Shown here in pieces: positions 1-64,000 of a stretch of 64,000 bases of DNA (its first letter is position 1; the number at the start of each line of letters is the position of its first letter). Position numbers and translations under genes: made by a program. The stretch spans positions 2,781-66,780 of the forward strand of contig BCJC01000008.1 in the NCBI GenBank assembly GCA_001600175.1. The letters run 5' to 3'. The notes beneath the pieces are model-generated. The model saw only the letters and a list, made by a program, of their open reading frames with translations. It did not search any database and was not told where the DNA came from. Source of the stretch: Erythrobasidium yunnanense. Taxonomy: Eukaryota > Basidiomycota > Cystobasidiomycetes > Erythrobasidiales > Erythrobasidiaceae.

Positions 1-161
1 CCTCCGGGTGGGTAGGCAGAGTCCTCCTTGGAGACTGTGCAGATGGAAACAGCGCCGCCGGGAGGGTAGACGTTGTCGTTGTTGGAGATGGTGCAGATGG
101 ATACTGCTCCGCCGGGAGGGTAGACGCTGTCATTGGCAGCTCCAGTGAATGTGGCAGACAT
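1..161 (-). CDS. Mating pheromone precursor, second copy (partial, runs off the window)
   Basis: The start codon is at 161 on the minus strand, the mirror of the start at 11388. The visible part encodes a short leader, two complete copies of the core YPPGGAVSIC and the start of a third. The base undetermined in the right copy is resolved here and gives Asn, so the leader reads MSATFTGAANDSV. The remaining repeats and the CAAX end would lie left of the window. Whether this is a second real gene or an assembly duplicate cannot be told from sequence alone. If real, the locus carries at least two pheromone genes pointing outward from a shared block. Confidence 0.7.
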   Translation of the reverse strand, partial: MSATFTGAANDSVYPPGGAVSICTISNNDNVYPPGGAVSICTVSKEDSAYPPG

Positions 162-847
162 GTTTAAAAGGTGATAAAAGTGATGGGGGATGTGTGGTAA
201 GGAAAGTGGATTTGTTGGTGGTGCGCTTGATGAGAAGGCAAGAGAAGAGCAATTGTAGCTTCTTAAGAAGGGTTCATCAGTGCCTAGTACATCATTGTCA
301 GCGCAAACAAAAGCTGAACCAGAACAATTAGACAGACTGAGACGGCATTTCGCCCTTTGTTGTCGCTTTTGTTGAAAATCGGCACTACAATGGAGCCAGG
401 TACTCAGCAAGTATAATAACCACCGTCAAGACGTGCTCATCAATACTTTGCGCACGAAGATTGCGAGATCATTATATCACGGGCGTACGCATGAATCCAT
501 GCTCTATTGTATCGGTAGCCAGACGATCAATCAATGTCAGGGCAGGTCGTATCATGACCCATTAGATACGAGATATGTCAGTGTATGATATTTTGGCCTA
601 TCTTGTAGACCCAGGCGTCGTAGATGACTTATCCGTCTCGAAGCTTGATGCTCGGGCCGGGAAAGTGCTCAGTAGAGCGGTACTAGAGCCATGTTATGGT
701 AGTTCATCCTCTTGAGTCGCATCAGCGCTTGGTGTACGAAGACAGAACGTATGCCTGCTCGTATAAATCCGTGAGGCTTCTTCAGGTGTAGCAGCTATAA
801 AGACCGGTTGCAAGGGCTTGCAGGACANTGATCCGATCGTTATTTCG
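162..847. promoter_or_regulatory. Divergent promoter between pheromone copy and carrier gene
   Basis: No gene is recognised in this 686-base stretch. It separates the pheromone start (161, minus) from the carrier start (848, plus) and is repeated in mirror image at 10702-11387. It contains one ACAAAGGG box (353-360, minus orientation) and several AACAA-type motifs of the kind bound by HMG-box proteins. It should drive both genes, but no TATA element was established. Confidence 0.5.
353..360 (-). promoter_or_regulatory. Pheromone-response-element-like box, left copy
   Basis: The minus strand reads ACAAAGGG, 192 bases upstream of the pheromone start codon. The same octamer is the core pheromone response element bound by the HMG protein Prf1 in Ustilago maydis. 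Its use here is inferred from the motif and its place upstream of a pheromone gene; an 8-mer alone is weak evidence. Confidence 0.45.
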
Positions 848-2522
848 ATGTCAGAAGGGAAACCAGTNAAAGGTACGAGCTACACTACCGAAGAGGACTA
901 CGGTCAACTGGCATTGACCGTCTCTGCATAGCTCTGCCTTTCGTCTGTGAGCACGCACTACTGCCAACTGCTGGACAGGCTCACCTCTGGAAGCTGACTA
1001 TCACATTGCAGACCAGTTTGCAGCTGGTGCGCTAGCGTAAGTAGAGGTGCTTTTCAGCACGAGTGTGCTCTTAGCCTGACCGTGCTCCTATCATCTGCGT
1101 TTCAGAGGTGTTACAGAGCTTCTATGCCTGTATCCGTTGGGTGAGGCCACGGTCCTATCCAGTCGTCTACTGTATTACCTGATTGCTGAAGCTTTCGTGC
1201 AGATGTCGTGCGTATCGAGTTATCGCTTACAAAACCCTGTCCGACTCCCTCCGTCCCCCAATCCAGGTCAAGACTCGTATACAGCTTCAGGCTGGCAAAA
1301 CCGCTGCGGGCGGCGTATACTATGATGGAATGGTCGACTGCTTCCGCAAAATCATCGCAGAGGAAGGGTACGTGGACCGATTTTCGGGCATGTCTCACCG
1401 TACCAATGCTAAGGCCTCGGATTTCATAGTTTCTCCCGCTTGTATAGAGGTCTAGGTCCACCCTTAATGCTGGAGGCCCCGAAACGTGCTGTAAAGTTTG
1501 CGTAAGTTACGGCTGTTCGGCTGTCTGCTGTAGGAATCTGATGCATTTCGCCCAGTGCCAACGACTGGTGGGGCAAGACCTATCGCGATGCTTTCGGAGT
1601 ATCAAAGGCAACACAAGGACTGTCTGTGCTGACTGGGTGCTCTGCGGGCGCGACCGAGAGCATTGTCGTGGTCCCCTTTGAGCTGGTCAAGATCCGCTTG
1701 CAAGACAGGAACAGTGCAGGCAAATACAAGGGCCCTATGGATTGTGTGGCACAGATTGTCCGCAACGAAGGTATCCTCGGCTTGTACAATGGCCTTGAAC
1801 CCACCTTCTGGCGGTAAGCTGTTCCACCAGGCTGCTAAACTTGAAATGCATACGCTTATGCCACCTCCAGACACGTCATGTGGAACGGAGGTTACTTCGG
1901 TTGCATCTTCCAAGTCAGGTCACTTCTACCGAAGGCAACAGTGAGCTCAGCTAGCTCTGCAGCTCAGGGTTCAGTACTGATATTGATGACCGTGCAGACG
2001 AAAGGGAACGAGCTGCGCAACAACCTTATATCGTAAGATCGCTAGTATTTTGATGCTCTACCGATCCTGAAATTATCGAGCAGCGGCACTATCGGAGGTT
2101 TCGTTGGTACAGCTTTGAATACACCCTGTAAACTGACTACTCGCACTCTTGGAGAAGCACGCTAACCTTGATGCCTTCAGTCGATGTCATCAAATCCCGT
2201 GTCCAGAATTCGCCAAAGGTGAGTCTCCAAATACGTGCAAACGGAGGAGGCTGATCCTTCGGTGCAGGTCACAGGCGTAACTCCAAAATACAATGTACGT
2301 CGATATCTGCTGAGTAGGTAGCTGTCGCAGCTGAACTCTCAAGCGCTGCAGTGGACGATTCCCTCACTTTTCATCGTTGCTCGAGAGGAAGGTGTAGGAG
2401 CCTTGTACAAGGGATTTGTACCTAAGGTACTTAGACTGGCGCCGGGAGGCGGTATTCTCCTCCTTGTCGTGGAGTTCACCCTCGATGTTTTTAGAAAGCA
2501 GCTAGGCTCGCCGTACATTTAA
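848..2522 (+). CDS. Mitochondrial 2-oxodicarboxylate carrier (ODC1/2-like)
   Basis: This is a mitochondrial inner-membrane carrier (SLC25 family), closest by eye to yeast Odc1/Odc2, which exchange 2-oxoadipate and 2-oxoglutarate. Three carrier signatures are visible: YPLDVVKTR, PFELVKIRLQ and NTPFDVIKSR. Odc-type stretches include VDCFRKII, LEAPKRA and LRLAPGGG. The coding part is split into at least ten exons. The first four can be placed at 848-872, 1012-1036, 1106-1140 and 1203-1207, then coding resumes at 1267. The fourth is only 5 bases and is needed to read Leu-Asp-Val-Val. Exons 1-3 lie inside the inverted repeat, and a truncated copy of them sits at 10401-10701. Base 868 is undetermined (third codon position of Val). 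The product assignment is firm to the subfamily; exact substrates are inferred. Confidence 0.88.
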
Positions 2523-2765
2523 CCTTCCCATGGCAAGAGATCCAGGAAACAATCTTCGTTGCAAGAAGACGTCATTTGCGTTGTAGCTACCGTTGTAGGT
2601 ACGTAGAGCCGTAGGCGCGAGTCATGTATTCGCGTGATTCGATATGCTATCGCCTGCAGCGCAACTTAAAGGGACTGAATACGTGATGGGAGATTGGATT
2701 ATGGCAGTCTTTAGGTGTTCCGCTATGTTGCTTCGCAGTATCGGCCATGCTACATTGCAGCTTCT

Positions 2766-3506
2766 TCACTTCTTTTTCACCTCCTTCCTGACCACTTTTT
2801 CTTCACCCACGAATATGCCTTTGCCGTTGTAAGGCTCAGGTTTCCTCCATTCGCGTATACGCGCGGCGAATTGGGCCAACCTTTGCTTATCAGGGCCCTT
2901 CAAACGTAGCTCTGTCGGGACTGGCACCTCGCACTCGATATCAGCAGGTATCTCGAGCCTGATGGGTCGGGGAAAACCAAGTCGAAGAACCAGTAGCCGT
3001 CCTGTCTGCGAATTCGACCTCGGCATGATATCGGAGTCCGTTCCTGGCTGCTCCCTACCGCTGGCCATCGGTGCACTTTGCTCTACGATAGCCCTGTATC
3101 CTACGCCAACGAGCCTTAAGGGCAGCGAGAAGCCCTCCGACAGTCCTGTCACTGCATTCGCGCACATGGCCCGGGTAAGACCCCAACGCCCTCGAGCTTC
3201 TGGATCATCCTGCTGTTGACAAGTAATGGCGAGGTGAGAATCTGGATTCGCAACCGTAGATGGTCGGATTAATGCTGTGATACCTGGGCCAAGGTGGACG
3301 TCTTGAAATCCTCCAGGACCAGTGACGCGGACTACAGTTGCAGATTTTCCAAGACGTGAGCTGTTGCTAGTATTGTTTGGAAAGATGTCGCATGTGATAG
3401 ATGGCGGTAGAGGTATTGGCTGAGAGCCTATGTGTGACAGTCGGCAGCTTGAGGAGCTGAAAAAGCGCACTGCGGCGTTGGCGCTTTGCCAGCTGATTGA
3501 GCGCAT
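2766..3506 (-). CDS. MRPL6: Mitochondrial large-subunit ribosomal protein L6 (bL6/uL6m)
   Basis: A 246-residue uninterrupted reading frame. The Arg/Ser-rich N-terminus fits a mitochondrial targeting signal. The middle has the L6 core VGVGYRA, and the C-terminus carries the bacterial-type L6 signature around PEPYNGKGI followed by a basic tail ending in KKK. The protein binds 23S-type rRNA near the factor-binding site of the mitochondrial ribosome. From memory, a mitochondrial L6 gene is among genes linked to the pheromone/receptor locus of red yeasts, which would fit this setting. It is convergent with the carrier gene and divergent from MRD1. Confidence 0.9.
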   Translation of the reverse strand: MRSISWQSANAAVRFFSSSSCRLSHIGSQPIPLPPSITCDIFPNNTSNSSRLGKSATVVRVTGPGGFQDVHLGPGITALIRPSTVANPDSHLAITCQQQDDPEARGRWGLTRAMCANAVTGLSEGFSLPLRLVGVGYRAIVEQSAPMASGREQPGTDSDIMPRSNSQTGRLLVLRLGFPRPIRLEIPADIECEVPVPTELRLKGPDKQRLAQFAARIREWRKPEPYNGKGIFVGEEKVVRKEVKKK

Positions 3507-3870
3507 GCTTAACGAGGTACTCGAACTTCGCTTTTTCCACTACAAGTGCCGCCGTGTTAGCTGTCGTTTGGGGTGATGGGAGATTGCTAATTTCAGATTT
3601 ACCCAGCGTAATGGCCTAGATGAAGAAGAGGAACAGTGTAACAGATAGGATAGCTTCGAGAGGATGGATTTGGCGAAGCTTCTTCTAGCGAGCAGCCTTT
3701 TCGTTCTCGCCGTTTAAAAGCTCGCAGTTTATCACTAGTCAAACATACTAATCACTCAACGAGGACGCAAGCAGTCGCACTTTCCCTCTTCTTACAGTGG
3801 ACTCTACCTTCGCTGGACAGCCTCGTCGATCCAGTCTTGAACAGATTTTAGATTGAACAGGATTCAAACC
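3507..3870. promoter_or_regulatory. Divergent intergenic region MRPL6 / MRD1
   Basis: 364 bases without a gene, lying between two divergent start codons. It presumably contains both promoters. I see no distinctive motif. Confidence 0.4.
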
Positions 3871-6226
3871 ATGTCGACAAGCCGGACAGAGGGTGCAAGT
3901 ACTCGCATGGCGCCGAAGCCCCAGAATACTTCTCGTCTAGTGGTACTGTCACTGCCCTCGGATCTGGATAACGCTGGACTCTCGACACACTTCTCTACAC
4001 TTGACCTCCCTATGACCGATGTCAAGATTTTACGCAAAAAGGATGGAACTAGCCGACGCATGGCTTTCATAGGCTACTCATCAGCTTTCGATGCAGCTAA
4101 AGCAAAGGACTGGTTCGATAATACCTGGCTTCGAGGCAGTAGGATCAAGGTTGATTTCGCACTTCCCGTAAGCCCGTGATCAGCATTCACTGATGGCGAC
4201 GATTCGAAATTGGCTGAAGACAGACTGTCTTGTCAACTGCAGATCGACAACGCCCAACTGCACAGTCGCAAACGGGGTCGCAGCCCGCCTTCACAAGCCA
4301 GCCATGCAACGGCTTCTGGAAAGGATGCTCCAACATCCGATGGACTCGCTTTCACCGACGCTCTCACGAGCGATGCGAAGACACAAATAGAACAGGCAGA
4401 TCATACCAATTCGGAGCTCAGCGACGCAGAATATCTAGCGCGTCGTAAGCGGCGATTGATAGGGAATGGAGAAGTGCCGGAGGCGTCTTCCCCACCAGCA
4501 GTGCGTCTACTACTTCGGAGCACATACATAGTGACAGTCAAAGTATCGCTAAGCAACGATGTGGCATGCCAGACTCAAGACGCTATGGCTTTGCAGCCTG
4601 CCAAAGAGGAAGAACCTCAAAATACTCGGCTGTTCCTCCGGAACTTGCCCTTCGACACAACTGAAAGCTCACTTCGAGAGGCTTTCATGGCATACGGTCC
4701 CATCGAGCAGGCACGTACGGAATTGCTTGAAATCCTCTCTGTATAGCTGACAACGCCGCCTAGTAGATACACATCCCCACTGCTGGCAAGCACTCTCGCG
4801 GGCTTGCATACGTCACATATGCTCGATCTGCAGATGCTCTTTGTGCCCTAGAAGCTCTCGATGGTCACGGCTTCAACGGACGCCTTCTGCATATTATGAT
4901 AGCACAACAAGAGTCTACATCTGCTGGTGGCGCTAACCAGGTCTCCCGAACTTCAACGTCTGGCAGTTATAGGCAGACAAAAGCCGCAAAACTACACCAT
5001 AATGCCGACAAAGACTTCAACTGGGCCGCCCTTTACATGAATGTCCGTACAGCGTCAAGCATATATACTGTCATTAGATGCTGACGCAACGCCTAGAGCG
5101 ATGCTGTTCTAAACTCTTTAGCCAAACGGTTGGAAATACCCAAATCCGATATCCTCTCGCCCGAATCGAGTGGTGCTGCCGCCAAGCTTGCTCTGGCGGA
5201 GACGATGCTTTTGAAAGAGACCCGAGAATTCTTTGAAGCGGTGCGCGCACCTCACTCCGACCGTAGAACAATTGACTAAGTGTAAATCAGCATGGGGTCC
5301 GCTTTGATACACAAGACAGTACCGCTGCGCGATCCTCTACCATTCTACTGCTCAAAAATTTACCTTCAGGAACGAATGCAAACACTATTCGAGGCCTCCT
5401 TAAACCCTACGGCACATTGAAGCATCTGCTCATTCCACCATCGGGACTTGTAGCGATAGTGCAATTCGAGGACCCTCAAAGCGCAACTTCAGCTGTGAAA
5501 GCTGTAGCATACTGCAAGATCGGCAATTCCATCATCTATGTCGAGCGCGCTTCTTCCAAGTGCAACATTTCAGAACGAGCAAGTCTTCCGAAGCGAGAAT
5601 CTAAATCCATGGATCCCGAAGATCCGGTTACCGACAGCACTAGCTGCCTCTTTGTACAGAATTTTCCCCGGGGGACGGAATCGAAGGCTCTGCAAGACCT
5701 CTTTGTATCCCACAGCGGATTCCGCACCATGAAGATCGTGCAAGACACCACGAATAAAATAGAATACGCATTCGTCACATTCGGGAGTAAAGAGGCCGCT
5801 ACTAAGGCATGTGGGGAATTAGATGGCACACTATACGCCGGGAGGAGACTCAACGTTGCGCTCTCGAAACAACGCGACTCGTCTTCTGATACTTTGGAGA
5901 CCAGCGGAAGCGCGACTTCGAAGCTCATCATCAAGAACTTGCCATTCGAAGCATCTCTTGCAGATTTGCGTACGATACTGAGGTTAGTGCTATATACTTA
6001 CCGACATAAAAGTGGCTCTCGCTCACTTAAAACATGCCATTGCAGTCCATACGGCAAGCTACTCTCTCTCCGCATTCCACGCAAAGCAGACCAGACTCCC
6101 AGAGGATTCGCATTCGCCCACTTCGCAAGTCCCGCTCACGCCCAAATGGCGCTCGAAAACCTCAAGCATACTCACTTGCTTGGAAGACACTTAATCATAG
6201 AATTGGCTACCGGTGAGGTAACGTAG
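3871..6226 (+). CDS. MRD1: Multiple RRM protein, MRD1-like ribosome biogenesis factor
   Basis: The protein has several RNA-recognition motifs in series, matching yeast Mrd1, which binds pre-rRNA and is needed for early 18S rRNA processing in the SSU processome. RRM1 begins RLVVLSLPSDL and contains the Mrd1-type RKKDGTSRRMAFIGY. A central RRM begins NTRLFLRNLPF, and later ones begin SCLFVQNFPRG and KLIIKNLPFEAS with PRGFAFAHF. The ATG at 3871 is used. Intron 1 is 4168-4242. The exon junction after the central RRM1-like RNP2 (around 4705-4770) could not be fixed with a standard donor. The protein ends without the charged tail seen in yeast Mrd1, so a further 3' exon may have been missed. Confidence 0.82.
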
Positions 6227-6993
6227 GCCATAGATACCTCTGGAGACACGTTTGTGCGGCAAAGGCGCACACTACATGCCATCCGGTAAAGTGGCGAACC
6301 TTAGCAGCGACGGGAACCTCCTCCTCAACCGCGGCAAGCGGTTCCTCCTCTCGGAGCTCGTACGGCGCCTCTCAAGGCAACCCCGGTTCCGCATGCCCCG
6401 CCAACTGTCAAGTGTGAAAGTATTTTAGCATTACTACGTTCGCTACGGGCAGCGCTTTCAGATGTAGGACTATCGATACGATACTGTTTCGTCTGAACAG
6501 CTGCGATGTGCACGTTTATGCCTTTCGAACGTTACCGGTAATCGCGATTCCCTTTGCGCAAGCGACCTGTTTTGCTTCAAGCTGAAGCGTAGCTGCACTA
6601 CTGGAATCCTATAATGTAAACACGCAATTCGAGACAATCGTGCACATGACGAAGGCGCCTGGAGTCGAAGTTCCGAACAGCCGTGAAAAGCAGCCGGCCT
6701 TGCATTTACAGGGATACTACTACTACTGCAGTCGAAAGCTGGATTACTTTTGACACGGAGGGTGGGGAATGAGAAAAAAAGGCCATCTCGCACACACCCA
6801 CTAAACAAAAGGCCTTTTGATCGGCCGCTCAGCTAAGACCAGCAGACCAGCGTTGGATGAGTCGAACCTCTCATTTTGGAGCAATATAGCCTTCACACTC
6901 CTGCATTCACGAGAACATCTCGCTGAAGCCTAAGAACGGCAAAGACGGACAGTGACAAAGCTTCCAAATCTTCTCCAAATCGCCTGCTTTCCC
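6227..6993. other. Intergenic region, no gene seen
   Basis: About 770 bases between MRD1 and the zinc-finger gene. Short frames on both strands resemble no protein family and none shows convincing splice sites. It includes a GC-rich, CCTC-repeating stretch at about 6310-6400 and an A/T-rich segment near 6765-6830 just upstream of the next gene. Confidence 0.4.
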
Positions 6994-7576
<583 letters not shown>

Positions 7577-7580
<4 letters not shown>

Positions 7581-9591
7581 ACAGCGCGGGCAACCATCTG
7601 CAGTATAGCTTTGCAATCAACAGTGCTTTTGAGTCGACTACAGAGTAAAAAACAACCGCTTAGTTTCCGATTCAAGCTATAGGTTTCGGATGGGGGTGGA
7701 GTGGTTCGGTTTTCGAGTATCGTGGGAATAGAAGCTCGAATACGGGAGGTGATGTCCTGATTCGCAAAGGAAAAGGTATCCTGTTGGAATGGCTCCGCCA
7801 AAGCCAGCATTGCGTCCACGTGCGTATTCACCATGACCTGGAGAATTATTGGCTGTTAGCAAAAGCTGCATGCAATGAGCCAGTGCACTAGCCTCTTTAT
7901 CGTTTGATGTAAGATAGCCTATTTCGTGGGAGATGTCCAAACAAGTAGATCTGTCTCCTCGAATAGCTGCTTGCAGTAGCTCTCGATACAAGCCAATGAA
8001 AGGCTCTTTGTAAGCCTGACTGGCACCAAAATCGACTATCTCGAGCTACTGACATTGTAAGTTCGGCATAGAGACTGCGTCTCGCACATTGAACCCACCT
8101 GCTGCGTGTCTTCATTCCACAAGAAATTACTCCAGTTTGGATCGGTCTGCATGAAGCCGAATTGGAAGAGCTCGCGCAAGCACAGTTCGATGATTAGCGA
8201 GCCGATCTGCCGATCGTCAATTTAGTATGTAACCTTGAGCATGGTTCAAGCGTACTGACCTTATTACGCAGAGGCTCAGGATAATCGAGGAGCTTTGTGA
8301 CAGGAACGCCTTGCATCATCTGCATGGTCAGGACTCGACGCGTGGAGAGACTGTCCACAATGTTTGGGACCGCGAAAGCAGGGAGACCATCGACAAGCGT
8401 TCTGTAACGACGAGCACAAGCTGCCTCGTACTCATAATCGCATTCCTGCGCCAATTCGCTGCGCATCGTTTTCAGCGTGTTCTCCAGATACAGGCCTCGA
8501 GGCAGAAGTGCAGAGAATGATAGTAGGAAGCGAATATTGCCTATGTCTGCATCGATAGAATTTGCGACACCAGGGAACTGCACCTTTACGGCAACCTTGG
8601 TGCCATCGTGAAGGGTGGCAGCATGAACCTGGCCGATGGAAGCCGCAGCGAAGGGTACCAAGTCGAAGGCGCTGAATCGCTGCCGCCAATCGAGACCCAG
8701 CTCTATTGACATAACCTCCTGTACCGAAAGTTACTTCAGCATTATGCAGTAGATTGTCAAACGAGCCTTCTCACGTTCGTTTGCCATTCTGGCATGTAAT
8801 CGGCTGCGTTCTGCACTCTTGCGAGCACCTGTTCCAATTCGGGAGGCAACACATGGGATTCTAGTAAACCTCAGCAAAAGATTCTGCTCGAACTGAGCCT
8901 ATCAGCTAGTACCTTGAATGCTCAGAAACTGTCCCAGTTTCAAAGCTGCCCCCCGCATACGGGACAGAGACTTAACTAATCTGTTGATGTTGCTTTCGGT
9001 CAGCATGGCTGACGGGGACCCAGAGCTGCGTCCGCTTTTGAAGAAAGAACCCGCAGCTCCAAGTCCGAGTCCTGTCGCCAGGCCTGAAGGAGTTCTTAAG
9101 ACCTGACGATGCGTCTCGATCTGACAGCACTCACCGCCATACTGGAGGACGCGTGCAATGCGTGAGCTTGGTACCCTGCTAGCACGTCCTCGCGTTCGCA
9201 GATTCAGCTTGGAGTAGATAGAGGAAATCAGTTGGAGTGCGGTGAGGAAGTCAAGCAGAAGAGTCAGGAGAAGTACCTTAGTAGGTGCACTTCTGCCTGC
9301 ATCTAGGCTGCCCTCCGTGTTATCTTTTACGGATCGACCTTGGCTCTGGTCCAACGCCTCTAAATGCAGGTGTTCTCCGTCCAGCGAAGGAGTCTCCTGT
9401 CTGCTCTTCGTCGCAATATCTTCTGTACTGTCTGGCTTCGACCTCTGTACGGACGGCTCTACTTCTGGAGCAGCTCTGGAAAGCGCTGTCGAGGAGAAAT
9501 GGTGGACACAGGCGGAGCTCCTAGCGCATGCACCGAACCCACGCTGGACCGTACAGCGTCCTAGCAGTGGCAGTATGGCAGGCGCAGGCAT
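7577..9591 (-). CDS. COQ8: COQ8/ABC1 (ADCK) atypical kinase of ubiquinone biosynthesis
   Basis: A mitochondrial UbiB-family ATPase/kinase required for coenzyme Q synthesis. Family hallmarks are present in order: the KxGQ helix [14 protein letters not shown], the Ala-rich nucleotide loop [11 protein letters not shown], the catalytic-lysine strand [10 protein letters not shown], the QECDYEYEA segment, and the family signature DPNWSNFLW followed by an LDFGAS metal-binding motif. The N-terminus is a plausible mitochondrial presequence. Several short introns interrupt it; one splits the [13 protein letters not shown] / [10 protein letters not shown] region. ABC1 has been reported near pheromone/receptor loci in red yeasts (from memory). 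It lies between the two arms of the inverted repeat and is convergent with the zinc-finger gene, sharing bases of the stop codon. Confidence 0.9.
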
Positions 9592-10400
9592 GTCCTCTTA
9601 GGAAAGAGCACAGGAGCAAGGCCAAAGAGGCAATGTCATCATGGTCATCGGCAGACATTTCCCGACAACCACCGGCTCGTTTCAATCATTATCGAGGCAG
9701 CTGACATATAACCCTTTCTTCCCTAACGCGCAACCCCGTCGTAGTATTCGATGGCTTTGCAGTGTGTACTGACGCAGAAAGGCCCTTATCCGCCATTCCT
9801 CCGCCTAGCTAGCTGCTGAAGTGAAGGACCACGCAGCATAACTGGCAGCATGACTTGGTTGGTCTGAAAGATCCGTGGTGAGCTGCGCTGGTCTTAGCGC
9901 TCGCTGAGACACGCTCAGCTTGATTCACCTTACTCATCCCCCTCTAAACAGTCGCAGGGGAAGTGAGTTGATTTACGACTCGACTCGGATATTACCACAA
10001 GCTAGCAGCCTACTTGTATGTGTATACAGCAGACTGATTTGCCCTAAAAGCGATGGTGGAGCCTGTGCTGGAGGTACAATAAAGCACTGGAGCGCAGTCA
10101 CCCTGGTTCCCACTCGTCTGCCGATGGCAAAAGCCAGCCTTGTTATCTGCGGAGTCCCCACGAGCTTCGGTTATATCGAAACATGAAAGCGTAATTAACA
10201 GTCTACTATTGTTACTAATGATATCAGCTTGTCCTCGTCCCCGGACCTGACCCAGCCGCTTACTTGGTCCGGCTCAACAAGCCAGTATGCCTGAAAGGTT
10301 CGTGCTGCTTGGACAGCTCTGGCAACCGAGAGGATGAGCAACATTTGTCTCCGCAGATTTCCACAGGCTGGCTTCCAGCCATTCCACGAGAGAAGCATTC
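9592..10400. other. Intergenic region up to the right repeat arm, no gene seen
   Basis: About 800 bases. It starts with the COQ8 promoter side and ends exactly at the repeat junction (10401). Frames at 9920-10186 (plus) and 10195-10398 (minus) have no recognisable domain, composition or splice pattern. No transposon ends or direct repeats were seen next to the junction. Confidence 0.4.
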
Positions 10401-10701
10401 GGCCTCACCCAACGGATACAGGCATAGAAGCTCTGTAACACCTCTGAAACGCAGATGATAGGAGCACGGTCAGGCTAAGAGCACACTCGTGCTGAAAAGC
10501 ACCTCTACTTACGCTAGCGCACCAGCTGCAAACTGGTCTGCAATGTGATAGTCAGCTTCCAGAGGTGAGCCTGTCCAGCAGTTGGCAGTAGTGCGTGCTC
10601 ACAGACGAAAGGCAGAGCTATGCAGAGACGGTCAATGCCAGTTGACCGTAGTCCTCTTCGGTAGTGTAGCTCGTACCTTTNACTGGTTTCCCTTCTGACA
10701 T
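10401..10701 (-). pseudogene. 5' fragment of the mitochondrial carrier gene
   Basis: On the minus strand this repeats the carrier start codon (10701) and exons 1-3, ending with the coding stretch LLCLYPL and eight bases of intron 3. Beyond 10401 the sequence is unrelated to the carrier, so all later exons, including two of the three carrier signatures, are missing. It cannot encode a working carrier. It marks where the duplicated segment stops and shows that the left arm is the parental arrangement. Confidence 0.85.
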
Positions 10702-11188
10702 CGAAATAACGATCGGATCANTGTCCTGCAAGCCCTTGCAACCGGTCTTTATAGCTGCTACACCTGAAGAAGCCTCACGGATTTATACGAGCAGGCATAC
10801 GTTCTGTCTTCGTACACCAAGCGCTGATGCGACTCAAGAGGATGAACTACCATAACATGGCTCTAGTACCGCTCTACTGAGCACTTTCCCGGCCCGAGCA
10901 TCAAGCTTCGAGACGGATAAGTCATCTACGACGCCTGGGTCTACAAGATAGGCCAAAATATCATACACTGACATATCTCGTATCTAATGGGTCATGATAC
11001 GACCTGCCCTGACATTGATTGATCGTCTGGCTACCGATACAATAGAGCATGGATTCATGCGTACGCCCGTGATATAATGATCTCGCAATCTTCGTGCGCA
11101 AAGTATTGATGAGCACGTCTTGACGGTGGTTATTATACTTGCTGAGTACCTGGCTCCATTGTAGTGCCGATTTTCAACAAAAGCGACA

Positions 11189-11196
11189 ACAAAGGG
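11189..11196 (+). promoter_or_regulatory. Pheromone-response-element-like box, right copy
   Basis: ACAAAGGG lies 192 bases upstream of the pheromone ATG at 11388 and is the mirror of 353-360. It equals the core of the Prf1-bound element in Ustilago maydis. Nearby AACAAAAG-type motifs could be further HMG-box sites. The function is inferred. Confidence 0.45.
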
Positions 11197-11387
11197 CGAA
11201 ATGCCGTCTCAGTCTGTCTAATTGTTCTGGTTCAGCTTTTGTTTGCGCTGACAATGATGTACTAGGCACTGATGAACCCTTCTTAAGAAGCTACAATTGC
11301 TCTTCTCTTGCCTTCTCATCAAGCGCACCACCAACAAATCCACTTTCCTTACCACACATCCCCCATCACTTTTATCACCTTTTAAAC

Positions 11388-11801
11388 ATGTCTGCCACAT
11401 TCACTGGAGCTGCCAANGACAGCGTCTACCCTCCCGGCGGAGCAGTATCCATCTGCACCATCTCCAACAACGACAACGTCTACCCTCCCGGCGGCGCTGT
11501 TTCCATCTGCACAGTCTCCAAGGAGGACTCTGCCTACCCACCCGGAGGNNNNNNNNNNNNNNNNNNNNNNNNNNNNNNNNNNNNNNNNNNNNNNNNNNNN
11601 NNNNNNNNNNNNNNNNNNNNNNNNNNNNNNNNNNNNNNNNNNNNNNNNGTCTACCCTCCCGGCGGCGCTGTTTCCATCTGCACAGTCTCCAAGGAGGACT
11701 CTGCCTACCCACCCGGAGGCGCAGTCTCAATCTGCACCGTGTCCAAGAACGATGCTGCTTACCCTCCAGGAGGAGCGGTCTCCATCTGTGTGGTTGCCTA
11801 A
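11388..11801 (+). CDS. Tandem-repeat farnesylated mating pheromone precursor
   Basis: A short leader is followed by repeats of 18 residues (54 bases) with the invariant core YPPGGAVSIC. Spacers between cores are TISNNDNV, TVSKEDSA and TVSKNDAA. The last core ends in CVVA, a C-terminal CAAX box for farnesylation; the fungal pheromone Mfa1 of Ustilago ends the same way. Internal repeats carry CTVS/CTIS, CAAX-like but followed by a cleavable spacer, exactly the layout of Rhodosporidium rhodotorucine A precursors. The mature product is probably a peptide ending in farnesyl-cysteine, such as YPPGGAVSIC. The frame runs through the N gap by arithmetic. Merging the flanking 71-base repeat also keeps frame and gives 80 residues with four cores. 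Upstream in-frame extension to 11139 is rejected in favour of this ATG. One base (11417) is undetermined; the left copy gives Asn. Confidence 0.9.
   Translation: MSATFTGAAXDSVYPPGGAVSICTISNNDNVYPPGGAVSICTVSKEDSAYPPGXXXXXXXXXXXXXXXXXXXXXXXXXXXXXXXXXXVYPPGGAVSICTVSKEDSAYPPGGAVSICTVSKNDAAYPPGGAVSICVVA
11549..11648. other. Assembly gap of exactly 100 N inside the pheromone gene
   Basis: A round 100-N run is the usual placeholder for a gap of unknown size. The 71 bases before it (11478-11548) are identical to the 71 bases after it (11649-11719), and both are in the same reading frame. The gap therefore probably has no real length, or hides a variable number of 54-base repeat units. Confidence 0.95.
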
Positions 11802-12682
11802 ATGCAGCGAAACCAGAGCGATAATACAGTGAGTTTCCCATCATTGCTCTATCAATACCAAGGGCGAATAACTGATACAACCCTTGACTTCGATAGCACC
11901 GATGATTCCTCCTTCGATCGACATCCGTATTTGGGGCAGTTACGATTGCATGGATATAGCTGTCTAGACCTGTAGTCGTGATTCAAGCTAGTCGTACATT
12001 CTAGTTCTACTTTCGGCCTTGTCATTATATTATCAGCTCCGTTCTAGCAATACTTATTGGCCTTACTACTGTTTCTCCCAACATGCAGTTGCGTGCTGAT
12101 GCCTTCGCGCTATTATTGCAAGGCACCCACATCCTATACTTTGCACGATTTGATGCGCCTGTGCCCACGGACACTGTTAGGTCTGGTACTGTTTTCCACA
12201 AGGAGGTATTCCGCCCGTCTTTGGCCTTTTGCAGCGCGCACCAAGTCGTGAGACCTCGCGTCGTAGATAGCTTGACTATTCTGGGTGTCTCCGAACCCTT
12301 GACAGTTTCGCTGTCCGCGCGTTCTCAAATCAATCATTATATGTATGTATGTGTACGAACATGGACCCTATCGCCTTGAGAGTGTCACAGGCTTGACAGT
12401 CAGAGCTGCATAAATTGCCTCTACATCTTGCTACTTGCGGAGCAATCGACAAGTGTCTTGGGCATATATGTGTTGAGCGGTGATGAAGTAGCGTTATGCA
12501 ACTTCAGGTGCCCGTACGCACGGCCTTTTGCATTTCGGATTACTCTGAAACCTAGGTCCTGTAAAGGAGTATAATGCGCAGCATGAGGGGCGTGAAGTAG
12601 CGGGCAGGCTGGTGGAATACATCAATGTTGCGAGATGCTGTCTATCGCGCATATGCGTGCGGGTTCTTCGGACTACGAAACG
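11802..12682. other. Intergenic region, no gene seen
   Basis: About 880 bases between the pheromone stop and RPC40. It is relatively A/T-rich near 11980-12060 and 12330-12430, and should hold the pheromone 3' UTR and the RPC40 promoter. Short frames here have no domain content and no second pheromone-like CAAX peptide was found. Confidence 0.4.
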
Positions 12683-14225
12683 ATGCATCTTGGCCGCGAG
12701 ATAGTGAGCCAGGTGAGTAACGATATGCCCAGATAGATGTACGCTGCTTTCGTCCGCTTGAGCTGACGTTCCTTGTGTCGCAAGTCACCTCCCCGAGATC
12801 AGGCTGGCGTGTGGCCTGGGAGCCAGCTTTTGCGATGGGATCCTGATCAATTCAGCACGGTATGGCGTCGGTCATCTTGAAGAGTCTGGCGAAGCTCATC
12901 CTTTACTCGTATGGATCGTCATCCGTCTGACAGAGATTGCACCTGAAAATTAGTCGAGTCTCGCAACTCGAAGCCGAACTCGACATCGTTGGCGTAGATA
13001 CTTCTGTAGCAAATGCTATACGACGCGTCCTAATCGCTGAGGTACGTTCAAAGCTGGCAGATACAGAAGCTTTCTGATGCGGAAATTTGGCGGATTGCTT
13101 GCATACTTTTATCCTCCTTCGACAGGTACCTACTGTCGCTGTCGAGAATGTCTACATCTGGAACAATACTACGCTTGTGCAAGATGAAGTTCTATCTCAG
13201 AGGCTGGGTCTCGTCCCTCTACGTATAGATCCCAAGAAGGTCGAATTTAAAGGACGTAAGCTCTTTTCCGCTAAGAAATTCTATGAGCATTGCTGATGCG
13301 GTTGCCTTGTCATACTACTACAGCCGGAGAGGAGCCTACGGATCTCAACACTATCGTCTTTAGTCTTGTCGTGAAATGCGAACGCAACCCCAAGGCGAAG
13401 CGGAGCGAGACAGATCCCGAGAAGCTTTACAACAATGCACATGGTGCGCCTGTCCCTGAAGCCTCTCCTTACCTGATCAAGCGCTGATGACTTTTCTGCA
13501 CCTTACTTCTAGTCTATTCGTCGGCCTTTGCTTGGCAGCAGAAAGGTGTACAGACGGATATCTTTGCAGACGACCCCCCACAACCTGTCTTTGACGATAT
13601 CCTACTTGCGAAGCTACGAGGGAATCAGGTGAGCGAGTCGCTAGTTGCCCAGCTTCCGCGCAACATGGGTTAATATCAATCGTACGATCAGGAAATCATT
13701 CTTGAGATGCATTGCGAGAAAGGCATCGGCAAAGATCATGCTAAATGGTCGCCAGTAGGTGAGTCATCTGAGTTATTCCTTCCCATCTATTGGCACGCAG
13801 CTGAGTATACCGCTTGCAGCTACGGCATCGTATCGGCTATTGCCGACGATAGACATTCTGACGCCTATATTACCCGAGCTATGCGACAAGTTTGCGGCCT
13901 GTTTCCCGCCGGGCGTCATCGCAGTGGAAGAAGACAGCAAAGGCCGGAAAACTGCAAGAGTCGCAGACGCTCGCAAGGATACAGTCAGTCGGGAAGTTCT
14001 GCGGCATCCAGAATTCGAAAATTCGGTCAGGCTGGGCCGGAAGAGGGATCACTTCATATGTAAGTGGTGATCTCGATTTCCAGGAGTAAACTTTCTAAAA
14101 AGCTTTTGTTCTCAGTCAACCTAGAGTCAGTCGGTCAGATACCTGCCAGCGACCTGGTACCTCAATCTCTGGAAATTCTCTTAAGCAAGATTACGAATCT
14201 GCGAAACGCGTTGGCAGAACTATAG
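12683..14225 (+). CDS. RPC40: RNA polymerase I and III shared subunit AC40
   Basis: Nine exons (12683-12712, 12785-12859, 12935-13041, 13126-13255, 13324-13444, 13513-13628, 13692-13758, 13820-14059, 14116-14225) give an intact 331-residue protein. It is the alpha-like subunit common to RNA polymerases I and III. Signatures are [63 protein letters not shown] and [17 protein letters not shown]. Length and motif order match yeast Rpc40. The start ATG lies in a 30-base first exon and is supported by all downstream phases closing. It lies immediately right of the pheromone gene, on the same strand. Confidence 0.93.
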
Positions 14226-14468
14226 CGATTAGCTGATCTCTTCGTTGTTGTAGTATTACGCAGAACGTAGTATCATCTATGGTCTGGCCACGCAAGCCTA
14301 CAATAGCTTCTTTCTTCCAGTTCTCGTCGCATCCTTAGGATGGTATCGATACACTGACACTTTTCATCCAAAAAGGCCTGACGCCGGTACGAGCGCATCA
14401 CCCAATCTCCTACAGTGGGGCGGTCTTCCTGAGGATCTGCTGCCGATCACTCCGCCAATCCTAGCGCA

Positions 14469-15134
14469 ATGTTCGATGTGCACTGTCGCGTCGGAGGCGT
14501 TACGCCGACTGCACAAACGCAGTCCTGCACCATCGTCAACATCAACGACCTTATACTTGACAACAGCTGGAATTGGCGAGCCGATCACGGCGCCAATAAG
14601 AGCTACATCGGCTGGGAGGTCAACCCAGCTACCACCGGCTTCCAGGTCAATGGTGATAGCTTTACTGCATACGGTTTGTTTGTCGAGCATTTCAAGAACT
14701 ATCAAACCATCTTCAATGGCAATAATGCATCTGTTCACTTCTATCAATCGGAGATCCCGTACGATATTCCTGATCAGGCAGCCTGGACGCCTGCAAATAA
14801 CAAGACAGGCTATCCAAGCTACAACGTGGCCGCAAACGTCACCGACCACAGCGTCATCGGCGCTACAGTCGCCATGATCGCAGTCACATCACCCGTGAAG
14901 CTCTCTGAAGCCTACTCGACGCCAAACTCCACCAACGCTACTGTAAGAAGAGTATGTACTTGGTAAAGCACCGCTGATCTTGATTTACAGCACCTTGCTA
15001 CGGTTTGGGGCCTGTCCAACAACCAGTCTAGCGTCGACTCGATCATCAATGGATTTGGATCCATGAACCCAACGATGGCGCTGCCTTTTGGCGTTCTCCA
15101 AGCCCAGTTCTACGTGGCACCCGGCTCCGATTAG
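14469..15134 (+). pseudogene. 3' fragment of a secreted glycosidase-like (pectate-lyase-fold) gene
   Basis: Two exons (14469-14942, 14991-15134) encode about 205 residues resembling the C-terminal part of a fungal and bacterial secreted protein family often annotated as adenylyl cyclase or F5/8-type protein. Recognisable pieces are WNWRADHG, GFQVNGDSFTAYGLFVEHF and QSEIPYDIPDQAAW. Members are normally several hundred residues longer, with a signal peptide. Here only about 240 bases separate it from RPC40, too few for the missing N-terminal half. Reading continues a short way upstream (DHSANPSA) before a stop. It is most likely a 5'-truncated remnant. A short functional derivative cannot be excluded. 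Confidence 0.55.
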
Positions 15135-15591
15135 GCACGAAAGAGAAGATAGAAATGCAATACCGAAAGTGACAGTTTTCTGCGAACTAGCTGTTGTCGT
15201 TGGCTATAAACTACCACCTTAGACAAGCATGCTCTACGATGCAGTAACAATCAACCAGTAACCAATGAATTCAAGAGCACGCCCAGGTCCGGGTGGCAAC
15301 GGCTATTTGGCTTTTGCTGATCAGGTACAAGAAGACCTTAGACTGATGATAAGATGGAAATGCACATGCAAGAACGTCCTTTCCTTGAGGACTGGTGTGG
15401 CTTCATCTTGAGCTTCTCCGCTTCTTCTCCTCACTTTCCGCAATTTGGGGCGTTCCTGAGACTCCGCTAGTGCGGTGCCTGTCGTCATTCAGCATGCAAC
15501 GACCAAACCCCCAAGACTAGCATTTCTTCCGGACTACTTCTCTTCTCTCTTTCCTCCCTATCGCAGCCCTTCTCTCAGTCTCAAATCCAAC
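15135..15591. promoter_or_regulatory. Promoter region of the beta-lactamase-like gene
   Basis: 457 bases without a gene. The last 170 are strongly pyrimidine-rich (CTTCTTCTCC and TTCTCTCTTTCCTCC runs), a common feature of fungal promoters and 5' UTRs, and lead directly into the ATG at 15592. Confidence 0.4.
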
Positions 15592-17131
15592 ATGCGCGTA
15601 TTGATAACCGCCCTAGCTCTCGCAGGAACAGCAGCTGGTGTGACGATCAACTCATATCCAGCAGCTGCTGTGAATGTCCTCATCAATGAGGATGCTCCTG
15701 GGTCCATAGATACAATCATGCCCGGAACCAACATGTCGGCTTCGCTGTCGCAATATTACCAGACAACCTTGAACAATACCCTCAAGATTCCAGGAGGCGC
15801 TCTCTACATCTCTACCTCTGAGGGTACACTCCTGAAGTCCTTTGGGAGCGATACTCTGGAATCCTATGTTCCCTTCAAGCTCGAGAATCACTTCCGAGTC
15901 GGCAGTCTTACAAAGACATTGGTAGCAAGTGCCGTTCTGAAGCTAGTATCCGAAGGCAAGATTGACATGCGCGATGTGAGCATCTATCCCCGAGAGACTC
16001 GAGAAGACAAGGCTAATATTCCCTCCTAGACATGGAGCAAATACTACAACGGCACCCAAGCATTCCCTTATGCCAACGAAATCATGGTTCGAGATCTCCT
16101 CGGCATGACTTCAGGCGTCTACAACTACGTTCGATCGAGGGAGGCAGCTCAAATCCAGAGCACGGATCCTACTCTGCCATTCAGCTATGATCAGATCATA
16201 GACGTGATACTCAAGAACCAACCGTATTATGAGCCAACTGACAGGCAGACTGGCAACTACAGTAGGTCTTTCGGATTAGATCGTTAATCGGCTAGCTGAC
16301 CGATCGACAGGCAACTCAAATTACATCCTTCTTGATCACATCGTGGAGCTTACTGCTGGAATGCCGACCTCCCAATACATCGACACCAACTTCTTGCAGC
16401 CTCTCGGCTTATCCGCCGACACTTTCTGGCCTTCCGACTCTTACACTCTTGGCAACCCCCACGGCGAAGGTTACGGACCATGGCCTCTTGCGTCTACCAC
16501 AACTTACGGAAACAAGACAGCTTCCAACCCTTCGCAGGCCCTGGGCGCCGGCGCCTACGTATCTAATCTGCGAAGCCTGAAGGTTTGGATCGAGGCTACG
16601 GTAGCTGGATTTGGTTATGGAGGTACTACGAGTGGTTTACATGGCGAACGTACTTTCGGCTACGTTCACAATCTTGGCCAGCCTTTGCCTTACAATGTTT
16701 CCTTCGACTACGGCTACGGACTCATGAAGCTTAACGATTACTGTGAGTATACTGTCATTGATGAACACTCCTATTCTGACAACCTTGCAACTCAGACGGC
16801 CACGATGGCAGCATCTCTGGCTTCACGACGGTAGCCTTCACCAATCCAAAGAAGAACATTACTTTAGTCTGCGTCGGCAACACCGGTCCTGTAGGAGTGT
16901 GAGTACCCATCTGTAATCTACTATGTAGCATCCTGCTGACTCGTACACATCCTTCGAAGCACCGCCAAAAACGCTGTCGAAATGCTGGCCATCCTTGATC
17001 CCGATTTCCTCACCAGCACAGGATCCGGACAGGGTGCTGATATTATCCCTCCCAGCGCACCCAATGTCAACCCGCCCAACGCTCCCAATGTCAACCCTCC
17101 CAACGCCCCAATGTTAACCCCCCCAATTTGA
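15592..17131 (+). CDS. Secreted beta-lactamase-like serine hydrolase
   Basis: Five exons (15592-15975, 16030-16261, 16311-16742, 16796-16898, 16960-17131) give 440 residues. An N-terminal signal peptide (MRVLITALALAGTAAG) indicates secretion. The class-C beta-lactamase/penicillin-binding fold is shown by the nucleophile motif SLTK in FRVGSLTKTLVAS, a Y-S-N triad element before SNYILLDHIVE, and a GHDGSISGF motif in place of KTG. Fungal members include esterases and D-aminopeptidases; the substrate is unknown. Several N-glycosylation sites (NMS, NNT, NGT, NKT, NVS) fit a secreted protein. The C-terminus has an NPPNAPNV repeat. The last copy is one base short, which shifts the frame and ends the protein at LTPPI. 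Confidence 0.85.
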
Positions 17132-17481
17132 AATGAGCGTCCGCTAAACCCATATCGACAATTTCATATGCCCAGGAAGGCAGCCTTATAAGTATGTGTA
17201 GTGAATAAGTAGCTGGTGTAGCATTGGGCCAGCAGTAGCATGCTCTTTTTAGTGGATTGATTGCCGCATGAAATGCCAGCATCTGTTTCAACATCAGCAG
17301 TTCTTTCGAATTATCATGCTTCTGCTTGCACGAGTGACTATATGCGTTTCGCGACTTTCATGTGCGCACTGCCTGGACCACCTCGTCAGATGGCCGCAGA
17401 TTGGTGTAACTGATATAGCTTGAGGTCTTCTTCGTTGCAGCATACACTGCTTGGAGAATGACTGGATCCTACAGCGATTGC
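17132..17481. other. Convergent intergenic region, no gene seen
   Basis: 350 bases between two converging genes. It should contain both 3' UTRs; no gene or strong hairpin was noticed. Confidence 0.4.
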
Positions 17482-18262
17482 TCATACACTTCTATCATCC
17501 TTATCGAGTTTCGCTGCCGTCTGTAAGCCCAATCCTGAAGACCTCTCAATTGTTTGCCTTCCATCTCTGCTCAGCTGCACTGCTGCATTTGTTGATCTTC
17601 CATATGCTTCTTTCGCTGCATTCACCAGCTCTGTAACCTTGCGCGATGCTGCAGTATGAGCATTGTAGAGCGCCGGCGCGTGTGCCCGTTCCAATTCGCG
17701 AATGTACAAGTTGGCGTTGCTTGCTGTTTTAGGTAGGAAGTAGCTCGATGAAGCTAGGAAGAAGAGAGGAGGAGACAGGAAGCGTAAAGGAAACGAACGG
17801 TTGCGCGAGACGATGCTTCCGAGAAGAGTAGAAACGCCGACGCTGCGCAACAAGTCAGCTCTATTCATTGATGAAATCTAGAAGACCCACTATAGCCCGC
17901 CAGGTGACAGATCCTCATCCGGCGCCAGTATCGACTTGACCTGGCCTGTGACTTCAGGTCAGCTTACAGACTCTGGAAAGTCGGCAGTCATACTCACTCT
18001 CCACCTTCCTCTCTGTTCCTACCCATTCATTCGATACCTCGCGCAGCCTGCTTCGTGCGCCTTGATAGAGGTGTTCCGACGTCCTCCTCAGCGATGAAAC
18101 CTGGAGCTGAAGAGCAGAGGGCGGTTCTGCGACGAGTACGATAGGTTGTGATGGACTGTCATAGATGGAGAGCTGTAGGAAACGTCAGCTTTTGCGTATT
18201 TGAGGCCGTCTCGAGCGCTTCACCCTTGATCTTGCTTCGAGGTTCATCTTGGCTTCTGCCAT
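17482..18262 (-). CDS. MICOS complex subunit MIC26/MIC27 (apolipoprotein-O family)
   Basis: Four exons (18262-18224, 18172-17998, 17945-17891, 17842-17482) join to 209 residues. The protein belongs to the APOO/Mic27 family of the mitochondrial inner membrane, which shapes crista junctions. Family features are the N-terminal LSIYDSP, the glycine-rich first membrane segment APDEDLSPGGLYVGVSTLLG, SIVSRNRSFPLRFLSPP and a second membrane segment ending SYFLPKTASNANLYI. The intron between GGLY and VGVS is essential; without it the frame stops. The C-terminal half is amphipathic or coiled. Confidence 0.85.
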
Positions 18263-18905
18263 GGCTGAGCGACCGCTTGATCTAAGTCTTGATGGATGCA
18301 AAGACCAGCTACGGCAACACAAGGCAGATGCTGATGAAACGCTGGGAACGAGCAGAGCAAAGGGGTTGCATTGGCTCGTCAAAGCGGCTAGATACGTACA
18401 CAATACTCTGATAGCTTGCAGTCTATCTATGTCCTCATCCTCACACCACTCAGCCATGCCCATCCTCCTCTGCAAGATGCTCCTTCTCCTCTGCCTTGCT
18501 GCCTAGCTGGACTGCTGCCGGACGCAAGAACCCTTCACGGCAGCCTATTCCCATTCCCCCATCACCAAACAGTGACGAGAAGTAGACTACTCACCGGCTG
18601 GGCTCGCGTGTCTTCTAGTGTCAAGGACAGCCCGGAACCGTGCACGTCAAACCCTGCTGGATCCCCGCTGATGTGACGAAAATTTCGACCAATACGCACC
18701 TATAGCCAAGGGCTACGCTCTTCTAGCACGCTCGCAGTCGATTCAAGGGTGCTGGATCGGGATGCCCTGAGCGAGAGTAGGGGAATTCTCCAACTCGCTT
18801 AAGTTCTGCTCGCACGTCGTTCGCAGGCTTGTCTTCTCTTCTCTCTTCACTACCATCCTAACTCCTCCTTCTCTTCCCCCTCCTGTCACGCCTGTATATC
18901 TCACG
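18263..18905. promoter_or_regulatory. Divergent intergenic region MIC26/27 / MFS transporter
   Basis: About 640 bases between divergent starts, with no gene recognised. The side nearest the transporter is pyrimidine-rich (CTTCTCTTCTCTCTTC), like other promoters in this window. Confidence 0.4.
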
Positions 18906-20698
18906 ATGGACGTCGTTAACGAATTACCAGTCGACTCAACTAGCAAGATTGATCTTGATCTCGAGAGGAAGGACATCCAAGATGTCAGCAAGCTTGGCTC
19001 GCAAGAGTCTATCGAAGCGCCTACGATCAAGCACTCGTTTGTCAGGATGTGAGTGCTTCTCATCCTCGAGGATCGCCACTTTCTGACTGGCTGTCAGTGA
19101 CTACATTTACCTTCCATTGGGAGCCATCATATACCTCCTGTCCTTCTTCTGGAGAAGCAACATTGGCAACACTGGCTTCGATGTTGTCACTCCAGACTTT
19201 AAGCTCACTGTCAGACAGTCAGATGCTGCCTGGGCAGCCTTCTTCGTCTTGTTTGTCATTCTCCGTGAGTCTCTGCTGCCCATTGCGAACCATATAGATA
19301 GCTAACAGCTCTCGCTAGCCGTTATGCACACCATCATCGTCGAACGATTCGTTCAGGCTCGGTACTGGCTCACTTTCCTGCTCCTCATGCTTTCTGCAGT
19401 GCAGACTGGAATGGGTGGGTGCATCGCACAGACACATGCATCGTTCACTGCTAATTCTTGCTTGCAGGCTGGGCTGACTCAAAAGGCTGGATCTACCTCT
19501 GCCGAATCCTCCTCGGTGTGTGCGTGTCCGGCATCGTGCCCATCATGCTCTGCATCTGTATGCACTGGTACTCGCGATTCCAGACTGCTTTCAGATTTGT
19601 TAGTCGACATCGAGCACGTGAAGCGCAACCCAGCTGAGGAGTCTACAGTCCTGCATCGTAGGACCTGCAATCCTTATTGGCGCTCTTAGTGGTATTCTCG
19701 CTTGGATGCTCAACATCGGTATCGACCAGCAGCTCGGTCAAGCTGGTTGGGTAAGAGACCTTGCTTCTGTGCTGCGAACCGAAACTCACCTCTATGAACA
19801 GCGCTGGATTCTCCTCATCGTCGGACTCCTCACCTTCGGTATCACCATCGCTTCGGCTTTCCTGCTTCCTCAATACCCTAGCAAAGCTTCCTGGCTTTCT
19901 GTTGAAGGCCGCGAATGGCACATTAGCCATGCCAGCACGGACAGACAGCAACTCGAGTCCGAACAGTCACAATCTGTCAAGCAAGTTGCTCGATCGGTTC
20001 TTGGCAAGCGTCAGAACCAGCTGTTCCTGTGAGAATGTTCCTGTGTATAGCAAGAAGAAGGCTGACAGATCTCTCAGCTTGCTGTGCACCTTCGTCTCTT
20101 TCCCTCTCTACGGCTACTACCATTACGCTGGCGGTGTGATCGCAAGACTAGCCAGCGGCCAGATCAGCCTGAGATGGCAATTCACCATCGCTGCTGCACC
20201 TTGGGCACTGGCTGTCATCGTCTACATGATCGCTTCCTGGTACTCGGACAAGCTTCGACAACAAGGCGTCTTTGTCGTAGCTGGTCTCCTCACTATCTCG
20301 CTTGGTGTGTCTAATCATCATCAGTCAGATCTGAGCTGACATATTTGATCGCAGGCCACACCCTCCTAATCTCGAGCAAGAACGTTCCAGCCAACATCTT
20401 CGGCTGCTTCCTGGTTGCCTCTGGCGTCCTTTCGGCTGTACACCTGACCTTACTCTGGTCATGCGAAGAGGGTGGAGCTCTTGCTCGCGCTATCATGTGT
20501 GGACTGGCCTGCAGCTGCTTGCAGTGAGTCGCGCAATCGTCCGAACTTGAATGCTATGTTAACATTCATCTCGCCAGACTCGCTGCCTTCGCAAGCCGTT
20601 TCATGTTCGCAGCTAAACACGGACCTGACTTCACTGCTGGTCACGCTGTCTGCTTGGCCACCTCTGTTGCGGGTGCAGCTCTTGCTGCTTTGCTGTAA
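18906..20698 (+). CDS. MFS transporter, anion:cation symporter (TNA1/DAL5-like) family
   Basis: A major facilitator protein with about twelve membrane segments and an acidic cytosolic N-terminus. Visible family features are the IDYIYLPLGAIIYLLSFF first helix, CRILLGVCVSGIVPIMLCIC with HWYSR (helices 4-5) and the GWRWILLIVGLLTFGI helix 6 followed by LPQYP. These match the allantoate/nicotinate permease type. About nine exons; exon 1 is 18906-19048 and the next start at 19098, 19319 and 19468. The substrate is probably an organic anion such as nicotinate or allantoate, by family only. It lies on the same strand as the STE20 gene that follows. Confidence 0.82.
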
Positions 20699-21070
20699 GC
20701 AGGATCTTTCGGTTCGTCTTTCTCAGCTGACGTTCCAGGTTACAGGTCTCGAAGGGAGCGTGCATCACGCAAGTAGCCAGCGTACGAATGGAGTGTCGAA
20801 AAGATAGTAACGAAATCGTTATTTAGTTTACGTTTGGGTAGATTGGTTCGCTTGTTAGGTAACGCTTTGACGAGTCTGAAGTCATGACTAATGCAATCTA
20901 TGAAGAGTTCTGAATCATAACCAGTCCTGCTTCGATGCTTTTCGACGCGTCTTGCCTCGGTCCCTCTTCTTTGGTTCCTCACTCGCCCAAATCAGCGTCA
21001 ACAATCGCTACTCGACACTTCAGCCAGCAGGACTCTGCATCTGCTCGATAGCGAGGAATCAGCAGTCAAT
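20699..21070. promoter_or_regulatory. Intergenic region upstream of STE20
   Basis: 372 bases without a gene; it is the presumed STE20 promoter. No ACAAAGGG element was noticed here. Confidence 0.4.
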
Positions 21071-23733
<2,663 letters not shown>

Positions 23734-24001
23734 ACACGGTCTTTAGCCTCTTGGTTGCTTCGCAAGCAGTGCAGTCTTGAAGACTGGGGATGTATCGGGG
23801 ATTTCGTTGGAGAGGGTGTACTGTTGTGTATCTGCTGTACTTGAATATGTGCCAAAAGCAATCTAGCTCGATTATGACTGTCACAGCCCGGACTCATGTA
23901 ATTTTGGACCGCTCCATAACATGCGGTACACTCCATTCGCATATCGCTGCAATACATACCAAAATCACTCTGCTACTGCCCTTAGCTAGCCTCTGCTTGC
24001 A

Positions 24002-25777
24002 ATGGCTGAGAAGGAGGGCTATCTAGCAAGGGCATCAAGATCAAGCTTCGGCAGCTTGAAGCGCTTTACGGATGGCCTGCAGCTTCCATTCAGATCTACC
24101 AGTCATGCTACTCCCACGGACGAGACTTCTGAATCACCAAGGTCTTCGATGGAAGAAGACGATCCTGCAAGCCCAAAAGGCAGGCCTTCGATAGCGCCTC
24201 CGCACCACCGAGAGCGAACAGCTCTACATGCCTTGAGAGACACCTTCCCCAATGCGTCCAGCTTCCTCCCTACTCTCCCTACAATTCCATGTCTCGGTCA
24301 ACACGTCATGCTGAGCCATCACGTTGCGAATGATGAAGTGGACACTCTCCCGCCAGCTGGTCAAGATGCCTTCTCAAAGCTGGAAGGGAATGTCCTCATG
24401 ATGGGCGGATATAGAGGGTCTATACTGCGAGACGCAAAGAGTGGAAGACGAGTTTGGGTACCTCTAAGAGTGAGCATAGCACGTGCACAGCGACGTATCA
24501 ATGCTCACACATATAGTAGGTAGGCGTGAACGTACGCAAAGTGGATCTAGCCATCGGTCTGGCGGATGAGGACGAGCTTCGAAGTACGCATAATCTGCTC
24601 GACCGCACCGTGCAACCGTTGACGATGCGATGTAGCTACAGAGACTGTCGTGCCTGGAAAGTCTTTGGCTGCGATAGCTGGCTTCGTAGATCTTGGCAAA
24701 CGCCTTAAAGATCGCTTGAAAGCGCTTGATGCCGAAGGCCAAATCAAGTTCTACAGCTTCGGCTATGATTGGCGAAGATCCTTGGAACTCAGCTCGTCAG
24801 TGAGAACTTTCTGGACACCCAATACCAATATAGCTGATTACGCTCTCAGGAAGGAGCTGCTTGACTATCTCAGCCAGATCAAAGCGGAGACCGGGCGGGG
24901 CACTCTGATCATAGCTCATAGTATGGGAGGTCTTGTTGCACTTCACGCCCTAGCAACGGCACAAGACCCAACACTGTTCACCGGCCTCATATTCGGTTCT
25001 GTGCCCTTTGCCGGAACACCGAACATCTTCCAGCCTTTTCGATGGGGTGACAGCATACTCTTCAATAAAACGATCTGCTCGCCTAGCACGGTCTTCAGCT
25101 TTCGCTCTTCTTTTTATCTGCTACCTACCGATCACCTCAAACCGCCTTTCGAGAACTCCAAAAGACAGCCATTCATTGCTGATATCTTCGATCCCGAATG
25201 TTGGAAGAAGTATGGTCTTTCGCCGTTGGCAGGCAGGCTAGCAGCAAATGACGCCGCGGAACGCCAGAAGGAGGAGCAACAGGCGGGAACGGCGGCAACA
25301 GGCATGGCGTCTGTTGTTGGGGGACAGCAGCTCAATGCACCTTCTGATTCAATGGGCCCGACGCGGAGCACCGAAGATCCGGATGAAGCGGCTCGCGCAT
25401 CGGACGCAACGATTGACTCTTACTTGCGAGCGACTCTGCAAAAGGTCGTACAGTTTCGCGAGGAGCTTGTCTCAGGTTACGACCAGCAGAAAGCGGACCT
25501 TTATCCTCCCATGGCTATAATTACAGCCGATCATACTGCGACAGTTTGCGGAGCGATAATCGACAGCGAAGACGAGCTGATAGCTGGTCAATACGATAGA
25601 CTTCTTTTCGATAAGGGCGATGGCATCATCCTACACTCTTCCTCGACTGCCTTACCGCAACCTTGGACGCCCCATCTTCGATCCACAATCCATAGCAGAC
25701 ACGGGCACGTCAGTCTTCTATCCGACCTCAATGCAGTCAGTCAAGCATTAGACTCTCTTAGAGCCAGATCATTATAG
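24002..25777 (+). CDS. Alpha/beta-hydrolase lipase, LCAT/PDAT-like
   Basis: Three exons (24002-24469, 24520-24583, 24636-25777) give 557 residues. The nucleophile elbow is AHSMGG, preceded by FYSFGYDWRRSLE, a stretch typical of LCAT-like acyltransferases and lipases. A conserved FGSVPFAGTPN follows the elbow. The N-terminal 90 residues are Ser/Pro-rich and probably disordered, and there is no signal peptide. The catalytic His is likely in HGHVSLLSD near the C-terminus. It probably acts on phospholipids or neutral lipids; the substrate is not decided by sequence. The second intron (51 bases) restores the frame across the ETVVPG segment. Confidence 0.82.
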
Positions 25778-25931
25778 GAATAGGCATAAAAGGACATTCA
25801 TTGCATGATCGCATACTTCGTCAAAACATGCCACTACACGATACCTAGAGTGGGTATATACCTGTTGTTGCTACCATGCATTCGCTACTGCGCACAAAAT
25901 CTATGTATCTTGCTTATGTATACTGCTTCTG

Positions 25932-29834
<3,903 letters not shown>

Positions 29835-30855
29835 GGTGGTGGTGTGCGAAGCTCAAGGAGCTTGAAGGATGACGATGGGAAGGGTGAGGCAGAGGGAGAC
29901 GAGATGGAGTGAAGAAGAGGAAGAGAGAGGAACTCAAGGCAGCACAAAGAACTGCAAAGTGGAAACACTTCGCGATGGCAGTGGAAATATTGAAGGGGGG
30001 TGCTCTTATGAAAGGATTAAAGCAAATTGTCAAACATTTGGAAAGGACTGGGACCGAGCTATGTAAGGTGGGGTAAAAAGGAGGGTAAAGAATGTTAGTA
30101 TTGCTTTGTACGGTAAGGTGAGTGTGTTTTTTGGGTTGGACCGGGAACGCAGCGCAGCGCTGCGCTGTGGCAGCGAAAAATAGCACACAGCGCAGAAAGG
30201 CGCATTCCTCGCGCAGTTTGCACAAAGAAGACTATGACAAATATATCGTAAGTAGCTTTTGGACAAAAAGTCTGACTTTCCGAGGCGACTCAGGCGAGTT
30301 ATGGACAAAGCACCGCCTTCTGATCTTGCAGTTTCGTAAATCGAATGGAAGGGGACCTAAATCATAAGCGACCCTAAACTGTGCATTCCTGGATGCACAT
30401 GCTTGCAGCACCTAGCAGAGATCAATCTTGAATCTGAGATTTAAAGACGCTTTGAGATCTTGAAAGCTCTGCGAAGGCGGCACTGACGGGTTGCCTGTCC
30501 TGAGTGCGAGCATGTGTCTGTTCGCAGCAACAGCAGGTGCAGCACGACACTGGCAGACTTGCTCGAGTTTCGTGTCAGTTAGAGTAGAACCTCTAGCTGA
30601 AGCTGTGGTAACACGAGCAGACACTTTCCGGACAGTGCAAGGCTGTCGATGTCGCTGAGCAAGATGACAGATGGTAGATGCGTGTAGAGAGTCAAACTAG
30701 GGCGTGCATTGCAGACAAGCTGAGCGCGAGAGACGAGAGATACACGGTACAAGGCGACCGACTAATACTGGGGTAATTGCATGCGTCCTCCTCTTGCTCG
30801 TCGTATCCAGCTTGTGCAGCAGATACACAAAGGGTAGTGAGTCGGGGCGAACCAA
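29835..30855. other. Intergenic region between P-type ATPase and ubiquitin-L40
   Basis: About 1 kb without a recognised gene. It contains the ATPase promoter side (pyrimidine-rich on the minus strand, purine-rich as written at 29870-30010), a perfect 18-base palindrome at 30150-30167 in a CAGCG-rich patch, and the 3' UTR of the ubiquitin-L40 gene. Small frames (30412-30624 minus, 30704-30889 plus) have no domain content. Confidence 0.4.
30150..30167. repeat. Perfect 18-base GC-rich palindrome
   Basis: The sequence CAGCGCAGCGCTGCGCTG equals its own reverse complement. More CAGCG and CGCAG words follow at 30171-30195. It lies about 320 bases upstream of the P-type ATPase start codon. It could be a dimeric regulator site or simply low-complexity sequence. 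Confidence 0.6.
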
Positions 30856-31599
<744 letters not shown>

Positions 31600-31780
31600 C
31601 TCTGATGTTTCAGATGATTGTCACTTACAGACTCTATCCTCTCCTCTCCCTTCTTGGACTTCTCTCTCTCATTTCCCCTGGAAGAAAAGTTCGATCACGT
31701 TTTGAGGGCCAGCTCGAGGAGGGCCAACTCGAACGCTCTGACTTGTCAAGTGCCCAAAGGCGTAACATACCACCGCAACA
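31600..31780. promoter_or_regulatory. Short bidirectional promoter, ubiquitin-L40 / RPS9
   Basis: Only 181 bases separate the start codons of two divergent ribosomal-protein genes. The segment is C/T-rich (CTCTCCTCTCCC, CTCTCTCTCATTTCCCC) and must hold both promoters and 5' UTRs, which suggests coordinated expression. Confidence 0.6.
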
Positions 31781-32548
31781 ATGCCTCTCGCACCTCGCAA
31801 GTACAGCAAGGTAGCATCTCAGCCAAAGAGAGCGTACGAAGCTCCTCGTCTGGATGCAGAGCTCAAGCTCGCAGGAGAATACGGCTTGAGGAACAAGCGA
31901 GAGATCTGGAGAATCGGTCTTACACTCTCCAAGATCCGTCGTGCTGCTCGTGAGCTCCTCAAGCTCGAGGCCAACGACCCAAAGAGACTTTTCGAGGGAA
32001 ATGCCTTGATCAGGTGCATAAAGATACAACGGAAATCAGGATAAAGATGCTGAGAAGTGTGATATTACAGACGACTAGTACGAATTGGAGTACTCGACGA
32101 AACTAGAATGCGTCTCGATTACGTACTCGCCCTCAAGGTCGAAGACTTCATGGAGCGAAGACTCCAGACCCAGGTATTCAAGTCTGGCCTCGCAAAATCT
32201 ATTCACCACGCCCGTGTTCTCATCCGTCAACGTCACATCCGGTGGGTGCACCTCGACTTGAACTGAATCTCGGCTTGAAGCTGACTTGTCTGTGATTGTT
32301 CCAGCGTCGGAAAGCAAATCGTCAACGTCCCTTCATTCGTCGTCCGTCTAGACTCCCAAAAGGTGAGACTATACTCGCTTTAACATACTTGCCATACATC
32401 CATTAATCCCGATCTTGTCAACCAGCACATCGACTTCGCCCTCACTTCGCCATACGGAGGTGGCCGACCCGGACGTGTCAAGCGAAAGCGCGCCAAGGCT
32501 GCCGCTGGCGGTGGTGATGATGCCGCTGCTGATGAGGATGACGAGTAG
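31781..32548 (+). CDS. RPS9: 40S ribosomal protein S9 (uS4)
   Basis: Near-textbook uS4: the N-terminus APRKYSKV, then [18 protein letters not shown], the S4 domain [18 protein letters not shown] with [17 protein letters not shown] and the end [17 protein letters not shown]. Four exons with short introns; the first ends within FEGNALIR. The C-terminal tail is Ala/Asp-rich (AADEDDE), as in other fungi. The protein binds 18S rRNA in the small-subunit body near the mRNA entry channel. Confidence 0.96.
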
Positions 32549-33237
32549 AAGCAGGAATCCCCTTTTGGGAATCCTGCTGAGAAGGAATAGCCTGGATCGA
32601 TGGACTGAAGGAGTAGGATGCAAAGGGTACAAAACAGTCTAAATCCTTGTACCATCAGATAATCTTCGTCCGGGGTTAGCTGGAGGTTGGTTGGATTGCG
32701 ATGGATTGTCGGGGGACGATGAATACGGAATACTTGGGTTAGATGCATGCTTGTCTTCTTCCTGGACGAGGTAGTATCTGAACAATCACTTCTAGACGCT
32801 CTTCTTTTTCCTATTTCCTTCTGCTTCTCACCTACTTCTTAGCTTGTTCCGTGTACCTTTCCTACTCTTTTACCTTTCGATACGGCCCTTCTTAGACTCT
32901 GTCAACCTACAACCTACATCATCCTTGTTCTCTATCATCGTGCGACTTGAACAACGTTTTTAATATCTCCACTGACCGTCGTGCGACTCATGCGGATGGC
33001 CTCGCGAGAAAAAGAGATGAACTATATATTAATGCATTACTTGAGAGAGTGGAACGATCTAATTTTCTACATCTTATGCATACATAGTGAAGAGTAGAAG
33101 GATTAGGTAAATAGATTTCAGCATGGCTTTGTAAGACGATTCGCACATCGTATAACGCGTCTTTGAAAGGAGCTCATGATATATAGTAGACGGAGCATGC
33201 GAATTAGAAGCGGAATGAAGGGAGAAGGGATCCAGGC
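32549..33237. other. Convergent intergenic region, no gene seen
   Basis: About 690 bases between the RPS9 stop and the carbonic anhydrase stop. The strand is T-rich after 32740 (TTCTTTTTCCTATTTCC) and A/T-rich at 33010-33130, consistent with 3' UTRs. No gene was supported. Confidence 0.4.
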
Positions 33238-34611
33238 CTAGACTTCGCTGCCTTCGCCAACTCCGAGATCGTTGATCTTTCCAGTCGCAAGATCGTAGAC
33301 CCAGCCTATTGATAGATCCACAATCAGCCATTTACCTACGTAGCGTAAGTTCCGAACTCACCATGAATAGTGAGTTTCTTCCCAGCCCTCCAAGCATTCT
33401 TTACCACAGAGCAGCTCGCTACATTCGATACTTGTGCACATACATTCTTCTCCACAAGATTTTGGAAGTTGCGAAGTTCATCTTCTTCGGCGTTCCCTGT
33501 GTGTACACCTGCTGTGGAAGCTGCGCGCGCTTCGGCGACTGCTAGTGCGCGGATGGGGGCTAGCCATTGTTGAATGGCTTCGGTGCCTTCGTCTACTTGC
33601 TCGCTATGGGCAGATCGCTATTTGCAACAGATGTAAGCTTGAACTTTCATGCGATGTTGAAGCAGAGCTGATACTCACATCTTTGGCACTCTGCATGGCG
33701 GCTTGTACACCTCCACAGCCTTGATGACCACAGATGATGACATGCTGTACGCCAAGCACATTGACTGCGTATGCCAAAGCCGCAAAAGCAGATCCATCAC
33801 GGGAGCTGAATGTATTGGCGATATTGCGCTGGATACACCATATTAGCTTGAACTCCCTGCAGAAAAAATAGGGTTGTACATACGTGCACGAAGAGATCCC
33901 CTGGTGCTGCGCCTGTTACGAGCTATGGATGGATATGATTAGCTGAGCCATTCGCAAAGAGCTTTATGAGGTTGCCTACCTCTGCAGGCACACGCGAGTC
34001 GGCGCAGCCAATCCACATGATAGAAGGCTTTTGTCCTGATCACGAATGAAGACCGTAAGCTTTGTCCCAAGGTTGGGCTTATCGCATCGTATCGCACCTT
34101 TCGCGGTAGTAAGGAAGAGTTCAGGATCATTATCCGCAATCCATTTCTCGCTACATCACACGAATATCAGGATACGTGTATTGCGCGCCCATATTGGGCT
34201 TCTCAAAGGGAAAGAGTCGCATGATGCTCACTTTGTCTCGAGAAGCTCTTTGGGCGTAGGAGGTACTCGTGTAGAAGTCCACATTGTGCTACCTGTAGTG
34301 CCTAGTCGTTTGAGAGGCTCTGCTTCTGAAGCAGTAGAATCCGAGGAGTTGACAGCTTTATCAGAAGAACGTGATTCTTCTTTCTTTATCGATGATGTAG
34401 GTGCAGAAGAGGAAGCAGAGACGTGCGAACTACACTGTCTAGTAGCTTGGAAGGTGGACGCTGCGAGCTTTGACTGGCCCAGAAATGGATTGTTGGGGCA
34501 GAGTCCGAGGGACGAGCTTGGGCTTGTACGACGATAGATTGAAGTGTATCTTGTGCTTGTTGATGCAGTAGTGTAGTAAGATCGTGCAAGAGCCAAGCGC
34601 GCAACTCGCAT
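33238..34611 (-). CDS. Beta-class carbonic anhydrase, probably mitochondrial
   Basis: The zinc and active-site motifs are both present: CADSRVP (Cys-Asp-Arg dyad) and CGHQGCGG (His and Cys ligands), so CO2 hydration is expected. Other typical pieces are IMWIGC, FVHRNIANTF and the C-terminal LTIHGWVYDLATG. The N-terminal 125 residues are rich in Arg, Ser and Thr, consistent with a mitochondrial presequence and linker. There are about six exons, one of them (LVTGAAPGDLFVH) short. Length and motifs are normal for the fungal family. Confidence 0.9.
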
Positions 34612-34862
34612 TCAAGGATGTAAGACTAAAGATCTGATAAGGAAAAGAGCAACTGCCGCAATCATCTCTATCACAAAGACATCCGATTCGGAGGACCTTG
34701 CTGCACATGGCATAATTGTTTCATATTTCGTACTCATTCGTATATTTTGGTCTGTCAACTGCGCTGCAATACACTTTGGAAGGCTGTCCTGCTATCATCG
34801 TGGGATAGATACCATCTCCACACATGTAGCTTTATCTCCGTAGTATAGTCTCAATATGGACC

Positions 34863-35975
34863 TTAGTCGGCCTTCTTGGATGTCTTGCTGCCTTCGAGCG
34901 TGTTGTACTTAGCAGCAAGAGCATCATAGTCCTTCTGTAGCAGCTTCAGCTTCTCGCTGTCTGCCGAGTTACCAGCAGCTCCCCCAGCAGGTTTCTATAA
35001 GTATAGAACGCGTCAGTACGTGAAATTTGGGAACGCGAGCGTTTGCGACTCACTTGGGATCTAACGACAGCCAGTTCTTCTTGGCATTTGATGAGATCAA
35101 GAATGAGTGAGTAGGTCCTGTTCAAGCTGAGAGCCAAGAAGAGGGTGGACTAGGATAATATAGATTAATCAGCCTTCGCGATAGACCGCTGATTTGTCCC
35201 CTTACGCCGGTGAGGTAGAAGTTTCGCTCAGACACTGCAAATATATGAATATTAGTAAGTATTGAAGAGTATTAAGGATTAAGGTGGAGGTCGACCTACG
35301 GAACTTGCGCGAACGCCAGTCGGTCTCTGCGCGAAGATCACCTCGTGTGCCCTTGTCTTTGGCGGTGATACCCTCGTTGTGGACTCGGAGCATGTGCTGG
35401 AGGGAGTCTGCGAAAGCCAAGGTCAGACCTGGAGCAACACACTAGATTGTATAATTGCACGCACCGATGAACAGGACCGTCACGAATCTGATGTGAGCGG
35501 ATTAGCTTCACTGTACAAATCCAGCGTGATATATTGAGTATGCCTACATGAACAAGATCTGTGCGAACGCGAATCAGTACAGCTTTATAAAGCAGAGAGC
35601 GGGGTCTCGCAAGGCGTACCTTCATTCCATAGATACCTCTCGACACGATAGGCGAGTTTGATAGGAAGACGAATAGTCTCTTTCTGACCTTGAAGGGCAG
35701 CGGGACCTAGGATATACAGATGCATGTAAGAGGATAGTCGACAGTGACGCATGAGGATTCGAGCCAGAAACGCACGACGAGCATGATGAAGAGGGCGAGC
35801 TGGGACATAAGACATGAGTATATCTGTTGAATATGCTTGACTGCCAAATGCACACCTCGAAAGTGACTGTACACCCATTTGAGCGAGGACGTGGTCGCCC
35901 ATTTCAGCGCGGTTCTGCATTGAACAGCTGATACCACTCACGCAGCGCGAACACGAGCTGTAGATAGAGCGACAT
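34863..35975 (-). CDS. BAP31/YET family ER membrane protein
   Basis: An endoplasmic-reticulum protein with three N-terminal membrane segments and a cytosolic coiled coil, like BAP31 and yeast Yet1/Yet3, which act in ER export and quality control. The assembled N-terminus contains LVFALL, TFELALFIMLV, VPLPFKVRKRLF and FVTVLFIDSLQH. The tail has KLKLLQKDYDALAAKYN and ends KTSKKAD, a weak di-lysine-type end. Exon 1 is 35942-35975. Exon 2 (35856-35866, reading TFE) and a later exon (35548-35558, reading ILF) are each 11 bases. Both are required to obtain the family consensus. Confidence 0.85.
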
Positions 35976-36218
35976 GGTAGTAGCTGATGGAACTGTTTAG
36001 ATGGGAATTGTCTGGGATCTAGGCAATTGTCCTGAACCTGACCTGGCCTGACGTGTAGGCAATGCGAAGTTTCAAATCACCGCAAAGATAGACGTAGAAA
36101 CATGCATTGCACAAGCTAGTCTGCAAGAGTAATGATACAATGAGATGCTGCCAGTGACTTGCACCGAGTCTTAAGGTCATGCCCTTTGCTTTCAAACTCA
36201 CTGGTCATTCCAGCTACG

Positions 36219-37050
36219 ATGGTACGCAACAGCGGGAAGCGTGGTAAGCCGCAACGAGGAGGAGCAAAGAGGTGGGCGATCAACATCCCCATAACTCACA
36301 GACACCCAGTCTAATCCATCAGTTTTGTGTGACTTTGGCAGATTCACCCCAGCGCGAGTGCTCAAGGCAGATGGCGCACATGGAGATCGTGAAGGGATGT
36401 GGGAAGGGAGAGGAGAGGGAGATGAGGAAGATGAAGACTCAGAAGAAGAAGATGAAGAGGACGAGGACGAGGAGTCATCCGACAGTGAGGAAAGCGATGG
36501 AATGGGAGGAACAATGAGCAAATCAACAGCAACAGCAACTACATCTACATCTACATCTACTATACACACTGGACAGCCATCCAACAAGTTTGCAGTCACC
36601 GCTCAGGACATTGCACGAGAGGAGCAGCAACAGAAAAAAGCAGCAAAGAAGGCATTGAAAGCATCAAAGAAGAGCAGTAACAACAAGGACAAGGATGGAT
36701 CAGATTCAGACTCGGACGACAGCGATGGAGATGACCTGCTTCAAGCTGGCACGGCAAACAGAAATATGAACAAAGCAATGAAGGCTAGCTCGCTCAACGA
36801 TGCTCCGAAAAGACCTGTTGCACAGGGTATGAACCGTAAAGAGAGAGAAGAGCAAGCTAAGAAAGAAGCGAAAGAACGTTACTTAGCAGCAACACGCGCA
36901 GGCAAGACGGACGAAGCGAAAGCAGATCTGGCACGATTGGCAAGGATAAGAAAGGAGAGAGCAGAGGCGGCAGAGAGAAAGAAGGCAGAAGCTGCAAGTG
37001 CAGAGGAGGAGAAGGCAAAGAAGCTGGCTCTGAGCGGGAGGAAGAAGTGA
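36219..37050 (+). CDS. PP28/PDAP1 family phosphoprotein (HASPP28)
   Basis: Two exons (36219-36271 and from 36342). After a basic start (RGKPQRGGAKRFTP) comes a long acidic tract of Glu, Asp and Ser (residues about 45-75), then a Ser/Thr-rich spacer and lysine-rich stretches. The C-terminal PP28 domain reads NRKEREEQAKKEAKERYLA and GKTDEAKADLARLARIRKER. It is a heat-stable phosphoprotein, probably RNA- or ribosome-associated; its exact role is unclear in fungi. Confidence 0.85.
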
Positions 37051-37240
37051 TCACCTACCGCATACCGGGTTACCCGCATGTACGCGTACTTCGCAGTCGT
37101 TCGCAGCTTTCGTTCTTCTGCGTTGTAGCAATGCATCTTTCTAGTGCAAATCGTTTCCTCTATTTGCGATGTCTGTCACGCTTTCCTCTTGCCCTTTCAC
37201 GCCCAACTTGGAAGCCGCTGCTCTCTGACGGCTGACAAGG

Positions 37241-38764
37241 ATGAAACGACGTTTCAGTATTCTCTTCGTAGCCACCACTCTCCCTCTAGCTCTCCTATCA
37301 TGGCCCTTCCTCGTTCTCTGCGCTTTCATTCCCATCGTCGGCTTCCTATCTCTTCCAACGACCCTCGCGGTGTCGATCTATCTCATCTACGGCTCGACCT
37401 GGCTGGCTTACTTGACTCTAGCTCCTAATACACCACTGCCGTATTCCCCGTTCAGAGCATATAAAGTCGTACGCGCACTCCTGAGATGGGTCAAAGAAGC
37501 TTGGAGACTCAATCTAGGCGGTATTACTCTCGACTGGAGTTATCGTAGGGTACTTGTGCTGGGAAGCAAGAGCAGAGATAAGATCATCCGGGAGAACATA
37601 CCTTACGGAAGCTGTAAGGGCAACAAGAAGCTCGATGTTTATCTGCCGATGAAGCGGTCGATAAACGACGCAACTGCAGCTGGTGGAGATGATGTGAACG
37701 AGGAGAAGAAGGCACCTGTCGTGGTCTTCATTCCGGGCGGCGCGTGGTCGCTGGTGGACAAGCGATACTACCTCCAAGTCGCACTGACGTTGCGAAAGAA
37801 GGGCATGGTAATTGTCATTCCAGACATCGTATGTCACACTGCTTGTCAAATTTTACGGTATCCGCTGAATCACGTCAACAGACCCTCTACCCCGAAGGAA
37901 ACGTCCAGGACATGGTCGCAGACGTCCGCAATGTTCTAGCCTGGACAGGTCGCAACATCTCCAAATACGGCGGGAACCCATCTTCTATCTATCTCATGGG
38001 ACATGGATCAGGCGCACATCTTGCCCTTCTATCGCTTACTCAAGAAGCCGTCGTCAGAAGTCGGGATGCGTACTGGCTGTCTTCATACAGCAAGGGCAAC
38101 ACCACGTCTGCTTCCGAGAAGGCTGAGCTAGTAAATGGCATAATCGATGATTCTTCGAGCGAGCCTGATATCGCTATCGACGACGATGGCGGCAGAGGCA
38201 GCGAAAGCATCGAGATCAGCGCTGGGATTCGGAGTCTAGAGATCTGGGGAGGAGACAGCTGGGACGTTCCGCCTATCAAGGGGATGATCCTCATGGCGGG
38301 CGTAAGCGATGTCATCAAGCATATCCGCCATGAATTCAAGTTGGGCATCGAGGAGATCAGTCCATTAAGAAGAGCATTGGGACCAAGCCATGCGAAATGC
38401 CTAACGGCGTCGCCTAGTCATCTCATATTTGGCGCTAAGCAGGTGGGTCTGCCCCTTCTCCCACTTTCACTCATCCCAAGCTGATAGTGTACGGAAAAAC
38501 CAGATATTCAACACCGACTTCTTACCAAAGAACATCCTCCTCATCCACGGCGGAGCAGACCGCTCTATTCCAATCATCCAGACTGTCTTACTCAAGACGT
38601 TGCTGAACGGAGTAGGCGTCAAGAATGTCGTCTTCAGAGCATATCGCGATCTAAGCCATATGGAGTGCATAACGGCCCTCACGGGCGTGAGGAGAAGTAA
38701 ATACTCGTCTATGATCCTGAATGAGATCGTGGGATTGATAGCTGGGGCGGAGAAGGCGGCTTGA
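37241..38764 (+). CDS. Isoprenylcysteine methylesterase-like alpha/beta hydrolase
   Basis: Three exons (37241-37828, 37882-38442, 38504-38764) give 469 residues. Two hydrophobic N-terminal segments (about 1-60) suggest membrane anchoring. The oxyanion motif is PGGAW, the nucleophile motif GHGSGAH, with Asp in HGGADRSIP and a late His in DLSHMECI. The order IYLMGHGSGAHLALL, with LYPEGNVQDMVADV before it, resembles plant isoprenylcysteine alpha-carbonyl methylesterase (ICME), which removes the methyl ester from prenylated C-termini. A general ester hydrolase is an alternative. Linkage to a farnesyl-peptide pheromone locus is noteworthy but may be chance. A 50-residue acidic/Ser insert follows the nucleophile. 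Confidence 0.72.
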
Positions 38765-39384
38765 GGAAGGTTCGAGGCCCAAAGCCTGAAGTGTAGCTCG
38801 TTATATTGCGGTAGTCGTCTTGTAGCTCTCATCATCATCATGCAATGCATTACCAGTGTGTTGTGTCCATAAGCCTTACTGGACAATGCAAGGCATCTCG
38901 TTGCGATTCGTCATCGCAAGGGCTAGCTCTATGCAACCGACACTCAAAGGCCTGTCAAGTGCCGGACAAGGCGTGATAGCCTGTATATGGACGGAGTAAG
39001 GTCCTGCGTATGTCAAGCAAGGTCACAAGAAGGCCTTGCTACATGAGTGTGAAGAAAGCGGTCAGTCAGCCGAGCACAGAGTGTGTTGTGGCTCATATAT
39101 AAGACAGGATTGAGGAGTGATAGAGATGGCAAAGATCGCAGATATAGGGTATGCCATGAAAGGAGAGGATCATGCATGATTGCAGCAGGGTCGCAGGCAG
39201 TCGCACACAAGCAGATACATCCAGACATAGCGAATGTGTTGGTGGTCACGCAGGGTTCCGCTGTCTACGCTCCAGGAGTCGGTTTCAGGCGAGGTTGCGC
39301 AAAGGTGGAAGAACTTCTGAACTTTTTCGCCTGCTGCCTCTGCTTCGCCGAAACCGCTGAAACACCATCAACAGCAAATCCATC
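38765..39384. other. Intergenic region upstream of RPL28, no gene seen
   Basis: About 620 bases. Several short overlapping frames have no domain content. It includes a TATATAAG sequence near 39096. The last 100 bases form the RPL28 promoter and 5' UTR. Confidence 0.4.
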
Positions 39385-40103
39385 ATGTCGATGCAATCCG
39401 CAGACCTCAACTGGCTCCTCGTCAGAGTATGCAGCAGTTCTTTCAGTTCCGACCTTTTCCTGGCCAGAAATGCTCAAGATGCGACACTACGGGCGTCCTG
39501 GCTGGGAAAACGGTCGCAAGAACGAATGAATATGTACTGATATGTAGTACAACTGTAGAAATACCACTCCAAGCTGGTCAAGCGCAGCGGTCTCAAGAAG
39601 TCGTACGGCTAGCCAATAATCCAGTTTATGAGCGTAGCTGACCGCATTGGATGGACAGCCTTTCCGCCGAGTCTGGCAACCTTCCCAACCTACACACCTT
39701 CCATGCATCTGGTCTAGTCCACCCTAAGATGGTCGACGTCCGAGCTGCCAAGGAGGGCAATGGAATCGTCGTCCTTACACGCAAGGGAGACTCCCCATCA
39801 GGACAGATCGCAAAGGCCGTAGAGAGCCAGACATTCACTGGAGGAAAGAGCCACAAGGAGGCCAACAAGCAGATCGGAGGATTCGTTGGAGACTACAGAG
39901 CCGACCGAAAGACGGTGCGCGGGCTCCTCCCCGACATGCAACGAGCCTTAGCTGACTGTATCTGTGATTTGCAGCTCGCCGTCGCTCGTGCACGAGGACT
40001 GCTCGCTGGACAGCGCAAGCGCAAGGGAGGCAAGCAGACTCGCAGAGTTAGAAGCGCAACCGACCGCAAGAAGGCTGCCGCCGCTGCCACCAAGTCGGCG
40101 TAA
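39385..40103 (+). CDS. RPL28: 60S ribosomal protein L28 (eL28)
   Basis: Four exons (39385-39426, 39559-39602, 39659-39914, 39975-40103) give 156 residues. The protein starts SADLNWLLVR, then KYHSKLVKRSG and NLPNLHTFHASGLVHPK, all eL28 landmarks. A basic C-terminus follows with RARGLLAGQRKRKGGK and an Ala-rich end. The first intron is 132 bases, longer than most here. The second exon (44 bases) was placed from the family pattern; phases close. It is a component of the large ribosomal subunit. Confidence 0.88.
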
Positions 40104-40258
40104 AGCAAGGGATAGCTTGAATGCTCGTCGTATCTATCTACCTACCTAGCTACTTTCTAGCTTGCAATTTCCTACCGTTCCTGGTTACTATCTATATTTA
40201 CGCACGTGCGGGTGCCTATTCTTTGCTTCTCACTCGACATCTCAGTAGCAGTACGACG

Positions 40259-42035
40259 ATGGTACATTGGCGTGAGCTATTCGACAGATCCCCTTCGCCA
40301 GAGAGCGACGACCAGAAGGACAAGAAACAGCAGCTCGCGCCGCAGCAGCAAGGATCGGCGGATGCGCTGAGAGGGATTGTAGCACATTCTGGACAGCCAG
40401 GAGCAGCTACGACAGGCGCTGGTATACATACATTGTAGTACATGGCCTTGCGAATCATGGCTGATACTACGCTGCAGGTATTCTGGGAGGCGCCCATCAG
40501 GCAGTCAAGGAAGCCAGCAAGCATGGATGGCTGCGCAAGTTTGTACCACAGATTGAAGAATACGCAGCTGAAGAAGAAGTACTGCTGGATCCATCACTTG
40601 GCCGTGCGACCGCGCTCTGACTTGTTCGCGTCCAGCTCGGTAACTATACCGTCATCAACCGTCAAACTGGAGAGAAAGCATGGGAACCTATGCCCATCTA
40701 GTTCGCAATATTCCGCATATCTATGTTATGACCGTGCTGATCTTGCAACTGGCAGCGTTCGTGTCGGAATGAGCTTGCTCTTCACCGGTCATGGAGACGA
40801 GGTACGTAGTCTTTGCTAGCTGGTGCACCCTTTGATCAATGCTGATCTAATTCCCTAGCTCCTCGGATATAGCTACATCAACAAGCTGCTATGTGAGCGC
40901 AGCCGTGGCATCAAAACAGGCGGGCATTTACGTGACTTGTCCAGACAAGCAGTCTGTCAAGCAAGGAAAAACCTTTGATCAAGAAGAGGGAGCTTTGGTG
41001 AGTCTTCTCCTCTCTTAGACGTTCAAAGCTGAAAAGCTCCGGTAGGAACATATCCAATCTTTCGTCAAGACGTACGAGCTCGAAAGCTCTCTCTCACAGC
41101 TTGCCGAACCCGATCTCAAAGCATACAAGACCTTCAACCAATTCTTCGCAAGAGCCTTGAAACCCGACGCTCGACCTCCTGCGAATCCACAAGATCCAAG
41201 CGTAGTCGTCTCGTCTGCAGATTGCAGATTGACTGTATTTGAAGATGTCACGACAGCAACGGAAATCTGGATCAAGGGCCGCGAGTTCACGATCCCACAC
41301 TTGCTGCATGACGATAATATCGCACAGAACCCTGCTTTTGCAAGCGGCTTCGCTTTAGCGATCTTTAGACTAGCTCCTCAAGTAATTTACTGCTCCCTAT
41401 CTGATAAAATCTTGCAATTTCGTCTCTGACATTCTTTCTCGCTGCGGCTAGGACTACCATCGATGGCACTCACCTCTGGCCGGGACCCTCGGTCCTGTAA
41501 ACAACGTAGATGGAAGTCTATTTACAGTTAATCCAATGGCCGTGAGAAATCCAGACGTTTCGGTCTTTTCAAAGAACAAAGTAGGGCATCTCAGAATTTT
41601 CCGAAAAGCTGGCTGACTCTCCCACACGCAGCGCGACATCCGAATACTAAGCGTTCCAAGCCTCAAACAAGGACAGGATCCTATCCCTATACCCGTGGTA
41701 GCAGTCGGTGCTATGCTTGTCGGCAGCATCGCCCACACCAGGGCTGAAGGCCAAACCGTCGCAAAAGGTGAAGAACTAGGTACGTGAAGCTTGGCCGCTG
41801 ATCTCAGCAATCACTAACATATTCTCATAGGCTACTTCGCGTATGGAGGTAAACACCGCATGCTTCTCACTATCGAGTTCAGCTGATCCTTTCATGACCT
41901 GCAGGATCAACCGTCATTCTCGTCTTCCCGAAGGACTTCATCAAGTTTGACGATGACCTCTTGGCCTCTTCGAAGCAAGCCCTCGAGACAGTCGTCAAAG
42001 TCGGCGAGCGAATCGGAATGCGACCAAACTACTGA
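40259..42035 (+). CDS. Phosphatidylserine decarboxylase proenzyme
   Basis: It converts phosphatidylserine to phosphatidylethanolamine. Family features are KTFNQFFARALKPDARP, VVVSSADCRLTVF, FRLAPQDYHRWHSP, VVAVGAMLVGSI and the self-cleavage motif in AYGGSTVILVFPK (GGST in place of the common LGST), where Ser becomes the pyruvoyl group. About nine exons; the frame needs a 59-base intron after EEYAAEEE. There is no obvious mitochondrial presequence or C2 domain, so it is nearer cytosolic or endomembrane PSDs than Psd1. The N-terminal 45 residues are Gln-rich and probably disordered. Confidence 0.88.
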
Positions 42036-42095
42036 AGATCGCAATATGGACACTGCTCGACTTCTATGTACACCTAAACACTGCACAAATGGCGA

Positions 42096-43890
42096 TTATA
42101 CCTTACTGTCATCTACTACTCCGTCTACCGGATCAGCTGACTTCGCAGCAGGTTTCTCTGCTTTTTTCGACTGATACTTCCGCCCGAATATGAACACTAC
42201 TCCGCACAGAACCATCACTCCGACTATTGCTGCTCCTACATAACCTGAATTGTCATTCATAGTAGCCCAGAACCTCCACCATCGACCAGAAAGCCCTGGA
42301 TCGTTTTCAGCTGCTTCCGAGCAAGCCGCACATTTCTCGAGTGCAAGCCTAGAAATTACATCAGCAAACCTTGTGCTGTTGATGATCTGTTGGGCTCTTA
42401 CCCCATGAATTGAATCTGCGTGCGAAATTGTCAGTCATACGGCCGATTGCAAGGAAATGATAGAGAAGACTTACGAGAGAAATAGCGAATGCTACAAATA
42501 TGCTAATGAGAGTAAGAACTACTGATAGATCCATATAGACTGCTAAGCGCTTCTGCTTGAGCCCGACAGGCAGAGTCGGCTTTGAATTGGCAACAGCCTC
42601 GGTCTGATCCGCCTTCTCCCCGTCCTTGCTCGCGTCGGTAGCATCGGTTTCCTTCTCCTCGTTCGCTAACGTTGAAGAAAGCACAGCTAGAGGCACTTCG
42701 GGCGCGGGCGTTGCCGGCGGCAGTTCGTCTCTCTTCCATATTCGCTTCCAGTGCTCTTCGCCGGGTTCAGGCATTGCGTATCCCCATAACATGATGACAG
42801 AGTCAATCTATACAAGGCTCAGTACTTCCCCCCAACTCATTAAACAAGTCTACCTACCGAGTCCACCAAGCTCATCCCTGCTGTGAACAAGGCTGGCAAG
42901 ATCAGGATTTCGCTGCTGGCTATACCTCCAGCTTCCGGCCTCGTAGCAAGTGCTGAGATGCCCAGAAGCGATATCTCGCTGGCAGTATCGAAGCCAAAGC
43001 CGAAAAGGATGCCGATTGGGTAGAGCTATTGATCTCGTCAGCGCCTAGCCGCCAGCCGATCTCGCAGGACGACGTACCTTCCATGGTCTGTCTATGAGAC
43101 GTAAAAGCGGTCTGACAGCTCTTGCGATGAAGCCGAACGCAGGTCGAGGCTCAGAAGGCTCGTATTCTCCTCGCTGTGCTTTCATCAGCTGACTGTGTGA
43201 GAATCCTGTAGTCAGAAGACGCACTATCACCCTCCTGCGCTCTTTCAGGACGCGATGTAGGACGAAAGAATTGATGATAGCGAGGATGAGGAGGAAAGAA
43301 GAAGATACGGATACGCCAATATATCCTCCCACGCTTGAAACTCCTGTGAGATGATCAGCGACACCAACGCTGATAGCTATGGCGAGAGTGACTGTAATAA
43401 CGATAGTCGAGTGACCGAGAGAGAAGAAGAGTCCACAAGTCATCGGTCTTCTTCCTCGAGCTACCAATTGTCGCGTCGCATTATCTATTGCACTGATGTG
43501 GTCCGCGTCTGAAGATAATGTTGCTTCTTAGCTGGTTTCCACTTTCATCATCGACACGGAATTACCCAAAGCATGTCGGAGTCCTAGAGTCCAAGCGACC
43601 GTACATAATGCTAGTACCTACAAGCCACATGTAAGCTATACGAAGTAGAAGACGCGCAAGAAGCCCACTCTTCGTTTGCGCTGATCAGGCGCGAAAAGAG
43701 CTATCGCGGCGATCCAAGTGACAAGATTTATGAACGCAAGACAGGTGAGAATTATGTAGCTTTTCCCGACGAGAGTGAGCTTTCGAGAGGGTAGACGTAG
43801 TTTGACCATCCAAGTATGCGAGAAAGCCTGCTTGAAGCGCAGATCTTTCGGCAATGATAAGCGAAAGAGGGGCGATAGCAAGATTTTCAT
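42096..43890 (-). CDS. NicO/HoxN-type nickel-cobalt transporter
   Basis: The metal-binding signature RHALDADHISAIDN (HX4DH) lies in the second membrane segment. Further family stretches are TCGLFFSLGHSTIV, PIGILFGFGFDTASEISLL and ILPALFTAGMSLVDSID. About eight membrane segments with a long charged loop (residues about 290-345). It resembles fission-yeast Nic1 and bacterial HoxN and would supply Ni2+ for urease. The first in-frame ATG (43890) overlaps the stop codon of the upstream eIF2D gene as ATGA; the next (43809) would leave under 80 bases between the genes. The converging PSD gene ends only 60 bases away. Confidence 0.87.
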
Positions 43891-45752
43891 TTATGTACAA
43901 CTATCGACTGCTTAGGAATGCCATAGTGCTCTATCAACTCTTTGGTACATATCGGTACTTGATTGCCTTGCACTACTACTTCATGGAGCGGCTTTTTGGC
44001 CGTCGATTGCTGCAATTCGTTGGTCGTAGACGAGCTTGCGCACTTGACCTGCATCTCCTCTGCGAAGCGTTGAGGAGAGATCAAGAATGTTTCCAGCCCC
44101 TCTATGATAGTGACCAGCTTTTTTCCCTGACGTTTCTTGACCGAGATATCGATAGAGCTGGCAATGCCCTTGTGTAAGTGCTCTTCTTCCTGTCCGCCTT
44201 CCCGTACTGTGACTTTGTGCCAAGCTTGCATGTTATTTAACAGTCGCTCGGCAACTTGCGAACGAGACATAAAATCCAGCTGTTCGCCTTTCTTCAGGAC
44301 GCCGCTCGATAGTACTTCGTCTAACGAGATGTAAGATTGGTCATGAGGATTGACAAGCGAGTGCTTGACTATGTAGTCGTTGATAGCAGTCCTGATCTCC
44401 GTCGGTAAAATATAGACGTCCTTACTTCGTTGGCCTATCAGTCTTGAAGCTTTTTGCAGGTCTGGGCTGACTTACGCAAATCCGAGAGCATTGCACAGGT
44501 TAGCTGACTGTCCATGCGGCTTATACAGCTGAATGACAGAAACGCTGCGTTGCGAAGATTTGGCCTGGCTCTGCTCGTTCCGCTCTTCTTTCTTGCGCTC
44601 CTGTCGCTGGAGATCGACAACTGTCTTGTACGCCTTGAAATCCTTGAGACTATCAACATCAAGTAAGCACAAATCTCCAAATAAGGGTCACTACTCACAG
44701 CGGGTGTTGAGCATTCACAGCCGTAATGGACAGATCGCCATTCTTCGATTCCTTCGCAGATATCAAGCCATCCTTCTTTGCTTGTTTCAGAAACGCACTG
44801 GCATTCTTGAAGCTACTTTTACGTATCGAAACCTCGTGGCTGGCTGCGGCTGCCCGTCGAGAGGGCAGAATGTACGTGTCGAAGAGCTTGGAGGAAGTGA
44901 TCGGAAGTCCCTGGCTGTCTTTGCCAAGTTTCTGGCTGATTGCGTAGAGTAGCGCGTCTTGTAGGAGAGAGTCAACGTCTTCTTGAGATAGGGTAATATC
45001 TTCACCTGCAGGCGCGTCTACGGATAGCCGGGAGATTGAGGTCGCGATATCCTCTGGTGCTGTTTCAGACGCAGCATCTGGCACAGCTTCCTTCTTAAGC
45101 TGCGGTTCTACTGCTTTCTTGCTACCTAGGCTCCAGAGTGTATCGCCTTCTACGTGCAGGATTTCGACAGCTTTGCCGGTACTGGCTCTTTTGATGCTCG
45201 TCGAAGGTCCAGAGAGCAATCCGATAGCTCGTATAGCTCCAGGAATGCTCAGGGTGCCTATAGCGACGATACTGTCTTTTGGCGCATCATCGGGAAGTCC
45301 TTGAAGCGATGCCTTGGATATGCCAGGGATCATGAGATCTGCACCGCCAAGTAGCTTCTCGAGTACCATATCAGTCGTAACAAGGTAGGGCAGCTTCGAA
45401 AGATCAGGTAGGCGCGCGAGCATGTAGACTGCGAAAGGCAATCAGCTTGACTCCTGTCTCTTTCGCAAGCCCACCTACTCGACGGAATGAAGAGACCTGA
45501 GTCGCCCTTTCCTAGCCTGAAGAGTAAAGGCTCGTTGTCTTCTGGCGCCGAGAACAACGTAAAGGCTTCGCCAGCGGAGGTCGTTCCCTTCGCTTGTCGT
45601 AATCCTTCTGGCAGTACAGACTTGACATCTTCAGTGGAGACATGAAGGCTTTCAGCGATTTCTTGCGCCAAAGCACGCCGTGCGCTGGACTTGATGGGAC
45701 TTTGCGACGAAAGACTGGGCGTCTTTCGGAACATCGAGAAGAGCGAACCCAA
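43887..45752 (-). CDS. Translation factor eIF2D (ligatin/TMA64)
   Basis: A non-canonical initiation and ribosome-recycling factor. It starts MFRKTPSL a few residues into the frame, as in eIF2D; the ATG at 45752 or 45734 could be used. The PUA domain is seen around DLMIPGISKASL and GKAVEILHVEGDTLWSLG, a helical SWIB-like part around YISLDEVLSSGVLKKGEQLDF, and a C-terminal SUI1/eIF1 domain around VKKRQGKKLVTIIEGLETF with EVVVQGNQ and the end YGIPKQSIVVHK. Several introns. The stop overlaps the start of NicO by four bases on the same strand. Confidence 0.88.
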
Positions 45753-45921
45753 GATCCGTACGCTGGGTAGCAGCTAGATCAGTCTCACAGATGCGAACAA
45801 CTTTCGGTCAGCGTATGACAAAGCTTCGAATGGCCAAATAAAGCTGCCCCAGCGACAGATCTTTGACCGCTTCACCCCTCTGCTTTCTTCGCGGTTCTAG
45901 CATCACGAAAGGCTACCTGAC

Positions 45922-48387
45922 ATGGCTGAAACATCTGAACAGCTACACAACGAGACAGACGCTGAGCGCGAAGAGAAGCGCCGCAAGAAACGACACTGTA
46001 TGCGATGTCGCGGCTTCTCCAATCCCGCAGGATCAGATCTGACACTCCCGCTGGCGAAACAGATGGCGACTCCTGTACCTCATGTAGACACGGCAAGAGA
46101 AGATGCGAGGGTGGTCATGCGAACCAAGCTTGCTCCTATTGCATTAAGACTGGGAAGTTCTGCAGCTTAGCAAGCGAGACAACGTAGGTAGAGCGAGCAC
46201 ATAGGATGGCGGATCTGATACGAGTGAACTAGGACACTAACAACGAATACGGTCGAAGCCATGATGGGCGCTCCACGTTCGTCGCCGCGCCCTTCTTCTA
46301 CCACTCCTCGTGCAGCACCCGCAACTGCTTCAGCCAGCAAGGGAAAGGCTCCTGATCCAGCACCATATCTGGAGCACATACACACTGACATGGAGGATCG
46401 CATGCCCAAGCTCCTTTTCAGCTTGGGACTAGATGGCCGGCTCGAGCATTTCGGCGAAAGCTCGCATCTGCATCAGCCATTATTGGAGAAGATAGCTCCT
46501 AGGCCTGTTCTTCCACTATCCGCAGTTACGCCGTCCCTAGACCGTAGATTTGACGTCCTGGCGCACGCAGCTGTATGCGCCCTAGAAGAAGGAATCTCCA
46601 TCACCCCGACGGAAAGCACACTGCTCATCGACACGTTCTTCTGCTGGCAGGTCCCTCAGGTACGCTTCACTCCATACAAACTAGAATTATTGCTTATATA
46701 GCCTACAGTTCTCGACAGTCCAGCGCCATCTCTTTATGCGCGACATGGCTTTAGGCGGCAAATACTACAACAAGCTACTTCTCTTTACCATTTATGCACA
46801 AGCTTCTCGGCACGTACCTTCGCTGAGGAATAGAGCCGAACTGTTTGAGGCTAGTCATCTCATCCGCTAGCTTCGGAGCAGGGCTAACGAGAATTACAGA
46901 GCGAAGCACGTCAGCTCATAGGACAGCACATCCATCAAAACGATTATCCAACTATACAAGCTCTCCTGTAAGCCTCAACGTAATGCAATCGCTGCGTTGA
47001 CTAACGACTATGATAGCTCGTTTGGCGGCCGCGATTGTGCCCTGGGTAGATGGTCGTCGGGCTGGGTCTACATTGGAATAGCAATCAGGATGGTACAAGA
47101 TCGCGGGCTGCATATGCGAATCTCGGCGAAAGAGCCAGAAGAGAGGAACACTCAGGTGCAGCTCGTCTGGTCGGCTTATGTGTAAGTCATTCAGCTGTTC
47201 TAGGCTCAGCATGCTGACTCGCTTGCCAGATGGGACAAAGCCGTTTCTGTCTGGTTGGGGCGCATGCCCATGCTGTCGATATGTCCGACCATTCCATGCC
47301 CACCCAGTACGCACTTTCATACGCTCCATACGCCGCTTGAATTGACGTTCTGTAGTTGATGCGCAATGCGATGCGGAACTCTGGCATCCCGTTTCCGAGG
47401 CGCCGGTCCTATCGTACTATACCCCTCAGCCAAATCGTCAAACAGAGTGCTTTCAATACTCATGTAAACTATGGTTTCTCGTCGACGAGACCTACCGCCA
47501 GCTTTATTCTGGCGTTGCCGATCGCGTCCTCGCGTCCAAGTCCTACCTACCTCGGGCTCGACAAGCTCTTGATGCATTCTGGGAGACTATACCAGGTCAC
47601 CTCTCAATGGAAACTGGAATGATGCTTTGCTCGGGTCCCCCGCCGCATATTTTGACCATGAAGTGAGTATAATCCAGTCTCAATCGGTGCTTACTGACGA
47701 GCTTGGCAGTGCGATGTTACGTGCTGCTTGGATTCTGCTTTATAGGCCCTTTTTCAAGCAGCAGCCAGACTGGAAAGTTCTAGACGCCGTGGGCATCTGC
47801 TTGCAACGAGCCGAGGAGATCCGCTACTTGCTTTTAATACACGAGCGAAGTCAGTCAATTCTACCTTTGCCACACCCAAAGACTGATTGTCAATTCTTCC
47901 AGCCTTCGCCCTACAAAATGTGACATACTTGCTGTCCTATGCAGCCTTTGTCGGAGCCACGGTCTTCGTTCTCCAATTGCAAGAAGCGGCTGCAGTAGAC
48001 AGGCTTGTCATCATCGATAAGCTGAATATCTTCAAGCGAGCTCTATCATCAGGAGCGCGTCATACACCCAGTATCGCTCAGTCTTTGGCTCTCATTGAGT
48101 CTCGCGCTACTTTAGCAGCTGAGCAAGCAGTAGCTGCTGGATATACAACTGTTACTGAAGAGGGCATATGTGGCACGAATACCATATTAGACAATGCTTA
48201 TCTCCCGCTTCGTGGCCCGGGCGGAAGTGCACCACCCCCTGGTCCGGCAGCAGGGCCTATCAGCGAGCATGATCCTGCCACATTCGGACAGCTGGACTTT
48301 CAGGACTGGATGGCCGCGTCGTGGAATCATGCTGGCTTTGATTTCCTCGATGAGCTTGCACCCAATTGGCAGCCAAATTCCTCATAA
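45922..48387 (+). CDS. Zn2Cys6 fungal transcription factor
   Basis: After a basic stretch (EEKRRKKRH) an intron joins to a zinc cluster reading CTSCRHGKRRC and CSYCIKTGKFC, the C6 arrangement of Gal4-type DNA-binding domains. A Ser/Pro linker follows, then a fungal-specific regulatory middle domain with DTFFCWQVP, HLFMRDMALGGKYYN and the landmark GWVYIGIAIRMVQDRGLH. The end is acidic and aromatic (DFQDWMAASWNHAGFDFLDEL), a likely activation region. About eight exons. The target pathway is unknown. Similar proteins often regulate metabolism genes, but no cluster is evident nearby. Confidence 0.85.
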
Positions 48388-48755
48388 TCACGCCAGATTC
48401 GATGGCATTTAAGTCGATCCCGTCTTCCTCTAGATTTACTGTCGATCACTGTGCGCCAATAATTGGCCGATGTGATAGCCAGACTATCGACTGACCCGAT
48501 AGGGGGCTGGCTCACTGCATCCTCCCTGATAGTCTGCCCATGCACCTGTCCGATAGATGGTGCCGATATGGCCACTTGCGCACAGTGGATGTAGTCTCGT
48601 TCAATACCCAGTAGCAGTATCAGGATGATGTAAACGTACAAAAGTTCCTGAAGTTCCTGTTGCTTCCCCGCCAAACCCTGCAAAGTGCAAAGCAAAGCAT
48701 CCGCGTTGCACTTCACGTCACACAACAAAACGAAACACTGCTTTATCCTTGCGAA
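48388..48755. promoter_or_regulatory. Intergenic region upstream of MnSOD
   Basis: 368 bases without a gene; the presumed SOD2 promoter. No specific stress element was identified. Confidence 0.35.
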
Positions 48756-49652
48756 ATGATTGCCTCAAGAGTTACCCGACCATCCGCTCGCTTCCTGAGC
48801 CAGGCTTCTGCAGCCAAGAGCGTTCGCAGCAAGCATACTCTGCCAGAACTCGGCTATGGCTACACTGATCTCGAGCCTGCTATCTCTGGCGAGATCATGG
48901 AGCTTCACCACTCGAAGCACCACCAGACCTACGTCAACGGCTTGAATGCAGCGGAAGACGGCATGAAGCAAGCTGTAGAGAACAAGGACGTCAAGAAGGC
49001 TATTGAGCTTCAGGCTGCTATGAAGTTCAACGGAGGAGGTGCGGAAAGCGAATCTTTGCTGCAGGTTTCAAGGCTGACTTAGGTCGGCAGGCCATATTAA
49101 TCATACCCTCTTCTGGGGCAACCTGGCACCTGAGAAGAGCGGAGGTGGAAAGTTGAACGATGGCAAACTCGACGAGCTTATCTCGCGGGACTTCGGCTCC
49201 CTAGACGAGCTTAAGAAGCGCATGAATGCAGCGGCCGCTGGCATCCAGGGATCTGGTTGGGCATGGCTAGTGCGTAATCATGTCTTTGCACATTGAACCT
49301 CCGCGCTGACATGTCTCTGTGACAGGGTGTCGACCCGGTCACGAAGAGACTCAGCATTGCGACAACCGCAAACCAGGATCCCCTGCTCGCGCTTTCTCCG
49401 CTTATCGGTATCGATATGTGGGAGGTATGCTAAGCGTGTTAGCCAACCTAAGTTCGGGCTGACTAGATGCGGACTGTTCCAGCACGCGTTCTACCTGCAA
49501 CACCAGAATCGCAAGCCCGATTACTTGGCCGTGAGCGTCTGTCTTTCGTAACGAGACCGGTGTCATCAGCTGATGAATCCGTATCCCGCTAGAACATCTG
49601 GAAAGTCATCAACTTCGATACCGCAAATGAGCGCCTTACCAAAGTACTTTAG
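48756..49652 (+). CDS. SOD2: Mitochondrial manganese superoxide dismutase
   Basis: Converts superoxide to hydrogen peroxide in the matrix. The N-terminal 25 residues (Arg, Ser, Ala) form a presequence. Then come KHTLPELGY and the metal ligands in [21 protein letters not shown] and [20 protein letters not shown] and [16 protein letters not shown] are typical of the Mn type. Five short introns are inferred; phases close at GGG/HINH. Total length is about 220 residues, normal for the family. Confidence 0.94.
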
Positions 49653-50017
49653 GGTCGCATCAGCTCGAGCTGCCTTCAAAGTGTAGTAAAAGATATTAGA
49701 AAGATGATCAATGTAACTTATCCGCTATGCAGCGCTGGAAGCGATCTTTCGTGCAACCTATGGCCTGAAGCCTGATCCCTGATGGCATAATTGCGCGTCT
49801 ACATTGACATTACGACTACATTGCTTTCTCGAGCCTCGCAAAAACAGTTATCGCGAGCCTGATGAAAGCAACCGTTGACGATTGTTCCTATATTGCCGAC
49901 CGACTCCTCACCCGCATCTGAACGACAAGCTAGAGTATCTGAGCGTGCCTCTACAGGCTGATAGTAGGAAGGCGAAGGAGTAACAGAGGGCGCCTGCAAC
50001 GCAAAAGAAGACGGAAG
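49653..50017. promoter_or_regulatory. Intergenic region upstream of the Na+/H+ exchanger
   Basis: 365 bases with no gene recognised; it may include 5' UTR or an additional first exon of the exchanger, whose start is uncertain. Confidence 0.35.
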
Positions 50018-53000
50018 ATGCCTGATGTCGGCGACGATATCGATGAGGGCGCTCCTCTTGCGCCGATAATCCCGCTGGATCCAGAGATAGAGGTACCCTG
50101 AAGAGCAGATCTTGGTCCTTTTGAGCTTCGCTGATCCAGACATTTGCAGGAACTATGGTCTTCACGAGCGCGTACGGGCAATCCCTGAAGTTCTGAAGTC
50201 GCAGCGTTACAAGACAGCTGACTTATTCGCCATACGTACTGCGAACGATGCTCAACAGTCCTCCTTGTACTCTGCCTGCTTATCCTGTCCTTCTGGGTGT
50301 CATACTACCTCAAAGTGCGACGCATCAAGAGTGTCCATGAAACTATCGTGGTACGTTCGCATCTGTCACGTTAGGTCACCAGCTTTGCTAAAGTCGACCC
50401 TGCAGGCCTTGGTCGCTGGCGGCTTCGTTGGTCTCGTCGTGCGACTTGCTCCTGGAACCGTTGTGCAAGGCATGATCTCCTTCAGTAGGTCTACAAGCAT
50501 GCAGCAATGAGTTTCTATTAATAAGTCCTATCTGGGCAGAAAACACCATCCTCCTTAACGTCCTTCTTCCGCCTATCATCCTCAATTCAGGTTTCGAGTT
50601 GAAACAGGCCAACTTCTTTCGCAATTTTGGCGTCATCTTGACCTTCGCGTTCGCTGGTACCTTCATCTCCGCTATCGTTCTAGGGTGAGCCGGACCTACC
50701 TGCGCATCACGGCCGCATCCAGTGCTGAAAAGGCTACCCAGCGTACTTGTCTACATCTGGGCTCTTCTCGGTCTAGAAGGCTTGTCACTAGGCATCGTAG
50801 AATGCCTGATCTTTGGCTCGACCCTCTCAGCTACAGATCCTGTGACAATCGTATGCTTCAGCTATACATACCGAAATCCAGCTAACTCTCCGCTTCGTAG
50901 CTTGCTATATTCAACCAGCTTAAGGTCGACCCGAAGCTCTATAGCATCATCTTCGGAGAGAGTATACTAAACGATGCAGTCGCCATCGTCATGTTCGAGT
51001 AAGCCAGCCCTTAGCAAGGTCCGGGAGACCCATTGCTGACAATGTTTGCAGAACACTTTCTCAATTCCACGGAGAAACAGTGCATATACTCTCCTTCTTT
51101 CATGGTGTCGGTATCTTCTTGCTCATCTTCCTTACATCCATGGCATTGGGAGTCGTCTTCGGTCTGGGCTGCTCTCTAATGCTCAAGCACTCGAGGCTGA
51201 ACGAATATCCGGAAATCGAGTCATGCCTCATTATCCTCATAGCATACACAAGCTACTTCTTCAGCAACGGCCTGACTATGAGCGGTGAGCGGGTTTATCA
51301 GTCTTCTGCATTCAGACGCTGAGTCGGCGCATAGGAATCGTATCACTGCTATTCTGCGGTATCACGCTCAAACACTATGCATATCATAACATGTCGAGAC
51401 GGTCACAGAAGTCGACCAAGTACATGTTCGCAAGCTTGGCCCAACTCTGCGAGAATTTCATCTTTATCTACCTTGGACTCAGTTTGTTCACTCAAACAGA
51501 CTTGGTCTATAAGCCACTCTTCATCTTCATCACCGCGGTAAGCTGAACATTAAACGATGGATACAATTCTCGTGCTGATTAGCTTACTTGTGCGATCCAG
51601 CTGGCTGTAGTAGCTGCTCGCTGGGCTGCCGTCTTTCCTATCGCAAAATTGGTCAACGTCGTCTTCCGTGCTCGAGGCCAGCGAGGCGAGGAACTGCCTC
51701 AATCGTACCAAGTGATGATGTTCTGGGCAGGTCTGCGTGGAGCCGTCGGTGTAGCACTTGCGGCTGGTATCAAGGGACACAATGCCAAATCTTTGAGAAC
51801 CACAGTACTTGTCACGGTTGTGATCACGCTCGTAATCTTCGGAGGAACAGTCAGCAAGATGATCGAGATTGTCGGTATCCGCACAGGTGTGGTAGAGGAC
51901 GACGATGATAGCTCGGATGAGGAGGGCCCGATGAGTCTACCTAGACCAGGTAAGCAGATTTACTTGACATGACGTCCGTGCAGCTTCTGACCTGATTAGC
52001 AGGAGAGTCAATCTATCGAGATTATGGCAACTCCTCTGTACACTCGTTGCATAATGGCAAGCGCTATAGCCCGACCAGTCCACACCGCGCTGGCGGACAT
52101 GATGCTATAGACTCGGACGACGACGATCCCGAAGTTTTGCCCAGCGCATCGAGCGCTTCTTTCGGCGAAGAAGATGTCAATGCAGATGGCGCTGTCTGGC
52201 GTGATGGACAATGGTTCAACGTGCTGGATGAGCGTTACCTCTTACCGGTCTTCAGCAATGCGACGGCTTCTCGGCGGCAGGCGAGCCGCAAAGCACAAAG
52301 GTCTACAGCAAGACTAGGACACTATGCGGATCAGAATGAGCCAGACAGTCCAGAACGAGATCTCACCACTATTCCGCCAGGGACAAGATCACCTTGGGAG
52401 AGTGGCTCTGGCAGCGTAGGCAATAACGGTGATGTAGCCAATGCTGGACAAAATGGATCCGGATCAGGCAGAGGGTTGGTGCAGCATCGTCAAACTCCGT
52501 CTCTCTCCGCCGCCGTCTCATCCTTGTTCTCCTCCATAGTTTCTTCTGAGGAGACTGTATCTCCCGGTCTGAGTAGCGCACCAGCTGCCGTCGAGTCATC
52601 CTTCACACAAACCGGGCAAACGGAGCTTCGAAATAGACCTGGCTACCGCGCTCCTCCGTCAAGTTCGTTCTTCCCCCCTCCCAACTCTCGGGATCGCGCC
52701 TCTCCTACTCGATCGACTGCCTTCTCCTCTTTCGTCTATCCTAAACGCAAAGATAGTAGCGATGGAAGGTTACCCTTCTCCCCGATTGTGGAAAATTTCG
52801 CAGAATGGGATGAAGCGCCTCTAGCTGGGTCTCGCGAAAGTCTTTCCGGCGCGACCAGTGCTACATCGGCTACTCCGAATGCAGCACTACAATCGGATGC
52901 TGCCCGTCAATTACAACCTTCACCGAATGCACTTTCACTAGTACGCGCAGACTCGGCTGGTGCTGTGCAGAGGCGGCAGTCTGCACCTCAGCAACAAGAT

Positions 53001-53084
53001 ACAAACACCACAAGGCACAGGAATAGCTTGTCGTTAGGGGAGAACAACAGGAATACTAGGCATCAAAGTACGCAAGGGCTATGA
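50018..53084 (+). CDS. NHX1: Endosomal/vacuolar Na+(K+)/H+ exchanger, NHX1-like
   Basis: A CPA1-family antiporter with about twelve membrane segments. Signature stretches are [17 protein letters not shown] (amiloride region), [19 protein letters not shown], the transport-site [37 protein letters not shown] and [16 protein letters not shown]. The pattern matches yeast Nhx1 and animal NHE6/7/9. About nine exons; the start is uncertain (ATG at 50018 used). The cytosolic tail of roughly 370 residues is Ser/Asn/Asp-rich and contains a conserved-looking [15 protein letters not shown] segment found in fungal Nhx1 tails. Confidence 0.9.
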
Positions 53085-53215
53085 CAGCAACGAATAAACT
53101 AGATGGATAGATACTTTGTTGCGATTAGCAGTACAGTACTTGTTGTGACAGTATGCAGACAATTGGTGCCAGCATTATATGCATTCGCTGACCTCGTGGA
53201 TAGGCTTGCCTTCTT

Positions 53216-54451
53216 ATGGACCCTGGACCTACTCCCTCAACTTCCCGCGCTGTACCTTGTGCAATCTGTACGACTGCAACATCCAAATACACCTGTCCTC
53301 GCTGCAATGTCCGAACATGCTCCCTGCAATGCACACAAACGCACAAAACGAATACTGGCTGCAGCGGGCAGCGCGAGCGCACGAGCTTCGTCGATATGGC
53401 GCACTATGGCGATGTCGCTATGTGGAGAGACATGGGTTTCCTGCGCGAAGTCGGTGAAAAAGTCAAGGATTTCGGTGCTACATTGGCCAAAGAAAGCAGC
53501 AGTAAAGGCAAAGGAAGAGCACCGCAACACCATGGAAGGGATGCTCCTCCGTTACATGAACGCGTAGCGAACCTGCCACAGAAAGAGCTGAATCTGAAGA
53601 AGAGACTGGGAGCAAGAGGTGTCGAATTGCTATTCTTGCCAGGCGAGATGGAGCGTCACAAGGCGAACAAGACGACCATTAACCAGAAGTATGTCGAGTG
53701 TAGACTCTTTAAGCAGATACTAAGGCTGACTTTCTGCCTCTATAGACAAAGGAAGCTGTTTCTGACCGTAACGGTATCGGAGCATGACACTTGCGGCACG
53801 AGGATAGCAAGCAATATTAGACACAACCATGAGCTGGAGGAGAAGCTATCGAGCCTGCTTGTCGCAAACAACTCTTTCGATCCCAGCATACACACCGTTC
53901 TTCTGCCTGTCCCGATCCGCCCTTCCACATACACACCACGAGATGCGCAACCTATCATACCTGCTCGCATAGAAGGGCAGAAGCCACAAGAGGATGTCCC
54001 GCTACCAGCGCCGCCGTCTAGCTTACCAGCCAAACCTACTTGGGCAGCCCCGCCCGATGTTGAGCTGGAAGAGCCATCGCCGGAGACCCTCAAGCCAAAG
54101 GTCCCAGTCACGACAGCTCGCAAAGCATGGCTTGTTGAGAATGCTTCGGATGCCTCAACGCTGGAAGATGCGCTTCGCGGGACAGCTATACTAGAATGGC
54201 CGGAGTTTGAGGTGTGGCCAACGCCTACTGTGGATAAGATGCTGTCAGAGGGTACGCTGGAGTATGCAGAGAGACGCGACTTTGATCCAGACCGTAATCG
54301 TAAGCGTAAGAGGGAGGAGGAAGGTATTCAAGATGCTCCGGCTGAGGAGCCGAGCAAGCAAGAAGACGGCAGTTCATCCAGCAGCGACTCCAGTGACAGC
54401 AGCGACAGCAATAGCAGTAGCGATGAAGACGCCGAAGATACGCGAGCGTAG
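53216..54451 (+). CDS. BCD1: HIT zinc-finger box C/D snoRNP assembly factor (BCD1/ZNHIT6-like)
   Basis: An N-terminal HIT-type zinc finger reads CAICTTATSKYTCPRC with CSLQC and HKTNTGC. A BCD1-type segment follows (GVELLFLPGEMERHKANKT), then a beta-rich region (KLFLTVTVSEHD) preceding a Pro-rich part and an acidic Ser/Asp tail. It is needed for stability and assembly of box C/D snoRNPs in the nucleus. A probable intron at about 53688-53745 has length divisible by three with no stop, so either reading stays open. Confidence 0.86.
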   Translation: MDPGPTPSTSRAVPCAICTTATSKYTCPRCNVRTCSLQCTQTHKTNTGCSGQRERTSFVDMAHYGDVAMWRDMGFLREVGEKVKDFGATLAKESSSKGKGRAPQHHGRDAPPLHERVANLPQKELNLKKRLGARGVELLFLPGEMERHKANKTTINQKYVECRLFKQILRLTFCLYRQRKLFLTVTVSEHDTCGTRIASNIRHNHELEEKLSSLLVANNSFDPSIHTVLLPVPIRPSTYTPRDAQPIIPARIEGQKPQEDVPLPAPPSSLPAKPTWAAPPDVELEEPSPETLKPKVPVTTARKAWLVENASDASTLEDALRGTAILEWPEFEVWPTPTVDKMLSEGTLEYAERRDFDPDRNRKRKREEEGIQDAPAEEPSKQEDGSSSSSDSSDSSDSNSSSDEDAEDTRA

Positions 54452-54548
54452 ATTTCACACGTGACCTGGTGTTTTTCAATGTCGTTGTAATCCATACATG
54501 CTCTTTAGACAGTCGCCAACCTGAAGGACCGATATTTTAAGCAGCAGT

Positions 54549-57500
54549 ATGGACGGTCGCAGTCCGCTCCTGCGTAAGCTCGTGACTGGCGTGAACCCTC
54601 ATGGCTCGAGCAGTGCGGCAGCATCCAGATGGAACACAGACAATAACAATCACAGCAACAACAACAGCAAGATTAGCAGTAACATGACTAGCAACATCAA
54701 GCAGGGAAGCGTACGAGAAAGAGCGAGAGCGTACGAGCAAAAACACGCTGCAAGCCAAATCAGATCCGCAAAGTCGAGCAATTCAAGCACAAAGAGCAGT
54801 GGATGTACGGGTACCTAACTGTACTGATATGCCATGATACTGACTGCGTGCTATCACCAGCTTCTTCGGGCGTCCCAGCTGCCCGCGAGCAAGCACAACA
54901 TCTACAGTCGCAGGCAGCCTATAGCGACGACAAGGAGAACGGCAGAAGTCCAGTCGCGACTCCCTATTCTCCTGTGAAGAAGCCTATTCCAACGTCCCAG
55001 AATCCTACTCCTTCTTTGGCGACACCTCTGACGCCGCGATGTGCCAAACACGTATCAACACCGGCTACCTCAAGCCCGCAAACAACAGCTTCAAGTAGCA
55101 GGCCTACGACTGTACCAGCGTCTGCATTCATAAACAAGCGCCAGAGAGCCAACAGTACGCCTAAGCCGGCAGAATGGATGGCCGCAAGCCCGCAGAAGAA
55201 GCAACTGGGGCATACAAAGCAGCCATCTCAGCTCCTATCAACTGTCGGACAGGATGACGATGATGAAGCTGTCTATGGACGCCCGACACCTATGGTCCTG
55301 GCAAGGTCTACCATGCAGAGCTCGGCAACTTTAGAACAGTCGCAGGTCGAGACGAAAGTCACAAACATCGTGCGAACAACCGTAGCTTCTGTACAGATAG
55401 CGAGCGATCCCCAAGCACCCACTCTCGTGCCTTTACCACCGCCTGGCCACGCATCAGAAAGCATGCAGCCAAGGCAGGAGCGTTCGCAGAGGGTGCCAGT
55501 GCCTACGAAGCCTATCGAGACACCTGTGGAACATCAGCCCGTGCGACTTAGACAGCCTGTTCAACCACAAGCGGGCCCGTCCTCAGCTAAAACTAGTCCC
55601 GTCCTTCTGCAAGACGCGAAGTTCGTGAGGCGAAGCGTACAGATGGATCGCACGACTTCGGCGCCCTCCCATAATGTGGAAAGTCAGCCGAGAGGTTCTA
55701 TGCAAGCGAGACCCAGACCTAGATCAATGACAATTGGCCAAGGTCCGCCGGCGAACGTGGAACAAGCTTTCGAGGAGCTCATCGTACGTTCAGCCAGTCC
55801 TGCAACCGTGCGCTCGCTTCTGACATATGCAACATTTATATAGAGTACGATGAACTTGTCTTCGACTGTAGCACGCAAGATGCTGGCCCTAGATCTGAAC
55901 GTCAAGGGTGGCATGCTCAAGTCAGCCACGATCTCCTCTTCTTCCGTATCAGGTACATCCCTTACAAGCAGTAATGCCAAGACCAGACTCCCTATTCCCG
56001 ACTTCAAAGATCTGTCCAGCCAGAGTCCGAGCAAAGAAGTGAAGAAGAGGCCGCAGGTGATCAAGAAGATGAAGTCATTCATGTCTGGTACAGGAGCAAC
56101 ATTCACATCGCCAGAAATCCCAGACGGATTCACAATAGTCGCTTCACCGCCCACTATGCACAGCGCGAACATGTCGAGCCAGAGCACATTCTCGTCGCCG
56201 CAACAGATCGATCCAGCCATCACACAGGCTGCAGCGTCCCAAGCACGTATGCTAAGAAACAAGACATTGGCAACTCTAGACCCTGTCAAAGACCTAAAGA
56301 AGCTGAGAGTCCTGCTCAGAAACGAGAAATTGGAGTGGCTGCAAGAGTGGAGCAGGCTTGGAGGATATGAAGGCCTGATGGAACGCTTACACGAGACTCT
56401 TACAGTGGAATGGAGGTATGTAATGTCTTATCTACTTATCCCCGTATGTACAGCTGAATCTACGCGAATCTGTTTCCGCCAGGCAAGAACAGCACGACGA
56501 TGCGGTTCTGCTAGAACTACTGAAATGCTTCCGTGCACTCTTGATGAGCGAGGTGAGCAGAACCTACAGCGCTGATGATAGCCTGAACTGATGGATAAGA
56601 TCTAGTGTGGGCTGCAATGCTTGGCGAGCTATTCTCCTGCTCCCTTCAGGCCACTCGTGGAGCTCCTCTTCTCCGAGAAGCGTCCTGGCGATCTGAGTGC
56701 GCGCCAATGCATAGTCGAACTCATCCTTGGCCTTTACGAAGTCTTTCCGTACCATACACGAGCATTACCTAAATCGGCATGGCGCAAGCCTTGGTCCGGC
56801 TCCGATGGATTCGGTGCCATATCCACTGAAGACTGGGCAGAAGCAGTATACGATGATCAGTCTCCCCAACTGCCTATGCCTGATGTCTTCTCGCATCACC
56901 ACTCTACTTCAGACCAGAAAGGCAGTACAGGCTCTTCGACATGGGAGTCGGCGGGCTTTACTTCCGATATGTCCTTTGCGGCTACTACGATGGAGGGCGC
57001 AACAGGATTTACGTTGGCTGAGAGCAGGCATGGCGCACATGCGCTGGTGCGGAGCTTAATGATTGGCCCGCCTAACGAGAAGGAGGAAGCGAAGGTGGAC
57101 ATCATTAGGCAGGCGCATAGAAAGCGATACTTCAAAGTCTGGATGGACGAGATGATCGGCACCCTCTCCGATTACTTTTGGTGGGCTGACTTTGTTCGGG
57201 CTTATACGGGTGCTAATCAGACCTGCTTGTAGGGTGCTATGCCATTCTGGCAACAAATACTGGAGGCTCGAGAACATCGAAGAAGACAAGCTAGAAGAGC
57301 CAACCGTGCCCGGCGGAATGACCGGCGGTGTCGAGTTTGAGGCAATGAGTGAGCTTTCGATCCATTTCCACGGCAGCTTTCCTTGATCTGATGTGACATC
57401 TCCATTAGGCTATCTCGCTGCACATATGCGCCTGTTGAATAGGCTTGCAAAGACTTGCGCTAGCCGGGAAACAGCTCAGCAATTCCACGCAGACCTATTC

Positions 57501-57732
57501 GAAAGCGGCTTCGACAAAGTCATACTCGTGAGCGCTGGCTCTCTGTGATATGCTTTAGTCCAGCATTTACTCACATTCCTCACAGACTCTCCGCAAGTGC
57601 TCGCAGACATACTATCCTCATATCCACCTCGAGCTCGCACGCTACATTGATACCTGCCTGTCATCGGGCTATCCTCTACATGATGGCATTAGACGACACC
57701 TGGATATCGTCAAGAGCTTATCTAACATCTAA
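54549..57732 (+). CDS. GBD/FH3-domain protein without formin FH1-FH2 (RID1-like)
   Basis: The N-terminal two-thirds are Ser/Thr/Pro/Gln-rich and disordered. The C-terminal third matches the diaphanous-formin GTPase-binding and FH3 region: LEWLQEWSRLGGYEGLMERL, EEQHDDAVLLELLKCFRALL, SYSPAPFRPLVELLFSEKRPGDL and ARQCIVELILGLYEVFP. The gene ends soon after and the next gene is MGM1, so no FH1/FH2 actin-assembly domain exists. Filamentous fungi have GBD/FH3-only Rho-binding proteins (RID-1 of Neurospora, from memory). A role as a Rho/Cdc42 effector in polarity is inferred. At least seven exons. Confidence 0.75.
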
Positions 57733-58145
57733 CAACACGCTGAACGAGCTATCGAGACAAGATGCCCAGAAATCTCATCCTGGACATCGAAGGTCCAGGA
57801 CTGAGAGTCACGTCAAGTGTACATGAGAGCCCTTTTCGCCTTTCTTTCCCCTAGGTTGGCGCCCGGGCAAATTTCCATAGCGTCCACCTTTGTCCCGCCG
57901 CGTAGCAGTCTTATCAGTCATCCTTTGTTTTCTTCGTTGTTGTGCCCTTTCTAGACTGTCTTGCAGCACTCCGGTTTTCTGTAGACTTCGTATATATCAG
58001 CCTTCTTATCACACACTTTCAGAGCAGTCCTGTACGATAGGGAGGTGTGGTTCCGTTACTGTCGATTCAGCTATGAAGTATACATGCAACATGTTCGTAT
58101 ATATGCGATCTTGGACCCAAACTACTTGCGAAATGAATGGAAGGT
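57733..58145. other. Convergent intergenic region, no gene seen
   Basis: 413 bases between two convergent stops, T-rich (TTTGTTTTCTTCGTTGTTG), consistent with 3' UTRs. No gene was supported. Confidence 0.4.
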
Positions 58146-61100
58146 TTAGAACAAGCCGAACCGTCTATTCCCACTACCCCTCGATGCTGAAGCAGATGAT
58201 GATGCATGCCGTATAGGTCCTTGCCTCTCCTGCTGTAGTCTTAGAAGTCCGCCAAGCTTCTCAGAGACAAGCTCGAGCTTTTCCTTCCTGTCTTGCAGAT
58301 CTAGATGATTCCGGAACTTGGGATTCTCGCGTGCAAACTCTAGGATCTCTTCCCGCGTGAGGTTGTAGCCCATCTGGGTCTCGATTTGTCGTGGTAGCTT
58401 GAAACAAGACTTAGCTAGGACAGACGAAAGTTGTCCAATGGCTTAACTTACCAGATGAAAGTACTCCTGCAAAAGCTCGATGTTGACAAATTGCACGGCT
58501 GTAGTAGCTAGCTTGTCCGCCACGATGTTGAGGAAGGCTTCCGGGCAGTACACCCGCATGTCGTCTGCTGTCTTTTCTGAGTATCGAGTACACTGCCTCG
58601 ACTTCAGGACCGATATACGAGCTTTGAGCAGTGCGATAGTTCCTTGATGCGCTCTGGCTTCTCGTGCTACATTCATATCGATCAGCACTGGATTGCTATG
58701 AAACGATACTTCGTACTCACCTTTCTGAATCAGAATCGCATTATATGCAGGCCGGGTCGGGTCTTCCGCATCTTCTTTGAGTAGCTCATTCTCCACCTCT
58801 TGCTGGTCCTGCGATGCTCCACTCAATCTCTGCGCCATGGCAGCTCTCCTCGCGTTGATCTTCTGTTTCTCCCTCGCTTCCAGATCATCGATATACTGAA
58901 TGACGCTCTTCAACTTCCTACTCCCACCAACATTATCTCTTATTCTCCCGATATCCTGATCAAGTAAGCCTATCTCCCTGTTCAACAGTTCTATACTCTC
59001 TTTCCGCCCTTTCTCCCAGTCGCGGCCTTCAGGATCCAGCTCGACTTCGTGCTTGTATGGCTTGATACACGTTTCGATCAATTCGGCTGTTCCAGGAAAC
59101 TTGTTTCGTAAGATCGCATCGGAGTACGCATAGATTCGCTCAGCTATCGAAGCATGGTTGATAAGCGGGTCTTCCTCCATCAACCCCGAGGAAATATGCG
59201 TCCGAAGAGTGTCGACTACAAGCTGTGTAGATCTCCGTCCTACACCAGATTTCGTAAGAGCAGAAGTAGCTGCTTCCAATTTGCGCTTCCATTGTGCAGC
59301 TGGATCAGGCTGGCCTTTCACAGCATCTGGATTGCGTAATTTGCGTGCTCGCAGCTCATCGACTTGCGCTGCTACGCCAGATAGATTCCGCATGTCCCCA
59401 TCCTCGCTCGTGTCCGTCCAGTATTTCTCAGCTAGTTTCTCCATCGCTTCATACTCCAAGTAGCTCTTCAGTATTTCCCTAATCTTGGGTTTGCCATAGT
59501 ATTCTTTGAACATTCCCAGCTTCTGTTTGAGAACATCCAATGTTTCCGCTAGATAGCTTTCTGGCGAAACGGTCCGGTCGTTGTATTGGACCTTGAACTG
59601 ATATTTCGCTTCTTCGAGCTCTTGTTGTACGGAATTACTGATAGAATGCAGGGAGTTGGCCATGCTTTCCTCCAAGACGTGCATCAATCTACGTTTGAGC
59701 AGATCGGTAGTGACTTGGATCCCTTCTCTGCTGAATTGCTCGCGATGAGAGCCGAAATATTCTTGCTCTTGCCGGCGAACAGGCCCTGCTAACCCTTCGT
59801 CTTCGGCATTCTTGACGCGAATAAGGTCCCGTCCTTCTCGTGATTTCGCTGCCGCTTTGCATACGACGCCAATGTATCCTAGTGAGAGGGGATATCGCTT
59901 ATTCGTAAGTATATCGGCGCCGTGCTGTGGCTCTACTAGGTCCATCTTCGTAACGACACCTATCGTTCGCATACCCAGTGGATCCACGCGGCGACTCGCT
60001 TTGAGCGCAGGCGAGTTTGCAAGATCTACATCCGCAGCACACACTGCTAGGATAATGTTCGGCGGCTTGATGTATTTCTCGCAGAGGCTGGCTATCTCGT
60101 CCTTGAGCGTATCAGGCTGGTCCATTGACGAAAGCTCGATATAGCCAGGCAAGTCGACAAGTGATAGATCGGGAACATTGGGAGAATGGATGCGCAACTC
60201 GATGGGTATAGAGGAGACCGCTTGTGAAGAAGGGATGGAGAGATTCATGTCTAGAAGCTTCTTCTGCACGTCGGTGAAGTCAAAGATGTGCTGTCCAGGT
60301 GCAAAGACTGGGAACTCGGCGAATGTCTTTGGATGCGGATTGGAGGGAGTTGCAGGTGTGTGAATGAGCGTGAGTTCGATAGGCCGGCGCGTGACCATAT
60401 TGTTTCCCCTAAGCATACACCATTAGCAGGATTCAGCATCCTTGATGATGAAAGCTTGCTCACTTGGGCAGAAACTCCCTTCCTACGACAGCTTCAAGAA
60501 CACTGCTCTTGCCGCTACTCTGGCTTCCCACAACGACGATAGCAGGTAATTGCAAGCTCTCCTTCTGGTCTATACTGAGTAGGATTGAGCGTATCTCGAT
60601 GAGTTTCTTCGTCAACATCATGAGATCTTGCGTGGGGTCGTCGCCGTGTCGGTCCTCGTCGTCTTCTGTATGACTTACCACAGGTAAACTTGCAGCCATT
60701 GCTGCAGCTGCTGCCATCTCGCTTGGTGTGGGTGTCTTCCTGGGCGGCGGCTTCTGCTGTTGTTCTTGTTGCCCTTCAGAGCTTCCCTGCTGTCCTTCTG
60801 TCCCAGCTTCCATTATACCCTGTAAGAAGGACGATACAGTCCTCCATACTCCCGTTCCAAACTGCCTGACTTCATCTGCACTTTCTCCCACCGCCGTTCC
60901 CGCTGTGCCTAATGCACCTCCAGCTTTCGTGAGTACGCCATTGACAGTCGTCCACGCTTCTCCCAGGCTGTTCTGTATCGAGTTGCGCGCTTCTTCTACT
61001 TTGGATACGACGTAGACGCCTGAAGCTGCTGCTCCGCCGACAATGACGACGGGCAGCCGCGTGGATGCTCTCAGGATCAGCCGGGGGATGAAAGTATATG

Positions 61101-61317
61101 AGATTGCGCGAGTCTGCTGGCCATTGCCATAGATCTTGCTGGTCCCATTGCGAACGAGCGCCGTGCTCAGATGGTGGTGGCCTCTTCGGTGTAGGAAAGT
61201 ATGCAATGAACGAGGTGTAGCATTGTTGATGATGGATATCCGTCGCAAGCTGTTCCTCGTCGTCGTCGCTGCTACTGTCCGCCTGAGAAATGCACCACCT
61301 CGCAGAAGCCGCGACAT
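58146..61317 (-). CDS. MGM1: Mitochondrial dynamin-like GTPase MGM1/OPA1
   Basis: Drives inner-membrane fusion and crista maintenance. An Arg-rich presequence (first 90 residues) is followed by a membrane anchor (LPVVIVGGAAASGVYVV), then a Gln/Pro-rich linker where proteolytic processing is expected. The dynamin GTPase domain has GSQSSGKSS (G1), DLPGY (G3) and TKMD (G4). Middle and GED regions follow, ending in NRRFGLF. Four or five exons. Length near 990 residues fits the family. It is divergent from the CCDC174-like gene across 65 bases. Confidence 0.93.
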
Positions 61318-61382
61318 GGCATCGTTTCAAGGGTTGTCTTAAGACGAAGCAGCAACAATATACAAATTCTAGACAAAAGGCA
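61318..61382. promoter_or_regulatory. 65-base bidirectional start-to-start spacer
   Basis: Only 65 bases separate the divergent start codons of MGM1 and the CCDC174-like gene. Both 5' UTRs and core promoters must be very short or overlap the coding regions. Confidence 0.6.
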
Positions 61383-62497
61383 ATGGCCTCGGGCTCATCC
61401 AGCAAGGGCTCGTACAGCGTCAATGCATCGTCAATGCTCTCGCTGCTTTCAGAAGTATCAAGGCATAGCGATGGGCACAAACGGGGGACAATCTCGCGCA
61501 ACAGCAGTCACAACAACGACGATATCGATGGACCACCTTCATCTAAACGAGCAAAGAAGAGCTCCATCTTTGACCGGTCGAACCGAGGGATTGCAGCCCG
61601 TTCAGCCAAAGATACCTCTCATATGCTCGCACGGGAAGATCTCTCAGTAGAAGCTCGTCGCATACTTGAGTCCAGAGAGAAGTTGGAGAAGAAAGCATTA
61701 TTGTATGAGAAGCTCGCGAGGGGAGAGACTGTGAATGGAGTGACGAGGGAACAGCTCAGAGAGGGTTTATTGGTCGATTTCGAGACGAAGGCTGTGGAAG
61801 AGTCGTATAAGGATAGAAGTGGAAAATTCGATGATACTGATGATGAGAGCGACGAGGAGGAGGATGAAAGCAAGACAGTCCCGAGGAAGGGTAAAGAGCC
61901 AGAGGAGGACGACGATGAGGTGACTCGCTATCTTCTCTCCTATCCAGATCTACGCTGAAGCTGTGTTCGCAGCTCGTCGAGACTACAGACGATCTAGGAC
62001 GTACGCGCTGGGTCCGCCGATCCCAGCTCGCAGCAGAGCCTACTGAGCGCGTCTCAGTAATGGATGGCGGCGCACCCTTATTCAGCAACGACATCAAGCT
62101 CGCTTCTACATCCTGGCATCCCGCGGACAATCAGCACACATACTACGGGGACCAGCATGAATTCCACGTCTACGAGCCAAGTGCAGAAGAGCTCGAAGCG
62201 CGTCGGAAGCGCTTGAATCTTGATTTACCACTGAGTAAGCACTTTGATGGGAGTGCAGAGATCAGGAATAGAGGTGCGGGCTTCATTCAATTGAGTGCGG
62301 ATGAAGAGGAGAGGAAGAAACAGATGGAGGAGCTCAAGATGGAGAGAGAAGAGACGGAACGAAAAAGGGAACAAGTCAGTAAAGAAGGTGGAGCGAAGGA
62401 TAAGAGGGAGAAGGAACTGGAAGAAAGAAGGAAGTTGATAGAGGAGAAGAAACAGAAGATCTTGGAGAGGAGGAAAGCAGCAGCGGCTCAGCAGTAA
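61383..62497 (+). CDS. CCDC174-like nuclear coiled-coil protein
   Basis: Two exons (61383-61919, 61973-62497) give 353 residues. The N-terminus is Ser-rich with a basic SSKRAKKSSIFDR patch. A middle acidic stretch precedes the family motif VETTDDLGRTRWVRR (the DUF4078-type core of CCDC174). The last 90 residues are a highly charged coiled coil of Glu, Lys and Arg. Human CCDC174 associates with the exon-junction complex; a splicing-linked role here is inferred from that. Confidence 0.72.
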
Positions 62498-62668
62498 TCC
62501 GTCAGTGATAGTAGAGCAGAAGCACGAGCTGATCAGCAAGAACGCAGTATCTGTAGCATCCCATCAGTGCCTGGTCCGAAATTATCGTTGTACCAGTTTC
62601 CTGCCCAATCGTTCTATGCTACATAACACATACATACTACACCAAGCTCAATAGAGTATATGAGCATA

Positions 62669-63544
62669 TTACCATCCAAGCTTTCCTACTTCCTGCATGT
62701 TCTGTTCCGTTTCCCTCAATTCTCCTTTTCTGGCCGAGCTTCCGGCTCTGATAGGTGCAGAGGGCGATACGCTCCCTACTAGCTCACTCACACTTCTCGC
62801 ATAGATGACTCTAGGCTGCGACATGCTGGGTCGCACTTGCTCATTCGCATGTGAAGGCATTCCTCGATTTGACGATGTTCGAGGAGGAGTAGCGAATCCA
62901 TTCAATCGACTTCTGGTGATACGTGGTGGGAGGTGAGTCAGGTTGTCTTGAGAAGCTTGAGCAGGCCGTGAGTGCAAAAGAGGAAGCGTAGCTGGAGCAG
63001 CTGCTGAGGAGAGTAAAGGACGGCTGTCGATGTAGGTCGAAGGTGAGGTTGGAGTGAGTGGGGAATAGACCGCTGAGGGAGATAGAGGTGTGCGGATAGT
63101 AAGGGTCGGCGAAGTTGGCGATAGGAGCGGTTCTGCAACAGGTTTGCACAGAACGTGCGTTAGTCAACGAAGACTAAGTAGTGGCTTTTCTAACACTTAC
63201 GGAAACCATTGTTCTGAGAGTTGTTAGAAGCTGCAAAAACTTGCTTCATAGATGGATTTCCAGCATGAACGCCAGCAGCCGCGACTGGCTTCGCGGCAAA
63301 GTTGGAATAAACAGGCGAGGCGAAGGTAGGTGATGTTGAAGCAATACGAGCTTTCTCTTCATCTTCAATCTGTTTCGCTTTCTTCTTTCGTGAAATGAGG
63401 ATGCATTCCCAGATGTGCGTGCTGGAGTGGATCTCAGCTTTGCTTTGAAGAAGAGAGAGAATGTAGGACGTACGCTACTGCCGCAGCAACGACGATGCCT
63501 CCTACTGCCATACATACGACAAGAGCTATCTGTCCAGGCTGCAT
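62669..63544 (-). CDS. Small single-pass membrane protein of unknown function
   Basis: The N-terminus QPGQIALVVCMAVGGIVVAAAVA is an almost immediate membrane segment, followed by a basic stop-transfer (SRKKKAKQ). The rest is Ser/Pro/Thr-rich with SPTSPTLTIRTPLSPSA and PLTPTSP, suggesting a phosphorylated cytosolic tail. Three exons are inferred; the first is about 70 bases. No family is recognised. A plasma-membrane or ER adaptor is possible, but nothing in the sequence decides this. Confidence 0.6.
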
Positions 63545-64000
63545 TGTTTTGGATTTGTGTAGGATTAGCGAGGGTGGAATAGAAGGAGAAAGTAAGAGAG
63601 ATAGGAAGAGAAGAGAAGGAGAATAGTGAGTTCAGCATAGTGAGCGAGCGAGCTTCAGCGACACAAAAGCTAGGTCGTCGTGAAAAGCTGGCGTTCTTGG
63701 TCGGCTGGGTTCCGAAGAGATACAAATTTGGCTTTGTCTTTTGTCGCAGGACAAGTGCGATTGAATAGCTGATCGTACGCTGTACATTGTTAGTGTACAT
63801 TGTTCGGGCGTTTCTGGCTAGAGCTCTCGACAGGGAGCTTCGTGGTTGTCGTGAGAGCGACAGGACTGGGATGACCCTTGACACTTTTTTGACCAGACTA
63901 TGTAATGTGTAGTAAGATGCAGTAGCTAGTAATTCCAGCTCGAGTTGGTCGGAAGCCATGAAGGACAAGAAGAAGTGATTGTGCCTGAGCTGTCATTTGA
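63545..64000. promoter_or_regulatory. Upstream region of the membrane-protein gene
   Basis: 456 bases to the window edge. A long minus-strand frame spans 63246-63968, but its upstream part has no domain and reads through the placed intron, so it is not called as coding. The stretch just upstream of the start is rich in GAGAA/AGAAG on the plus strand, i.e. pyrimidine-rich on the coding strand. Confidence 0.35.

Follow-up and report, generated by a model that had tools for sequence, protein, structure and literature searches.

A putative multi-copy farnesyl-pheromone precursor in an inverted gene pair at a basidiomycete mating-type-like locus

Pheromone genes of the multi-copy kind are short and repetitive and easily escape annotation. 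The question raised by this locus is whether one small repetitive open reading frame (ORF) in the window, i.e. the whole stretch of 64,000 nucleotides analysed here, is such a gene, and how its apparent length and a second, mirrored copy should be read. The elements of the reading frame are as follows.

11388 to 11801, plus strand: right-copy pheromone precursor ORF, ATG to TAA, with an assembly gap inside
11388 to 11426, plus strand: leader MSATFTGAA(N)DSV, with a single ambiguous base at 11417
11427 to 11456, plus strand: core 1, YPPGGAVSIC (DNA pattern match), followed by spacer TISNNDNV, which has no lysine
11481 to 11510, plus strand: core 2, YPPGGAVSIC (DNA pattern match), followed by spacer TVSKEDSA
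11535 to 11548, plus strand: beginning of the next core, broken off by the gap
11549 to 11648: assembly gap of 100 N
11652 to 11681, plus strand: first core after the gap, YPPGGAVSIC, with the same sequence as core 2
11706 to 11735, plus strand: core YPPGGAVSIC, followed by spacer TVSKNDAA
11760 to 11789, plus strand: final core YPPGGAVSIC
11787 to 11801, plus strand: CAAX box CVVA at the C-terminus, then the stop codon

When the whole window was searched with a degenerate DNA pattern of YPPGGAVSIC, up to two mismatches being permitted, seven matches came up, all exact: five lie in the ORF 11388-11801 and the other two between 39 and 122 on the minus strand; the same pattern had no match in 100 shuffles. 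The reading frame and these matches confirm what had been noticed in the first-pass annotation, namely 54-base coding repeats with an invariant decapeptide, variable spacers and a CVVA end. In each complete unit the inner cores are followed by CT[VI]S and the final one by CVVA (TVSK occurs in two of the three distinct spacers, the third reading TISN), so that CAAX-like spacers lie between the tandem copies of the peptide and the precursor ends in YPPGGAVSIC-VVA-stop, i.e. in a C-terminal CAAX box. The GC content of the window, taken in 2-kb steps, stays between 0.48 and 0.54 and does not indicate a foreign island. A separate 24-base tandem repeat (3.4 copies, 17047-17126) gives NAPNVNPP-like units in one frame.

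How the copies differ from one another is informative. The cores come in four distinct sequences; 8 of their 30 columns vary, and every one of these is a silent third position (P = 7.7e-6). Only the decapeptide frame is invariant among the six, frame -1 of the cores being nearly so, with two variable positions out of nine, whereas the distinct spacers (TISNNDNV, TVSKEDSA and TVSKNDAA) differ in their amino acids. Silent-only variation in the core next to spacers that vary in amino acids is a signature of selection acting on the decapeptide YPPGGAVSIC.

The length of the array is another matter. The bases at the two edges of the gap are identical over 71 positions (11478-11548 equals 11649-11719) and the spacing of cores across it is 225 bases, a distance that 54 does not divide evenly, and the run of 100 N is therefore probably a placeholder. 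Given the exact identity of the edges, the core at 11652 may be a second count of the one at 11481, and the simplest reading would be that two overlapping contigs were joined by a placeholder run of N. That reading gives 161 + 153 - 71 = 243 bases, or 80 residues (80 aa) with four cores, and an array longer than four cores is possible. The ORF described in the first pass is thus present, but its 137 aa cannot be taken as a measured length, owing to the 100 N inside the array and the 71-base identity of the edges. The left end of the window carries the same 71 bases on the opposite strand and, as a result, the overlap alone cannot tell which end of the 11.5-kb stretch meets the RPAC1 side (see the neighbouring genes below).

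This left end holds a second copy of the gene, within an inverted repeat whose elements are these.

1 to 161, minus strand: left precursor gene copy, 5' part only, the window starting within its third unit
1 to 1148, minus strand: left arm of the inverted repeat, 1148 bases
10401 to 11548, plus strand: right arm, equal to the left arm except for the N at 11417
848 to 2500, plus strand: mitochondrial carrier gene, oriented away from the left precursor copy, its first exons falling within the left arm (approximate ends, exons assigned by eye)
10407 to 10701, minus strand: right-arm fragment of this carrier gene, from its 5' part, the likeness stopping just inside an intron
11189 to 11196, plus strand: ACAAAGGG, 199 bases 5' of the ATG, with its mirror at 353 to 360 on the minus strand

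Read from 161 to 1 on the minus strand, the left copy comprises the leader, two complete units and the beginning of a third, and it halts at the mirror image of the base where the right copy reaches the gap. This assembly therefore contains more than one precursor gene in inverted repeats, the left one partial. The arms include 987 bases 5' of the ATG, among them (by eye) the first exons of the carrier gene, which is supported by a Mito_carr family match among the scanned ORFs (ORF 1542-1814 was tested). Only the left side holds the continuation of the carrier gene, with VKTRIQLQ coming next; to read PLDVVKTR there, the gene seems to require a micro-exon of about 5 bases flanked by an intron on either side (within 1142-1267, plus strand, by eye). 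The 9252-base segment between the arms (1149-10400) could flip by recombination, the arms being identical and inverted, and the window does not tell its true orientation. The upstream motif ACAAAGGG, which resembles the smut pheromone response element in its core, is not rare, with three matches in the window and at least three in 15 of the 100 shuffles, and as a candidate response element it offers a weak lead.

The strongest rival explanation concerns this pair. It accepts a true pheromone gene and holds that assembly artefacts account for both the length of the array and the second copy, one gene having been drawn twice. Base 1 of the window exactly mirrors the base that borders the gap on its left, both arms have the same sequence, two ambiguous bases lie at mirrored positions (828 and 868 versus 10721 and 10681), and exactly 71 bases are common to the gap edges and, on the other strand, the left end; contigs from k-mer graphs share exact end overlaps of this kind. 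However, the arms lead into different unique sequence, the mirrored ambiguous bases may reflect two slightly different copies or two alleles, and the carrier gene, which continues at the left and stops within an intron at the right, speaks for a real duplication that started from the carrier side, the truncated piece in the right arm being its trace. We consider the artefact improbable, and it contradicts the gene pair only, leaving the pheromone reading as it stands. The inverted arms with their truncated carrier piece are likely to be one more instance of a pheromone gene kept as a mirror-image duplicate at a mating locus.

Around the inverted repeat, the window contains the following genes.

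2769 to 3539, minus strand: mitochondrial ribosomal protein uL6 (uL6m), as an ORF
about 3841 to 6223: multi-RRM protein (ORF 5276-6223 tested)
8197 to 8730: ABC1 kinase
12931 to 14222, plus strand: RPAC1 (RNA polymerase I/III subunit), split by introns (one exon tested, the rest and the ends by eye)
20921 to 23777, plus strand: STE20-type PAK kinase, PBD domain included (approximate ends; the ORF tested is 21618-23177)

The best match of ORF 5276-6223 was to polyadenylate-binding protein, RNA binding motif protein 19 being matched as well, and the multi-RRM protein is probably of the RBM19/MRD1 type. Two ORFs of PF00144 (the beta-lactamase family) at 15460-16831 on the plus strand, between RPAC1 and the STE20-type kinase, are probably a single intron-split gene, and a dynamin-like GTPase of the MGM1 type lies at 58446-61326 on the minus strand. 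In red yeasts, according to PMC3236058, RibL6 and RNAPOL adjoin STE3, RHA2 was amplified between STE20 and KAP95, and the MAT A1 pheromone genes of two species lie in inverted repeats whose likeness is presumed to be maintained by gene conversion. If RibL6 is uL6m and RNAPOL is RPAC1, as their names alone imply, the linkage of uL6m, RPAC1 and the STE20-type kinase within 2769-23777 fits the red-yeast mating locus.

No STE3-family match was obtained with 495 ORFs searched through alignments (E up to 0.01) or with 20 searched singly (E up to 0.001), partly overlapping sets drawn from the 581 ORFs of at least 55 aa, the remainder of which are mostly other frames of genes already named; such a scan would overlook a receptor that lies beyond the window or is broken up into short exons. 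The LSm7, RibL18ae and KAP95 families were likewise absent among the scanned ORFs, where short exons could also escape and where nothing to the left of base 1 is covered. A tRNA scan of the window with the bacterial code found none.

These neighbours also bear on two rival identities for the gene itself. Repeated motifs occur as well in secreted or cell-wall repeat proteins processed by KEX2 (PMC6339444 and PMC9769878), for which the terminal CVVA would be a coincidence. Against this, the readable precursor has neither a dibasic site nor a visible signal peptide (by eye), every complete unit has its cysteine followed by T-V/I-S or V-V-A, and both the inverted duplication and the mating-locus-like surroundings would be left unaccounted for, making a KEX2-processed protein very improbable. 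A hybrid-type precursor like Trichoderma HPP1 (Ascomycota) shares the repeated CAAX-like motifs but is scarcely credible here, since, according to PMC3068285, HPP1 has the repeated motif (LI)GC(TS)VM with two Kex2 sites and orthologues in Hypocreales only, and the neighbours here resemble a basidiomycete locus.

The silent-only variation of the core, the CT[VI]S and CVVA ends, the inverted duplication and the linkage of the STE20-type kinase, RPAC1 and uL6m thus lead us to hold, with high confidence, that the ORF is the precursor of several identical copies of a farnesyl pheromone and one of an inverted gene pair at a basidiomycete pheromone/receptor locus. On the same evidence (silent-only core, CAAX-type ends, inverted duplication, mating-locus neighbours) the first proposal of a putative multi-copy farnesyl pheromone precursor is upheld. 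The host probably belongs to Pucciniomycotina.

Genes of this kind are already known, the design being that of rhodotorucine in red yeasts. The copies in the rhodotorucine precursor begin with YP, are separated by four-residue spacers (TVSK or TVAK) and end in a CAAX box, the last one being CTVA; work by Akada in 1989 reportedly had the rhodotorucine A precursor encoded by several genes. Compared with it by descriptions rather than by sequences, the core YPPGGAVSIC lacks a charged residue, the spacers have eight residues instead of four, one of them being lysine-free, and the final box is CVVA and not CTVA. Mfa1 of Ustilago maydis similarly ends in CVVA, although it yields a single peptide per precursor and there are several copies here. 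The tandem copies, CAAX-like spacers and inverted repeats recall RHA1-RHA3 of Rhodosporidium toruloides MAT A1, and the rhodotorucine A precursors are described with CAAX-like spacers between tandem pheromone copies in PMC3068285. Rhodotorula graminis has a pair of identical precursor genes, RHA1.A2 and RHA2.A2, whose upstream regions are identical too, as well as an identical stretch of about 280 bp that lies inverted downstream of RNAPOL (PMC3236058); in this likeness of gene arrangement, not of peptides, the arms here are 1148 bases long and take in part of a carrier gene. The MFA1 precursors of cereal rust fungi (Puccinia) resemble ours in holding tandem pheromone repeats, three per precursor, in a single protein, whereas the repeats (predicted Pgt peptide QWGNGSHMC) are termed similar in PMC10977897 and the core here is invariant.

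Against the pheromone reading, no Pfam pheromone family was matched by three queries up to an E of 10; sequences this short are often missed, and such a match does not strictly define a precursor. The best Pfam match was TM_HPP (E 7.8e-5, 22.7 bits, under its cut-off of 27.2), and this and the other near-matches, Big_11 and EEP_ig-like, all below their cut-offs, were dropped because they probably reflect composition. Other YP...C candidates in the six frames were set aside, having neither a repeat nor a stop right after the box (by eye). The core pattern had no match in viral contigs or in bacterial and archaeal genomes, a result uninformative on fungi. As for the novelty of the peptide, the text of open papers did not yield YPPGG together with pheromone; for YPEISW or TVSK, nothing related was found among the matches listed, as judged by titles and the starts of abstracts. 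No peptide like YPPGGAVSIC appears in the available portions of PMC5295586, PMC4915694, PMC9296135, PMC4469406, PMC2916851 and PMC5871698. By this open-text search, YPPGGAVSIC appears to be undescribed.

The readable precursor has a short hydrophilic leader and (by eye) no arginine. For the peptide's cleavage, farnesylation, export and receptor we infer the following route. Farnesyltransferase modifies a C-terminal CAAX, so the inner units must be separated before modification. The precursor would be cut between units, near the acidic spacer, giving fragments that end in C-T-V/I-S and a last one in C-V-V-A; the cysteine of each would be farnesylated, the last three residues would then be lost, and the mature lipopeptide, YPPGGAVSI-Cys(farnesyl), would be exported and would signal through the STE3 receptor carried by the opposite mating type. 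Masses were calculated for three N-terminal options (the bare decapeptide, or one extra Val or Ala), farnesylated YPPGGAVSIC having a calculated m/z of 1167.65 as the free acid and 1181.66 as the methyl ester.

A cut after lysine followed by removal of that lysine would yield the CTVS ends; core 1, however, is followed by a lysine-free spacer, and a purely lysine-directed release therefore does not fit. The leader and each of the three distinct spacers share the context D-x-(V/A)-Y-P-P, which suggests an alternative cleavage point. Tentatively, and as a possibility we would not yet favour, the inner copies may be freed between D-x-(V/A) and Y-P-P, with trimming halted at the double proline, and the gene pair may be kept identical by conversion through the inverted arms.

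If true, release at this point would differ from the lysine-spacer route of rhodotorucine for internal copies, and the lysine-free spacer bears more widely on how inner copies are released and farnesylated in tandem precursors. The gene points to the mating locus of its host, and the peptide can be synthesised and tested.
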